Source: a virus
IMG/VR virus record: IMGVR_UViG_3300044977_000094
Span: 62,001 to 126,000 of that record
Strand: one strand, 5' to 3'
DNA: 64,000 nt
The translations under genes were made by a program, and so were the position numbers. Below the pieces are notes generated by a model. The model did not search any database, had not been told where the DNA came from, and was given only the letters and a program-made list of their open reading frames with translations. Positions 1 to 64,000 of this stretch are shown here, one piece after another; the first letter of the stretch is position 1, and each line of letters opens with the position of its first letter.

Positions 1-1045
1 TGTTGTCAGCATCCGCGACCGGCCAGCCGTCCTGGAAGCACTGGACCTTGAGGGACGCCGCGGACGGGTCGACGAACAGGTGCTGCACGGTGGGGCCGCG
101 CAGGTGCGTTCCCGGGAACCGCACGTTGTTGATCCAGTCGCGGAGCTTCCCGGACAACTCGACGTCGGTGAGCTGCCGGTGCCGCTGGCGTGAGTCCCAC
201 CGGAACTCGTCCACGAGGAACAGGCACGGCTCCTGCCCGCTGTCGCCGCCACCACGGTTGCTCATGCCCAGCAGCAGCGCCGCGGTCGGCGCGGTCGTGC
301 CGTAGTCCAGGCCGATGCCAAGCCAGGTGTGGATGGGCGGGACGAGGTCGACGACGTGGACCGACGGATCCCACATGTCGTAGATCGCGCCCTCGGCGGC
401 GCACCACTCGCCGAGGACCCGGCGCCGGTACCACAGGCCGACGTTCTCGGCCTTGACGGAGGCCTTGTACTCCTCGTCGAGGGACGGGTTGTCGTCGAGG
501 AGGAAGTGCCAGGAGGCCAGGTCGAGTTCGTGGCCGCGCAGCAGGTAGTTCTTGCGCAGCCAGTGCGCCGGGTTGTCGGGGTTGGTGGTCGCGAACAGCT
601 TTGCGCCGGGTACCGACATGCGGCCCAGGAGCTGTGAGAAGAACTCCTCGGACACCAGCGTCGCCTCGTCGACGTAGGCGCCGGCTGCGGTGAGACCGCG
701 CAGCCGGGTCTCGGCCCGGGTGTCGTTCGCGCCGATGACCCACACGCGCCGGCCCAGGATGGTGCCGGAGGGCGCGCCGGGGGTGTAGCGGGTCTGGGTG
801 GCGAGGTCCCCGAACACGGCGTAATCCTGGAGCGGGGAGAACACGTTCCGCATCGCGGTCTGCGACGTCTTCGCCACCACGACCAGCTCACCGCGCGGCG
901 CGTTCGCCACGTAGATCAGCCAGCGGAGCAGTGAGGAGATCGTCTTTCCGGAGCGGATCGCGCCCGTCCAGATGTTGATCCGCGCGTCGGCCTCGGCCAC
1001 CGATCTGATCTGCTTCGGCGACAGGGGCAGGGCGTTGAGCTGCAC
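1..1045 (-). CDS. terL: Terminase large subunit, 3' end outside the window
   Basis: ATPase/nuclease motor that packages phage DNA into proheads. From a GTG at 1045, preceded by GGGAGG, the protein reads VQLNALPLSPKQIRSVAEAD and then a Walker A motif GAIRSGKT at residues 28-35. A Walker B-like AYVDEA follows near residue 130, then FATTN, a coupling-type motif. The C-terminal nuclease domain is partly or wholly beyond the window edge. It lies 15 bases after the small-terminase-like gene, the usual phage order. The family assignment rests on these motifs; the virus type cannot be judged without the missing end. Confidence 0.9.
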   Translation of the reverse strand, partial: MQLNALPLSPKQIRSVAEADARINIWTGAIRSGKTISSLLRWLIYVANAPRGELVVVAKTSQTAMRNVFSPLQDYAVFGDLATQTRYTPGAPSGTILGRRVWVIGANDTRAETRLRGLTAAGAYVDEATLVSEEFFSQLLGRMSVPGAKLFATTNPDNPAHWLRKNYLLRGHELDLASWHFLLDDNPSLDEEYKASVKAENVGLWYRRRVLGEWCAAEGAIYDMWDPSVHVVDLVPPIHTWLGIGLDYGTTAPTAALLLGMSNRGGGDSGQEPCLFLVDEFRWDSRQRHRQLTDVELSGKLRDWINNVRFPGTHLRGPTVQHLFVDPSAASLKVQCFQDGWPVADADN

Positions 1046-1060
1046 GGCCCCTCCCGGGGG

Positions 1061-1597
1061 CTATTCGGTGCTCGTCTCGGGGTCGGGCAGGCTCTCGGCC
1101 GCGACCTTGAGTGCCTCGCTGAGGCTGCCGAGCATGCTCTTTGCCGCGTCGGCGTTGTCGCTGGTGTCGTACTGCTCCAAGCGCACCGACTTGTCGAGCG
1201 CGATGCCGATGGCCGCGTAGGCGGCTCTCACGTCGGCGAGTGGTGGCAGCTTGAGGGACACGGTCTCGGCGCCGCGGGGGGTGCCGATGACGGATTCGTA
1301 GCGTGACCAGGCGCGGTCGCGGAGCTTCTGGGCGTCGGCGAGCAGGTCTTCCTTGAGTTTCTCGCGTGCGGCCCGGCAGTCGATGGAGCGGGCGGCGGTG
1401 GCGGCGGCTGTCTGACTGCGGTCGAAGGCGCCTTCCAGGCCTGCGGCCTTGGCGATATTACGGACCGTTCCCGGGGAGACGCCGTGCTTCTCGGCGATGG
1501 ACCGGAGTGAGGCTCCGGTCGTGGGGGCGGCCTTGATGGCGGCGAGGACGGCGGCGCGCTTCTGAGGCGGCAGTTGTCCGGTGGGCATGGCGCTCAC
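1061..1597 (-). CDS. Terminase small subunit-like HTH protein
   Basis: A protein of 178 residues directly upstream of terL. Residues about 25-60 form a helix-turn-helix (SLRSIAEKHGVSPGTVRNIAK), as expected for a subunit that binds the packaging site. The rest is charged and helical with an acidic C-terminus. Small terminases are poorly conserved, so the call depends on position and the HTH. It could also be a different DNA-binding protein. Confidence 0.65.
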   Translation of the reverse strand: MSAMPTGQLPPQKRAAVLAAIKAAPTTGASLRSIAEKHGVSPGTVRNIAKAAGLEGAFDRSQTAAATAARSIDCRAAREKLKEDLLADAQKLRDRAWSRYESVIGTPRGAETVSLKLPPLADVRAAYAAIGIALDKSVRLEQYDTSDNADAAKSMLGSLSEALKVAAESLPDPETSTE

Positions 1598-1601
1598 CTC
1601 C

Positions 1602-4418
1602 CTATGAGAGTGCGGCCCAGAAGGCGTTGCTGGAGCCGGCGAGGGTGCCGTAGGTGCCGGGCATGGCGGTCGTCAGGCTGCCGGTGCTGGTGGCGTAGCG
1701 GCTGTTCGTGGCAGTCAGGCCGGTGTTGACGATGCTGAACCCGGAGACGGCCTTCGCGAAGGTCGGCAGCGTCGAGCCGTTCGCGAAGAAGGCGATGTAG
1801 TAGTCGCCTGCGGCGAGGTTGGTCTGCGTCGTGGTCAGCGCCATGACCTTGGTGCCGGTGCTGGTCCAGGCCGTGGACTGGTCTGCTGTGCCGGACAGCA
1901 GGGTGCCGCCGGAGGTGTAGAGCCCGGCGAAGCACTCGTTTGTGGTGAGGCTGACGCCGGTCACGGACTGGACGAACACGACGACGTTGGTGACGGTCGC
2001 CGCGGTGGGCAGGTGGACGCGGATCAGCTGGAGCTGGCCGGCGGTGGGGGCGGTGCCGGAGCTGTTGCAGGCGGTGGGCTTGTCGGACCAGGTCAGGTAG
2101 CCGTGGTCCGCGGGGGAGAAGTCGGCCCAGGGGTGGACATGGTCATAGGGGGCGGCGAGGGGCCCGGAGCCGGTGGCGGCGGGGGATGCGGGCCGCTTGG
2201 GCAGGTCGGTGGTGTCGATCGTGGCTTGGACTGTGCCGGTGGTGTTGGCCCAGCGGAGTACTTCGCCGACGGGCATGACGGGGATGCCGTGCGAGTTGAT
2301 CCCGGCCATGATCGACGCGAAGTCGGTGATGCTGATCTGAGTGTCGGCCGAGGGGGAGCTGACCACCTCATGGAACGCCAGGATGAGCCAACTGCCCGTG
2401 GCCTTGCACTGGTCGAGGTCGCCGCCGGTCTGGGTGATCAGGCTGGTCAGGTATTCCTGGCCGTCGCCGGTGTAGCTGGAGATGCTGGAGATCCTGCGCA
2501 CCCGCCACGCATCGGACGGGGGGTAGGTCTCCTTGGTCTTGTTGATCGTCGTCAGACCGAACCCGTACACCTGCTCCAGGATCAGCTCGGTGTTGACATT
2601 GTCCGTCGTCTGACCGTACTGCCCTTTCGGGTAGGCGACCAGGTCAGCGCCACGGAAGCCGTTCGCGACGGCGAACGCCTTCATGGAGGTGGCATCGGCC
2701 AGGAGCTGAGCGGCCGTGACGCCGGTGTACGTCTCACTGTGGACCGTGTCCGAGTAGGCGTGGCAGGCGATCTCCCAGCCGGAGTCCTTCTGGAGGTTCC
2801 GCAGGTCCGTCAGGGACAGGCGTCCGGTGGTGCCGATGAGGTCGGCGATCACGAAGCTGGTGGCGTTGTAGCCGTAGAGATCTAGGTATGGCTTGCCGGC
2901 GGTGAGGGCGTCTTCGTAGCAGTCGTCGAAGGTGATCGAGATGACGCCGTTCGGGAAGGTGGCCTGCCCGGACGCGACGAAGTCGACCATCTGGAGGTGC
3001 ACCGTGACCGCATTGGCGCTGCCGCCGCCGATGTCCGCGATCCGGAACCGCACCGCAGCCAGCCCAGTCGTGGCACCGCTGCCGATCTTCACGGCGGTGT
3101 GGAACGACAGGGACTGCGTAACCCAGTCGCCACTGGTGTAGTAGTTGGAGCCGGAGACTCCGGTCTGCATCGTCCAGTTCCACCCGTTGGTCCAGGTGGT
3201 GTCCGTGCACACGTCGATCTCGAAGGACGCCAGGTTGTTGATGTTCGTGACCTGCGCGGTCACCCGCGGGATCGCCGACGCCAGGCTGGCTGCGGTGATG
3301 CTGCCGTACACGTGGTAGGTGACCCCGTCGCCGGGAGTCGTCAGCGTTGCGCACTGGCTGCCCCGGGCGAAGACGCTGGTGTCGTTCGCGGTGTACGTGC
3401 CCGACCCGGAGACGTCCGAGACGAAGCCATGCCCGCTCTGGAACTCCGTGCCGATCGCCGTCGGCTGCACATACCGCGGCAGCCGCAGGGACGGCGGGTA
3501 CGGCACGCTGGTCGCCAGAGTCGCGATCGGCTGGTACAGCGACGCCGCTGACGCCTCGGCCGACGACAGGGCCGTCGCAGCCGCGCCCGCCGCGTCGTAG
3601 GCCGCGTTCGCTCGGCTGACCTCGGCGGTGATCTGCGTATTGGTGTAGGCCTCGGCGTTCGACTGCGCTGTCGCCGCTGCACCTGCGGCGTCGTAGGCGC
3701 TGTTCGCGCGGGACACCTCGGAGGCGATCTGCGCGGCCGTGTACGTCTCGGCGTTGCTCTGGGCGGTTGCGGCCGATCCGGCGGCGTCGAATGCGCTGCT
3801 GGCCTGAGTCGCCGCCGTACCTAGTCCGAGGTTGGTCCGGGCATTCGGCGCACTGGAGGCGCCGGTACCGCCCTGCGCCACCGGCAGCGGTGAGGCCAGG
3901 TGCGTGCCGGTGACCTGCGGGCCGGTTGCTGTGCCGCCGAGGTCCCCGTCGAGCTGGATGGCACCCTGGCTGCTGTTCGTCGCGGCGGGGATGGTGAAGC
4001 TGACGCTGCCGGTGAAGTCGTTGGTGCCCGTCCAGACGTTGTCGCCTGCGAGGGCCCCGAAGAGCGTGAGGTCGCCGGAGGGTGCGACGGGGCTGATGCT
4101 GGACAGGTCGACGGGGCTGTCGGCGCCGGGTAGCAGGATGCTGTAGGTGCGGCCGACCTGGGCGAGCTGGGTGCCGAGCTGTTCGACGACTTGGTAGGTC
4201 CAGCCGGTGGGGGAGACTCCGGCGGCGTCGGTCGCGAGGAGTTGGATGGTGAAGTCGCCGTTTCCGTCGAGCGTTGCCGTGACGGGGCCGCTCGGGATGA
4301 TGACGCTGTTGCTCGCGGACTGGAGTGTCACGCTGGGTGTGAAGGTGACGCTGCCGGTCTCGGGTTCCTCGTTGGCGGTCTCGTAGTGGCCGGTGAGGGT
4401 GACCATGGTCAGCGACAC
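1602..4418 (-). CDS. Tail fibre protein with embedded NodB polysaccharide deacetylase domain
   Basis: A protein of 938 residues from a GTG preceded by AAAGGAGGGG. The N-terminal ~105 residues form a beta-rich tail-attachment-like region. The tail-fibre signature LPVAQGGTGASS then NLGLG follows near residue 200. Next come Ala-rich repeats of the type AAGAAATAQSNAEAYT that look like a trimeric stalk, and a beta-sandwich-like region. A NodB domain spans about 490-720, with TFDDC near 496, CHAYSDTVH near 553 and YPKGQYG near 596, which are the metal/catalytic motifs of carbohydrate esterase family 4. A final ~170-residue beta-rich domain may bind the receptor. A role in deacetylating host wall glycan during adsorption is inferred. 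Confidence 0.85.
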   Translation of the reverse strand: MSLTMVTLTGHYETANEEPETGSVTFTPSVTLQSASNSVIIPSGPVTATLDGNGDFTIQLLATDAAGVSPTGWTYQVVEQLGTQLAQVGRTYSILLPGADSPVDLSSISPVAPSGDLTLFGALAGDNVWTGTNDFTGSVSFTIPAATNSSQGAIQLDGDLGGTATGPQVTGTHLASPLPVAQGGTGASSAPNARTNLGLGTAATQASSAFDAAGSAATAQSNAETYTAAQIASEVSRANSAYDAAGAAATAQSNAEAYTNTQITAEVSRANAAYDAAGAAATALSSAEASAASLYQPIATLATSVPYPPSLRLPRYVQPTAIGTEFQSGHGFVSDVSGSGTYTANDTSVFARGSQCATLTTPGDGVTYHVYGSITAASLASAIPRVTAQVTNINNLASFEIDVCTDTTWTNGWNWTMQTGVSGSNYYTSGDWVTQSLSFHTAVKIGSGATTGLAAVRFRIADIGGGSANAVTVHLQMVDFVASGQATFPNGVISITFDDCYEDALTAGKPYLDLYGYNATSFVIADLIGTTGRLSLTDLRNLQKDSGWEIACHAYSDTVHSETYTGVTAAQLLADATSMKAFAVANGFRGADLVAYPKGQYGQTTDNVNTELILEQVYGFGLTTINKTKETYPPSDAWRVRRISSISSYTGDGQEYLTSLITQTGGDLDQCKATGSWLILAFHEVVSSPSADTQISITDFASIMAGINSHGIPVMPVGEVLRWANTTGTVQATIDTTDLPKRPASPAATGSGPLAAPYDHVHPWADFSPADHGYLTWSDKPTACNSSGTAPTAGQLQLIRVHLPTAATVTNVVVFVQSVTGVSLTTNECFAGLYTSGGTLLSGTADQSTAWTSTGTKVMALTTTQTNLAAGDYYIAFFANGSTLPTFAKAVSGFSIVNTGLTATNSRYATSTGSLTTAMPGTYGTLAGSSNAFWAALS

Positions 4419-4456
4419 GGCGTCCCCTCCTTTGCGGCTGGAGGAGACGGGCTGGG

Positions 4457-4597
4457 CTACATCGGGTCGGGCAGGAACTCGGCGATCGGAGGATCCGCTG
4501 CGCAGGGTGCCGCGCGGTGGCGCCACCCCTTTTCGTCGAGCACTGCGGGCTGACCGCAGCGCGAGCAGCGTCCAGGCAGCGGCGGATCTTCGGTCAA
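4457..4597 (-). CDS. Small zinc-ribbon-like protein, TTG start
   Basis: A 46-residue protein whose TTG start overlaps the stop of the upstream gene (TTGA). It carries a C-x2-C pair (CSRCGQ) and a later H-x-x-x-x-C (HRAAPC), suggesting one bound zinc. Translational coupling to the preceding gene is likely. Function unknown. Confidence 0.5.
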   Translation of the reverse strand: MTEDPPLPGRCSRCGQPAVLDEKGWRHRAAPCAADPPIAEFLPDPM

Positions 4598-4845
4598 GCG
4601 GACGCCTCCACAGGGGAGGCCGTGTTCACGCGCTCGATGCTGAGGACCGCGCTGGCTTGGACGGCGTAGACGTCCTTGTTGTTCGGGTCCTTGAAGGTGA
4701 TGAAGGCGTCGTCGCGCTTGAAGTAGGCGGCATCGATCCGCTTGCTCCGCGTCCAGGACCCAGGGTCACCGACAAGGGGCAGCAGCATGACCTCGAACGT
4801 CTTGAGCGTAGGGATCTTTGTGGTGGTAGTGGCAGAGGCGGACAT
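4594..4845 (-). CDS. Small phage protein of unknown function
   Basis: An 83-residue protein starting MSASATTTTKIPTLKTFEVM. It is rich in beta-prone segments, with no cysteines and no membrane segment. It sits between the tail fibre and small zinc proteins in the same operon, so a virion or host-interaction role is possible but not shown. The downstream TTG gene overlaps its stop. Confidence 0.7.
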   Translation of the reverse strand: MSASATTTTKIPTLKTFEVMLLPLVGDPGSWTRSKRIDAAYFKRDDAFITFKDPNNKDVYAVQASAVLSIERVNTASPVEASA

Positions 4846-4875
4846 GGTGGCTCTCCTGGTGGTTGTGGTGGTGGT

Positions 4876-5040
4876 TCAGTGCCTGGCGACTTCGCGGCCG
4901 TCGGCCACGTCGTCTCGCCCGGTCCCGCCGCAGTCGCATCGGTCGCCCCAGCCGTCGCGTACTCGGCAGCGGGTAGTGGGCCGGTGGGCGTGGCCGCAGT
5001 TCTCGCAGTACGCGGACGCGTCCGTGACGGGGATCCTCAC
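4876..5040 (-). CDS. Small DnaJ-type zinc-ribbon protein
   Basis: A 54-residue protein from GTG (the GTG at 5043 is an alternative), with AAGGTGAG upstream. It has the pattern YCENCGHAH...CRV...CDCGGTG, four to five cysteines arranged like a zinc ribbon ending in a DnaJ-like CGGTG. Probably a small metal-binding accessory protein. No specific partner is visible. Confidence 0.55.
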   Translation of the reverse strand: MRIPVTDASAYCENCGHAHRPTTRCRVRDGWGDRCDCGGTGRDDVADGREVARH

Positions 5041-5061
5041 CACCTCACCTTGATCCGTGGC

Positions 5062-5409
5062 TTATTCCCCGACGGTCTGCCAGTCATCGGCGAGGAGGTC
5101 CGACTGCGATGCGACCCACGGGACGAAGTCGCCCTGGGCGGTCAGCATCATCAGGTACGGCCGGAACTTCCGGACGGTTCCCTCGGGGATGCCGGTGGCC
5201 TGGGCGGTGTTGGCGTTGATCGCAATGCCGTCCGGGTAGCCGGGCTGGTGCACGACGAACATGCCGTGCCCGTTCCAGCCGGCGCGGGTGACCCGGGAGC
5301 CGCTCTTGAGTGCGGTGAGCGCGGCGCCGAAGTCCATTGCCGCGGGCGCATGGGGCTGCGGCGCGGGTTCGACGTGGGGGCGGGGGCGGGAGTGCGCGTG
5401 GTGGGACAC
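5062..5409 (-). CDS. DUF2829/Tad2-type protein, candidate anti-Thoeris factor
   Basis: A 115-residue protein. Residues 25-115 match the DUF2829 pattern: MDFGAALTALKSGSRVTRAGWNG at the start, then MFVV and PYLMMLTAQGDFVPW, ending with ASQSDLLADDW. The family includes Tad2 proteins, which bind the cyclic-ADPR-like signal made by Thoeris defence. The GTG start is preferred because GGAG precedes it. It adds a His/Pro-rich 24-residue leader not needed for the domain; the internal ATG at 5337 has no clear RBS. DUF2829 members are not all tested inhibitors, so the anti-defence role is inferred. Gene order places it after a hairpin at 5446-5486. Confidence 0.75.
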   Translation of the reverse strand: MSHHAHSRPRPHVEPAPQPHAPAAMDFGAALTALKSGSRVTRAGWNGHGMFVVHQPGYPDGIAINANTAQATGIPEGTVRKFRPYLMMLTAQGDFVPWVASQSDLLADDWQTVGE

Positions 5410-5445
5410 GAGGGCTCCATCGTGAGGGTGGGTGATGTCGATTGG

Positions 5446-5486
5446 TCTCGCGGCCCCGGCCGGGTGGGCAGGCGGGGGCCGCGAGA
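5446..5486 (-). terminator. Stable GC hairpin upstream of the Tad2-like gene
   Basis: A perfect 12-bp inverted repeat (TCTCGCGGCCCC and GGGGCCGCGAGA) with a 17-base loop. It lies between the HTH gene and the Tad2-like gene. No T-run follows, so it may attenuate or protect RNA rather than terminate it. Confidence 0.4.
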
Positions 5487-5558
5487 TGCCCGCGACCCTC
5501 GACACGGGCGCGGGTACCCCGCCGTGGTCCGCACCCAGGACAGCGGGGAGAAGAGGGG

Positions 5559-5774
5559 TCAGGCGGCGAGCACGGCGGACTCGGCCCGCTTGGCAATCTC
5601 GGCCCTGACCTCGGGCTCGGCGTAGAGCGTCCCCTCGCTGCGCCGGCGACCGGGGAATCGCTGGATCTTGCCGCGTGTCGCCCACTGGCGGATCGCTGCC
5701 TCGCTCACACCCGCGAGGGCCGCCGCCTCGGCTCCGGTGATCAGCTCGTCCGGGTACACATTCAAGGGAATCAC
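5559..5774 (-). CDS. Excisionase/MerR-like helix-turn-helix protein
   Basis: A 71-residue protein. The GTG at 5774 is chosen because GGGGGTGG lies just upstream and the coding begins right after a terminator. The core LITGAEAAALAGVSEAAIRQ followed by WATRGKIQRFPG is the winged-helix HTH typical of small excisionase/MerR-type DNA binders. Possibly a local regulator. Its targets are unknown. Confidence 0.6.
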   Translation of the reverse strand: MIPLNVYPDELITGAEAAALAGVSEAAIRQWATRGKIQRFPGRRRSEGTLYAEPEVRAEIAKRAESAVLAA

Positions 5775-5794
5775 GCGATCCACCCCCGAACGCG

Positions 5795-5826
5795 AAAAAG
5801 CCCCCGCCGTGGTGACGGCGGGGGCT
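5795..5826 (-). terminator. Rho-independent terminator
   Basis: On the minus strand, AGCCCCCGCCG pairs with CGGCGGGGGCT around a 6-base loop and is followed by TTTTT. It ends the transcript of the gene at 5891-6559. Confidence 0.8.
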
Positions 5827-5890
5827 CGAAGGCATACCTGTATCAGGTGATCGGATTGTGACACCAGAAGGATCACCCGCGCAAGTGGCC

Positions 5891-6559
5891 TCAGGCAGCG
5901 ACAGGACGAGTGGCCTCATACAGCGCCATCCACTCCTCGCGGCCCCACCGCTGGCCGCAGTCCGGACACTTCACCGACGCCCGGTTGATGTCCACCCGCA
6001 TCGGCGCTTCGCATTCGGTGCCGTCGTCGAACAGGTAGCGGCAGTGCACCGGGATCAGGCACGGCTGGGTGCCGTCGATGGTGTGCTTCGCCCGCCAGTA
6101 CAGGGTGCTGATCGTGTCGAGGTCGTCGGCGACGTCCTCGTAGCTCTCGCAGGCGGTGGCCAGGTTGATCGTGAGGTGGTTGACCACGTCGGCGAGGGTC
6201 TGCCGGAGGTCGCCGGCAAAGGTGGCGATGGTGCGGCCACGGGCCTTGCGCCAGGAGTCCTCGACGGCCTGGAGTTGGGTGACGATGCCGCCCTTGGCCC
6301 GCATGTCGAGGGGCTGGAGTGCCACGGGCAGCGGAGCCGTCTTCGGCTTGCCGACGCGCGCGCCACTGCCGGAGCGGCCGGGGGTGAGGAGTTCGCCCAG
6401 GGAGTCGTACTGCTTGGGGAGAGCGCGCAGGTGGGTGCGGGCGCGGCTCTCGCAGAGGAAGCAGGTGAAGCGGTTGAGCTCGGACTGGAACAGCTTCCGC
6501 TTGCAGTGGCAGCAGAGGAATTCGGGTTCCTGGTCGGCGTCGGCGGAGTGGACGGGCAT
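5891..6559 (-). CDS. Zinc-ribbon protein with two cysteine clusters
   Basis: A 222-residue protein from an ATG with GGGAG upstream. The N-terminus has FLCCHCKRKLF...FTCFLCESRA, a four-Cys ribbon. The middle is helical and charged. The C-terminus has VKCPDCGQRWGREEW, a second cluster. The final motif resembles those that read small nucleic-acid or peptide signals, but no named family was recognised. It is followed by a strong terminator and lies after the Ro60 gene with 118 bases between, so it may be co-transcribed with it. Confidence 0.65.
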   Translation of the reverse strand: MPVHSADADQEPEFLCCHCKRKLFQSELNRFTCFLCESRARTHLRALPKQYDSLGELLTPGRSGSGARVGKPKTAPLPVALQPLDMRAKGGIVTQLQAVEDSWRKARGRTIATFAGDLRQTLADVVNHLTINLATACESYEDVADDLDTISTLYWRAKHTIDGTQPCLIPVHCRYLFDDGTECEAPMRVDINRASVKCPDCGQRWGREEWMALYEATRPVAA

Positions 6560-6677
6560 GGCGCAGCTCCCGTGGGTGCAGGAGTGACAGGGCTGTCGTC
6601 CAGTATGCGCCTGTGATCGTCGCAGTGCGTGACCGTCGGCTCCCGCGCCCATGGTGGGCACGGGGGCCGACTGGTCG

Positions 6678-8264
6678 TCAGCCCCGCTTCTCCCACGGCC
6701 ACGACGCATTGCGCCCGGCCTCCAGCAACGGCACCATGCGGAACGCGTGGTCGGTCAGGCCGCCGAAGGTGTGCCGGTTCCGGCTGCCGGACGGACCGTG
6801 GCCGACCCGGTAGCCAGCCAGGTTCCAGGTGTACACCGGCACGTTCGCTGGAACCGCGGTGTCCACCGTGTGCCCGGTGCGCGAGTACGCGGTCTGCTCG
6901 TCGGTCACCACGACGACGCGGTCGTGGCCGCGGTAGTTGTCGGCGATGGCCCGTGGGGTGTCCGTGCCATCGTCCATCCGGAACCGGCCCATCACGGTCA
7001 GGATCGCGTCGCCGCGCTGGAACTGCACCGGGTAGTGGCTCATGCCGTAGCCGACGAGGTCGGCCGACTCGGCGCGCAGTGCGAGCGCGGCCCCGAACAG
7101 CGCAGCCTTCTCCGCGAGGGCGATGTCGCTGTCGGTGCGGGTCGAGTAGACGTAGCCGGGGAACATCGACGGCGACTGGTCAATGCACACCAGTGTGCGG
7201 CCGGTCAGTGACGGCACGTTGGCCAGGGAGGATCGCAGACTCTTCTCCAGGGCGTGACCCCAGCGCAGGCTGGCCGTGTTCTTGTGCGCGGAGTAGAACC
7301 GGAACGGGAACTGCCGAGAGCGGGCGACCTCGGTCGGGTTGGCCAGCTTGGCGGCGACCTGCTCGGCAACCTCGTCGGACACTCCAGCCTGGTCGAAGTT
7401 CCGCAGGTTCCGCAGCAGCGCCATGTAGCCCATGGACGGGATCACCGCTTCCCAGGCCGCGGCGTCCATGGGGCCCTGGAGCCAGCCGGCCAGTGCCTCC
7501 CAGGTCATGCCCGCGTGCTGGAGCAGGTCCGGGTGCTCGCGCACTACCGTGCGGCGCTGGTCGACGGGGGTGGCCATGAGCTGTTCGCGGGCGACGATGG
7601 TGGACAGGCTGCCGGGCACGTCGGTGTCGCGTCCGTGTCGGCGGTCGATGGCGTGCTTGAACAGGTCGCCCTGCCAGCGCCGGCCGGTGGCGGGTGCGGC
7701 GTGGACGAGTTCGAGGACGTCACCGAAGCGGTAGCCCTTGGAGTCGGTGTCGTACTTGAGCAGCGCTCGCTCGCTGTAGAGGCGCTGGACGGCGTCGGCG
7801 ATTCCGCGCTTGACGGGCTTGGACAGGTTGCGGCCGTAGCGGCTGGTCCAGTAGGCGAGGAGTTCACCGGGCTCGTCGGGGCGCTGGAGAACGGAGTCGA
7901 TGACCTGGCGGGACTGGCCGTCGAGCTTGGCGTCGAGTCGGGCCTTGGCGAACTCGGCCGCGCCGACGAGGGATGCGGTGCGCATGTTGCCGTCGTCGCG
8001 CAGCCAGCCGAGGAGCCCGGCGGTCCACTCCGGGGCGGAGACGGCGAGCTCTCGGATGAGCTGGGTGTAGCGGTCGTCGCGCTGGCCGCCGGATTCGTAG
8101 AAGGTGTCCTGGCCGACGAGGTTGGAGACGGCGAGGAGGAACAGCTCGCTCTTCTCGTCGCGGAGGTAACCGGTCGCGCCCTCGAAGGTGCGCGTGGCGA
8201 CCCCGGTCGTGGTGACGGGGGACGTGCCGGCCGGGCGGACGTGGGGGGTGTTGAAGCGTGACAT
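6678..8264 (-). CDS. rsr: Ro60/TROVE-domain protein (Rsr), Y-RNA binding
   Basis: A 528-residue Ro60 orthologue. Residues ~20-330 form the helical TROVE ring that binds Y RNA and misfolded RNA, with GATGYLRDEKSELFLLAV at the start. Residues ~355-520 form a von Willebrand A fold with a MIDAS motif DQSPS near 363. In bacteria Rsr works with Y RNAs and often with PNPase in RNA quality control. The start is the ATG just past the hairpin at 8266-8289. The GAGGGG of that hairpin is also the only plausible RBS, so folding could limit translation. Three Y-RNA-like sequences sit immediately upstream on the same strand. Confidence 0.92.
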   Translation of the reverse strand: MSRFNTPHVRPAGTSPVTTTGVATRTFEGATGYLRDEKSELFLLAVSNLVGQDTFYESGGQRDDRYTQLIRELAVSAPEWTAGLLGWLRDDGNMRTASLVGAAEFAKARLDAKLDGQSRQVIDSVLQRPDEPGELLAYWTSRYGRNLSKPVKRGIADAVQRLYSERALLKYDTDSKGYRFGDVLELVHAAPATGRRWQGDLFKHAIDRRHGRDTDVPGSLSTIVAREQLMATPVDQRRTVVREHPDLLQHAGMTWEALAGWLQGPMDAAAWEAVIPSMGYMALLRNLRNFDQAGVSDEVAEQVAAKLANPTEVARSRQFPFRFYSAHKNTASLRWGHALEKSLRSSLANVPSLTGRTLVCIDQSPSMFPGYVYSTRTDSDIALAEKAALFGAALALRAESADLVGYGMSHYPVQFQRGDAILTVMGRFRMDDGTDTPRAIADNYRGHDRVVVVTDEQTAYSRTGHTVDTAVPANVPVYTWNLAGYRVGHGPSGSRNRHTFGGLTDHAFRMVPLLEAGRNASWPWEKRG

Positions 8265-8265
8265 G

Positions 8266-8289
8266 AAAAAGCCCCTCGCTGTGGAGGGG
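8266..8289 (-). terminator. Terminator/attenuator hairpin overlapping the rsr ribosome site
   Basis: On the minus strand CCCCTC, a 6-base loop, GAGGGG, C and TTTTT, one base before the rsr ATG. It could end the Y-RNA transcript, and it hides the GAGGGG ribosome site of rsr, coupling RNA and protein levels. Confidence 0.7.
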
Positions 8290-8455
8290 AGGAGATGCAA
8301 TGGGGTGCCCGAGATCGGAGTCGGCGACGGCGTGATTGTCAATTGCGCTACCCATTGCGCCACCGGCAACCGTGAGGTGGCCGGGCGGGACTTGAACCCG
8401 CAACCCATTGAAGTATCCGTTGCCTTCGCACCGGGCACCCCGATGCATATCCTCC
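8288..8455 (-). ncRNA. Y RNA with tRNA-like module (YrlA type), copy nearest rsr
   Basis: The ends pair over about 24 positions (8455-8432 with 8288-8311, three mismatches). Inside is the Ro-binding pattern: 5' GTGCGAA facing an 11-base 3' loop GACTCCGATCT, closed by GGCAACGG paired with CCGTCGCC. The apical part is a permuted tRNA: T-arm GCGGG-TTCAAGT-CCCGC (8385-8401), then an acceptor-like stem closed by a short loop, then D-arm GCGC-AATGGGTA-GCGC (8345-8360). Ends by base pairing are approximate. Confidence 0.85.
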
Positions 8456-16102: not shown

Positions 16103-16654
16103 TCACGAACTGCTACGGGCAGGCAGGTGTTTCTTCACCCAGCCGACGGTCAGCACGGCGCCGATGGACCCCAGGACGATCACCCCGACATCCGAACCCG
16201 ACCCCGAGCCGCTGCTGGCATTGGAAGTGCTCGACGTGTCAGTGAGATCCGGCGTGCTCGTCGCCGGATAGACCTGGCCGCACTGCGCGACCGCACCGTA
16301 GTTACTGCCAGCCTCCGCGATGCACGCCTCCACCGCGAGACGCCGGGCCTTCTCAGCTGGGGTTTCCTGGGCCGCGGCCTGGGCCTGGGCTGCGGCCTGC
16401 TGCTGCTGGGCCAGCTCCACCTTGGCCGTGTTCAGGGCGATCTGCTGGCTCTGGACGCGCGCGTCGGCCTGGGCCGTCTCGTACTGCGACCAGGTGAACA
16501 CCCCGGCTGCCGCGACGCAGGCGAAGCCAAGGCCGAGTCCGGCCTTGGCGCGCGGGGAGAGTCTGGCGGGCGGCTGTGGCTCGTCGGGCTGCGGGTTCTT
16601 CCACGGCGGGATCGTGGTGATGTTGTACGGGTCGTTGTAGGGGGACTGGCTCAT
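16103..16654 (-). CDS. Two-span membrane protein with coiled coil
   Basis: A 183-residue protein. A proline-rich cytoplasmic start (PPWKNPQPDEPQPPAR) precedes a membrane segment (GLGLGFACVAAAGVF), then a Gln/Ala-rich coiled coil of about 45 residues, a short loop with two cysteines (EACIAEAG, AQCGQ) that could form a disulfide, a Ser/Gly-rich linker and a second membrane helix (VGVIVLGSIGAVLTVG). Fits an envelope component near the translocase. Confidence 0.65.
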   Translation of the reverse strand: MSQSPYNDPYNITTIPPWKNPQPDEPQPPARLSPRAKAGLGLGFACVAAAGVFTWSQYETAQADARVQSQQIALNTAKVELAQQQQAAAQAQAAAQETPAEKARRLAVEACIAEAGSNYGAVAQCGQVYPATSTPDLTDTSSTSNASSGSGSGSDVGVIVLGSIGAVLTVGWVKKHLPARSSS

Positions 16655-16671
16655 GGGTCTCGGTCTCCGGG

Positions 16672-17556
16672 TCAGCTCAGCTGGGGCAGGTCGGTGCGGT
16701 CGAGGATCTCGGTGCGGATGTTCTTCGCGGTCGACTCGGAGGGGGAGCCGAGCTTGGCTTTGCTGATCGCGGCGGCGAACTCCGACGCGGTGGGCTGCCG
16801 GCGCAGGCGCGCGAACTCCGCGTGGAAGACCGGGGCGGCCACCTCAACCCACTCGTCCATGGACCGGCGGGTGGACTTGCCGGGCTTCTTGGCGGCAGGA
16901 CGCGGGGCTCGCTGGCGGGATGCTGGCGGCAGCTGGCGGTCGTCGCTGTCGACAGGATCGGGGGTTTTCTGGCGCTTGGTCAGGTCGACCTTGTCGCCAA
17001 CTGGCGGGGGCGAGCTGTCGACAGAAGTACCGCCAATTGGCGCTGGGCTGCCGACAGGATCGGGGATCGTCTTGGCGGCAGGAACTGCGTCTTCTGGCGC
17101 CAGGGGGGCGGTCGCGTTGGCGCCAGGAGCGGTGCGCTGGAGGGCGTTGTGGAACTGGCGCATGAGGGTGCCGAACGCCAGAAGCGCCGCGACGGGCGGG
17201 ACCGCGGCGACGACGTAGGTCATGATCGAGGCGTCCGAACCGACGCCGGCGACGTTCAGGGCGATGGAGCCGCCGGAGCCGATGACGGTGAGGCCGATGG
17301 CGGCGGCGTCGACGCGGCGGCTGAGGGAGGCGATGAGGAGCAGGATCTCGCCGATGACGATGAACAGGTCGACGGTGGCGGGCCATGCCCAGGCGCGGAC
17401 GCCGCCGAGGCCGTTGTTGTGGGCGACGGTGTGGAGGTGGGCGTAGGAGAGCCAGAAGGCTGCGGCGGTGAGGATGATTGTGCAGGCGACTGCGGCGACC
17501 GCGAGCCGGCGCAGCGTGGTGGCGGTGGCCACTGGCGGTTCGTCGGTCTCGGGCAC
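16672..17556 (-). CDS. DUF2637-type membrane protein with C-terminal helical domain
   Basis: A 294-residue protein. Residues ~15-140 hold four membrane helices with the DUF2637 core (AWAWPATVDLFIVIGEILLL). The linker ~165-230 is low complexity. The C-terminus (HAEFARLRRQPTASEFAAAI...) resembles a DNA-binding helical domain. DUF2637 proteins are found beside TraB/Spd genes on Streptomyces conjugative elements. The linker DNA carries the dense TGGCG motif set listed separately. Confidence 0.75.
   Translation of the reverse strand: MPETDEPPVATATTLRRLAVAAVACTIILTAAAFWLSYAHLHTVAHNNGLGGVRAWAWPATVDLFIVIGEILLLIASLSRRVDAAAIGLTVIGSGGSIALNVAGVGSDASIMTYVVAAVPPVAALLAFGTLMRQFHNALQRTAPGANATAPLAPEDAVPAAKTIPDPVGSPAPIGGTSVDSSPPPVGDKVDLTKRQKTPDPVDSDDRQLPPASRQRAPRPAAKKPGKSTRRSMDEWVEVAAPVFHAEFARLRRQPTASEFAAAISKAKLGSPSESTAKNIRTEILDRTDLPQLS
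16889..17160 (+). repeat. Cluster of about 11 (C/T)TGGCG motifs, one strand
   Basis: The six-base motif occurs about 11 times in 270 bases on the plus strand inside the DUF2637 gene linker. Two CTG(T/C)CGACAGGATCGGGG direct repeats (about 16945 and 17048) and two TGTCGACA palindromes are interspersed. It could be codon bias in a low-complexity linker or a cis-acting site. Confidence 0.35.
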
Positions 17557-17652
17557 GGTGGTGGTCTCCTGGCTGGGGTGGGTGGGGGGGTGGGTGGTGG
17601 CCGGGCTCGCGTCGCGTGGGGGGGTACGGCGCGGGCCCGGCCGGTCTGGGGG

Positions 17653-17991
17653 TTACTGCTGGGCGTCGGGCTTGGGGAGTGGCATGGCGCGGCAGGTGCT
17701 GGCGTGGTCCTGGGCCCAGTCGCGGGCCTGCGGTGTGGCTCGTTGGCCGTCTTCGTCTCGGAGCTGGGTGTAGTCGCCCTGATATAGCCATTCGATGGCG
17801 TGGAGGGCGTTGCAGCCGGTGCAGACGGCGCGGGTGTGGGTGAGGCGGTCGCTATCGCCGTAGCCGGCGATTTTGGCGAGCTCAACCGTTGCCCCGCCGA
17901 CGGTGAGGTAGCGGGCGAATGGCGGGTCGATCGGCACGGCTTGTTGTGCGATGGTGCCGCTCGGCCCGTAGATCCACTCGGGGCGGCTCAC
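17653..17991 (-). CDS. Unknown protein with two cysteine positions
   Basis: A 112-residue protein from a GTG with GGGAGG upstream, beginning VSRPEWIYGPSGTIAQQAVP. It has a CTGCNALHAIEW stretch, which may be one half of a zinc site, and a late cysteine (STCRAMPLP). Start overlaps the upstream stop. No family recognised. Confidence 0.6.
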   Translation of the reverse strand: MSRPEWIYGPSGTIAQQAVPIDPPFARYLTVGGATVELAKIAGYGDSDRLTHTRAVCTGCNALHAIEWLYQGDYTQLRDEDGQRATPQARDWAQDHASTCRAMPLPKPDAQQ

Positions 17992-18107
17992 AGGATCCTC
18001 CCGTCTGCGCTGGCCTGGAGGTGGACGTCCGTCTCGGGTTCGCGGTCTTCTGTGGTCTCGGCGGGGCTGGTGCTGTCGTCGTCGAAGAGCGTCGGCTCGC
18101 CGTTCAT
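17988..18107 (-). CDS. Very small acidic protein
   Basis: A 39-residue acidic protein, MNGEPTLFDDDSTSPAETTE..., linked to both neighbours by overlapping stop/start codons. It is kept because the chain of overlaps is unbroken. Function unknown. Confidence 0.5.
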   Translation of the reverse strand: MNGEPTLFDDDSTSPAETTEDREPETDVHLQASADGRIL

Positions 18108-18292
18108 CGCTCACCGCCGGTCAGCTCGTCGCGGAAGGGCCGCCAGGCGTGCGGCTCGCCGATCCCGACGGGCTTCAATCCCTCGGCCGCGAGTGCCTGG
18201 TTGAGGTCGGCACGGGTGAACGACGGGGCACCGTAGGGCGCGGTGGGGATCCGGGGCTGTCCGGGGATCTGGCCGTCGGGGGTGGTGTTCAT
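18104..18292 (-). CDS. Small unknown protein
   Basis: A 62-residue protein, MNTTPDGQIPGQPRIPTAPYG at the start, with a C-terminus that looks like a small DNA-binding helix pair (TRADLNQALAAEGLKPVG). ATGA overlap downstream. Confidence 0.55.
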   Translation of the reverse strand: MNTTPDGQIPGQPRIPTAPYGAPSFTRADLNQALAAEGLKPVGIGEPHAWRPFRDELTGGER

Positions 18293-18492
18293 GCGGCACC
18301 GCCGAGCTGGTTGGGCTCCAGGGCGAAGAACTGGACGGCGGGGCTGCTGATACCGCTCTGCCCCATGGCCCAGGCGAGAACGGAGTCGAATGCCCGCTCG
18401 CGGGTCTCGCCGGGCTGCTGGTGGTGGATGCCCTTGTAGGTGACGGTCTGCCCGTTGCCTTGGAGGGTGATGAGGTAGAGGTAGTCGTTCAT
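18289..18492 (-). CDS. Small unknown protein
   Basis: A 67-residue protein, MNDYLYLITLQGNGQTVTYK, of predicted beta-rich character, followed by a helix. Joined to neighbours by 4-base overlaps. Confidence 0.55.
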   Translation of the reverse strand: MNDYLYLITLQGNGQTVTYKGIHHQQPGETRERAFDSVLAWAMGQSGISSPAVQFFALEPNQLGGAA

Positions 18493-18713
18493 GCGACGCT
18501 CCCGACCGGCTCGGTGCGTCCGGCCCGGACGTGCTGCCAGCCGCCCCGGTCGGTGCGGGGCCAGGCGTCCTCGGGGATGTCGTGGCTGAGGGGCACGGCG
18601 ACGAGGCGCTGGGTGGGCAGCGTCGGCCGCGGGCCGAGGGGGCGCCTCGGGCTGGTGCCGAGGCCGGAGTGCGGGGTGTCTGTGCTGATCGGGGCGTGCT
18701 GGGTACTCTGCAT
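18489..18713 (-). CDS. Small Pro-rich protein, first gene of the minus transfer operon
   Basis: A 74-residue Pro/Arg/His-rich protein (MQSTQHAPISTDTPHSGLGT...). It is the first gene downstream of the inverted-repeat region at 18829-18869, so its promoter is probably under that control. Confidence 0.5.
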   Translation of the reverse strand: MQSTQHAPISTDTPHSGLGTSPRRPLGPRPTLPTQRLVAVPLSHDIPEDAWPRTDRGGWQHVRAGRTEPVGSVA

Positions 18714-18828
18714 CTGGACCTTCCTCGATGGCTTAGCGGCGAGAGGTGGGTCTGGCCCCGGCCATGTGGCGTTGAGAGCGCCGGCCGGGGCCGTTTTGTA
18801 CTGGGACCGGGGACGGCCCCACGAGTCA

Positions 18829-18869
18829 AACCCTAGGGCTTGTCGCTAAGGCATGCAAGCCCTAGGGTT
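18829..18869. promoter_or_regulatory. Large CCCTAGGG-based inverted repeat, candidate operator
   Basis: AACCCTAGGGCTTG (18829-18842) and its exact complement (18856-18869) flank 13 bases. Each arm contains the 8-base palindrome CCCTAGGG, so a dimer could bind each arm. It lies between the divergent operons starting at 18713 and 18914. A shorter related palindrome GTCCTAGGAC lies in front of the GntR gene. Confidence 0.65.
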
Positions 18870-18913
18870 GGCATCGTTGGGTCGCACTCCCCACAGACGA
18901 AGGGAGTGCGGGC

Positions 18914-19240
18914 GTGGCAAAGGAGCCCGAGGAGGTGAAGAGGCTATTGGAGGCCATCGCGGCGTTCGAGAGCATGGCGGACGACGCCGAGTGCACAGCA
19001 GCCGTATCACTGGCGCTGAACAGCATCCCGTCCCATCAAGCGCGCCTCCGCGAGCTACGCCAGGAACGCGTGCAGGCCCTCAGGGCCACAGGCATGACGT
19101 GGTCGCAGATCGCCGAGATCATCGGCGACGTTACCCCCGAGCGTGCCCAGCAGATCGCTAAGGGCCACAGCGGCGCGAGCCGCAAGAAGGCCAATAGGTC
19201 ACGATCGGCGGACTCCGAGCCGTCGAGGGGGGAGGATTGA
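18914..19240 (+). CDS. Sigma-region-4-like HTH protein
   Basis: A 108-residue protein from GTG with AAGGGAG upstream. N-terminal helices are followed by a helix-turn-helix near residues 62-82 (MTWSQIAEIIGDVTPERAQ), similar to sigma-factor region 4/TrfA-like HTH. A basic C-terminal tail follows. It is the first gene on the plus side of the inverted repeat at 18829-18869 and may bind it. Confidence 0.6.
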   Translation: MAKEPEEVKRLLEAIAAFESMADDAECTAAVSLALNSIPSHQARLRELRQERVQALRATGMTWSQIAEIIGDVTPERAQQIAKGHSGASRKKANRSRSADSEPSRGED

Positions 19241-19243
19241 CCC

Positions 19244-19633
19244 ATGCTGAAGGACTTCACCGCTGCCCAGCTGGCCGATGCCCTAGAGGGCATGGAGGGG
19301 CACCCGCACAACACCGGTGGTCTGTCAATGCTGGACGAAGCAACGCTGGCCTACGGCTGGAGGCTCCCGGCGATCGCGCAGGCGCAAGAGGCGTTCTCTG
19401 CCGCCCGGCACGCGCACAAGGGCTCCTACATGACGGAAACCGGCAGCTACACCGACGAGTCGTGGCAGGCGGCCCTGGATGCCGCTTCGGGTCTCGCGGC
19501 GGAGCTCCGGAAGCTCGGCAACTACCGGCTGCCGCGCTGCGCTAAGCCATCGAAGTTCGGGCCCACGTGTGACATGGCGCTCGATGACGACGGCGAGTGC
19601 CGCAGCCAGTGGCACCTCCCGACCGCCGAGTAG
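19244..19633 (+). CDS. Unknown protein
   Basis: A 129-residue protein, MLKDFTAAQLADALEGMEGH; helical with a C-terminal pair CDMALDDDGEC. It begins three bases after the HTH gene and is followed by a strong hairpin. No recognised family. Confidence 0.6.
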   Translation: MLKDFTAAQLADALEGMEGHPHNTGGLSMLDEATLAYGWRLPAIAQAQEAFSAARHAHKGSYMTETGSYTDESWQAALDAASGLAAELRKLGNYRLPRCAKPSKFGPTCDMALDDDGECRSQWHLPTAE

Positions 19634-19647
19634 CCCCCGCCAACGCC

Positions 19648-19685
19648 TGCGCCCCGCCTCCCGTCCATCGGGAAGGCGGGGCGCA
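19648..19685. terminator. Bidirectional terminator hairpin
   Basis: TGCGCCCCGCC and its complement GGCGGGGCGCA enclose a 16-base inner region that itself has TCCCG/CGGGA. It lies between convergent genes (plus 19633 and minus 19697). Confidence 0.65.
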
Positions 19686-19696
19686 GTGTCGTGCGG

Positions 19697-19846
19697 TCAG
19701 TCCTGCTCGCTCGTTTCGGGGATCAGGAACGTCTTGATCCGGAACGGGGCGTCCGGGCGTTCGGGCCAGACGGCCTGGGGCTTGGCCTGCTGCACGGCCT
19801 CATAGCCAGCCACTAGGTGGGCGTGTTTCTCGCTGATGTACCTCAC
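19697..19846 (-). CDS. Very small protein
   Basis: A 49-residue protein from GTG (GAGGAG upstream), VRYISEKHAHLVAGYEAVQQ. Short but with good start signal; downstream of the glycine-rich-domain-type gene. Function unknown. Confidence 0.45.
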   Translation of the reverse strand: MRYISEKHAHLVAGYEAVQQAKPQAVWPERPDAPFRIKTFLIPETSEQD

Positions 19847-19874
19847 CGCGGGCTCCTCTCGACGGGCAACCAGT

Positions 19875-20366
19875 CTAGGACCCCGGGTGCTTCGGCTCCT
19901 TCTGCGGCTCGATCGCACACTCGGGCGGGCTGTGCTGGCACTGGGCGGCGACCGAGATGTTGCCGTCCGTGGGGCCGGCCCACAGTGCCTCGTCGACCGT
20001 GAAGCCGGCTCGGCGGATGGCGTCGGTGGTGCGGGTGAGGATGTCCGGGTCGTAGAAGGTCGGGTCGTAGCCGGGGGAGTGGTGCACGAACGGGCCATGC
20101 TCGGCGCAGAGCTGGGCGTAGGGGCGGGTGTGGAGGATGAGGGCGTGCCAGCCTTCGTCGACGACGCGGGACGGGGCGAGGGGGATGCCGGGGTGGGTGG
20201 CTCCGGCGACGACGAACTTGACGGCCTCGGCGGTGATCCGTTCGGCGAGGCCCTGGGTCATGCCGGGGTTGTTGTCGAGGACGGTGTTGACGACGCCGGT
20301 GAACTGGGCGTCGGTGAGCAGGGTGCGCGGGTCTTGTTTGAGGGTGGTGATCGGTGGAGTGCTCAT
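19875..20366 (-). CDS. Glycine-rich-domain-containing protein-like
   Basis: A 163-residue protein. The stretch VVDEGWHALILHTRPYAQL followed by HHSPGYDPTFYDP resembles the GRDP-like family, with a helix bundle before it. NCBI uses this name for many Streptomyces proteins of unknown role. It lies divergent from the GntR regulator with the GTCCTAGGAC palindrome between. Confidence 0.5.
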   Translation of the reverse strand: MSTPPITTLKQDPRTLLTDAQFTGVVNTVLDNNPGMTQGLAERITAEAVKFVVAGATHPGIPLAPSRVVDEGWHALILHTRPYAQLCAEHGPFVHHSPGYDPTFYDPDILTRTTDAIRRAGFTVDEALWAGPTDGNISVAAQCQHSPPECAIEPQKEPKHPGS

Positions 20367-20418
20367 GGGCGTCTCCTGGGATTGGGCGGTGTGCGGGTGT
20401 GCAACACCGCATCCGTTT

Positions 20419-20428
20419 GTCCTAGGAC
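20419..20428. promoter_or_regulatory. GTCCTAGGAC palindrome before the GntR gene
   Basis: A 10-base palindrome about 68 bases before the GntR start and 53 bases before the divergent start. It shares CCTAGG with the larger repeat at 18829-18869, suggesting one regulator family controls both. Confidence 0.45.
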
Positions 20429-20495
20429 TATCGTGCGCGCGACGTGATGGACCGTCAATAGGGCTGGGACTACCCTGATCGCCAAGGAGGACACT

Positions 20496-21254
20496 ATGGA
20501 CACCCCCGCCTACCAGCACATCGCAGACCACTTGCGCACCGCCATCGAACGCGGCGACTACCACCCCGGCGACACCCTTCCGAAACTCACCGACCTCATG
20601 GCCCAGTACACGGTGTCCAAATCCACCGCCGCCGAAGCCATCGCCCTACTCGAAGCCGAAGGCCTCGTCGAAGCCGTCCGCCGCCGCGGCACCGTCGTCC
20701 GCGCCCTGCCGGTCCGCCGGCGCCTGACCCGCGCCAGACAGGTCTACCGGGACGACCGCGGCTACTACTTCGACCCCACCGCCCAACCCTGGACCGCCCT
20801 CGAACGACCGATCGTCACCTGGGGCCGGGCACCCGCGGACGTCGCCGGCCTGCTCGGCGTCGACCCCGGCGAGGACGTCCTGGTCCGCGACCGCATCATG
20901 GGCGACCCCGACACCCGCAAGCCCATGCAGCTCGCCACCAGCTACCTCCCCGCCGCTGTCGCCCGCGGCACCCGGCTCGCGGAGGTCGACACCGGGCCGG
21001 GCGGGATCTACGACCTGCTGGAGGGCATGGGGCACCGGCCGCTGCTGTGGTCGGAGAGCGTCAGCGCCCGCATGCCGACACCAGTCGAGGCCGCGCGCCT
21101 GGGTTTGGTGAAGGGTGTGCCGCTGCTACGGATCGCCCGCACCGCCACCGGGGCCGGCGGGACCGTGGTGGAGGTCAACGACACGCGCATGTCCGCCGAG
21201 GAGTTCGAGATCGGGTACTCCATCCGGCGGCACCCCTCGGCCGAGCTGGGCTGA
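20496..21254 (+). CDS. GntR-family regulator with UTRA domain, KorSA-like
   Basis: A 252-residue protein; ATG with AAGGAGG seven bases before it. Residues ~1-70 are the GntR winged helix (HIADHLRTAIERGDYHPGDT then SKSTAAEAIALLEAEGLVEA). The rest matches the UTRA effector domain pattern, including GVPLLRIARTATG near the end. KorSA of pSAM2, a transfer-control repressor, belongs to the same class. It may recognise the CCTAGG palindromes in the neighbouring intergenic regions. Confidence 0.75.
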   Translation: MDTPAYQHIADHLRTAIERGDYHPGDTLPKLTDLMAQYTVSKSTAAEAIALLEAEGLVEAVRRRGTVVRALPVRRRLTRARQVYRDDRGYYFDPTAQPWTALERPIVTWGRAPADVAGLLGVDPGEDVLVRDRIMGDPDTRKPMQLATSYLPAAVARGTRLAEVDTGPGGIYDLLEGMGHRPLLWSESVSARMPTPVEAARLGLVKGVPLLRIARTATGAGGTVVEVNDTRMSAEEFEIGYSIRRHPSAELG

Positions 21255-21305
21255 CGCAGCAGCCGGCCCCGTGTCCGGGAGGGCGCGGGGCCTTACTCTG
21301 GCTGC

Positions 21306-22040
21306 ATGGCCGCCGATACCCCCGCCGAGCCCGTGTTCCGATCCGATGTCACTGTCGGGCTGGTGCGCTCCAGTGCCCAGGACGCGGACGTGCTGTTCGC
21401 CGCCCGGGTGTCCACCGCTGGCGAGCAGTCCCTGGACGAGCTCCGCAAGGACCCGGCCCGCTCGAAGGGCCTGATCAACTACCTGATGCGGGACCGGCAC
21501 GGTACCCCGTTCGAGCACAACTCGATGACCTTCCTGGTCCACGCGCCGATCTTCGTGTTCCGCGAGTTCCAGCGGCACCGCGTCGGCTTCTCCTACAACG
21601 AGGAGAGCGGCCGCTACCGCGAGCTCCAGCCGGTCTTCTACGTCCCGGGCCCGGACCGCAAGCTGGTGCAGCAGGGCCGTCCGGGGAAGTACGAGTTCTT
21701 CGAGGGCACGCCCGGGCAGCAGGCGAGCGTCGCCCAGACGATGGAGGAGTCCTACCGCCAGTCCTATGCCGCCTACCAGCAGATGCTGGCCGACGGTGTG
21801 GCCCGGGAGGTGGCCCGGGCGGTCCTGCCAGTGGGCTTGTTCTCCTCGATGTACGCGACCTGCAACGCCCGCTCGCTGATGCACTTCCTGTCGCTGCGCA
21901 CCAAGGACGACCGCGCCAAGGTGCCCTCCTTCCCGCAGCGGGAGATCGAGATGGTCGCTGAGAAGATGGAACAGCAGTGGGCCACGCTGATGCCCCTCAC
22001 GCATGCCGCCTTCAACGAGCACGGGCGCGTCGCGCCGTAG
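21306..22040 (+). CDS. thyX: FAD-dependent thymidylate synthase ThyX
   Basis: A 244-residue flavin-dependent dTMP synthase. The signature RHRVGFSYNEESGRY is intact near residues 90-105. An actinophage-typical supply gene for dTTP during replication. Its place between the GntR gene and the replication module suggests an early gene. The reaction is dUMP plus methylene-THF and FADH2 to dTMP. Confidence 0.95.
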   Translation: MAADTPAEPVFRSDVTVGLVRSSAQDADVLFAARVSTAGEQSLDELRKDPARSKGLINYLMRDRHGTPFEHNSMTFLVHAPIFVFREFQRHRVGFSYNEESGRYRELQPVFYVPGPDRKLVQQGRPGKYEFFEGTPGQQASVAQTMEESYRQSYAAYQQMLADGVAREVARAVLPVGLFSSMYATCNARSLMHFLSLRTKDDRAKVPSFPQREIEMVAEKMEQQWATLMPLTHAAFNEHGRVAP

Positions 22041-22049
22041 GCGGGCGGG

Positions 22050-22592
22050 CTACTCGGCGTCGGGGTCCGTGAGCGGCCGCCGGTGCCGATGCTTGGCCAG
22101 CCTGTCCAGTACGCCCTCGGCGGTAGCGGTGGCCTTCGCTTCGGCCCGGGCGGTCATCCGGAATTCCCGCCGTCCTGCCGGCTTGGAGCGGGATTGCCAG
22201 GCGTTCCAGTACTCGCCGTCGTCGTCCTCGGGCAGGCGAAGCGGTGCTTTGCCCTCGGCCCAGTCCCAGACCACGGCTGCCATGTCCTCGTAGTCGTCGA
22301 GCAGGACCAGCGGGCCCACGCTGACCGGTTCCAGCAGGAGGGCTGATGGTGGGACGTCGAAGGCGACGGCCAAGGCCATGAGGTCGTCGGTGTCGACTCG
22401 GCGCGATCCGTTCTCGATCTTGGTGATGGCGGAGGCGGCGATAGGTCGGCCCAGGTCGGCCAGGATGCCGGCCAGCCTGTAGGTGGACAGGCCGAGGGCC
22501 GTGCGGAGGCGTCCGACGTTTCGTGCCACTGCCTGCCCCGTCGGGCCCAGCTCGTTGGGCTTACGCCGCGTCTTCTTCTCGTCCGCCTCCAT
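22050..22592 (-). CDS. XRE-family transcription regulator
   Basis: A 180-residue protein with an N-terminal helix-turn-helix (residues ~20-80, STYRLAGILADLGRPIAASA then KIENGSRRVD). The C-terminal half has an acidic stretch WDWAEGKAPLRLPEDDD. Similar in layout to the protein at 43350-43934. Divergent from the excisionase-like gene at 22696. Confidence 0.75.
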   Translation of the reverse strand: MEADEKKTRRKPNELGPTGQAVARNVGRLRTALGLSTYRLAGILADLGRPIAASAITKIENGSRRVDTDDLMALAVAFDVPPSALLLEPVSVGPLVLLDDYEDMAAVVWDWAEGKAPLRLPEDDDGEYWNAWQSRSKPAGRREFRMTARAEAKATATAEGVLDRLAKHRHRRPLTDPDAE

Positions 22593-22639
22593 GGCAGCAG
22601 CCTCTCACGCGATCTACCGGTTCAACCAACGACATGGAG

Positions 22640-22668
22640 CGATGTAGCCGTATATACTTCTAACATCG
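22640..22668. promoter_or_regulatory. Divergent promoter with CGATGT/ACATCG inverted repeat
   Basis: CGATGT and its complement ACATCG flank 17 bases holding TATACTT, a -10-like sequence for the plus gene at 22696. A bound XRE or HTH protein would cover the promoter. Confidence 0.45.
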
Positions 22669-22695
22669 AAGCACGCGAGTGATAGAAGGAAGCAA

Positions 22696-22923
22696 ATGCT
22701 CGTAGAAGAAATGCAGCTGGTCGGAGACCCTGAAGACCTACTCACACCCCGCGAGGTCTCGGCGATCACCCGGCTCAAACTCCAGACCCTCGCCGACCAC
22801 CGCTGGAGGAAGGTCGGCATCCCCTACATCAAGCTCGGCAAAGGGCCCCGCGGCCACGTCCGCTACCGCCGACGCGACGTCATGGCCTACCTGACAGACC
22901 CACTGGCGCAGGGCGCCGGCTAG
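22696..22923 (+). CDS. Excisionase-like helix-turn-helix protein
   Basis: A 75-residue winged-helix HTH (LLTPREVSAITRLKLQTLAD, then the wing GRGHVRYRRRDV-type). ATG has GAAGGAAG upstream. Excisionase/AlpA-type. It directly precedes the replication genes, as in pSAM2-like elements, and may regulate them. Confidence 0.65.
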   Translation: MLVEEMQLVGDPEDLLTPREVSAITRLKLQTLADHRWRKVGIPYIKLGKGPRGHVRYRRRDVMAYLTDPLAQGAG

Positions 22924-22971
22924 GACGCACCGCACAGTCATTCCCTGTCGCGACGTCCGAGAGAGAAGCAC

Positions 22972-23877
22972 GTGAGCCTCGAAGCGATGGACTGGGTGTG
23001 GGATCACTCCCGCTCCAAAGGCGTCGGCCGCATGGTGATGCTGGCCCTCGCCGACAAGGCGCTGCCCTCGGACACGGAGTGCAAGGCGTACGGCTCGCTG
23101 ACCTTCCTCCAGAAGCGCGCCAACTGCACCCGAGAGGCGGTAACCGCCGCACTGTCGGTCTTGCTGGCGTTGGGCGAACTGGAGGTCGTCGAAGGCGAAA
23201 AGGGCCCGTACGGGGCCAGCGTGTACCGACTCCCTAAGGCCATTGGCCATGCCCGTCTCAGGTCGTTCGAACGCTCCAATCGGTCGGCTCACCCGACCGA
23301 TTCAAGTTCGACAAGCGGTCGGCTCAGCCGACCAGGGGTAGTCGGCTCACCCGACCAATCCGGAGCGGAATCGGTCGGCTCACCCGACCCCAACACCACC
23401 ACCCCACCAAGAACCACCACCTCCGCGCCTACCGACCCGCCTGCCCCACCCTCTCCATCCGGAGGAGGCGGAGGAGATCAACAACAGGAAGCCGAGGGCT
23501 TCCTCCAGTCGCTGCCCCCGCCGTGGACGGCAGGACCTGTGGACGCCCGCAAGCTCGCCCCACTGCTCCTGGAGCGCACCGAAGCGCAAGGCTGGGACCT
23601 CGACCCCGCCCTCGCCGCCGAGCTGACGAAGAACCCCGGTGGCATCGAGCGCTACGCCTCGGTCCTGCCGCGGCGAATCGCCAACCTCGTCAAGAAACCC
23701 ACCGGCCACAAACCCACCGGCCACCAGTCCCGCGCTTCGCCCGCCCTGCCGCCGTGGTGCGAGGACCCCGACTGCGACCGGGCCACCCGCTACCGAACCA
23801 CCGAAGACGACAACGGCTACCCCCTCGCCACGCCCTGCCGCGCCTGCCACCCCGACCACGCCAAGGAAGCAGCATGA
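22972..23877 (+). CDS. HTH replication initiator-like protein with iterons inside the gene
   Basis: A 301-residue protein from GTG (AGAGAGAAG upstream). Residues ~1-90 form a winged helix (DWVWDHSRSKGVGRMVMLAL onward, then REAVTAALSVLLALGEL). A low-complexity linker about 100-170 is encoded by the four repeats listed separately. C-terminal residues ~180-301 include a likely helicase-loading region and a zinc cluster (CEDPDCDRATR, CRACHPD). The stop overlaps the DnaB gene. Organisation is like lambda O: initiator gene containing the origin, followed by the helicase. Confidence 0.7.
   Translation: MSLEAMDWVWDHSRSKGVGRMVMLALADKALPSDTECKAYGSLTFLQKRANCTREAVTAALSVLLALGELEVVEGEKGPYGASVYRLPKAIGHARLRSFERSNRSAHPTDSSSTSGRLSRPGVVGSPDQSGAESVGSPDPNTTTPPRTTTSAPTDPPAPPSPSGGGGGDQQQEAEGFLQSLPPPWTAGPVDARKLAPLLLERTEAQGWDLDPALAAELTKNPGGIERYASVLPRRIANLVKKPTGHKPTGHQSRASPALPPWCEDPDCDRATRYRTTEDDNGYPLATPCRACHPDHAKEAA
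23282..23389 (+). repeat. Four iterons, GGTCGGCTCACCCGACC, candidate origin
   Basis: Copies at 23282-23298, 23317-23333, 23340-23356 and 23373-23389. The second has a single C-to-G change and the third lacks the leading G. Each copy is an inverted repeat around CTCAC. Starts are 35, 23 and 33 bases apart. The first copy extends to a 10-bp perfect inverted repeat at 23278-23302. Initiator and helicase genes flank them. Confidence 0.8.
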
Positions 23878-25214
23878 CCACCGGCCCCGACGACTACCCC
23901 GACGAGGACCCGCGCCCCCGCGACATCCCCGCCGAGCAAGCCCTCCTCGGCAGCATGCTCCTCGGCGAACGCGCCATCGACGACGCCGCCGACACCCTCG
24001 CCGGCCCCGACGACTACTACCGCGAAGCCCACCAGCTCATCCACACCGCGATCCTCGAAGTCCACGGCCAAGCCGGAGCCCGAGCCGACCCCATCACCGT
24101 CGAGGCCCAGCTCCGCAAAAGCGGGGTCCTGGAGCGCTGCGGCGGCGCACCGTACCTGTTCCGCCTCGCCAACAGCGTCCCCGTCAGCGCGAACGCCGAC
24201 TGGTACGCCGGCATCGTCCGCGACACCGCCAAGCTCCGCCGGATCTACGAGGCCGCCACCCGCATCGCCAACCAGGCCCTGGCCCGCGAAGACCCCGACG
24301 ACGTCCTCGACGCCGCCGTATCCGCCTTCCAGGCACTGATCATCAACGCCCCTGCTGACGCGCCCAAGCTGTCCGTCGCCGACCGCTGGGACGACTTCGT
24401 CGACCAGCTCGAAGCCGGAGAAGACCCCAACGCCCTCGACACCCCCTGGAAAGACGTCAACGAGGTCACCAGCTTCAAGCCCGGCGACGTCATCGCCGTC
24501 GGCGCGGAGACCTCCGGCGGAAAGTCCCTCCTCGGCTTCAACTGCGCCGCGCACGTCGCCCTGCGCCGCAAGCGGCCCGTCCTGGTCGCGAGCATGGAGA
24601 TGGGAGGCACCGAGCTCCTCGCCCGCCTCACCGCGGCCGAAGCCGGCGTGGACCTGTCGCGGCTGGTGAACCGGCAGCTCCTCGAATCCGACTGGGAGCG
24701 CATTGCCCGTGTCGCCGAGCGCCTGCGCGGTGCCGACAACTTCGTCCTGGACGACTCGCCCGGCCTGTCCCTGTCGAAGATCCGCGCCCGGATCAGGTGG
24801 ATGACGTCCAAGGGCACACCCCCGGCGCTGGTCGTCGCGGACTACCTCCAGCTCATCACCCCCGAAGGCCCCGGCGGCCGGAACCGCACACAGGAAGTCG
24901 CGGACATCTCCCGCGGGTTGAAGCTCATGGCCATGGAGTTCAAGGTGCCCGTCCTGGCCCTGGCCCAGTTCAACCGCGGGCAGGTCGGGCGCAAGCCGCT
25001 GGTGTCGGACTTCAAGGACTCCTCGCAGATCGAGCAGGACTCGAACGTGATCCTGCTGATCTCCAAGGACATCCCCGACGACCCGTCGAACCCGGCGCCG
25101 GACAACGGGATCAGGCACGTTGAGGTGGCGAAGAACCGGAACGGGCCGCGGGGTCGCGAGGTGGACCTTCAGCAGCAGGGGCACTATGCGCGGCTGGTGT
25201 CGCTCGCCCGGTAG
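23874..25214 (+). CDS. dnaB: DnaB-type replicative helicase
   Basis: A 446-residue helicase; the ATG overlaps the initiator stop (ATGA). N-terminal DnaB domain (residues ~15-130, AEQALLGSMLLGERAIDDAA). RecA-like domain has Walker A GAETSGGKS near 212 and Walker B-like VVADYLQLIT near 325, then LAQFNRGQ. The P-loop ETSGGKS differs from the usual GMGKT, as in phage and plasmid relatives. C-terminus carries FKDSSQIEQDSNVI and the arginine-finger region. Confidence 0.9.
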   Translation: MTTGPDDYPDEDPRPRDIPAEQALLGSMLLGERAIDDAADTLAGPDDYYREAHQLIHTAILEVHGQAGARADPITVEAQLRKSGVLERCGGAPYLFRLANSVPVSANADWYAGIVRDTAKLRRIYEAATRIANQALAREDPDDVLDAAVSAFQALIINAPADAPKLSVADRWDDFVDQLEAGEDPNALDTPWKDVNEVTSFKPGDVIAVGAETSGGKSLLGFNCAAHVALRRKRPVLVASMEMGGTELLARLTAAEAGVDLSRLVNRQLLESDWERIARVAERLRGADNFVLDDSPGLSLSKIRARIRWMTSKGTPPALVVADYLQLITPEGPGGRNRTQEVADISRGLKLMAMEFKVPVLALAQFNRGQVGRKPLVSDFKDSSQIEQDSNVILLISKDIPDDPSNPAPDNGIRHVEVAKNRNGPRGREVDLQQQGHYARLVSLAR

Positions 25215-25216
25215 GG

Positions 25217-25426
25217 CTACTCGTCGGGGGAGTGGGCGCGGGGTGCTGGCCGCTCGGGTAGCTCGGCCCCGGGTCGTCGTACGAACCATTCGTAGAGCTG
25301 CTTGGTGACGGCGGACCTGTCGAGGCCGAGCGCCTCAGCAGCGTTGGAGAGGTCGGCCCAGAGGTCGTCGTCGATCTGGCGGATGCCGCGGAGCTTCTTC
25401 GAATGCTGGTTGGCCATGAAAGCCAT
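25217..25426 (-). CDS. Ribbon-helix-helix-like regulator
   Basis: A 69-residue protein (M at 25426; M at 25417 is an alternative). The central IDDDLWADLSNAAEALGLDR then SAVTKQLYEWFV fits an RHH-type fold. The tail RRPGAELPERPAP is nearly the same as the one in the protein at 42833-43081. It converges on the helicase gene; its own upstream region holds two palindromes. Confidence 0.6.
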   Translation of the reverse strand: MAFMANQHSKKLRGIRQIDDDLWADLSNAAEALGLDRSAVTKQLYEWFVRRPGAELPERPAPRAHSPDE

Positions 25427-25432
25427 GGTGAC

Positions 25433-25487
25433 GGGTGGTTGACCACCTGTCTAGGCAGTGTCATCCTTAGAGGGTGGTTAACCACCC
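25433..25487. promoter_or_regulatory. Two GGTGGTT(G/A)ACCACC palindromes
   Basis: GGGTGGTTGACCACC at 25433-25447 and GGGTGGTTAACCACCC at 25472-25487, the second a perfect 16-base palindrome. Both lie upstream of the RHH-like gene at 25217-25426 and 36 bases before the plus gene at 25523. Likely autoregulatory operators. Confidence 0.7.
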
Positions 25488-25522
25488 CTGATCTGCTAAT
25501 GATCTACGCGAAGGAGATCACC

Positions 25523-25819
25523 ATGACCACCACCGGCCAGCACCTGGACGGGCTCACCATCGCCTGCCAGCAACTCATCGAGACCGTCGGCGATCTACGC
25601 GTTCGCGGTCACATCAAGGAGCACCCGGAGTTCATCGAGCACGGCGCCAACCTGGTCGAGGTCATGCTCGTTGAGGTCCGTGAGGCGGTGGCTCGGGAGC
25701 GGGCCGCTATGGACTTCCCGCCGCTGCCCGACGGGGAAGCAGTACGGAGTCACCGGAGCCAGGTGGCCGGATTCGTGAAGCACCGCTGCAACTGCGGCTG
25801 GTGCCGGAACGAGTCCTGA
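25523..25819 (+). CDS. Small Cys-rich unknown protein
   Basis: A 98-residue protein, MTTTGQHLDGLTIACQQLIE, with GAAGGAG upstream. The C-terminal HRCNCGWC may bind zinc with C-x-C-x2-C. First gene of the plus block. Function unknown. Confidence 0.6.
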   Translation: MTTTGQHLDGLTIACQQLIETVGDLRVRGHIKEHPEFIEHGANLVEVMLVEVREAVARERAAMDFPPLPDGEAVRSHRSQVAGFVKHRCNCGWCRNES

Positions 25820-25894
25820 CAGCCCCCTGCTGGTCGGCTCGATCTCGTCAACCCCAGCACGACCACCCCGCACGCCCCTCTGATCGGAGTCCCC

Positions 25895-26074
25895 GTGTCC
25901 TACGCCTTGTTCGCCATCGCCGCGCTGAATGTGTTCGGCATCTACCGCTCCATCGCCAGTGTCGGCGCGCCCCGCCAGCCGACTACCGGCAGCACTGCCG
26001 CCATGGCCGCTCTTGTCACCGCCGGGATCATCACCGTCCAGATCCTCGCCGGGCTGGCCCTGCTCCACCGCTGA
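25895..26074 (+). CDS. Small two-span membrane protein
   Basis: A 59-residue protein from GTG with GGAG upstream. Two hydrophobic helices (LFAIAALNVFGIYRSI and LVTAGIIT...LAGLALL) flank a short polar loop. Function unknown. Confidence 0.55.
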   Translation: MSYALFAIAALNVFGIYRSIASVGAPRQPTTGSTAAMAALVTAGIITVQILAGLALLHR

Positions 26075-26118
26075 CCCGCCTGCCTGAACCCGCCTACCGA
26101 CCGAAGGAGCAGCGCCCC

Positions 26119-26502
26119 ATGGGCTACGAGTCCCACTTCACCGGCCACATCACCATCACCCCGCCCCTCACCTGGGCCGAGATCAAGCGCGGCCCCGGCC
26201 TCCAGGACGTGCGACTGGAGCTGGACGAGAAGGTCACCGAGAACGAGTCCGGCCAGACTCGGATCATCACCGCCGTCGCCGTGCTGCCGCTCACCGGCGG
26301 CGCGTTCAACGGCTACGACATCGCCGAGGAGCTACAGGCCCTGGTCGACGCCCACCGGGCGCACGAGTTCACCGGTGAGATCGCCGCACGGCCCCTCGAC
26401 CCGGGCGGGGAACCCTGGCGGTGGATCATCCGCGACCGGCGGGTCGTGCGGCAGGTTCCGCGACTGGAATGGGTCGATGAGACGCCGGGGGCTGACCAGT
26501 GA
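26119..26502 (+). CDS. DUF6205-like protein
   Basis: A 127-residue protein from ATG with AAGGAG upstream, beginning MGYESHFTGHITITPPLTWA, the common start of the actinobacterial DUF6205 family. Alternates beta strands and one long helix. Function unknown. Confidence 0.6.
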   Translation: MGYESHFTGHITITPPLTWAEIKRGPGLQDVRLELDEKVTENESGQTRIITAVAVLPLTGGAFNGYDIAEELQALVDAHRAHEFTGEIAARPLDPGGEPWRWIIRDRRVVRQVPRLEWVDETPGADQ

Positions 26503-26918
26503 TCCGCGATACCCGGTTCCTGATCTCCCGCAAGCCCTACGCCGTCGACCTCACCACGTTCCGGGGCGCCGAGGTGAAGGAACGCCACTGGGCAGTCGGC
26601 ACCCGCTACCACGTGTCCGCCTACATCGACGCCGTCTGGTACCGCCGCAAGGCCGGCCGGACACGGGCCTGCATCGGTGCGCTCGGGCTCTGGAGCCAGA
26701 ACCTGAAGCAGCCCGTCGATCCGCTCGACCCTCTAGCGGTCCTGTCGGCCGACCTGGACAGCCGCTACGGGGGCGACTGCCACGGCCGCTGGGACGGCAC
26801 CGGCTACTGGGGCGCTGAACAGCCCGACGTCGCCGCCGAGCACCTGGAGCTGCTGCGGCCGATGCTCGCCAACTACCCGGCCATCCCCGATGGGTTCGAC
26901 GGCTGGTACCACTTCTGA
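26499..26918 (+). CDS. Unknown protein
   Basis: A 139-residue protein from GTG overlapping the previous stop (GTGA). Contains VSAYIDAVWYRRKAGRTRAC and ends with GYWGAEQPDVAAEHLELLRP. No named family recognised; coupled to the DUF6205-like gene. Confidence 0.6.
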   Translation: MIRDTRFLISRKPYAVDLTTFRGAEVKERHWAVGTRYHVSAYIDAVWYRRKAGRTRACIGALGLWSQNLKQPVDPLDPLAVLSADLDSRYGGDCHGRWDGTGYWGAEQPDVAAEHLELLRPMLANYPAIPDGFDGWYHF

Positions 26919-26935
26919 CCCGAAGGAGCAGCCCC

Positions 26936-27217
26936 ATGCCCGAGTCGCGCCCGCTGCTTTGCACCCGATGCGGCCACCCGGTGGCCGTTGCCGAGGACGT
27001 GCACGCGTACCTCGACTGGGGCACGGCCGTCATCGACGCCGACGGCGTTGTACGCCCAGCGGTGAAGTCCTTCGAGTTCTTCACCGCCGACCCTTTCCAG
27101 GCCCGCGCTGTCTGCCAGAACGCCGACTGCCGCTACCAGTGGAAGCTCCGCCGCAAGTTCGACCCCGAGCGCGGTGAGGATGCGGCCCCCGAGTCGATGG
27201 GGCGCACGCACTTCTGA
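26936..27217 (+). CDS. Small zinc-ribbon protein
   Basis: A 93-residue protein with LCTRCGHPV at the start and VCQNADCRY at residue ~60, giving two pairs of cysteines. Preceded by GAAGGAGC. Function unknown. Confidence 0.6.
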   Translation: MPESRPLLCTRCGHPVAVAEDVHAYLDWGTAVIDADGVVRPAVKSFEFFTADPFQARAVCQNADCRYQWKLRRKFDPERGEDAAPESMGRTHF

Positions 27218-27268
27218 CCGCCACCCGCCCCGCTCGATCCCGCGCCAACCAACACGAAGGAGCAGCAC

Positions 27269-27760
27269 GTGCCCTCCGACCTGATCCGCTTCCCCGACCT
27301 CGCCCACTACCGCGACACCGGCGAGGGCGGCGTGTTCGTGCTGCTCGCCGTGCCCGAGCCCAGCGGCTACAGCCACGGCTGCCACGTGGATGTCAGCATC
27401 AACCTGTCCGCGCCGGACGCGTGCCTGAACAGCGACCTGCGCAACGCCGTGTGGCAGCCGTTCGACTACCACAAGTCCGGGTACAAAAAGGCGTTCCAGG
27501 CGAAGGACGCCCTTGACGCCGCCGGGCAGCCCGAACTAGGCGCCTGGGCGTTGCAGACCACCAGCCCCGACGACTGGTCCGCCAATCTGCTTGCCGCGGT
27601 CCACCTCGGCAGTAGCCCGCACAGCCTGTGGTCCGAGCAGCAGGGCGCCTACTGGACCGCGACGGTGGACGACCTGACCGACGCCGGCCTGGCACTGCAC
27701 GACGGGCTACGGGCTGCGTTTGGGGTCGAGCCTGTGCTGATCACCTGCCTGGACACCTGA
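27269..27760 (+). CDS. Unknown protein
   Basis: A 163-residue protein, GTG with GAAGGAGC upstream, VPSDLIRFPDLAHYRDTGEG at the start. Beta-rich with an isolated cysteine pair. It is well punctuated but no motif identifies it. Confidence 0.6.
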   Translation: MPSDLIRFPDLAHYRDTGEGGVFVLLAVPEPSGYSHGCHVDVSINLSAPDACLNSDLRNAVWQPFDYHKSGYKKAFQAKDALDAAGQPELGAWALQTTSPDDWSANLLAAVHLGSSPHSLWSEQQGAYWTATVDDLTDAGLALHDGLRAAFGVEPVLITCLDT

Positions 27761-27815
27761 TCCTCTGCCGCCTGGTTGCTGTGGCCGGGCGGCCCCAACC
27801 CCCGAAGGAGCGTTG

Positions 27816-27989
27816 ATGTATCTGCCCGGTTGTGACTGCGGTGCCTGCTGCGACGACTCGACCTGCTGCGTCCACGGCGAGTTCTGCGACCTTCGGCAGG
27901 GAGCGGTGGACATCGACCTTGCTGGGGTGTGCGCGGATTGTGGGGCTGCGGTGGGTGAGGTGTGTGGGGTCGGGTGTCCGGCGGCCTGA
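27816..27989 (+). CDS. Cysteine-rich small protein
   Basis: A 57-residue protein with 11 cysteines, including CDCGACCDDSTCC and VCADCG, consistent with metal binding or a metallothionein-like fold. ATG is five bases after CGAAGGAG. Function unknown. Confidence 0.55.
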   Translation: MYLPGCDCGACCDDSTCCVHGEFCDLRQGAVDIDLAGVCADCGAAVGEVCGVGCPAA

Positions 27990-28089
27990 TCGGCGTGGTG
28001 CAGGTCACGCCTTGGCTGCCCAGCGGTGGGCAGCCTCCGTCCCGTCCCGGCGCCAGTCTGGATTCACCGCCAACCCCGAGGAGTCCACC

Positions 28090-28536
28090 ATGATCAACGC
28101 TGTTCGTTTCGCCGCCGCCTACGCCGCCCTGACCGCCAGTCACCACCTCGGGGACATGTGGGTGCAGCGGGACGCCGACGCCCTGGACAAGGGCAAGCCC
28201 GGCTGGGAGGGGCACGCCGCGTGCCTCCGCCACGTCGGCTCGTATACCGCGACGCAGGCCCTGGCACTGTGGGCCGCGGACCGGTACCTCGGCCTCGGCC
28301 TCAACCCCCACCGGGCCGCCGCCGCGCTCGCCGTCTCGGCCGTCACCCACTACTACGCCGACCGGTCCGGTGGGCACTGGCAGGACCCGGAGCCGGCCGG
28401 GCTCGTCGCGGTCGCGCACCGGCTCGGCAAGCAGGGCTGGCTGAAGGCTGACCCGCGGGCCGGGTTCGAGCTGGATCAGGCGTGGCACCTGGGGTGGATC
28501 GGGATCGCCGCAGCGGTCGCCGCTGGGCGCAGCTGA
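28090..28536 (+). CDS. Small phage-type protein, DUF3307-like
   Basis: A 148-residue protein with hydrophobic stretches (AVRFAAAYAALTASHHLGD and YTATQALALWAADRYL) and a basic middle. Similar to the DUF3307 proteins found in some phages (HHLGDMWVQ). The match is loose; it could be another membrane-associated protein. Confidence 0.45.
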   Translation: MINAVRFAAAYAALTASHHLGDMWVQRDADALDKGKPGWEGHAACLRHVGSYTATQALALWAADRYLGLGLNPHRAAAALAVSAVTHYYADRSGGHWQDPEPAGLVAVAHRLGKQGWLKADPRAGFELDQAWHLGWIGIAAAVAAGRS

Positions 28537-28560
28537 CCAACCACCAACTGAAGGAGCAGC

Positions 28561-28752
28561 ATGAGCAGCACCGACGACTGGATGCGTTCCGTCTTCGACC
28601 CGAAGCAGATCAAGGCCGACATCACTGCCGACGCCAAGACCGCAAGAGAGTTCCAGGAGCGCGGCAACATCCGCGACTACGAGCGCTACCACCGAGATAT
28701 CAACCGGGCGTTGGACCTCCTGGCCAGGTTCCCCCAGGAGGGATCAGCATGA
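28561..28752 (+). CDS. Small helical protein
   Basis: A 63-residue protein, MSSTDDWMRSVFDPKQIKAD, mostly helical and charged; stop overlaps the next start (ATGA). Function unknown. Confidence 0.55.
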   Translation: MSSTDDWMRSVFDPKQIKADITADAKTAREFQERGNIRDYERYHRDINRALDLLARFPQEGSA

Positions 28753-29066
28753 CCGAGCGCACTCCCATCGAGATCCTGGCTGCTGCGGCTCGCCTGCTGC
28801 GGGCCAACGCGACCGCCCCTCGGGTCGAAGGGTCGCCCGGCCTGCTGCGGCAGGACGAGGACTGTGCGCGCGACAACTGCCCCTGCAACGAGCCGATGAT
28901 GCGCCCCGGCCTCGGGCTAGCGGTAGCGGACTGGCTGGAGGTCGTCGTGGGTGAGATGCGGATATGGGGGGCCGACCCGGATTGCGCGAGCTGGAACGCC
29001 GCGCTCGTGACGGCACGCCGGACCCTCGGGGACGAGGCGGATGTTGAGCGTGAACATGGCGTCTGA
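28749..29066 (+). CDS. Small unknown protein
   Basis: A 105-residue protein, MTERTPIEILAAAARLLRAN, with a cysteine-containing patch CARDNCPCNEP. It may bind metal. Its ATG overlaps the previous stop. Confidence 0.5.
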   Translation: MTERTPIEILAAAARLLRANATAPRVEGSPGLLRQDEDCARDNCPCNEPMMRPGLGLAVADWLEVVVGEMRIWGADPDCASWNAALVTARRTLGDEADVEREHGV

Positions 29067-29111
29067 CCTGCGCAAAGTCTCCACCCATCCTTAAGCACAA
29101 ACCCTGTCGAA

Positions 29112-29140
29112 CCCCCGCAATCGTGAGATAATTGGCGTCA
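29112..29140 (+). promoter_or_regulatory. Promoter-like sequence
   Basis: GATAATTGG (near 29131) resembles a -10 box, followed by 25-30 bases and then the start of the gene at 29163. The intergenic gap is about 97 bases, one of the largest in this block. Confidence 0.3.
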
Positions 29141-29162
29141 ACTCCCAACGAAGGCAACCCAC

Positions 29163-29609
29163 ATGAGCCCGACCGACGCTCTCGTCCAGCATGTCCGAAT
29201 GGCCGTCGCCCTGGGGCTCTCCGACCGGCACCAGGAAGCCTGGGCGGAGATCGAGACCGCTGTCGCCCCTGATCCGCTGGCCATGTACGCCACCATCTCT
29301 GCCCTTGCTGAAGTCGCCGTCGCCGACCACGCCGATCGGGACTCTGGCGGGGTGTTCGGCCTGACTGTGCAGTACCAGGGCCGTGAGGCCGACATCAACG
29401 GGGCCCCGGCGGCACAGCGGCTCGCGATGCAGTTCATGGCCGCACAGGCCAACCGGGACCTCGACATGACCCGGGCCCTGTTCGTGGCCGCGATGAACAC
29501 GGACCCCGCTTCGGTAGCCGGCGCGACTCTGATCGTCTACGAGGCCGCGCTGAAGACCAGCCGCGAGCGCATCAACCGGGGCAAGGAGGTTCCCGGTGCT
29601 GACGCCTGA
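29163..29609 (+). CDS. Unknown helical protein
   Basis: A 148-residue helical protein, MSPTDALVQHVRMAVALGLS. Contains QAHQEAW-type repeats and ends RERINRGKEV. No motif found. Stop overlaps the next start by 14 bases. Confidence 0.6.
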   Translation: MSPTDALVQHVRMAVALGLSDRHQEAWAEIETAVAPDPLAMYATISALAEVAVADHADRDSGGVFGLTVQYQGREADINGAPAAQRLAMQFMAAQANRDLDMTRALFVAAMNTDPASVAGATLIVYEAALKTSRERINRGKEVPGADA

Positions 29610-29982
29610 CGCCGAGCTGGATCGGCTCCGCACTGAGAACGCCCTCCTCCGCACCCAACTCACTGCCCAGGCCGTCATCCCCGAGCTCCCGGCCGAGTAC
29701 GACGGCGAGGCGATCACCTGGCGGCCTTGGGAAGCGGCACCGGTCATCAACTGCTACCGGCATGCCGACTTCAACACCTGCACTCAGTGCGGCCATCCCG
29801 GGCCCTCCGTGATGGCATTCGGGTACGCGGGTCCGAAGAAGCCGCTGCTGAAGTACCAGGCTCACCGCTGCCCGTCGTGCCAGGAGACCACGGTGTACCG
29901 GCGCGACCGTGATTGGCGTGGCCTTGACCTCGTGCAGATCGCCTACCACCCGCCGCGCACCACCGCCCTCACTATCACCTGA
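29596..29982 (+). CDS. Zinc-ribbon protein
   Basis: A 128-residue protein, GTG start inside the preceding gene. Contains a TCTQCGHPGP ... HRCPSCQETT pair of C-x2-C motifs about 35 residues apart, which suggests a zinc ribbon. Function unknown. Confidence 0.6.
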   Translation: MLTPDAELDRLRTENALLRTQLTAQAVIPELPAEYDGEAITWRPWEAAPVINCYRHADFNTCTQCGHPGPSVMAFGYAGPKKPLLKYQAHRCPSCQETTVYRRDRDWRGLDLVQIAYHPPRTTALTIT

Positions 29983-29994
29983 CCTGGAGTCCTG

Positions 29995-30159
29995 ATGCCC
30001 GTCACCGACCCCCGCCCCACCCCGCCGGCGTGCCCGCGTGTCCCGCTCGCCCAAGCAGCCCGCGCCGCCGAGACCGCTGCGCCGTCGGTCCTGGACCGGA
30101 TCCTGGCCCCGGGCGACAAGCAGCGGGTTGAGGTTGCAGCGTTCCAGTCGTCCATCTGA
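29995..30159 (+). CDS. Very small protein
   Basis: A 54-residue Ala/Pro-rich protein, MPVTDPRPTPPACPRVPLAQ; GGAG is placed eight bases before the ATG. Evidence is start context only. Confidence 0.4.
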   Translation: MPVTDPRPTPPACPRVPLAQAARAAETAAPSVLDRILAPGDKQRVEVAAFQSSI

Positions 30160-30184
30160 CCGCCAGCTCTCACCGGAGTCCCGA

Positions 30185-30781
30185 ATGACCGCGATCTTCT
30201 ACGACACCGAGTTCATCGACACCGGCACCACCATCGACCTGATCTCCATCGGCATGGTCACCGAGAACGGCGACGAGTACTACGCCATCATCGACGACCA
30301 CGAGGTGATCACCCGGGCGATGCGCCACGACTGGCTGCGGAAGAACGTCGTGCCGTCGCTGCCGATCACCGATGCCCACCAAGACACGGAAACGACCGTG
30401 TGGTTCGCCTGCCCGACACCGGAAGCCGCACCTGCCAACTGCTGGTTCTGGAACGAGGACCATCCGGACTACCGGCATGTGAAGCCCCGCGAGCAGATCG
30501 CCAAGGAGGTCCGGCAGTTCATCGCCGCAGCCCCGGACCCGCACCTGTGGGCCTGGTATGCCGCGTACGATCACGTCGCCCTGGCCCAACTGTTCGGCAC
30601 GATGATGCAGCTGCCTGTCGGTATCCCGATGTGGACAGCGGATCTGCGGCAGGAAGTCGAGCGGCTGGGCAACCCGCAGTTGCCGGAGCAGCCTGCGGGC
30701 GAGCACAACGCACTGGAGGATGCGAGGCACAACCTCGTCCGGTGGGCGCACCTGAAGTACTTCGAGGTGCCTGGTGTCTGA
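30185..30781 (+). CDS. DEDD 3'-5' exonuclease-like protein (Rv2179c type)
   Basis: A 198-residue protein with the DEDD set: DTEF near residue 7, YAAYDHVAL near 125 and HNALEDARHN near 180. The layout resembles Rv2179c-type exoribonucleases, so RNA processing is likely. Start ATG with CGGAGT ahead. Possible partner of the Ro60/Y-RNA system is speculative. Confidence 0.75.
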   Translation: MTAIFYDTEFIDTGTTIDLISIGMVTENGDEYYAIIDDHEVITRAMRHDWLRKNVVPSLPITDAHQDTETTVWFACPTPEAAPANCWFWNEDHPDYRHVKPREQIAKEVRQFIAAAPDPHLWAWYAAYDHVALAQLFGTMMQLPVGIPMWTADLRQEVERLGNPQLPEQPAGEHNALEDARHNLVRWAHLKYFEVPGV

Positions 30782-31016
30782 TTCCCCGGCGGTTGTGCTG
30801 CGGCAGGCAGCAGCACGACTGGATGAGCGCACCCGTCACCGCTGGTGGGTCGAGCGCTGGGAGGACAGCGACGGCTGGGCACCATGCAGCAGCCCCTCCA
30901 CCAGCAGGGAGGAAGCCGAGACGAAGCAGGCCGGGCTCGCCCGAAAGTATCCGGCGATGCACACCCGGATCACCCGCGAGACCACCACCTGGAGCCTGGA
31001 GGACAGCGATGCCTGA
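30774..31016 (+). CDS. Small unknown protein
   Basis: An 80-residue protein from GTG overlapping the nuclease stop by 8 bases. VSDSPAVVLRQAAARLDERT, with Trp-rich centre (RWWVERWEDSDGW). Function unknown. Confidence 0.5.
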   Translation: MSDSPAVVLRQAAARLDERTRHRWWVERWEDSDGWAPCSSPSTSREEAETKQAGLARKYPAMHTRITRETTTWSLEDSDA

Positions 31017-31512
31017 CGCCTGCGCCCACCCCGACACCGCAGCCCTGGCGTCGAGTTACACGCCGAGCGCCTGGGGTCCTCCGGGTGATCCGCTGCGCCA
31101 GCCGGCGCTGCTCCTGTGCCTGACCGAGGCGGTACCTGACGGCGTGCTGATCGAGATCGGTTACGCCCGGTACGCGGAGACCGCTCGCGTCAAGGAGTGC
31201 ATGGGGAACCGAGCCCCGTACGTGGCCCGACTGTACGAGCCGCTGAGTCGCCCATACCCGGCCGGGGCGCCAATCACGGTGCGGTCGGCCGTCGAGATGT
31301 TCGAGGACGGCATGCCCGGCATCGGCACCACCTCATACACACTCTCCGAGATGGCCAGCAAGGTCGAAGTCGCCCTGCGCACGGTCCCGGTCCGCCTCGG
31401 CCCGAACGCACTGGCCATCCTGCGCGAGGACGGCACGGTTCCGCTGTCCGGTGGGGAGTACGCGGCAATGGCGCTCGCAGTGGCAACGATGCTGGCCGGG
31501 GAGGAGCTGTGA
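31009..31512 (+). CDS. Unknown protein
   Basis: A 167-residue protein, MPDACAHPDTAALASSYTPS. Beta-rich centre with a VEVALRTVPVRLGPNALAIL segment. Stop overlaps the next GTG by four bases. Confidence 0.5.
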   Translation: MPDACAHPDTAALASSYTPSAWGPPGDPLRQPALLLCLTEAVPDGVLIEIGYARYAETARVKECMGNRAPYVARLYEPLSRPYPAGAPITVRSAVEMFEDGMPGIGTTSYTLSEMASKVEVALRTVPVRLGPNALAILREDGTVPLSGGEYAAMALAVATMLAGEEL

Positions 31513-31667
31513 CGGGCTGCTGTGCAGAGTGCGGGCAGCGCATCACCTGGTGGCAGTGGCGTCGCGGCCGGACCGCATCCTCCGGACCTGCCGGGCACAC
31601 GCGCCGGACGGCCACCTGGATCGTGCACCTGCACTGCTTGAGGAAGAAGAGGAGGCAGCATGCCTGA
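31509..31667 (+). CDS. Small zinc-finger-like protein
   Basis: A 52-residue basic protein, VTGCCAECGQRITWWQWRRG, ending HLHCLRKKRRQHA: C-x2-C and H-x-H-C arrangement. Tightly overlapped with both neighbours. Confidence 0.5.
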   Translation: MTGCCAECGQRITWWQWRRGRTASSGPAGHTRRTATWIVHLHCLRKKRRQHA

Positions 31668-32118
31668 GTCCCCGGAGATCGCCGCGCTGGCCAAGCAGGT
31701 CCGCGACGGGCTGGAGGCCGACGAACAGGCGACGCGTGCCGTGGTCGGCATCAACGCCTTGGCCCGACTGAGGCGCGGGATGCCCATTCCGCGATGGATT
31801 GCCAGCCCCGGCGGCGCGGGCATCGACGACACCGAAGGCATTCCGCGCGTCAAGTTCACTTGGGTGCGGGAGCGGGAGCACATCCTGCGCCACGATCCGC
31901 ACCGTGTCCTGGCTGATGTGGCGGCGCGGCGGACCCTGCTGGACAAGGCGCTCGGGTGGAAGCACGGCTATGCCACCAAGACCACCCAGGGGGCGATCTA
32001 CTGTGCCGTCATCGACTCGCCCGACTCAGGCTACGACTGCGACTGCGGCCGTGACGAGCGTGTCCGGGCCGTGCTGACCGCGCTCGCCACGCCATACCAG
32101 GAGGCCGATCGTGGCTGA
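31660..32118 (+). CDS. DUF6221-type protein
   Basis: A 152-residue protein. The segment ILRHDPHRVLADVAARRTLL and a final LTALATPYQEADRG match the DUF6221 pattern; a CDCGRDERV motif sits in the C-terminal part. Second of at least three copies in the window. Confidence 0.7.
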   Translation: MPESPEIAALAKQVRDGLEADEQATRAVVGINALARLRRGMPIPRWIASPGGAGIDDTEGIPRVKFTWVREREHILRHDPHRVLADVAARRTLLDKALGWKHGYATKTTQGAIYCAVIDSPDSGYDCDCGRDERVRAVLTALATPYQEADRG

Positions 32119-32440
32119 CCCGCTTGAAGACTTCCGCCTCTGGCTGCCCGGCTACGGCGCCACTGACACCCGGGCCCGGTTCAACTACGTCAGCGAGGGC
32201 GGCAACAGCATCAACCTGCTACTCCGCGACATCCAACTCAGCATCATCCGCGACGGCACCGGCGACTGGCAGGCGACCTACACGGAACCCACCCAGCCCG
32301 AGCTGACCTGGACGGCGCGCTCCGACTCGTCATCCGGTGCTGTCCTCACCCTGATCGCCCGCAGGTGCGGGCTCGGCGGGGAAATCCGGGGCGACCGGCC
32401 GAGCGAGGAGGCCGCCGCGCCCTACCAGGAGGAAGCATGA
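32111..32440 (+). CDS. Unknown protein
   Basis: A 109-residue beta-rich protein, VADPLEDFRLWLPGYGATDT, overlapped with the DUF6221-type gene by 8 bases. No family seen. Confidence 0.5.
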   Translation: MADPLEDFRLWLPGYGATDTRARFNYVSEGGNSINLLLRDIQLSIIRDGTGDWQATYTEPTQPELTWTARSDSSSGAVLTLIARRCGLGGEIRGDRPSEEAAAPYQEEA

Positions 32441-32634
32441 CCGAGTTCGAGGACCTGCAAGCCCACTTGGACGGCCACATCAACGGCCGACTCGTCAGCC
32501 AAGCAGACCGTGACGCGGCAGCGATGCGGCTCGACCGGCGATCGGTAGCCCGAAGCCAGATGTCCCGCGAGGCATTCCGGCAGACCTGGGGCGTCAGCCC
32601 AGAAGACGTCCCAATCCCGGAGGAGCACTCGTGA
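32437..32634 (+). CDS. Small helical protein
   Basis: A 65-residue protein, MTEFEDLQAHLDGHINGRLV. Acidic/basic helices. Starts with an ATGA overlap and ends overlapping the next GTG. Confidence 0.5.
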   Translation: MTEFEDLQAHLDGHINGRLVSQADRDAAAMRLDRRSVARSQMSREAFRQTWGVSPEDVPIPEEHS

Positions 32635-32945
32635 GCCACGTCACCGACCTCGTGTTCATCACCCCCAATGCCGACTGGGTCGACTGCGAGAGCCGCTGCC
32701 TGCGGTTCGAGGCCAGCTTCCTTGCAGCCCATGGCCACGAGATCGTCGCGACCCAGGGTCAGGGGAAGGTCATGTCCACGGCGGTGTACGTCGCCGGCGT
32801 GAACTGGATCAACCAGGAGTGGATCGAGTCCGTCCTGGCCGACGACTGGCCCGAGGGCACCGTGCTGTGGCTCGACATCGAGGGCCTGATGGACCAGCCC
32901 AACGAGCGTGTCGTGCACCTGCTCGGCCCGAAGGGCCTGCGGTGA
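32631..32945 (+). CDS. Unknown protein
   Basis: A 104-residue protein from GTG, VSHVTDLVFITPNADWVDCE. Alternating strands and helices suggest a compact alpha/beta fold. Function unknown. Confidence 0.5.
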   Translation: MSHVTDLVFITPNADWVDCESRCLRFEASFLAAHGHEIVATQGQGKVMSTAVYVAGVNWINQEWIESVLADDWPEGTVLWLDIEGLMDQPNERVVHLLGPKGLR

Positions 32946-33094
32946 CCCACCGCCCGACCCTGTACCGCACTGGCCGTCCCGGCTGCTGGGCGTCGTGCTG
33001 CTGCGGCTGGACGGCCCAGTGGCGCTGGACCAGCGTCGTGGGGGCACACCTGGAATTCGGCGAGCACCTGATCGGGAAAGAGAGACTGACGTGA
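32942..33094 (+). CDS. Very small Cys/Trp-rich protein
   Basis: A 50-residue protein from GTG overlapping the previous stop (GTGA). Contains GCWASCCCGWTAQW. May bind metal; weak support. Confidence 0.4.
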   Translation: MTHRPTLYRTGRPGCWASCCCGWTAQWRWTSVVGAHLEFGEHLIGKERLT

Positions 33095-33258
33095 CCGATG
33101 ACGAGACCGCCTTCCGCGCGTGCATGGAGCTCGACTTCAAGGACTGCGACCCGGTCGCGACCTGCCACTGCGGAGCGCGCTGCTTCGGCGACTCGATCAA
33201 CGACGCGCTGATCGCCTGGGGCAAGCACCTCACCACCGCCCACCGGGGGGAATGGTGA
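33091..33258 (+). CDS. Small zinc-binding-like protein
   Basis: A 55-residue protein, VTDDETAFRACMELDFKDCD, with CHCGARCFG, the C-x-C-x3-C type. The end overlaps the next GTG. Confidence 0.45.
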   Translation: MTDDETAFRACMELDFKDCDPVATCHCGARCFGDSINDALIAWGKHLTTAHRGEW

Positions 33259-33806
33259 CCGACTTCCCCTTGATCCCGCGTACTCCGGCGTCCAAGCTCC
33301 GCTACATCCTGGAGCAGCTCGCGGGCGTGCACGCGCAGGACTCCGCTGGGCAGACCCGGCTGATCGGCGCGCAGATGGTGCTGGAGCAGCTGGCGGAGGA
33401 ACTGGAGGCCGCGCCCGAGTTCCCGCTGCCGATCCACCCGGACGGCACCCACCACTACGTCAGCACCAGCTGCGCCTGCGTCGGCGACAACCTCATGGCC
33501 GACCGCCGGACCGGCCACGAGTACTGCCAGGGCATGACCGGCTACCAAGGAGCCAAGCGCGGCGGGCGCGCGAAATGCTGCGGGGCACCGTGCCAATGCG
33601 CCTGCCACCAGGACGATACGCCGGCTGGTGTTGCCGGGGCCGCAGCGGGCGCAGAGCAGCAGGGAGCTCCCTGGGTCGTGAACCACTGCTTCGAGGGCGA
33701 GCCGGGCAGCCCCTGCACGGCGGGCCTTGCGGGGACGGTCTGCGGCGAGCCGGACGAGCGGCATGCTCTGGTCGAGGACGAGACGGCAGGCGGTGAGCAC
33801 CGATGA
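33255..33806 (+). CDS. Cys-rich unknown protein
   Basis: A 183-residue protein from GTG (ATG at 33252 is an alternative). Helical N-terminus, then CACVGDN, CCGAPCQCACHQ and CTAGLAGTVCGEP, suggesting one or two zinc sites. Function unknown. Confidence 0.5.
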   Translation: MTDFPLIPRTPASKLRYILEQLAGVHAQDSAGQTRLIGAQMVLEQLAEELEAAPEFPLPIHPDGTHHYVSTSCACVGDNLMADRRTGHEYCQGMTGYQGAKRGGRAKCCGAPCQCACHQDDTPAGVAGAAAGAEQQGAPWVVNHCFEGEPGSPCTAGLAGTVCGEPDERHALVEDETAGGEHR

Positions 33807-34129
33807 CCCCGACAACCCGCTACCTGTGCCCGCTGGAGCACTGTGGATGGCACTACGACCAGAGAATGCCGGACTTCAGCGCCACGTCCGGCGGGACTAC
33901 AGAGGAGATCGTCCAGACCGTCCTGAAGCAGCAGTACGCTGCCGACGAGGTCTTCATCCGGGAGCACCTGGAGACGCACGCCCTGCTGGAGTGGGTAACA
34001 GCGCTCCATGCAGCCCGCGCCGAGCGGGACGGGTGGAAGCGGAAGGCCGAGGTGGACGGGGAGCGGCTGGGCCAGCTGCTCGACGCCGTCCGGGAACGGG
34101 CCGAGGCGACCGGCGGTATCCAGCGGTGA
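33803..34129 (+). CDS. Helical protein, last gene of the plus block
   Basis: A 108-residue protein with an early YLCPLEHCGWHY motif (C-x4-C) and a long helical C-terminus. It ends 30 bases before the convergent minus gene. Confidence 0.5.
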   Translation: MTPTTRYLCPLEHCGWHYDQRMPDFSATSGGTTEEIVQTVLKQQYAADEVFIREHLETHALLEWVTALHAARAERDGWKRKAEVDGERLGQLLDAVRERAEATGGIQR

Positions 34130-34159
34130 CGCCGGGCCGTGCCGCCCTGGGTCGGCTGC

Positions 34160-34495
34160 TCAGTGCTGATGTCGGGCTGCCATCGCCTTCGGCCCGTACT
34201 CGGCTTCGATGTCGGTCCCCTCGGCGCCGCGGCTGATGATGCGCATGCAGGCCGGGTCCCACTGGTAGGTGACGGTGCTCGCCGACTGCCATGCGTGCCG
34301 GCCGAGGCGGATGTCGCATTGGTAGGCGATGTGGCCGGGGCTGGTGTGGCGGGCTTGTACGACGGCGAATCGCCACTGGCCGAGTGTGTAGATCCACATT
34401 TCGGGGCGGTGTCCTGCGGGGTAGAGGCGCACCTGCGCGTTGGGGGTGTCTGGGTGCTTGGCTGGGGTGGCTTCGTGTGGTGGTGCGTGGCGCAT
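34160..34495 (-). CDS. Unknown protein at the convergence point
   Basis: A 111-residue protein, MRHAPPHEATPAKHPDTPNA..., with a beta-rich centre (MWIYTLGQWRFAVVQARHT). It is the last gene of the long minus block. Function unknown. Confidence 0.5.
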   Translation of the reverse strand: MRHAPPHEATPAKHPDTPNAQVRLYPAGHRPEMWIYTLGQWRFAVVQARHTSPGHIAYQCDIRLGRHAWQSASTVTYQWDPACMRIISRGAEGTDIEAEYGPKAMAARHQH

Positions 34496-34623
34496 GCTTC
34501 GAACATTGGCTCGAATCGGACGTGAATGCCCAGGTCAACGCCACGTGTCAGACCCGCGCCGTAGCGTCACTGGTGCGCACCCCGGCCACCGGCACAGCAG
34601 GCCCGGCATATGGCGCAGCACTG

Positions 34624-34654
34624 TGGCCCGGACCCGACAGACGGGGACCGGGCC
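34624..34654 (-). terminator. Hairpin between two minus genes
   Basis: TGGCCCGG and its complement CCGGGCCA enclose a short imperfect stem. It is downstream of the gene at 34664-35179 and suggests a transcription break before the last gene. Confidence 0.45.
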
Positions 34655-34663
34655 ATAGAGACG

Positions 34664-35179
34664 TCAGCGGTCACGCCGGTACTGAAGGCGTGCACCGCAT
34701 TCGCCACAGAAGCAGTCTGAGTCGACGTCCTTATGCGGGCATGCGGCCTGCCGGACGGCGCGGAGTCGACGACGCTCCTCGGCTTGAGCTTCCGCCTGCA
34801 CCATCTGCTTGTAGCGGCGGATCTCCCGCTGAATCCCCAGGCGCTCCTGCTGGCGCAGCGGCACGTACCCCAGCCACTCCACGCACGACTTGTGCACCCC
34901 GTTGACCAGGCCGTCCGCGTCGTGCATGCCGCAGATCGGGCAGCAGCCGGCCGGGCAGCCGACGGCGGCAGGGAAGACCGGGGTGCGGACGGGAGGCGGC
35001 GGTGCTGTCTGCGAGTGGAGCCTGCGCAGGCGCCGACGGGCACCCGCCACGTCCCCCATGCCGATGGCCAGAGCGATCAGCGTGAGCGGCCACAGAGCAG
35101 GACGCGCGATGAATGCCGCAGTGCACACAGCCATGCAGACCAAGTTGATCCACAGGATCGCGATCAGGTACCGCCTCAT
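34664..35179 (-). CDS. Membrane protein with C-terminal zinc-ribbon motifs
   Basis: A 171-residue protein. Two N-terminal helices (LIAILWINLVCMAVCTAAFI and LTLIALAIGM), then a CCPICGMHDADG motif, a helical charged region and a final CPHKDVDSDCFCGECG cluster. It may couple membrane position to a zinc-binding surface. Function unknown. Confidence 0.55.
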   Translation of the reverse strand: MRRYLIAILWINLVCMAVCTAAFIARPALWPLTLIALAIGMGDVAGARRRLRRLHSQTAPPPPVRTPVFPAAVGCPAGCCPICGMHDADGLVNGVHKSCVEWLGYVPLRQQERLGIQREIRRYKQMVQAEAQAEERRRLRAVRQAACPHKDVDSDCFCGECGARLQYRRDR

Positions 35180-35631
35180 CCCTCCGCCTCCCATCCCCAT
35201 GCCTTGGCGAGCCCCAGCACCGTCCGGCACGGCCAGTCCACCGCATCGTCCGGCTCGACCTGCTGGCTGATGGGGAGGTCCAGCCACTTGGCGCAGCGAC
35301 GGCAGTAGCGGCCCTCGTCCAGGTTGTGTTCGGCCAGGATCTCCCGCTCCGCCGCGACCCGGGCCAGGACCGTCCCCGGGTGGTTGGCGGCGATGAAGTC
35401 AGCGTCGGCTATCTCCACGACACCGCCTCCCTCATAGCCGTGGCCGACGACGTTCGCACTGCCCCACCAAGCCCCCGAGGCGGCTGCTTCGGTGCCGATG
35501 TCGGCCGCGAAGTCGTCGTCGCCCCAGTCGTGCCGCTGTGCGAACCACGGCCCCGGCGTCGCCGCCCGTGCCTGCCCCTCAGCCCGCTCGTGCGCGGCCA
35601 GCAGGTAGGCCACCGCAGGGTGCTCGCTCAT
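35176..35631 (-). CDS. DUF6221-type protein
   Basis: A 151-residue protein. ADFIAANHPGTVLARVAAER then EILAEH matches the DUF6221 core; a CRRCAKWLDL zinc-like pair follows. Third copy in this window. ATG overlaps the upstream stop by four bases. Confidence 0.7.
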   Translation of the reverse strand: MSEHPAVAYLLAAHERAEGQARAATPGPWFAQRHDWGDDDFAADIGTEAAASGAWWGSANVVGHGYEGGGVVEIADADFIAANHPGTVLARVAAEREILAEHNLDEGRYCRRCAKWLDLPISQQVEPDDAVDWPCRTVLGLAKAWGWEAEG

Positions 35632-35945
35632 CGCCTCATCCTCTCGTCGCGACAACAACACCAGTCGGCGTAGCCTGCTTCGCCGTCCTCGAAGCACGAG
35701 TAGCAGCAGAAGCCCTTGTGGTGCTCCGACTGGCACCAGTATTCGACGTCGTCGTGCCTTGGGATCCCTAGCTTCTCCTGGAGAGGCAGCGCCTCGATCT
35801 GCTCGTACAGCTCGCTGCGGTACCGGCGCCACCAGCGGAGCTGCGACGCTTTACCCCACCGCTTCACCACGTCTGGGACGCGGCCACGGACTGGTGGGTG
35901 TAGCGGCTGGTAGTCCGGGTCGTCCAGCGGGGCGACGTCAGGCAT
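35628..35945 (-). CDS. Cysteine-rich unknown protein
   Basis: A 105-residue protein with WCQSEHHKGFCCYSCFEDGE and WCCCRDERMRR, two cysteine clusters. Basic N-terminus. Role unknown. Confidence 0.5.
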   Translation of the reverse strand: MPDVAPLDDPDYQPLHPPVRGRVPDVVKRWGKASQLRWWRRYRSELYEQIEALPLQEKLGIPRHDDVEYWCQSEHHKGFCCYSCFEDGEAGYADWCCCRDERMRR

Positions 35946-36114
35946 CGCCGTCGTCCTGCTTCTCGGGGTCGCAGCAGCCGTCCAGGCCCCGGCAGCGCCC
36001 GTACGTGTCAGTGCACGGCCCGATGCACGACTCCTCACCACACGGCCCGTAGATCCGGCCGTTCAGGCACGCGAGGTCCGGGACGTGACCACACGGACAG
36101 GGCAGGTCAGCCAT
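35938..36114 (-). CDS. Very small cysteine-rich protein
   Basis: A 58-residue protein with about nine cysteines (CPCGHV, GPCGEESC, GRCRGLDGCCDPEK). Both ends overlap neighbouring genes by 8 bases. Likely metal binding. Confidence 0.5.
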   Translation of the reverse strand: MADLPCPCGHVPDLACLNGRIYGPCGEESCIGPCTDTYGRCRGLDGCCDPEKQDDGDA

Positions 36115-36640
36115 GCTGGTCCTCCAGGATTTCGCGGCCTTCGCAGCCGCAGGGCTCGAACCGCCAATGCCGCTCGGTGCTCAACGTCGTCTCCTCGCCG
36201 TAGAAGCGGCCGACTACGCCCTCCAGCACGGTGGCGTAGCCGAAGGTCCACCACGGCGGACCGAACCGCGTGCCGCACAGCGGGCAGGCCATATCCCGCC
36301 ATGGCCACTGCGACAGGCGCAGTCGCAGCAGGTCCAGCGGGTGAATGATCGGCATCGCCATCGGCAGGTAGTCGCCGACCCGATCCGCCGTGTGGTCGCC
36401 GTCGTGGCAGCACCACAACCCGCACTGCTCATTGTCGACGACGCAGCAGCAGTAGTGCTGCTCGCCGTCGAACAGCCGCATGTGCTCGGCCTTCGCCGCC
36501 CGCGTGTTCGCCTGCTCCTCGGCCCGGACCGCTTCGGTGAACGCCCGCTCGCGCCGGAGCATCCGGCGGTGCTCGCGGACCACCCATCCGCCGAGCAGGA
36601 CGGCGTACACGACCAGGGCGATGCCCACCACGGTGATCAC
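36107..36640 (-). CDS. Single-span membrane protein with Cys clusters
   Basis: A 177-residue protein from GTG. N-terminal helix VITVVGIALVVYAVLLGGWV; then a charged helix, then HYCCCVVDNEQCGLWCC, CPLCGTRFG and FEPCGCEGRE. Zinc or other metal binding likely. Start overlap with its neighbour. Confidence 0.5.
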   Translation of the reverse strand: MITVVGIALVVYAVLLGGWVVREHRRMLRRERAFTEAVRAEEQANTRAAKAEHMRLFDGEQHYCCCVVDNEQCGLWCCHDGDHTADRVGDYLPMAMPIIHPLDLLRLRLSQWPWRDMACPLCGTRFGPPWWTFGYATVLEGVVGRFYGEETTLSTERHWRFEPCGCEGREILEDQHG

Positions 36641-36867
36641 GGCTGCTCCTGGTACTGGTCGATGTCGGGCAGGTCGGTCGTGCTCCGCTGCGGCGCCCAT
36701 GCCGGCTCGCAGTCCCCGCCGGCATCGTCGGCCTCGTCGGCTTCTTCCGCGCACCAGCGGCACAGGTCCGTGAGGATGCCCTGCGCGTCAAGAGCCAGAT
36801 CGGCGGCCGGAGTCGGCTCCTGGCAGGACCAGCACATGACCTGGTCGGCTATCCGCTGGCCGGTCAC
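36637..36867 (-). CDS. Small zinc-ribbon protein
   Basis: A 76-residue protein with CWSCQEP and CRWCAEEADE, a C-x2-C pair about 20 residues apart. GTG overlaps the upstream stop. Confidence 0.5.
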   Translation of the reverse strand: MTGQRIADQVMCWSCQEPTPAADLALDAQGILTDLCRWCAEEADEADDAGGDCEPAWAPQRSTTDLPDIDQYQEQP

Positions 36868-37154
36868 TGATCGGCCTCCGTCTCGTTCGCCGGGGTCCCG
36901 CACCCGCGCGTGATTCCGAGCCCGTCGCAGCAGCGGTGGCAGCGCTGGAGTCCGAGCCGGGACCCAACCCCGGGCAGCGTCCACCAGCCGCGCTGCCCGC
37001 ACACCGCGCGGAGGCGCAGCGGCTCGGCGGTGTCGATGCTGGTGCGCATCTCCTCGACGGTCAGGGACTCGCCGGGGATGGCGTGCAGGCGACGCCAGTC
37101 GCCAGTCACGAGCCACCACTGGCCGTGGTTCTCGGGAATCGGGTGCGCGGTCAC
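36864..37154 (-). CDS. Small unknown protein
   Basis: A 96-residue protein from GTG overlapping the upstream stop. Contains WWLVTGDWRRLHAI and HRCCDGLGITRGCG near the C-terminus, a likely zinc pair. Confidence 0.5.
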   Translation of the reverse strand: MTAHPIPENHGQWWLVTGDWRRLHAIPGESLTVEEMRTSIDTAEPLRLRAVCGQRGWWTLPGVGSRLGLQRCHRCCDGLGITRGCGTPANETEADQ

Positions 37155-37609
37155 CGCCCACCCCACACGTCGCGGTGGCGGTCGTGCGAGCAGCCCCGAT
37201 CGTGGCGTGCGCCGACCGGGACATGGCAGTCCGGGCACGGATCGCCGTCCGTCGAGTCTTCCTCCGACAAGCGTGTCAGCTCGGCCGCGGCCCGGTCATG
37301 GGGGCAGCCGGAACCGAGACACGGCGAACCGGTGCCGCAGGGGTCAGCACCGCTACGGGCGCGGCGTAGCGGGTCCGATTCGATCAACGCCGCGACCGCG
37401 TCCGGGTCGGCCATGAACGAGTGCGCCCAGTCCTGGCGGTAGTCGCAGGACTCGTCCGGGCAGTGCCAGCCGTCGGTCTCGGCTATCAGCGTCTGGTGCA
37501 GCGGATGGGCAGCACCGCACGTGAACGGGTGCATCAGGCCGGATGCCTGAAGCCGGTTGAGGGTCGCGACTTGCCGCTCGGACCACGGAGGGCGGATCAG
37601 GTCAAGCAC
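37151..37609 (-). CDS. Zinc-ribbon protein with two Cys clusters
   Basis: A 152-residue protein from GTG. It has HTCGAAHPLH-type start, WHCPDESCDYRQDW and DPCPDCHVPVGARHD, typical zinc-ribbon pairs. The C-terminal CSHDRHRDVWG is unusual. Function unknown. Confidence 0.5.
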   Translation of the reverse strand: MLDLIRPPWSERQVATLNRLQASGLMHPFTCGAAHPLHQTLIAETDGWHCPDESCDYRQDWAHSFMADPDAVAALIESDPLRRARSGADPCGTGSPCLGSGCPHDRAAAELTRLSEEDSTDGDPCPDCHVPVGARHDRGCSHDRHRDVWGGR

Positions 37610-37793
37610 GGGTGATCTCCTCGGTCGCTTCCGGGAGTGTCTGTCCGCAGGCGCGGCACACCATGGCGGCGAACGCCTCTGTGATCTCCGGGTGCTGGAC
37701 CTCGTCGATGAGGTGGTCCAGTTCGGGGTCACCGGTGTGGTGGAGGGATTCGACGGCGGGGGTGTGGGCTTGGTTGTACTGCTCCTCGGTCAT
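37602..37793 (-). CDS. Small unknown protein
   Basis: A 63-residue protein, MTEEQYNQAHTPAVESLHHT. It carries CRACGQTLP, a C-x2-C pair. Overlaps neighbours by 8 and 4 bases. Confidence 0.5.
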   Translation of the reverse strand: MTEEQYNQAHTPAVESLHHTGDPELDHLIDEVQHPEITEAFAAMVCRACGQTLPEATEEITRA

Positions 37794-38182
37794 GATCTCT
37801 TCTCCTCGGGCATCGTGGCGACAACGACGCGATCAGCGCCGACCATGTCGCACAGTTCCTCAATCGGGTTCAGCCGCTCCCATGCGCCGGGGGCGAGCGG
37901 TTCAACGGTCAGCTCCTCGCCGAACCGGCGCTCAGCGTGCAGGAGCCACGCCATCAGGTCCGGAACGTCGATGTCCTCGGGCGGCGTGACGCCGTCGAGC
38001 TGCGGGTGCTGGGCGAGGACCGCAGGACGGCACGCGTCCATCGCGCGGGGGAGCTGGTGCGTGAAGAGGTCGTCGCCGGTCAGGTCGTTCAGGATGTTGT
38101 AGATCCCGGCCATGTGCTGGCGGGACAGCAGGCGGCCGGTGGTGACGGACAGGATGTCGGCGAGCGGGTACGAGCGGGACAT
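37790..38182 (-). CDS. DUF7736-type phage protein
   Basis: A 130-residue protein. The start MSRSYPLADILSVTTGRLLS, then DDLFTHQLPRAMDACRPAVL matches a widespread phage family (DUF7736-type). Family role unknown; probable DNA-metabolism accessory gene of the early operon. Confidence 0.65.
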   Translation of the reverse strand: MSRSYPLADILSVTTGRLLSRQHMAGIYNILNDLTGDDLFTHQLPRAMDACRPAVLAQHPQLDGVTPPEDIDVPDLMAWLLHAERRFGEELTVEPLAPGAWERLNPIEELCDMVGADRVVVATMPEEKRS

Positions 38183-38916
38183 CAGGACTCCTCGGTGGGG
38201 GTGGGGGTGCCGGGGCACCAGGCGGGTGTCATGCCCGGCTGCGGTGCCCAGGGGTGCGGGCGGTGCGGGAACATTGGCGAGCCGCCGAACTGGCGCAGGA
38301 CGGTCATGCTGCACGGCACCCGCTCGGCACCGTCATAGGCGGCGTCCTCAGGGCCGTTCCAGTCCGCGTCGTCCGCGCGGGGCGCGCCGGGTGTGGGGCC
38401 GTCCCCGTCGAGCAGCCGGAGCACGTCCTGCGCGGTCTCCCGTGCGGCGACCCGACACGAGTCGGCGGCCAGGGCGCAGTAAGCGCGGACGCGGGTGATT
38501 GCAGCCTCGGCCTTCTCGGCGCGTTCGGTCTCCTGGATGCTGCCGTCCAGCACCCGGGCGCACGAAAGGCAGTCGGTGCCCCAGGTGATCGCGTTGACCT
38601 GCTCGCCGGTCGCGGCGATGTGCTCCAGCATCTCCGCGGGCGTGTCGTCGGCGCGGACGATGCCTGCTCGGACGAGGGCGGTGGTGAGCTGGTCCACGCG
38701 GGCCATGAGCGGCTGTACGACCTCGCCGATGATCGTGTCGGCGGCGACCTGGTAGTCGTGCGGCTCCAGATCAACAAGGCTGCAGCTGAACCCGGCATCC
38801 TTGCTGCACGCCAAGCGGATCTGGTCCCGGATCTCGGCGAGGCGCGCGTCGTCGGGCTGCGGGTTGGTGCGGCGGGCATGAGCGAGCTGGTCGGCCCGCA
38901 GGCTGCGATCGGTCAC
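38182..38916 (-). CDS. Unknown protein
   Basis: A 244-residue, mostly helical protein, MTDRSLRADQLAHARRTNPQ. A single CLSCARVL motif and a proline-rich C-terminus. No family recognised. Confidence 0.5.
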   Translation of the reverse strand: MTDRSLRADQLAHARRTNPQPDDARLAEIRDQIRLACSKDAGFSCSLVDLEPHDYQVAADTIIGEVVQPLMARVDQLTTALVRAGIVRADDTPAEMLEHIAATGEQVNAITWGTDCLSCARVLDGSIQETERAEKAEAAITRVRAYCALAADSCRVAARETAQDVLRLLDGDGPTPGAPRADDADWNGPEDAAYDGAERVPCSMTVLRQFGGSPMFPHRPHPWAPQPGMTPAWCPGTPTPTEES

Positions 38917-39179
38917 GGCTGGCCTCCGGAGTTGATCGGGCGGAGCTTCATCGCTGCCGACTCATCGGGCGTGAGGCGGTCCCGCTGCTCCTCGGTGACC
39001 CACGGCCCGTAGTGCACGTCACGCACCATGAGGGTCCTGGTCTCGCCGCGCGCGAGGGGACGCTCCATGTCGCGGTGGGCTTGGTCCATGTCGTCGCCGT
39101 AGCTGCCGATGTGTGTTCCGGCGGTGACGTTCTCGTAGCGGATCGCCCACTCGGTGGCGACCTCGGCGCGCTCAGGCAT
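38913..39179 (-). CDS. Unknown small protein
   Basis: An 88-residue protein, MPERAEVATEWAIRYENVTA. Beta-rich centre, WVTEEQRDRLTPDESA at the end. Function unknown. Confidence 0.5.
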   Translation of the reverse strand: MPERAEVATEWAIRYENVTAGTHIGSYGDDMDQAHRDMERPLARGETRTLMVRDVHYGPWVTEEQRDRLTPDESAAMKLRPINSGGQP

Positions 39180-39414
39180 GCTGGCCTCCGGTGAGGATCG
39201 CGCGAGCAGTAGCCAGGGTCTCCTGGCCGCCGACACGGTTCAGCAGGTCGGGGGCCAACTCGGCAACGCGCGCCCACTGGTCGAACACCATCGCAAGGCT
39301 CACGGCGACGCCCGGATGCATGCGGGCCTGCGGGTCGGGATCGGGTGACGTGGCAGCGGTGCGCAGCTTGGCGCTGGCCGCGCGGAGTTCGTCGGCGGGG
39401 GTGAGGTCAGGCAT
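39172..39414 (-). CDS. Small helical protein
   Basis: An 80-residue helical protein, MPDLTPADELRAASAKLRTA. Overlaps both neighbours by 8 bases. Function unknown. Confidence 0.5.
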   Translation of the reverse strand: MPDLTPADELRAASAKLRTAATSPDPDPQARMHPGVAVSLAMVFDQWARVAELAPDLLNRVGGQETLATARAILTGGQHA

Positions 39415-39607
39415 CGGGGGCGTCCTCGGGTGTGGTGAAGTCGTAGAACATGACCAGGTCTGTGCCGTCCTGCCGCATGGTTGCCTCGGAGACGGGCACG
39501 CCGTGGGCGCGCATCGCCGTGGTGAGCAGCTGCTTCAATGCGGGCAGGCGGTCGACCAGGACGGGCAGCGGAGTGCGGAGTTCGATGCGCACAGGGATCT
39601 CGGCCAT
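39407..39607 (-). CDS. Small unknown protein
   Basis: A 66-residue protein, MAEIPVRIELRTPLPVLVDR, of alternating strand/helix pattern. Overlaps downstream gene by 8 bases. Confidence 0.5.
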   Translation of the reverse strand: MAEIPVRIELRTPLPVLVDRLPALKQLLTTAMRAHGVPVSEATMRQDGTDLVMFYDFTTPEDAPDA

Positions 39608-39912
39608 CACTCGCCGTCCTCGGCGGCAGGCAGCGAGGCAGCGGGCACGAGCGGCCCGAAGTCCCGCTCGACGCTCTCCCGCTGCTCCCGCCAACCGTTG
39701 TCGCAGTCAGCGGCCATAGCGACGGGCCGGAAAAGCTGCACGTCACCGCCGGGCCGGTCCATCCAGATGTCGCCGTGACGGTCCCGGTACCGGGCGCCTT
39801 CCGGGCGCTTGAGCAGCGCACGGAGCCGGTCGATCTCCGCGACCAACTCCACTGTCACCGCGTCGGTCGAGTCGGAGCGGATCTCGGTCAGGCGGCCATC
39901 GGACATGGTCAT
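39607..39912 (-). CDS. Unknown small protein
   Basis: A 101-residue protein, MTMSDGRLTEIRSDSTDAVT. Helical with charged residues; no motif. Stop is 3 bases past the next start. Confidence 0.5.
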   Translation of the reverse strand: MTMSDGRLTEIRSDSTDAVTVELVAEIDRLRALLKRPEGARYRDRHGDIWMDRPGGDVQLFRPVAMAADCDNGWREQRESVERDFGPLVPAASLPAAEDGE

Positions 39913-39951
39913 GTGCTGCTCCTTGGTTCGGCCGGCTGATCCGGCAGGGGA

Positions 39952-40212
39952 CTACGGGCGGGCGGTGTCGGCGGTCGGGGTGGTGGTGAGGTTGGCGGCG
40001 TAGGCCCGCAATGCCCGGGCGCAGTCGACGGTGTGCCTGGCTGCTTCCTGCATCTCCGCGTCGTCGAAGCCAGCCTGGGTTCCGGCGATGCATTCAAGGA
40101 CGGAAGCGGCGTCGATGAAGCCCTGCGCGCGGTGCCGTGCGGCCGTTCGACGCTGCTCGCCAGCGCCGGTCAACTCGTCCAGGACGCCACGCCAGAAGAC
40201 GCGGGCGCTCAT
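39952..40212 (-). CDS. Unknown small protein
   Basis: An 86-residue helical protein, MSARVFWRGVLDELTGAGEQ. Contains two isolated cysteines. Probably an early-operon accessory protein. Confidence 0.5.
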   Translation of the reverse strand: MSARVFWRGVLDELTGAGEQRRTAARHRAQGFIDAASVLECIAGTQAGFDDAEMQEAARHTVDCARALRAYAANLTTTPTADTARP

Positions 40213-40613
40213 CGCGTGCCGCCTTCCAGCCCGTCGGCGCGCTCGCTGCGGACCTCCGTCATGGTGTGCCGCTCCCACGCGCCAGCCAGGTCCTCCACGA
40301 GGTTGTCGCCGAACCCGGCCGGGAGCGACCCCAGGGGCCGACCGCACTGGCAGTGAGCCTGCACCGCCCGGGCCGGGCCAGCGCAGTGCGTCTGCCAGCG
40401 CATGAACACCGGAAGCCACGGGCGGTTCGGACGCAGCGCGTACTCGAACGTCTTCTGGCACTCGCAGTGGATGTAGAACTCGCAGTCGCCGTACTCGATC
40501 ACGAGCGCGTGGCCGGGGGTGTACTCGACGATGAGAGCGTGGCCGCCCTCAAGGGTCTCGCGCCATTCCGGGTCGGGCGGGGTGGACGGCTCGGGCAGGT
40601 ACAGAGCGGGCAT
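40209..40613 (-). CDS. Unknown protein with Cys-rich region
   Basis: A 134-residue protein. FYIHCECQKTFEYAL and AHCQCGRPLG suggest a zinc site. Start ATG at 40613. Function unknown. Confidence 0.5.
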   Translation of the reverse strand: MPALYLPEPSTPPDPEWRETLEGGHALIVEYTPGHALVIEYGDCEFYIHCECQKTFEYALRPNRPWLPVFMRWQTHCAGPARAVQAHCQCGRPLGSLPAGFGDNLVEDLAGAWERHTMTEVRSERADGLEGGTR

Positions 40614-40615
40614 GG

Positions 40616-40861
40616 TCACGCCTCCTTGCTGGTGGTGTCGGCGGCCTGGCGGGCGACGGCGTCGAGCGCCGCATTCACGGCCCGCGAGATGCGGACGTTC
40701 GCACCCCACCGCGGCTGCGGCACCGGCCGGTCGTCGCCCTTGTCGAGGCGGTACCGCTCCTCGGTGAGGATCAAGGCCAGCTCGCGCAGATCGGCGGGGT
40801 CGAGCAGGAGCGCCGGCGGGGTGATCGCGGCGGGTTGGGTGTCGGGCAGGGGAGTGGACAT
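40616..40861 (-). CDS. Small helical protein
   Basis: An 81-residue protein, MSTPLPDTQPAAITPPALLL, then a helical region. Only its position and start context support it. Confidence 0.45.
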   Translation of the reverse strand: MSTPLPDTQPAAITPPALLLDPADLRELALILTEERYRLDKGDDRPVPQPRWGANVRISRAVNAALDAVARQAADTTSKEA

Positions 40862-40923
40862 CGGTCAGTCCTTCCGGTCGGGGTGGGTGGCGGTCCAGCA
40901 GTCGGGGCAGATGTCGCCGGCGG

Positions 40924-41937
40924 TCAACGGGGCACCGCCAGAGCCCGGCGGTGGGCACCGAGCAGTACCCCGTAGGCGTAGTGGGCCTGCTGGGGCACTA
41001 CGCCGTTGCCGATGATCTTGAGTTCGTCCGGGCGTTTGAGTCCAAGCCCGGTCACGTGCCCGGCGTCCAGCCCCATCAGCCACTCCGCGAACGCCGGCGA
41101 CAAGCGTCGATTCCCGCGGGTGCCAGGCTCCGTCGGCTCCGGTGCACGGCGACCGACCACGCCTTCCCAGCGGCGAATCGCGGGCCCGTAGTCCACGCCG
41201 TCCAACGACACCCAGTCGCGATCAAGACGTACCGCCATGCCCGGCAGGTAGTAGCGGCCCTGCGTGTCACGCTGGTTCGGGCCACCATGTGGGCCGTCCG
41301 AGGCTTTCGGGGTCGGCAGCAGATTCAGAGACGGGTCACCAGGGTTCGCAGGTTCATGCCGCCCTTGCGCTTCGGCGACGTCCCAGCACCGCCAGTTCCG
41401 TCCGCTGTCGTCGGGGTCGGCAGCAGCGGGATGGGCGAAGGCGAACCAGCGGTACCGGTTGTGCGGGGCGCCGATCTCGGCGTCACCAGCTCGTAGGCAT
41501 GTCCACCGCGCGTCATACCCGATTTGGGCCAGGTCGCCGGCGACGACGTCCAGCCCGCGGGACCGGATCGCCGCCACGTTCTCCAGGAAGAGGAGACGCG
41601 GTCGAAGGACGCGAACAGCCTCAACGATGTTCTTCCAGATGCCCGAGCGCTTGCCATGGATTCCGATCCTTGGTCCGGCGTTGCTGATGTCCGTGCAGGG
41701 AAAGCCGGCGGCGATGACGTTCGGGCGATACAGCTCCCGGACCTTCTGCCAGTCGGCCTTGGTGACGTCGCCGAGGTTGGGGACGCCGGGGTGGTGGTGT
41801 TCGAAGACGGTGGCGGCGGCGGTGTCGTTCTCGGCGCCGACGACGACCTGGCCGCCGAGGCCGGCACGGATGGCGATTTCCAGGCCGCCGTAGCCGGAGC
41901 ACAGGGAGGCGATGCGGGTACTGCCGGTGCTGGTCAC
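40924..41937 (-). CDS. DNA C5-cytosine methyltransferase
   Basis: A 337-residue protein from GTG with AGGAG upstream. SAM motif I SLCSGYGGLE (11-20), motif IV GFPCTDIS with catalytic Cys81, motif VI FLENVAAI, motif VIII APHNRYRWFA and motif X IGNGVVPQQA are all present. The usual PCQ is PCT here. No restriction nuclease is adjacent, so it is probably an orphan methylase protecting the element from host restriction. The variable region between VIII and X sets the target; it cannot be predicted. Confidence 0.92.
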   Translation of the reverse strand: MTSTGSTRIASLCSGYGGLEIAIRAGLGGQVVVGAENDTAAATVFEHHHPGVPNLGDVTKADWQKVRELYRPNVIAAGFPCTDISNAGPRIGIHGKRSGIWKNIVEAVRVLRPRLLFLENVAAIRSRGLDVVAGDLAQIGYDARWTCLRAGDAEIGAPHNRYRWFAFAHPAAADPDDSGRNWRCWDVAEAQGRHEPANPGDPSLNLLPTPKASDGPHGGPNQRDTQGRYYLPGMAVRLDRDWVSLDGVDYGPAIRRWEGVVGRRAPEPTEPGTRGNRRLSPAFAEWLMGLDAGHVTGLGLKRPDELKIIGNGVVPQQAHYAYGVLLGAHRRALAVPR

Positions 41938-41995
41938 GGTGCTGCTCCTGGGGGCTGGTGGGTGTGGCGCGGCGGGGCTAGACAGCGGGGGCGGC

Positions 41996-42352
41996 TCAGT
42001 AGGCGCGGAAGTCGTTGTCGGCCATCGCTGCGGGCTGCTCCGGCTGATGTGCAGGCCGAGGGGCAGGCTCCGGTTGGGGCTTTGGCAACGTGGATATGTC
42101 CAGCGCGGCTATCTGGACGCTCTCCGCGTCCTCGCGGGTCGCGTGGTGCATAGAAAGTCCAGCCAGTCCCCACGAGGCCCAGCGCTGCCCGTCGCGGATG
42201 TTGCTCGCGGTGCAGAAGTAGCTGCCGCCGATGGTGTGGCCGTTTGCGACGAGGAGGAACTCGTCTCCGGGCTCGTCTCGGGACCCGAGTGTGGAGAAGC
42301 CGTCGTACTCGGGAACCCGGGTGACGATCGGGCGCGTGGTCGTAGTGGTCAT
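41996..42352 (-). CDS. Unknown protein
   Basis: A 118-residue protein, MTTTTTRPIVTRVPEYDGFS. Beta-rich centre. The Pro-rich tail ends in MADNDFRAY. Function unknown. Confidence 0.5.
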   Translation of the reverse strand: MTTTTTRPIVTRVPEYDGFSTLGSRDEPGDEFLLVANGHTIGGSYFCTASNIRDGQRWASWGLAGLSMHHATREDAESVQIAALDISTLPKPQPEPAPRPAHQPEQPAAMADNDFRAY

Positions 42353-42355
42353 GGT

Positions 42356-42676
42356 CTATGCGACCTCCAGCGCGCGGGCGGCAAGTTGGTGGTAGCAGCG
42401 GCGGCCCTTGCTCCCGGCCTCGCAGGTGCAGGCGTCGCTGGTGCAGCGGTGGATGCGGCTGCCGTCGGTGGACACCGCGAGCCAGATCCGGCCCCGCAGG
42501 GGGTGGATGGCGTTGTCCTCGATCAGCTCGACGGCCTTGGCGGCCTGGTCGGCGGTGTAGCCGGTGGTGGTGGCGATGCGGCGGACGAGGGCGGCGGTGG
42601 TGGTGAGCGCCGTAGCGAGGAGCTGGCGGCCGGCGTGGGCTGCGGTGGTGATCCAGCGGCGGGCGATGGTGCGCAT
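42356..42676 (-). CDS. SWIM-type zinc-finger protein
   Basis: A 106-residue protein. Basic helical N-terminus, then a final CTSDACTCEAGSKGRRCYHQ, where C-x-C-x7-C-x-H is the SWIM zinc-finger pattern used for DNA or protein contact. Divergent from the RHH gene at 42833, with four operators between. Confidence 0.65.
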   Translation of the reverse strand: MRTIARRWITTAAHAGRQLLATALTTTAALVRRIATTTGYTADQAAKAVELIEDNAIHPLRGRIWLAVSTDGSRIHRCTSDACTCEAGSKGRRCYHQLAARALEVA

Positions 42677-42710
42677 CTCGGGCTCCTCGGTGGGTGCTGC
42701 GCTTCCGTTC

Positions 42711-42816
42711 CTTGTGGGTACAACGCTACGCATCTTGTGGGTACAAGGCAAGTGATTGAGCAAAGAATCTTGTGGGTGCAAGATGTGCACGGCGCCATTG
42801 CTCTTGTGGGTACACG
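42711..42816. promoter_or_regulatory. Four CTTGTGGGTACAAG-type operators
   Basis: Copies at 42711-42724, 42734-42747, 42769-42782 and 42803-42816, with one or two mismatches; each is an imperfect inverted repeat CTTGT-GGGT-ACAAG. Start-to-start distances 23, 35 and 34. They lie between the divergent genes 42676 (minus) and 42833 (plus). Confidence 0.75.
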
Positions 42817-42832
42817 CCGCTACCCTGCGAAC

Positions 42833-43081
42833 ATGGTCAAGACGCCCGACGACTACGAGAAGTCCAAGAACATCCGCGTCCCCAACGCCGAGGAATGGGC
42901 ACCATTCCTGGAGGCCACCAAAGCCATGCACCCCGAAGGACGCAGCCCACGCGCCCAAGTAATCCGCGAGTTCATCCGCTGGTACATGCGCCGCCCCGGA
43001 GCCAAACTCCCCGAGCGCCCGCCGGCCGGACCTTGGTCGACACTGCCCGCCGCCTCCGAGCACGCCCCGCCGCAGCCCTGA
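42833..43081 (+). CDS. Ribbon-helix-helix-like regulator
   Basis: An 82-residue protein, MVKTPDDYEKSKNIRVPNAE. The part EWAPFLEATKAMHPEG and SPRAQVIREFIRWYM fits an RHH/CopG-like fold; the tail RRPGAKLPERPPA is nearly identical to the tail of the protein at 25217-25426. Four 14-base operators lie in its promoter, so it likely represses itself and the divergent gene. Confidence 0.65.
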   Translation: MVKTPDDYEKSKNIRVPNAEEWAPFLEATKAMHPEGRSPRAQVIREFIRWYMRRPGAKLPERPPAGPWSTLPAASEHAPPQP

Positions 43082-43089
43082 GCCGCCTC

Positions 43090-43121
43090 GCCCCGCACGC
43101 CCCCGGCCCACGCCGCGGGGC
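43090..43121. terminator. Weak hairpin between convergent genes
   Basis: GCCCCGC and its complement GCGGGGC enclose an 18-base loop between the convergent genes 43081 and 43168. No T-run. Confidence 0.3.
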
Positions 43122-43167
43122 ACATCACGCTGCCCGCAGGCAGGAGACGGGCACGGAACGTTGAGCG

Positions 43168-43353
43168 TCACCGGGTGCCTCCCCGGTTCGGCGGCCGCAG
43201 CTCCACCCCGGCCCGCACCAGCATGTTCCGCGTCGCCGTGTACGAGTAACCGATGCTCCCGGCAATGTTCCGGATGGTCTCGCCGGCCTCGTAGCGGGCC
43301 ACGACGTCGGCGACCAGGAGAGCGCGGGCCGGACCGCGGAGACGCCATGTCAT
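43168..43353 (-). CDS. Small HTH protein
   Basis: A 61-residue protein. The core RYEAGETIRNIAGSIGYSYT then ATRNMLVRAGVELR is the HTH of a common Streptomyces family. Stop overlaps the XRE gene start region by four bases. Confidence 0.7.
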   Translation of the reverse strand: MTWRLRGPARALLVADVVARYEAGETIRNIAGSIGYSYTATRNMLVRAGVELRPPNRGGTR

Positions 43354-43934
43354 GGCTGGTCACCGGCTTTCCCGTTGACGGCCGGGCCGAGGATGAGGCG
43401 TTTGCGGGCGTGCCCGACCCACTTAGCCGCCGTGGAGTGCGGCACGGTGAACCGATCGGCGACCGTGCGCGTCGGTGGCAGGCCGTGCGCCTCGGCTGAG
43501 CGGTACACATCGGCAACGGCGCGCAGGTGCTCATCGGTGATGCGGTTGCGGCGACCGGGGCGGACGGCTGGCGTGATGTCAGCCACGGGCGTAGCACCCG
43601 CAGCGCCCTCGCCGCCGTCTGCCCCGCACGCCAGGCAGGCGAAGCCCGCAGGCGGCTGGCCGTCGCACACGGTGCAGGTCTCGGGTGGCTCTAGCAGCTG
43701 GGCTGGTGTCACGCCGAGGGTCGATGCGAGGGCGAACAGGTCATCGACGTCGACGCGGCGGACGCCCAGCTCGATCTTGTTGAGCGCGTCCGTGCCAAGG
43801 GTGCGTCGGAGCTTCGTCGTCTCGGCGGCCAAGGCTCGAATGCTCAGACCGCGCTTGCGTCGCAACATCCGCACCTTCGCCATGACCATGCGACCGTTCG
43901 GGCCGAGCGCATCGGCCTGCTTTTGGCTCACCAC
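43350..43934 (-). CDS. XRE-family regulator with Cys motif
   Basis: A 194-residue protein; XRE HTH at residues ~20-80 (RRKRGLSIRALAAETTKLRR then ALNKIELGVRRVDV), zinc-like CTVCDGQ...CLACG near 105, and a C-terminal HTH. Similar in plan to the gene at 22050-22592. Confidence 0.7.
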   Translation of the reverse strand: MVSQKQADALGPNGRMVMAKVRMLRRKRGLSIRALAAETTKLRRTLGTDALNKIELGVRRVDVDDLFALASTLGVTPAQLLEPPETCTVCDGQPPAGFACLACGADGGEGAAGATPVADITPAVRPGRRNRITDEHLRAVADVYRSAEAHGLPPTRTVADRFTVPHSTAAKWVGHARKRLILGPAVNGKAGDQP

Positions 43935-44479
43935 TGCACCGCCTGTACGGCCGCCTGAGACGCGCTAGAGGGGGCTTGCGGCTCCGTGGACCCGGAAGGG
44001 GCCTTCAGGGCCACAGAGGGGCCGCCAGGGGCCGCCACGGGCGTGCTGGCGGCATCCGGCAGATCCCCAGCCTTCCTCGCCGCCTCGACCACGTCCCGCC
44101 GCGACCGAACCGAGTACATCGACCGCAGCCACCGCACCCGGCGCTCCACCTGGTCCTCCGACAGGCCCAGCTCCAAAGCCATCTGCCCGTCCGTCAAGCC
44201 GCGTTCCAGGCAGCGCAGGACCGGTGCGAGGGCCACGGGGCTCTTGTCGACCGGCGGCGGACCCGAGCGCTTCCTGGGCTGCGCGTACACCTCGCGGTCC
44301 TTCGGCCTGGGGGTGGGCTGGCGGATCGCCGACATGCGGCGGACCAGTTCGATCAGCTGGGACTCGCGGATGGGCTGCCCGTGCTCGGCCAGTCGGCCCT
44401 CGGCGGCGAACACGCGGGCGGTGCGGAGCATGCGCTCCTCGGTGAGCGTCAGCTTCCGTTGCTCGGTGGTGTCTGTCAT
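43928..44479 (-). CDS. LuxR-type HTH protein
   Basis: A 183-residue protein, MTDTTEQRKLTLTEERMLRT. The motif CLERGLTDGQMALELGLSED then QVERRVRWLRSMYSV matches the C-terminal HTH of LuxR/FixJ regulators. C-terminal tail is low complexity. Early-gene regulator likely; target unknown. Confidence 0.65.
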   Translation of the reverse strand: MTDTTEQRKLTLTEERMLRTARVFAAEGRLAEHGQPIRESQLIELVRRMSAIRQPTPRPKDREVYAQPRKRSGPPPVDKSPVALAPVLRCLERGLTDGQMALELGLSEDQVERRVRWLRSMYSVRSRRDVVEAARKAGDLPDAASTPVAAPGGPSVALKAPSGSTEPQAPSSASQAAVQAVQW

Positions 44480-44558
44480 GTGCTTCTCCGGTGGTTGGTG
44501 CTGGCGGCGAATCTCGTACGGCGGCGAAACTGGCCGCTTGGTCAGTTAGCGGCGGCGT

Positions 44559-44756
44559 TCAGGCACGGGGATGTGGCGGCGGGACCTCGGCGGCGGACGT
44601 GATCCGCGCCAGGTGCGGCGCGTCGTGGGGCCGCCTGTCGACGAGCCCGGTGCAGCGTTGGCCCACGGGGGCTTTGCAGCGCGGGCAGCTGACGGCCAGG
44701 GCCGGATGCCGGGCGGGCCAGTTCATCGCGGCCCGGACGTCGTCGGCGCCGGTCAT
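44559..44756 (-). CDS. Small phage zinc-binding protein
   Basis: A 65-residue protein with CPRCKAPVGQRCTG and a C-terminal Pro/His-rich tail. It shares the C-x-x-C-x-A-x-x-G-x-x-C pattern with the next gene. Actinophage zinc-binding type. Confidence 0.6.
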   Translation of the reverse strand: MTGADDVRAAMNWPARHPALAVSCPRCKAPVGQRCTGLVDRRPHDAPHLARITSAAEVPPPHPRA

Positions 44757-45424
44757 GAGCCGGCCTCGTCCCGCGTGGGCGGCACGAACGGCTCGGTGGG
44801 TGCCGGGATGGCGCGGGCCGTGGCTGCTCGGCGCTGCTCGGCTTCGTGCCGGGCCTGCTCGGGCGACATGCGGGGCTCGACCCCGGGGAGTCCGGCTGCC
44901 TCGGAACGTGCCGGGTGCGGCGGTCGGCGTGCGCCCTTGGGGGTGCGGCAGTCGCGTCCGACGAGGGCCTTGCAGGTGGGGCATTCGACGGAGCGGGCTC
45001 CGGGTCGGTGGTCGGGTCCGTCGCTTAGGACGGGCCGGCCGATCTCCGCAAGCCGTACCTCGACGCTGCGGTGTGGTCCGCCGGTGAGCATCGGCGTGCC
45101 GGCGGATGCGGCGTGGCCTGCGGCGACGGCGCGGAGCTGGCCGCGGAGCCGGGTGAGGTACTGGTCCACGGTCTCGTCGCCGCAGGGCTCGTACTGGAAT
45201 CCGTCGAGCCGGGCGGTGCGGGCCTTGCGGACCTCGGTGATGATCTCGGCGGGTGCGATGAACGGCTGGCGGGCGGCGAGTTCGGCGCAGGCGGTGCGGC
45301 AGGCGTCCAGGTCGTAGTTGGCGAGCAGGTCGTGCCAGGCGTCCGGGGTGTACTCGTCGATCTTCTGGTGGGGGCACAGGGCCCGGACGTAGCGAACCAG
45401 GAGCACGGCGTCGGCGGGGGTCAC
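44753..45424 (-). CDS. Helicase-loader/replisome-organizer-like protein with zinc motif
   Basis: A 223-residue protein from GTG overlapping the upstream stop. The N-terminal part (LVRYVRALCPHQKIDEYTPD then AWHDLLANYDLDACRTAC) resembles the loading proteins next to phage replication initiators. C-terminal VECPTCKALVGRDCRTPKG is the phage zinc-binding motif. It directly follows the replication initiator gene, so it may load the helicase; not proven. Confidence 0.5.
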   Translation of the reverse strand: MTPADAVLLVRYVRALCPHQKIDEYTPDAWHDLLANYDLDACRTACAELAARQPFIAPAEIITEVRKARTARLDGFQYEPCGDETVDQYLTRLRGQLRAVAAGHAASAGTPMLTGGPHRSVEVRLAEIGRPVLSDGPDHRPGARSVECPTCKALVGRDCRTPKGARRPPHPARSEAAGLPGVEPRMSPEQARHEAEQRRAATARAIPAPTEPFVPPTRDEAGS

Positions 45425-46542
45425 TGGTTCTCCTGCTGCATGCGGGCGTTGGCGCGGGCCATGGCGCGGTCGAACAGGTCGTCGGTCTGCTGCTGCGGGT
45501 TTGGTCGGGCCTGGCGCTGCTGGCGCAGGGCGGCGAGGCGCAGCTGGTCGTACTTCTGGCGCAGCTTGGGGGTGCTGAGGATGTTGGCCTGCCAGAACTC
45601 GTCGTTCTGGCACCAGTCGACGGCGGCGAGGACTTGGTCGAGGGTGCGGCCGTCGAGGTCGATCATTCGGCGGGCGGCGTCGCGCCAGCGCTGGGTGATG
45701 TTGGGGCGCTTGGATCCGTTGGCTTCGATGCGGTTGGCGAGGGCGAGGCAGATCAGTTCGACGTCTTCGCGGGCGGGTTCGACAACGCCCTCCTCTTCGA
45801 CCGCTTCGAGGGCACCTTCGGGGTCGTCGTCGGCCGGCTCGGCTGCCGACGCTTTTTCCTCCTGCTCCCTTGCTCCCTGCTCCCTGCTCCCTGCTCCCTG
45901 CTCAGGAGTGAGACCCTCGTGAGACTCTCCGGAGACCCTCATGAGGTCCTCATGAATCTCGACGTCAAGGGGGTGGCCTGCGGTGATGCCATGGACATTG
46001 CCATTCGGCCGGAGCTTGTCGCTCAGGTGGAGCAGTTGGCCTTCGACAACCCCCTCCCCCCTTGAAATCAACCCTCCAGGGGTTGTTCCGGAGGTGCCGG
46101 AAACAGGCGGAGAGACCCTCATGAGACCCTCATGAGACTTTCGTGAGCGCGTGAATTCGCGAGGCGGATTCGCTCCGCGCCACATGGTGAAGGCGTCGTG
46201 CTCGTCGTCCGGACAGGGCGGGATCCGGGACTTCCCCGGATGCTGCGGCCGCTGGTGCTCGGCCCAGTTCGGGCAGTGCAGATAGGTGCGGCCGTCGACC
46301 ACGTACCGGCATACCGGGCCGGCCTCGGCGATGACCTCCAGCCAGTCGTCGATGACCTCGGCCGTAATGTCGCGGTCGCGGGGGAAGCAGTCAGCGGCGA
46401 TGAGCATTCCGTCGTCCACGCCGCGGCCGTGGTCATCGAGATACCCCCAGAGAAGGATGAAGAACAGCCGCACCTCGCGCGGCCACAGCGACACGGTGAT
46501 GGAGGTGCGCAGCTCCGGCTTGATGGAACGGATACGGGCCAT
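45421..46542 (-). CDS. Phage replication protein with internal 11-bp iterons
   Basis: A 373-residue protein. The start MARIRSIKPELRTSITVSLW and LFFILLWGYLDDHGRGVDDG match phage replication proteins with an N-terminal winged helix. The middle (residues ~140-240) is low complexity, encoded by 11-bp and 7-bp tandem repeats. C-terminal region (NITQRWRDAARRMIDLDGRT and WCQNDEFWQANILS) is a DnaD-like/partner-binding domain. Second replication initiator of the element. Confidence 0.75.
   Translation of the reverse strand: MARIRSIKPELRTSITVSLWPREVRLFFILLWGYLDDHGRGVDDGMLIAADCFPRDRDITAEVIDDWLEVIAEAGPVCRYVVDGRTYLHCPNWAEHQRPQHPGKSRIPPCPDDEHDAFTMWRGANPPREFTRSRKSHEGLMRVSPPVSGTSGTTPGGLISRGEGVVEGQLLHLSDKLRPNGNVHGITAGHPLDVEIHEDLMRVSGESHEGLTPEQGAGSREQGAREQEEKASAAEPADDDPEGALEAVEEEGVVEPAREDVELICLALANRIEANGSKRPNITQRWRDAARRMIDLDGRTLDQVLAAVDWCQNDEFWQANILSTPKLRQKYDQLRLAALRQQRQARPNPQQQTDDLFDRAMARANARMQQENQ
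45864..45899 (-). repeat. Five tandem GCTCCCT 7-bp repeats
   Basis: Copies at 45864, 45872 (after one extra T), 45879, 45886 and 45893, inside the replication gene (encoding EQGAGSREQGAREQ). Change in copy number would shift the reading frame. Confidence 0.75.
45910..45953 (+). repeat. Four tandem 11-bp iterons GAGACCCTCAT, cluster 1
   Basis: GAGACCCTCGT, GAGACTCTCCG, GAGACCCTCAT and GAGGTCCTCAT in exact 11-base steps inside the replication gene; the period is not a multiple of three, which favours a DNA signal over coding. Confidence 0.7.
46112..46144 (+). repeat. Three tandem 11-bp iterons GAGACCCTCAT, cluster 2
   Basis: GAGACCCTCAT, GAGACCCTCAT and GAGACTTTCGT follow each other without gaps, 158 bases from cluster 1. 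Likely binding sites for the encoded initiator. Confidence 0.75.
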
Positions 46543-46626
46543 GTGCGGACTTCTCTCGGCGCGGGATCGGACAGGAACTTGGGAGCAAGGGGTGCGGGGC
46601 GGCCGACAGGCCGCCCCACAGGGCTG

Positions 46627-47466
46627 CTATTTGGGCTCGGGGTACTGCTCGGGGTTGGCGCCCCCGGCCTTGAACCCCAGGACGTTGATCTCCGAGCCCG
46701 CGCGGTAGAGGTTCCACGCCTTGATGACGAGCGCGGTCACGTGGGCCTCATCCGGGCGCCCGGCGCCCTTCGCGAGGTTGTCGAGCGCGCGGCGCAGGGC
46801 GTAGATCGGATCGCCCTGGGGGAGGCCGGCGCCGTCGTACAGGCGCGCGTAGAAGAAGGCGCAGTCGCTGGTGTTGATGCGGTTGAACAGCCAGTGGCAC
46901 AGGGAAGCGGTTCCGGCGCTGAGAGCGCCCGCGACAGTGACCCGCTTGCCCACCTCGACGGACCGGCGGAGCTCGGGGTGATCTTCCAGGATGGCCAAGA
47001 GCTGAATGTGAGTGGGGCGCGTGCCGCCCTTGAGGCTTTTGCGCATGCCCTGCTTCCACTGGTAGACGCGCAGGCATACGGCGGCGAGCGGGACGACGTA
47101 GGACTCGCCGTTCAGTCGCAGGACATCGGCGAAGGTGCGCTTCGCGCCGGTGTCCATGGTCATCTGGGTCTCGTCGGGCAGGTTGCGGATGACGAGCATG
47201 CGCAGGGTCACGCCGGACTTGACGATCGCGGCGAGCCGGTGCTGGCCGTCGAGGAGGACGCCGGTGACGGAGAACTTGATCGACTGCCCGTTCTCGGGCC
47301 AGTGTCCGGCGGCCATGTCCACGGCGTATCCGTCGACGACCTGCTCGCGGATGTTGCGGTTGTGGGTGTTGTGGTCCAGCCATTCCTTGGCGAGGCCCGG
47401 CGTGACGTCGACGATCTCGTAGGAGGGGTCGCCTGCCGTGGCTCCGATTACGATGGGGAGGGTCAT
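46627..47466 (-). CDS. ParB-like N-terminal-domain phage protein
   Basis: A 279-residue protein; ATG with AAGGAG upstream. It contains NIREQVVDGYAVDMAAGHWP and LLDGQHRLAAIVKSG, the ParB/Sulfiredoxin-type core (DGQHRLAA) common in phage ParB-nuclease-like proteins. It overlaps functionally with the next gene, which has an HTH. May work in segregation or DNA processing. Confidence 0.7.
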   Translation of the reverse strand: MTLPIVIGATAGDPSYEIVDVTPGLAKEWLDHNTHNRNIREQVVDGYAVDMAAGHWPENGQSIKFSVTGVLLDGQHRLAAIVKSGVTLRMLVIRNLPDETQMTMDTGAKRTFADVLRLNGESYVVPLAAVCLRVYQWKQGMRKSLKGGTRPTHIQLLAILEDHPELRRSVEVGKRVTVAGALSAGTASLCHWLFNRINTSDCAFFYARLYDGAGLPQGDPIYALRRALDNLAKGAGRPDEAHVTALVIKAWNLYRAGSEINVLGFKAGGANPEQYPEPK

Positions 47467-48342
47467 CTACTGCTCCTTGCTGAGGGAGTTGGCGACATCG
47501 GAGAGGGTGTCGCTGAGGGTGTTGAGGCTCGCCGTCCACCACTGGCGAGCCTCTTCGTCTGCCGTGGCTTCTGCGAGGTTCATGGCCTGCAGAAGCGCGG
47601 CGGTGTGCTCCAGTGCGCCGAGCAGGTCGGGCACGTGGCGGTGGGTCATCTCCCGGTTGCGGCTGAACCGGTCGTCTTGGGTGAGCCGGGCGAGCTTCTC
47701 GGTGGTGCGCGTGAGGTCGCGGGTGGCTTCGGTGAACGCCTCGGGGAGGGGGCGCCGCTTGGGCTTCGCGGGCTCCGGCGTAGGGGTGGTGACGGTCGGG
47801 GAGACGGTCTCCAGGCTGGTGTAGTCCAGGACGTGGGACTGCCCGGGGTGGGCGTCCTCATCGGGCTCCAGCCACTCACTGCCTGCGAATTCGTCCGTGG
47901 CCTCTTGGCTGCGCTGCTGCTGGACGTAGTTGATGCCGCGCCGTACTGCCTGCTGGCGCCAGTCGGCCTCAGGCCGGGACGAGCTGTAGCTCTTGCCGTC
48001 GGTCCCGGTGATCTCGTCAGGTGTCGTACTTTCCGACACCTGACGTAGGTCCTTGGTGATGGTCTTGTCGCTGATGCCAGTGGCCGCGACGATCGCACGA
48101 ATGCTCAGCCCCGACTCCCTCAGCGAGGCGACGACTTCCTGTCGTTCCTCGCGGGGGAGCCGCAGCCGGGACGCCCCGAACTCCTCAGTGCAGTAGCTGT
48201 CCCAGTTCGGGTAGCCCAGCGCCGCCCAGGCGCGGCTGGTGTAGGCGTCCTGGATGAGGAGCCAGGTGCCCTCGACGGCGACCTTGATGCGGTCGGTGAG
48301 GACGCGGGCTTCCTGCTGGGTGGTGATGGCGATGTCAGTCAC
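47467..48342 (-). CDS. HTH protein of a ParB/partition-like pair
   Basis: A 291-residue protein from GTG with AAGGAGG upstream. Residues ~50-100 contain an HTH (ESGLSIRAIVAATGISDKTI), followed by TGTDGKSYSSSRPEADW, a segment typical of phage HTH proteins paired with ParB-like ones. The C-terminus is a coiled coil. An 11-bp inverted repeat lies inside the gene. Confidence 0.65.
   Translation of the reverse strand: MTDIAITTQQEARVLTDRIKVAVEGTWLLIQDAYTSRAWAALGYPNWDSYCTEEFGASRLRLPREERQEVVASLRESGLSIRAIVAATGISDKTITKDLRQVSESTTPDEITGTDGKSYSSSRPEADWRQQAVRRGINYVQQQRSQEATDEFAGSEWLEPDEDAHPGQSHVLDYTSLETVSPTVTTPTPEPAKPKRRPLPEAFTEATRDLTRTTEKLARLTQDDRFSRNREMTHRHVPDLLGALEHTAALLQAMNLAEATADEEARQWWTASLNTLSDTLSDVANSLSKEQ
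48016..48044. promoter_or_regulatory. 11-bp perfect inverted repeat inside the partition-like gene
   Basis: GTCAGGTGTCG (48016-48026), 7-base spacer TACTTTC, CGACACCTGAC (48034-48044). Could be a parS-like binding site for the HTH protein, or a hairpin. It lies in coding sequence. Confidence 0.5.
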
Positions 48343-48544
48343 GCGGCTTGCCCTCCTTCCGTTGTGCGATCTCGGTGGGTGTGAGCGGTTCGGGCTGCCC
48401 CGCGCGGGCCCACGGGGAGTGCGTGCGGCACAGGTAGGCGCCGCTGGCGTACTGCCTCACGTCGGGGTCACCGCACCTGCCGTCGGGGGTCCCGAAGCGG
48501 CAGGTCGGCGGGTAGACGAGGGTGCGGCTCATGTCGGCGGTCAT
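48335..48544 (-). CDS. Small zinc-binding protein
   Basis: A 69-residue protein, MTADMSRTLVYPPTCRFGTP, with a second cysteine pair near CGDPDV and CRTHSP. Its ATG overlaps the upstream stop (ATGA); its stop overlaps the next GTG by 8 bases. Confidence 0.55.
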   Translation of the reverse strand: MTADMSRTLVYPPTCRFGTPDGRCGDPDVRQYASGAYLCRTHSPWARAGQPEPLTPTEIAQRKEGKPRD

Positions 48545-49380
48545 GCCGGTACTCGTTCGCGCCAGCCGGGGCCGCGGCTGCCGGAGATCTGGCCGCGTAC
48601 GTATTTGATGCTCAGTCCGACGCGGGCGGCGATGTCTTCTTCGGCGACGCCGATCCTGGCCAGCCAGGCGACGTCGTCGGCGCGAATGACGGCGGCTTCG
48701 GCTTTGCACAGAACGGGCTCGGGCACGTCGGGCTCGGGCTGCGCGGCAGGATCGTCAATGTCGGCGCCCCACGCCGCAGGGCCGTCCCATCCGAGGCGTG
48801 CGGCACGCAACCGTGACCGCGTCGAACTGCCCGGAACGGCGACGAGGCTCTTGTAGGCGCGGGTGATGGCGGCGGCAGTGCTGGCCCGCACGGTTGGGGT
48901 GCCGTCTTCGACGACCTGCGACATGGCGGTGTGGCCGATGCCTGAGGCGGTGGTGATGTCCTTGACGGGGTGGCCGATGGCGATGAGGGCCCGGACGCGG
49001 CGACGGCTGCCTGTGGCGTCGACGTGCCGGTCTTGATAGCCGGGGAGTTGGTCGGCGCGCACGGCCAGGATGCGTGTGGCGATGGCCCGCCGGATGGGCG
49101 TGGGCCGTCCGCCGAGGATGGCTGCGGTGGTGGCTCGGGAGCATTCGGCCGCTGCGGCGATGTCTTCCTGGGTGGCGCCTTGGTGGAGGAGGTTGCGGAG
49201 GTGGGCGCGTGCGGGGCCCGGGTCGACGGTGAGGGATCGCCCGGTCTCCTTGAGGTAGCGGCGGCGCCTGTCGTAGAGGTATTCGGCTCGGCGGCAGGCG
49301 GGGCAGGGGCAGCGGGGGATGCCGGTTTGGGGGCGGCCGATGGCGCGGGCGTGGGTGCCGTGCGGCGGGAGGGGCTTCAC
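48541..49380 (-). CDS. Actinophage-type HTH protein
   Basis: A 279-residue protein from GTG. It starts with HGTHARAIGRPQTGIPRCPC and CPACRRAE, a short zinc-like motif of actinophage/Streptomyces HTH proteins. Two HTH-like segments: GATQEDIAAAAECSRATTAA and HPVKDITTASGIGHTAMSQ. The C-terminus has VAEEDIAARVGLSIKYVRG. Probable regulator near the WhiB gene. Confidence 0.6.
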   Translation of the reverse strand: MKPLPPHGTHARAIGRPQTGIPRCPCPACRRAEYLYDRRRRYLKETGRSLTVDPGPARAHLRNLLHQGATQEDIAAAAECSRATTAAILGGRPTPIRRAIATRILAVRADQLPGYQDRHVDATGSRRRVRALIAIGHPVKDITTASGIGHTAMSQVVEDGTPTVRASTAAAITRAYKSLVAVPGSSTRSRLRAARLGWDGPAAWGADIDDPAAQPEPDVPEPVLCKAEAAVIRADDVAWLARIGVAEEDIAARVGLSIKYVRGQISGSRGPGWRERVPA

Positions 49381-49853
49381 GGGGTCACCGCCCCGGCGAG
49401 TTGCCAGACGCGGATGATGGCGCCGGGGGAGTCGAGGGCGTCGGGGTGCTCGCCGGGGAAGACCTTCGCGAGTTGCCGGTACTCGATGACTCGGGCGTCG
49501 TCAGCCCACACGCCGGCGGTGGTCAGGGCGTCCTCGGTGGACCGCAGAAGCTTGCTGAGGTCCGGGTAGCGGGTGGGCCAAGTGCGGGTTCGCTTCGGGG
49601 CACTGGCCGGCTTCGGCAGTGTGAACACCATGTCGGCGCACAGCGGGCCGTCGAGGATCGTCCAGTCGGCCCATGTGGCGAGCTGTTGCCGGGCCGCGGC
49701 CTCGACGGCGTTGCGCCACGGTGCGACCTTCTTGGAGGACTCCAGCAGGACTGCTGTGGACTTTCCGGTGGACTTGCTGGTCCGGTGGCCGACGTACTTC
49801 TTGCTGCCCTGCGGTGCTGGGATGCCGTGGACGGTGATGGTGAGTGGCGTCAT
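49377..49853 (-). CDS. rusA: RusA-family Holliday-junction resolvase
   Basis: A 158-residue endonuclease. TITVHGIPAPQGSKKYVGHR at the start, PDLSKLLRSTEDALTTAGVW and ADDARVIEYRQLAK match the RusA core with the conserved Asp/Lys residues. It resolves branched phage DNA before packaging. Start ATG overlaps the upstream WhiB stop. Confidence 0.85.
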   Translation of the reverse strand: MTPLTITVHGIPAPQGSKKYVGHRTSKSTGKSTAVLLESSKKVAPWRNAVEAAARQQLATWADWTILDGPLCADMVFTLPKPASAPKRTRTWPTRYPDLSKLLRSTEDALTTAGVWADDARVIEYRQLAKVFPGEHPDALDSPGAIIRVWQLAGAVTP

Positions 49854-50161
49854 GCGACGGCCCTCGCCAGGCGGTAGCGGACGCGGTAGACGTTGTAGCG
49901 CTCTTCGGGGGTGAGGCCGCCGCGGATGCCGTCCCGCCCGTCGGTCTTGGAGCCGCCTTCGCTCTGGAGGGCGTCTTCGAGGCATTCACGGCGTACGGGG
50001 CAACTGAGGCAGATGGCCTTGGCAGTGTTGGCTTGCCGCATCCCGTGGGCATTGGTGTAGCTGTAGGGGAACCACAGTTCGGGGTCGTGGCCGAGGCAGG
50101 ACGCGATGTCGCGCCAGGTCTGCGTGGCGGTGCGTCCGGGCTTGTAGGCGACGGTGGTCAC
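49850..50161 (-). CDS. WhiB-family iron-sulfur regulator
   Basis: A 103-residue protein with the WhiB pattern: Cys22, Cys51, Cys54 and Cys60 (CLSCPVRREC) binding a 4Fe-4S cluster, then GIRGGLTPEERYNVYR. Phage WhiB proteins reprogramme host transcription in actinobacteria; direct targets here are unknown. Confidence 0.9.
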   Translation of the reverse strand: MTTVAYKPGRTATQTWRDIASCLGHDPELWFPYSYTNAHGMRQANTAKAICLSCPVRRECLEDALQSEGGSKTDGRDGIRGGLTPEERYNVYRVRYRLARAVA

Positions 50162-50448
50162 TTGGTGTGCCTCCTTGTCGCGGAGTGGGAGTGGTAGAGC
50201 TCGGCGATGACCAGGAAGGCGGCGTCGATGCTGTTCTGGTCGGCGGTACTCCAGATGGCGAGGGTGTCGATGCGCCGCGGCGCCGGCATGGGTTCGTCGT
50301 CGACGGTGCAGGCCCTGTACACGTCGGGCTCGGTGGCGGCGAGTCCTTCGGCGAGGGCGGCTGCGAGGGCGGTGCCGGCGCGGAGGCGGATCGCGATGCT
50401 GCCCACGGCGCGGCCCAGCCGGACGGCGATGGCGAGGAGGAGGTTCAT
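50158..50448 (-). CDS. Unknown small protein
   Basis: A 96-residue protein, MNLLLAIAVRLGRAVGSIAI. Hydrophobic N-terminal helix, then mixed. May be membrane associated. Overlaps neighbours by four bases. Confidence 0.5.
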   Translation of the reverse strand: MNLLLAIAVRLGRAVGSIAIRLRAGTALAAALAEGLAATEPDVYRACTVDDEPMPAPRRIDTLAIWSTADQNSIDAAFLVIAELYHSHSATRRHTK

Positions 50449-50585
50449 TGCTCGTCCTCTCGCAGGTCGTTGCGGAGGCTGATGTGGGCCCAGGTGGCGA
50501 CGCCGAGGCAGACCACGACGAAGGCGACGCCAGCGGTGAGGGTGAGTCGGGGGTGGTCGAGGAGGATGAGCAGGGCGTGGAGCAC
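50445..50585 (-). CDS. Small membrane protein
   Basis: A 46-residue protein from GTG with AAGGGAG upstream, VLHALLILLDHPRLTLTAGV. One or two hydrophobic segments then a charged C-terminal end. Probable membrane peptide. Confidence 0.5.
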   Translation of the reverse strand: MLHALLILLDHPRLTLTAGVAFVVVCLGVATWAHISLRNDLREDEQ

Positions 50586-50689
50586 GACGGGCTCCCTTCG
50601 GGTCTGGGGTGGTGGCCGCCGCCGGGGAGGGGAAGACCGACGGCGGCCGGCTGGTGGGCCGGGCAGGTCGCTGGGCTGCCCGGCGGGTG

Positions 50690-51394
50690 TCAGACGGCTT
50701 CGGCCGCTGTGGCCGGCTTTGCCTTCCGCGAGAACTTCGGCTTCCAGGTGACGTGCGGTGCGGGCCCGAGCGGCACCTCGTCGGGCGGCTCCGGCGGCAG
50801 CGGCGGGAGGCTGCTACGGGGCATGTCGGCGGGGATCGCCGCAGCCGGGTACTGGGCGGTCTCATCCGGGCCGAAGACCCGCTGCGCGGGCAACTGAACG
50901 GTGCTGGGACCGCAGTCGGGCTCCTTGGCCGGCGTGGGCTTGATCGGCTCGACCTTGGCCACGGGAGCCCGTGCCACCCGGAGCCGGTCCAGCAACGCCT
51001 TAACCTGGTCGATGGCCAGCTCGGCATCCCCGGCGAGCCACGCCAGGAACTCGCCGCGCTCACTGGTCACGGCACGCCGGTAGACGCGGCCGGCCTCGAA
51101 GGCGAAGTGGCGGCCCCACTCCTCGGCCTGCTCGCGGGTCCAGCAGTGCGCCCCGCCGCGGCCGGCCTCGGGGGTCAGCGGCTCCCACGTGGTGCCGTTC
51201 CAGTAGTCCGGGGCTCTGTAGCCGGCGTTGCTGTCGTAGACGACCCAGTCCCCGGCGGCGTCGGCGGCGATGCCGATGTACTTGCGTGGCCCGGCCCAGT
51301 GGCCCTCAACGGGGTAGCGGATGGATGTGGCGAGGTTGGCGAGGTCGGCGCGGGCTTCGGCGGCCTGGGCGCGGCGTGCAGCCTTGGTGGTCAT
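50690..51394 (-). CDS. Unknown protein
   Basis: A 234-residue protein, MTTKAARRAQAAEARADLAN. The centre has YRAPDYWNGTTWEPLTPEAG; the C-terminal third is Pro-rich. No named family. Follows the HU-type gene cluster. Confidence 0.5.
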   Translation of the reverse strand: MTTKAARRAQAAEARADLANLATSIRYPVEGHWAGPRKYIGIAADAAGDWVVYDSNAGYRAPDYWNGTTWEPLTPEAGRGGAHCWTREQAEEWGRHFAFEAGRVYRRAVTSERGEFLAWLAGDAELAIDQVKALLDRLRVARAPVAKVEPIKPTPAKEPDCGPSTVQLPAQRVFGPDETAQYPAAAIPADMPRSSLPPLPPEPPDEVPLGPAPHVTWKPKFSRKAKPATAAEAV

Positions 51395-51594
51395 CTCGGG
51401 TCTCCCTCGGCGGTGTTCTGGGCGTCGTCGATGGCCTGCTGCCACTGGGCGCGTTCTCTGCGGTATCGCTCGGACAGGTGGAGGCAGCTTTTGACGCTGG
51501 GAAGTCGCAGGCGTTGCGTGAGCTGCCGGATGTGGCGCTCGGCGATGTCGCGGGTCGTGTTGTCCGTCACGCGGAACGTGGTCGCGGGCGCCAT
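51391..51594 (-). CDS. Small helical protein
   Basis: A 67-residue protein, MAPATTFRVTDNTTRDIAER. ATG shares the last base of the HU-like stop. Likely an HU-operon accessory; function unknown. Confidence 0.5.
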   Translation of the reverse strand: MAPATTFRVTDNTTRDIAERHIRQLTQRLRLPSVKSCLHLSERYRRERAQWQQAIDDAQNTAEGDPR

Positions 51595-51989
51595 CACGCG
51601 ACCTGCTTTCGGGCGGCGATGTCCGCGGCAGCGGCGGCGCGCAGGGCCTCGACGCCACCGGGCATGTAGGTGCCCTTCGGGGCCTTGGTCACGGCGCTGC
51701 CCTGCGGGAGGGGCTTGGTGCCGGCGACGAGGTCGAGGAGGTTCTGGCCGGGCCGGAACCTTGGGTGCTGGTGGGCGGGGATGCGGATGGGGGTGCCGTC
51801 CTGCGGGTTGCGGGCGGCGCGTTCGTGGCGTTCGACGGTCTCGAAGCGGCCGAAGCCGGTGACGCTGACGGGTTCTCCGGCGACGAGGCTGCGGGTGATG
51901 GTGTCCAGGACGGCGTCGACGGCTGCTTCGGCGGCGCGGCGGCCGCCGAGCTTGGCGGCGACGGCGTCGATGGGGTGGGCCTTGTTCAT
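51594..51989 (-). CDS. HU-like DNA-binding protein
   Basis: A 131-residue protein. MNKAHPIDAVAAKLGGRRAA then VSVTGFGRFETVERHERAAR and NPQDGTPIRIPAHQ fit the HU/IHF fold. The extended C-terminus carries basic and Ala-rich sequence. It may organise replicating DNA or help recombination. Confidence 0.8.
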   Translation of the reverse strand: MNKAHPIDAVAAKLGGRRAAEAAVDAVLDTITRSLVAGEPVSVTGFGRFETVERHERAARNPQDGTPIRIPAHQHPRFRPGQNLLDLVAGTKPLPQGSAVTKAPKGTYMPGGVEALRAAAAADIAARKQVA

Positions 51990-52067
51990 TGCGTTCTCCG
52001 TGAGGGTGAAGGTGAGGGTGGGGCTCGAATTCAGGCGGACGTATCCGCAGGTCAGGTAAGAAGTGGC

Positions 52068-52271
52068 CTAGGCGGTGTCGGTGGGGCAGCCGCAGCCGGG
52101 CTCCAGGAGGCTCACGAACCCGGCGAAGCCGTGGTCTGCGCACTCCAGCCAGTTCTGCGGCAGGACCGGGTGCGGCCCGAAGCTGGCGTAGACGCTGGTG
52201 CGGCGTGGGCGCCACGGCAGCAGGGCCACGAGGTCGGCGGCGGCGAAGGCGGCCAGCCAGCGGGCGGTCAC
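52068..52271 (-). CDS. Small unknown protein
   Basis: A 67-residue protein from GTG overlapping the upstream stop. Contains WLECADHGFAGFVSL and CGCPTD. Possible zinc site. Confidence 0.45.
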   Translation of the reverse strand: MTARWLAAFAAADLVALLPWRPRRTSVYASFGPHPVLPQNWLECADHGFAGFVSLLEPGCGCPTDTA

Positions 52272-52813
52272 GACGTCGCCGCCGGTGCCGGCGTCCACGG
52301 GTGGTCGTTGCGGTGCGGGTCGCGGGCTTCGCTGGCGCGCTGCATCAGGGCCAGGCGCTCCGTCAGGGCGACGCGGGCACGGTGCTCGTCCCGCCACGCC
52401 TTCGCGGCGTCACCGCGGCTCGGATCCCACTCGGCGGGCTCCGACGCGCGGGCCAGCGCGGCCTTCGTGGTGTCCAGTTCCTCGGCCAGGCCCCGCAGCG
52501 TGATGTCCCGCTCGGCGATCTGCTCCCGCAGCGCGGCCACCGTCGGCGTGTCCGCGAGGCGGCGGGTCAGGGCCCTGTTCTCGCCCTCAAGCCCCGTGAT
52601 GATCTTCTTGAGGGCGGCGACCTCCGCTGAATCCATTGCCCCCGCCGTGCGAACGACGTTGTCGTACAGCTCCCGCAGCGTCGTCAGGTCCTGAGTGGTG
52701 CGGTCGTGCCGCTCGGCTTGGATGGCCTCCCGCTTCTTCCGCAGAGCGACCTCGGCGCGCAGGTCGCGGTTCTCGCGCCGCAGCTTGCGTCTGGACTTCA
52801 AGACCTCAGGCAC
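52268..52813 (-). CDS. Coiled-coil protein
   Basis: A 181-residue protein from GTG with GAGGAG upstream. Long charged helices (LKSRRKLRRENRDLRAEV...), probable coiled coil. Role could be structural, recombination support or host interaction. Confidence 0.55.
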   Translation of the reverse strand: MPEVLKSRRKLRRENRDLRAEVALRKKREAIQAERHDRTTQDLTTLRELYDNVVRTAGAMDSAEVAALKKIITGLEGENRALTRRLADTPTVAALREQIAERDITLRGLAEELDTTKAALARASEPAEWDPSRGDAAKAWRDEHRARVALTERLALMQRASEARDPHRNDHPWTPAPAATS

Positions 52814-52950
52814 GGCTCCTCCTCGGTGATCTCGGCGCGGTGGTTGGTGATCGAGTCGCGCAGTTCGCGGGCAGCGACCGCGGCGAGCAGCAGGTCCAGC
52901 AGGGGCGCCGGCTCCGGGCCGGCCGGCCTCAGGTCCACGGCGGCGGTCAT
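52798..52950 (-). CDS. Very small protein overlapping the coiled-coil gene
   Basis: A 50-residue protein, MTAAVDLRPAGPEPAPLLDL. It overlaps the next start by 16 bases. Weakly supported. Confidence 0.4.
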   Translation of the reverse strand: MTAAVDLRPAGPEPAPLLDLLLAAVAARELRDSITNHRAEITEEEPCLRS

Positions 52951-53051
52951 CGCGCACCCCGATGACGCCAGGCGTTGAAGCAGATCCGCGACCAGCCGAA
53001 GGCCAGGAAGAGGACGAACAGGAAGGAGACGACATCCAGGGCGGAGTTCAC
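52947..53051 (-). CDS. Very small membrane peptide
   Basis: A 34-residue protein from GTG, VNSALDVVSFLFVLFLAFGW. One hydrophobic helix. ATGA overlap with the previous gene. Confidence 0.4.
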   Translation of the reverse strand: MNSALDVVSFLFVLFLAFGWSRICFNAWRHRGAR

Positions 53052-53125
53052 GAGGGTCCCTTTCGGTGGCACGAATGGATCTGCTGTACGGGCGGGGCGG
53101 TGGGCGAGACCGCCCCGCTGGGTGG

Positions 53126-53815
53126 CTAGAACGGGGGCTCGTCCGAGATTTCGGGCCAGCGCTGCGACGGCCGCTTACGGGCCCGCTGGCCCATGTCCGA
53201 GAGTTCGAGGGCGTAGTCGACGGCGTCGTCGATGTTCAGTCCCGCGTCGTCCAGGCGGGACGCGAGCGCGTTCGCAGCCGCCCACCGGTCGTCCGAGCGG
53301 CCCTGCAACTCCTCCGCCACGTGCCGGACCAGCAAGTCGCGGTACGCCTCGGACAGCTTCCGGAACGCTGCCTGGTCCAGCCCGACCGTGACCGGCTTGG
53401 CCGCGGGCTCGTCGTCGGCCGGCACGGGCGGTGCCGCGTCCGCGTCGTAGCTGCGGTTGAAATCCTCCATGCGGTTCTCGATCGCCGCGTCCACGCTGAC
53501 GTGGCGCGACCGCAGCGCGTAGGCCAGCCCGTGGGCCAGCTCCTGCGCGGCGGGCTTCCCGTCGATCAACGTCTCGGCGATCACAGCGCCGACGATCCGT
53601 TGCGTGGCCGCCAAGTCCCGCTGGAGCTCACGAAGCTGCTCCTGCGCGTGGGCCTGCTGCTCCGGCAACTGAGCCAGCGTCGCGTGAGCGCCAGCCAAAG
53701 CCGCCAAGATCGCCGCCGACTCGGGATTGACGAACACCGCCTCCGGGCCCGTACCGCGCAACCAGGACGCCTGCGACAGGTACTTCTCCGCCGACGCGAA
53801 GTGGTTGACTGTCAT
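53126..53815 (-). CDS. Unknown helical protein
   Basis: A 229-residue protein, MTVNHFASAEKYLSQASWLR. Predominantly helical with an acidic spacer; the tail ends RWPEISDEPPF. It precedes the RDF-like gene in the operon. Possibly a recombination accessory protein. Confidence 0.5.
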   Translation of the reverse strand: MTVNHFASAEKYLSQASWLRGTGPEAVFVNPESAAILAALAGAHATLAQLPEQQAHAQEQLRELQRDLAATQRIVGAVIAETLIDGKPAAQELAHGLAYALRSRHVSVDAAIENRMEDFNRSYDADAAPPVPADDEPAAKPVTVGLDQAAFRKLSEAYRDLLVRHVAEELQGRSDDRWAAANALASRLDDAGLNIDDAVDYALELSDMGQRARKRPSQRWPEISDEPPF

Positions 53816-54915
53816 GCCGTCGCCCCCTCGACCATGAAGTCGACGAACGCGGCCAACTGCTGCTCGCTGGCGTCCTGAATGCGGTCACCCTGGGACCAGA
53901 TCCCGAACTGCGACTCGGTCGCTTCCCCGTCCCAGCCGCGCAGGCTGCGGGCCTCGTTGAGCCGCGTCCGCAGGCCATCCGGGTCGTCCGGATCCACGAA
54001 CTCGGCCTCCAGCGGCTCATCGGACGCAGCCTCCTCGTCCTTGAGGCTGGCGATCCGCATCAGCTCCTGAGACAGCGGATCCTTGCCGTCCGCCCGCACG
54101 TGACCCACCTGGCGGGCCTGCGTCCACACATCCCGCACGTCGTCCGACGTCAGGGCGCCCTTGGCCAGCGCGACGTAGTCCGGCTTCGGGGGCTCGATCG
54201 CCAGCGCCTCGACGGCACCACCCGGGTTCAACGCCACAGCGGTCGGCAGCGGCCCGGCCAGCGCCTGCCGCGGCGTGACACCACGCAGCTCGACCACCAC
54301 CACGGGAAACTTCTTCGTCTCCCCATTCGCGACCCGCTGACGCGGCTCGATCCGCAGCGTCACCGGCACGAAGCCCTTGCCGTCGGTCCCGGCGAGGACC
54401 ATGTCGACCATGCCGCCCCACTCGCTGGCGGCGTAGAAGCTGTGCGTCTCCGCACGCCACATGCCCATCCCCGACAGGTCGGGCAGCATCACGTTCAGGC
54501 GCGACGTCGCGGCACAGACGCGGCCCTTCGGCTGCTCGTACCAGGTCTCCCCGAACTTGGCGGCGCACAGGCACGGCTGGCGGGACAGCAGCTCGGTCTC
54601 GCCGTCGCAGCGGCGCTGGCAGCCACCCTTGGACCACATCTCGTTGTACTGGTTCAGCGGATCACCGGGCGTGATCAGCGCCTCGATCGACGCCGCCTTC
54701 GTGATCACCCGCCACTGCTCGATGGAGGAGTTCAGCGGCGACCACTGCTCGACGTTGCCGCCCCACAGCTCGGCGGCCGTGCGCACGTGCTCCTCCGAGT
54801 GGGAGGTGACCACCCATGTCGCCGACCGCACAGGACGGTTGCCCTGCGTGTAGCCGGTGCGAAGGCGACCGTGCTCGGCGGCCTTCCGCTGGATGTTCAG
54901 GAGCCGGGAGCCCAT
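53812..54915 (-). CDS. phiC31 gp3-like protein, candidate recombination directionality factor
   Basis: A 367-residue protein. The start MGSRLLNIQRKAAEHGRLRT, then SHSEEHVRTAAELWGGNVE and CQRRCDGETELLSRQPCLC resemble the phiC31/phiBT1 gp3-type family, which switches serine integrases to excision. The serine integrase is at 58607-60076. Assignment rests on partial family recall, not on a search. The C-terminal acidic region is extra compared with gp3. Confidence 0.5.
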   Translation of the reverse strand: MGSRLLNIQRKAAEHGRLRTGYTQGNRPVRSATWVVTSHSEEHVRTAAELWGGNVEQWSPLNSSIEQWRVITKAASIEALITPGDPLNQYNEMWSKGGCQRRCDGETELLSRQPCLCAAKFGETWYEQPKGRVCAATSRLNVMLPDLSGMGMWRAETHSFYAASEWGGMVDMVLAGTDGKGFVPVTLRIEPRQRVANGETKKFPVVVVELRGVTPRQALAGPLPTAVALNPGGAVEALAIEPPKPDYVALAKGALTSDDVRDVWTQARQVGHVRADGKDPLSQELMRIASLKDEEAASDEPLEAEFVDPDDPDGLRTRLNEARSLRGWDGEATESQFGIWSQGDRIQDASEQQLAAFVDFMVEGATA

Positions 54916-54916
54916 C

Positions 54917-55744
54917 TCAGGCCACCTTTCGGGTCACGGCCGCAGCCTGCGGCGGCATCAGCGCGGGATAGGACGAGGGAGCGGCGTGGTGCCACTGGGC
55001 GTTCATCAGGGCGCCGCGGAACGCCCGGAACGCGGCCCGGTTGCCGGGCATCTCCACCAAGGCGTGGGACTTCTGGCGCAGGTTCAGGACGGCGGTGCGT
55101 TGGATCTTGGGCATGTCGCCGTCGCTGTCGTCCGGCAGCAGCACGTTCTCGGCGAACCGCAGGGCAGCGAGCTGCTGCGCGTTCTCCGCGTACACGCTCT
55201 TCGCGGACCGGGTCGAACTCGACTTGTAGTCGATCAACCAAAGCTCCATGCGGCCACCCGCGCCGGTCGGCAGCCAGATCATCAGGTCTGCGGTACCGGC
55301 GTAGCCGAGGCGGCGGTGAATCACGGTGATCTCCGTCGCGACGACGTCACGGTCGATGTGGACGCCCCACTCGTTCAGCCAAAGGTCGAACCGGCGCAGG
55401 TAGGGCCGGACCTCGGCGTCGTCAGCGATCGGGGCGCGCAGCAGGCGCGCTTCACAGGCGGCGTGGATGCGGTCGCCCAGATCAGCGGCGCGCTCCCGCA
55501 CCGTCCCGTGGACGGCCTTGATGTCCCTCGTCAGCTCGGTCCGGTCGGTGACGACGCGACGGGAGACCTCGGCGAGGTTGTCGAGCGTCCACTCGACGCA
55601 GAGCTTCACCGCCCACGGGATCAGGGCGTGCTTGTGGACCGACGTGTCCAGGACGTTCGTGACGGACACCAGGTCGGGGCCGCCGGCGGGGTCCGTGTAG
55701 TAGCGGCCGTTGTCGGTGTCGTGCGCGAGCTTGGGATCGGTCAC
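54917..55744 (-). CDS. RecB/Cas4-like PD-(D/E)xK nuclease
   Basis: A 275-residue protein from GTG overlapping the stop of the neighbouring gene. The core ELWLIDYKSSSTRSAKSVYA followed by ENAQQLAALRFAEN has the D..Y-K and Q-x-x-x-Y/L motifs of the RecB/Cas4 family. Probably an end-processing nuclease in phage recombination. Cysteines for an iron-sulfur cluster are few, so it may be Cas4-like only in the nuclease core. Confidence 0.75.
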   Translation of the reverse strand: MTDPKLAHDTDNGRYYTDPAGGPDLVSVTNVLDTSVHKHALIPWAVKLCVEWTLDNLAEVSRRVVTDRTELTRDIKAVHGTVRERAADLGDRIHAACEARLLRAPIADDAEVRPYLRRFDLWLNEWGVHIDRDVVATEITVIHRRLGYAGTADLMIWLPTGAGGRMELWLIDYKSSSTRSAKSVYAENAQQLAALRFAENVLLPDDSDGDMPKIQRTAVLNLRQKSHALVEMPGNRAAFRAFRGALMNAQWHHAAPSSYPALMPPQAAAVTRKVA

Positions 55745-56166
55745 TTCGTGCCTCCGTGGCGCTCGCGCTGCTGCTCGATCCACGCGTCGGCGCGGTCCTT
55801 CGACGGGAAGTGGCGCTGTGACTTGCGCTTGCCGTTGAGGCGGTAGCGGACCTGCCAGCCGGAGCGCGCGGTCTCGGTGACGCGGACGGCCGTGACGCCG
55901 ACCTGCAGCTCCGGGGTCAGGCGGGCGACTTGGGCGAGCAGTTCCGGCACGGCTTCGTGGGCGTCAGCGATCCACAGCGCGATCGGCCCGGCATAGTCCG
56001 GCAGCGTCGCCAGGACCGAACCGGACTCGTGGTGGATGACCCGCCAGTACGCGGGTTCCTCCCCGTCGCCCTCGACGTAGTCGGTGGTCCACTCGCCGCC
56101 GTACCAGTCGCCGAGCTGCACACCCGCGATCTCAGCGAGGCGGTCATCCGACATCGGGTCGCTCAT
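55741..56166 (-). CDS. Protein with AP2/integrase arm-like C-terminus
   Basis: A 141-residue protein, MSDPMSDDRLAEIAGVQLGD. Its C-terminal WQVRYRLNGKRKSQRHFPS then KDRADAWIEQQRER is like the arm-DNA-binding (AP2-like) domain of integrases. It may bind DNA at or near the att region. Confidence 0.5.
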   Translation of the reverse strand: MSDPMSDDRLAEIAGVQLGDWYGGEWTTDYVEGDGEEPAYWRVIHHESGSVLATLPDYAGPIALWIADAHEAVPELLAQVARLTPELQVGVTAVRVTETARSGWQVRYRLNGKRKSQRHFPSKDRADAWIEQQRERHGGTK

Positions 56167-56168
56167 GG

Positions 56169-56381
56169 TCAGCACCCCCGCCGGTAGTCGCGGTAGTGGC
56201 GGTCGTCGTGCTCGCGGAGCAGCTCCGCGTCGTAGTCGTCCAGGCACAGCACCCGCTCCGACGGCAGGTGCTCGCGGGTCTCAGCGGCGGGGAAGGTGTC
56301 GAAGCACTCCTCGCACATCACGAGGTCGACGGCAGGCGCGGCGGTCACGGCGGGCGGGGCGAGCAGCAGGTCGGCGGTCAT
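56169..56381 (-). CDS. Small Cys protein
   Basis: A 70-residue protein, MTADLLLAPPAVTAAPAVDL, with MCEECFDTF and VLCLDDYDAE. Possible zinc binding. Start at 56381. Confidence 0.45.
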   Translation of the reverse strand: MTADLLLAPPAVTAAPAVDLVMCEECFDTFPAAETREHLPSERVLCLDDYDAELLREHDDRHYRDYRRGC

Positions 56382-56557
56382 CGCGCACCTCGCGCCAGAT
56401 CCGCTGTCGGGACCTTCTCCGCCGCGATCCGATTCCGCAGGTAGTCGTGCAGCGGCGACGACAGAGGCGTGCGCTCCAGCGCCTCGAACGTCTCCCAGTG
56501 ATCGACCGGGTCCAGCGCCGGGCGAACCGTGCCACCCGGGCACAGGCGCGGGCTCAC
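56378..56557 (-). CDS. Small unknown protein
   Basis: A 59-residue protein from GTG overlapping the upstream stop, VSPRLCPGGTVRPALDPVDH, with a helical C-terminal half. No function inferred. Confidence 0.4.
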   Translation of the reverse strand: MSPRLCPGGTVRPALDPVDHWETFEALERTPLSSPLHDYLRNRIAAEKVPTADLARGAR

Positions 56558-56979
56558 GCGGCACGCACCGGGGACTCGACGCCGGCCTCGATCGCGAGAC
56601 GCGTCAGGCACGCCGACACGTCCGTCACCACACACGGCGTCAAGTCGGTGAAGTCCGCGAGGTGCTCGATGTAGTCCGGCTCCCCATCCGTCCACGGAGC
56701 CTCGCCCCGCATGTGCAGCGACGCGAACTTGATCGCCGCCATCGCCGTGAAGCCGCCCGACTCCGTCGGGTCCATGCCGCACGCGATCCGAATCGCACCA
56801 ACCATGTCCACGGGGCGGAACTGCGGGTCCGAGGCGTGCAGCACGCCGGACGCATCCGGCACGGACGGCGGGGCGACGAACGCGCCCTTCGCCAGGCCGT
56901 TCCGCTCGATCACGTCCGCGGCGATCCGGAAGATGAGCGCGAGGTCGGTAGTTCTTGCTTCGGGTGTCAGAATGGTCAC
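56554..56979 (-). CDS. DUF6197-type protein
   Basis: A 141-residue protein from GTG with AAGGGG upstream. RIAADVIERNGLAKGAFVAP and AVRIACGMDPTESGG-like segments, then DYIEHLADFTDLTPCVVTDV, match a common Streptomyces DUF6197 pattern. Function unknown. Confidence 0.55.
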   Translation of the reverse strand: MTILTPEARTTDLALIFRIAADVIERNGLAKGAFVAPPSVPDASGVLHASDPQFRPVDMVGAIRIACGMDPTESGGFTAMAAIKFASLHMRGEAPWTDGEPDYIEHLADFTDLTPCVVTDVSACLTRLAIEAGVESPVRAA

Positions 56980-57076
56980 GGTGACCACCCCTTCTTCGGT
57001 TGTGTGTTCGGGTGGTTGCCAGGGCCTTCGGCACTGCGGGTGCGATCCGCAGGGGAACCGGGGGCCCGTTTTGCTG

Positions 57077-57238
57077 TCAGGCGGCGGTCTGGTGCTCGGC
57101 CGGCTGGACGGTGATTTCGAAGACCCGCTGCAGGAAGGCGATCTGTTCGGGCGATGGCGGCGGCGACTCGGCCGCTATTCGGTGCGCCTCGGCGATCTCA
57201 TCCGGATGGAGGATCTTGTGGCGCTCCTCGCGGGTCAT
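57077..57238 (-). CDS. Small unknown protein
   Basis: A 53-residue protein, MTREERHKILHPDEIAEAHR. Stop/start overlap with the HTH gene upstream. Possibly regulatory. Confidence 0.45.
   Translation of the reverse strand: MTREERHKILHPDEIAEAHRIAAESPPPSPEQIAFLQRVFEITVQPAEHQTAA

Positions 57239-64000: not shown

What the first reader, a model, noticed from the sequence alone, without database searches (positions are those of the whole stretch)
23278..23389. Four iterons inside an initiator gene, lambda O-like origin
GGTCGGCTCACCCGACC (one copy perfectly symmetric with 10-bp arms) recurs at spacings of 35, 23 and 33 bases, in the linker-coding part of the initiator gene just before a DnaB-type helicase. 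The linker residues are low complexity, so the DNA repeats appear to drive the protein sequence there.
Basis: partly seen in the sequence, partly recalled or inferred. Interest (0 to 1): 0.7.

Follow-up and report, generated by a model that had tools for sequence, protein, structure and literature searches.

The report
Replication origin inside initiator gene
Four palindromic DNA repeats sit inside a Streptomyces-type phage gene for a replication-starting protein, next to its helicase gene, and almost certainly mark where copying of the phage DNA begins; this is the lambda/P22 arrangement, and relatives show that each such protein carries its own matching repeats.

Summary
Four 17-bp palindromes (GGTCGGCTCACCCGACC and variants) lie at 23282-23389, spaced 35, 23 and 33 bp, in the linker-coding part of an intact initiator gene (22972-23877). 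That gene overlaps a DnaB helicase gene (23874-25214) by an ATGA. The copies are read in three reading frames. No more than two copies appeared in any of 500 synonymous recodings or 500 codon shuffles, so the repeats are a DNA feature.

The same layout recurs in about 25 related initiator loci from viral contigs, Streptomyces plasmids and genomes, with different palindromes. Palindrome sequence tracks the initiator's N-terminal winged-helix domain (partial Mantel r 0.65) and not its C-terminal domain (0.01). A G-depleted tract abuts the 3' side of the repeats. It is the longest in the 64 kb, is conserved at silent sites, and sits where lambda and P22 have their unwinding tract.

Best reading: a lambda/P22-like, rep1/rep2-like in-gene replication origin. 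The initiator's N-domain binds the palindromes, the adjacent tract melts, and the phage's own DnaB is loaded. Binding and origin activity are inferred, not shown. It is a new member of a known kind; the family-wide repeat/N-domain pairing and the G-depleted tract are the more interesting by-products.

The parts
22629..22658 (+). promoter-like sequence upstream of the operon (AT-rich patch 22640-22710)
   Evidence: consensus scan (1 found, 0.1 expected); softest stretch of 22600-24000; not tested
22696..22923 (+). small HTH_17 (excisionase/MerR-like) protein, first gene of the probable operon
   Evidence: PF12728 3.1e-07; an equivalent small HTH gene precedes the initiator in L007 by direct reading and in plasmids L010, L060, L069 by annotation
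22972..23877 (+). replication initiator, 301 aa: winged-helix N-domain (about 1-95), disordered linker (109-167), C-domain with CxxxxC...CxxCH motif (170-301)
   Evidence: PHROG 6643/391/8540 initiation families; AlphaFold model with linker pLDDT <50; ORF
23282..23298 (+). iteron 1 GGTCGGCTCACCCGACC (10-bp arms when extended outward)
23317..23333 (+). iteron 2 GGTCGGCTCAGCCGACC (8/8 pairs)
23340..23356 (+). iteron 3 AGTCGGCTCACCCGACC
23373..23389 (+). iteron 4 GGTCGGCTCACCCGACC
23387..23424 (+). G-depleted tract (38 nt with one G on the + strand), probable unwinding / helicase-entry tract
   Evidence: longest such run in the window; same position in DnaB-paired relatives; silent-site conservation 0.87 and 0.93
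23874..25214 (+). DnaB-type replicative helicase, overlaps the initiator stop by ATGA
   Evidence: PF03796 1.2e-56, PF00772 1.7e-24, phrog_19 3.3e-95

Best explanation
This is the replication origin of a Streptomyces-type phage or phage-like element, placed inside the gene of its own initiator, as in lambda O and P22 gene 18. Proposed steps: (1) the winged-helix N-domain of the 22972-23877 protein binds each of the four 17-bp palindromes, probably as a dimer [inferred from symmetry and covariation]; (2) the assembled complex opens the adjacent G-depleted tract at 23387-23424 [inferred from position and conservation]; (3) the C-domain hands over the DnaB helicase encoded next door, giving theta replication [inferred from gene order, translational overlap and the P22 precedent]. 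The linker peptide mainly tolerates whatever the origin DNA encodes [supported by mixed frames and silent-site conservation].
For: In-gene repeats are far beyond chance and frame-independent. The N-domain models as a confident winged helix (pLDDT mostly 85-98) with a disordered linker exactly where the iterons lie. Foldseek's weak top hits (E about 0.01-0.06) include 4pql, 4pt7 and 5kbj, which the library titles as DNA-binding protein N-terminal domain, initiator and Rep-DNA complex. The same layout with different palindromes occurs in about 25 initiator loci. Iteron similarity follows the N-domain (Mantel r 0.70; partial given C-domain 0.65, p 0.0002) but not the C-domain (partial 0.008, p 0.44), including natural chimaeras such as L031 against L019/L020. 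Palindrome arms change together (GGTCGG..CCGACC to GCTCGG..CCGAGC in L007). The G-depleted tract abuts the iterons at rank 1-9 of about 4,000-5,800 runs in all 20 DnaB-paired loci tested, with synonymous avoidance of G (combined p 1.6e-8, loci treated as independent). Lambda O and P22 gp18 behave the same way in the same scripts. Published: Streptomyces linear plasmids replicate from a helicase (rep2) plus iteron (rep1) unit (PMC13152386); lambdoid iterons are 19-bp imperfect inverted repeats mid-O-gene beside an AT-rich tract (PMC7466680).
Against: No binding, melting or replication assay exists for this element. Profile comparison with lambda O and P22 gp18 was not significant. The window's tract is G-poor but only modestly soft (30-bp stretch softer than 92% of the region; the 60-bp stretch is average), unlike lambda's AT-rich tract. 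The Mantel test ignores phylogeny, and N-domain and iterons are physically linked. In relatives L051-L055, L057 and L058, which lack DnaB directly downstream, iterons occur without a G-depleted tract at that place.
Confidence: 0.88

Rival explanations
1. The palindromes are operator sites: the initiator (or the neighbouring HTH proteins) binds them only to repress transcription of its own operon.
For: Palindromes suit dimeric repressors; HTH genes lie at 22050-22592 and 22696-22923.
Against: They lie 300-420 nt inside the coding region and not at the promoter-like site 22629-22658. They come as 3-8 copies in the same linker in all families, beside a conserved G-poor tract, exactly as in lambda and P22 origins. 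Autoregulation could be an additional role.
Confidence: 0.05
2. The repeats are a partition (centromere-like) site or incompatibility determinant and the origin is elsewhere.
For: Iteron arrays serve as centromeres in some plasmids; plasmid relatives carry ParA/KorB near the locus.
Against: No ParA (PF13614) was found anywhere in the 175-kb record or in the related viral records searched, while the arrays are present in nearly all of them.
Confidence: 0.03
3. The palindromes act as hairpins in single-stranded DNA or mRNA (initiation structure, attenuation) and not as duplex protein sites.
For: Arms covary so that pairing is kept, and some relatives have 13-bp perfect arms (L019). RepA of Streptomyces plasmid pWTY27 may recognise a stem-loop (PMC3583192).
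Against: Covariation of arms is equally expected for a dimer site. Sequence within an element is uniform across copies and follows the N-domain, which a pure hairpin would not need.
Confidence: 0.04

Closest known systems
Phage P22 gene 18 / gene 12 origin
   Same: Initiator gene with four in-gene repeats in mixed frames, a rank-1 G-depleted tract 3' of them, and a DnaB-type helicase gene overlapping the initiator stop by four bases.
   Different: No detectable sequence relation of the initiators; P22's tract is AT-rich, the window's is C/A-rich; iteron sequence and spacing differ.
Phage lambda O / ori-lambda
   Same: Four imperfectly palindromic iterons in the middle of the initiator gene, dimeric initiator, unwinding tract on the 3' side (PMC7466680).
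   Different: Lambda has a helicase loader (P), not its own DnaB; its tract is A-rich; no significant protein match.
Streptomyces linear-plasmid rep1/rep2 replicons (pSLA2, SCP1, pSLA2-L type)
   Same: Iteron-bearing rep1 plus helicase rep2 as a central bidirectional origin (PMC13152386). The window's C-domain and helicase match Streptomyces and Kitasatospora plasmid proteins (up to 45% over the C-domain, up to 57% for the helicase) with the same gene order and in-gene repeats.
   Different: The window element lies in a record with phage terminases; the named prototype plasmids were not in the collections, so direct comparison was not possible.
Staphylococcal RepA_N plasmids (pSK41, pPR9)
   Same: Four Rep boxes centrally within rep, winged-HTH N-domain binds them, the origin DNA encodes a dispensable linker, and a natural N-domain-plus-origin swap exists in pPR9 (PMC5703833). 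Foldseek lists 4pql, 4pt7 and 5kbj among its weak top hits; that they are RepA_N structures is from my own knowledge.
   Different: The C-domain contacts host DnaG primase in pSK41; here a private DnaB is encoded next door. No sequence match.

Membership tests
lambda/P22-type origin (as an architecture) | multiple initiator-binding repeats inside the initiator coding sequence | tested here: met
   repeats present and non-random; binding itself not testable
lambda/P22-type origin (as an architecture) | unwinding tract immediately 3' of the iterons | tested here: inconclusive
   strand-asymmetric G-depleted tract at the right place, conserved, but not AT-rich; melting untested
lambda/P22-type origin (as an architecture) | helicase or helicase loader encoded next to the initiator | tested here: met
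   DnaB-type helicase with ATGA overlap; P22 has the same overlap
lambda O protein family | sequence homology to lambda O / P22 gp18 | tested here: inconclusive
   hhalign not significant; shared phrog_391 hit uses different halves of the proteins
Streptomyces linear-plasmid rep1/rep2 replicon | iteron-bearing rep1 gene followed by DnaB-like rep2, homologous proteins on plasmids | tested here: met
   homology strongest in C-domain and helicase; prototype records not available
Streptomyces linear-plasmid rep1/rep2 replicon | functions as bidirectional origin of a linear molecule | not testable with these tools
   needs replication mapping
RepA_N plasmids | RepA_N domain (PF06970) in the initiator | tested here: not met
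   no Pfam hit in the window protein at E 0.1 and no RepA_N among relatives

The most novel reading that the evidence does not exclude
Streptomyces phages and plasmids carry a large set of interchangeable origin cassettes (N-domain plus matching in-gene palindromes) plugged onto a shared C-domain/DnaB, with a readable recognition code, and in these high-GC genomes a G-depleted and not an AT-rich tract serves as the helicase entry site.
Probability: 0.4. Interest if true: 0.6.

Novelty: new member of a known kind. Interest (0 to 1): 0.42.

Why it matters
It assigns a replication origin in an uncharacterised actinobacterial virus from sequence alone. It also gives a testable set of roughly ten iteron sequences paired with their N-domains, which is useful for predicting incompatibility and for building compatible Streptomyces vectors. 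The conserved G-depleted tract raises a concrete question: how in-gene origins open in 70% GC genomes without an AT-rich element.

Tried and rejected
GC skew as an origin marker: rejected, since its sign change follows gene orientation. AT-rich DUE: the 60-bp stretch after the iterons is only average in the window, while AT content after the iterons is modestly raised across the family (0.37 against 0.32, p 0.001, where the window's own last iteron was mis-set, corrected). Direct tblastn of the initiator in phage records: no match. Pfam: no domain in the window initiator. Fetching pSLA2-L and SCP1: records absent. My searches of the open-access library did not return the original pSLA2 and pFP1 papers. 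L013 and L015 gave no significant in-gene repeats with my scan. For L028 and L029 the scanned ORF was the wrong one: repeats lie further upstream, in a separate gene before an ATPase-like gene. The automatic scan missed the tandem 11-bp repeats of the second initiator and gave no clear result for pFP3, L070, L071, L072 and L063. VIA-align rows have Z below 9 for a common winged-helix fold and say nothing about family.

Full report
What is there. Four 17-bp palindromes lie at 23282, 23317, 23340 and 23373 (spacings 35, 23, 33) in the ORF 22972-23877. Copy 1 has perfect 10-bp arms and copy 2 pairs at all eight positions around one base. The ORF matches PHROG replication-initiation and O-like families, and the gene that follows, overlapping it by ATGA, is a DnaB helicase. 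The window is part of a 175-kb IMG/VR virus record.

Is it chance or protein? No. Recoding the ORF 500 times with its own synonymous codons, or shuffling its codons 500 times, never gave more than two copies of any 15-mer with one mismatch, against four observed. The copies are read in frames 1, 0, 2 and 2 and encode different peptides (RSAHPT, GRLSRP, VGSPDQ, VGSPDP), so selection is on the DNA. Against the nearest relative (L006) third codon positions are 55% identical in the N-domain but 86% in the repeat region. In L007 the second copy occupies a different frame than in the window.

Relatives. The initiator has close relatives in viral contigs and in a Streptacidiphilus carbonis contig, and its C-domain and helicase have homologs on Streptomyces and Kitasatospora plasmids. 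A helicase-profile scan returned 38 loci. In nearly all loci whose helicase is about 53-81% identical, the upstream gene carries 3-8 palindromic repeats in the same linker, but with different sequences: GCTCGGCTCAGCCGAGC in L007; AGAGGGTCAGANTCTGACCCTCT in L019; GCGCCCCGGANTCCGGGGCGC in L020; GGTTCGAANTTCGAACC in L032; CTAGGTCGCCNGGCGACCTAG and close variants in L016, L025, L030 and L031; and a GGAAG...CTTCC type in L014, L017 and L026. Loci L051-L059 share the N-domain type, and most (not L056) have no DnaB directly downstream; L052, L053 and L055 show GGTCCGGANTCCGGACC and L057-L059 show GGGCCGG-type sites.

Which part of the protein goes with the repeats? Over 28 loci, repeat similarity correlates with N-domain similarity (r 0.70; 0.65 after removing the C-domain; permutation p 0.0002) and not with C-domain similarity once the N-domain is accounted for (0.008, p 0.44). 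Natural chimaeras show it directly: L031 and L019/L020 share a C-domain but have unrelated N-domains and unrelated palindromes. Caveats: permutation ignores shared ancestry, and N-domain and repeats are neighbours. However, the C-domain is a neighbour on the other side and does not follow the repeats. The N-domain models as a confident winged helix and the repeat-coding linker as disorder. Foldseek's weak top hits include structures titled initiator and Rep-DNA complex; fold similarity at Z below 9 is not evidence of family.

A second element: the G-depleted tract. Directly 3' of the last repeat, 23387-23424 holds one G in 38 nt, the longest such run in the 64-kb window. In all 20 DnaB-paired relatives tested the equivalent run abuts the repeats and ranks 1-9 among about 4,000-5,800 runs (rank 1 in thirteen). 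The encoded residues differ between types (TTTPPRTTTSAP, RVFPSTTPSSP, HHQNHNNNPST), and synonymous choice avoids G (combined p 1.6e-8 treating loci as independent). Third positions of this tract are 87% and 93% identical to L006 and L007, the highest in the gene. It is not AT-rich, so calling it the unwinding tract is an inference from position.

Yardsticks. The same scripts on lambda O find its four annotated iterons in frames 0, 2, 2 and 1 and a C-poor A-rich run 3' of them. On P22 gene 18 they find four repeats and, immediately 3', the rank-1 G-poor run, followed by a DnaB-type helicase gene overlapping by four bases; the P22 repeats alone were not significant against recoding in that test (6/30). 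The window therefore reproduces the P22 layout.

How it most likely works. Initiator N-domain dimers occupy the four palindromes, the complex opens the G-poor tract, the C-domain brings the neighbouring DnaB, and theta replication starts. Shown: the anatomy, the DNA-level constraint, and the N-domain/repeat pairing. Inferred: binding, melting, helicase delivery, origin activity.

Compared with what is known. In-gene origins are established for lambdoid phages (PMC7466680), RepA_N plasmids, where the N-domain binds four boxes inside rep and an N-domain-plus-origin swap occurs naturally in pPR9 (PMC5703833), and Streptomyces linear plasmids, described as a helicase rep2 with iteron rep1 (PMC13152386). 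The finding is therefore a new member of a known kind. What I did not find described in the papers read is the wide set of interchangeable cassettes in actinobacterial phages and the conserved G-depleted tract; absence from an open-access library is not proof of novelty.

Verdict. Interest is moderate.

Noticed in passing
window 45421-46542 (-): A second, unrelated initiator gene (phrog_2149; DnaD-like C-terminal match) also carries in-gene repeats: 11-bp tandem ATGAGGGTCTC units in two clusters (45910-45956 and 46101-46147), followed on the coding strand by a pyrimidine-poor tract GCAGGGAGCAGGGAGCAGGGAGCA. Two different in-gene origins in one window.
   Followed up: partly
G000:C1:61738-63321 and 155671-157341 (outside or at the edge of the window): Two terminase large subunit matches in the 175-kb record, plus a serine integrase (58607-60076) and Gp3-like RDF (53812-54915) in the window's right part: the record may hold two phage genomes side by side.
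   Followed up: partly
window 11669-13933 (-), 16672-17556 (-), 20496-21254 (+): FtsK/SpoIIIE-type translocase, DUF2637 and GntR regulator genes, typical of Streptomyces conjugative plasmids, sit beside the phage-like replication genes: plasmid/phage mosaic.
   Followed up: no
window 6678-8438 (-): TROVE-domain (Ro60-like RNA-binding) protein, PF05731 1.2e-17 and phrog_850; no Y RNA was looked for.
   Followed up: no
window 1602-4526 (-): Tail-fibre-like protein with an internal polysaccharide deacetylase domain (PF01522 4.4e-12).
   Followed up: no
L052-L059, gene directly downstream of the initiator: Initiators with the same N-domain type are followed by an uncharacterised gene (IDxHIAALLAYAGRLDSRVRR...) in place of DnaB (not in L056, which has DnaB); most of these loci lack the G-depleted tract. 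It might be a helicase loader that recruits host DnaB.
   Followed up: no
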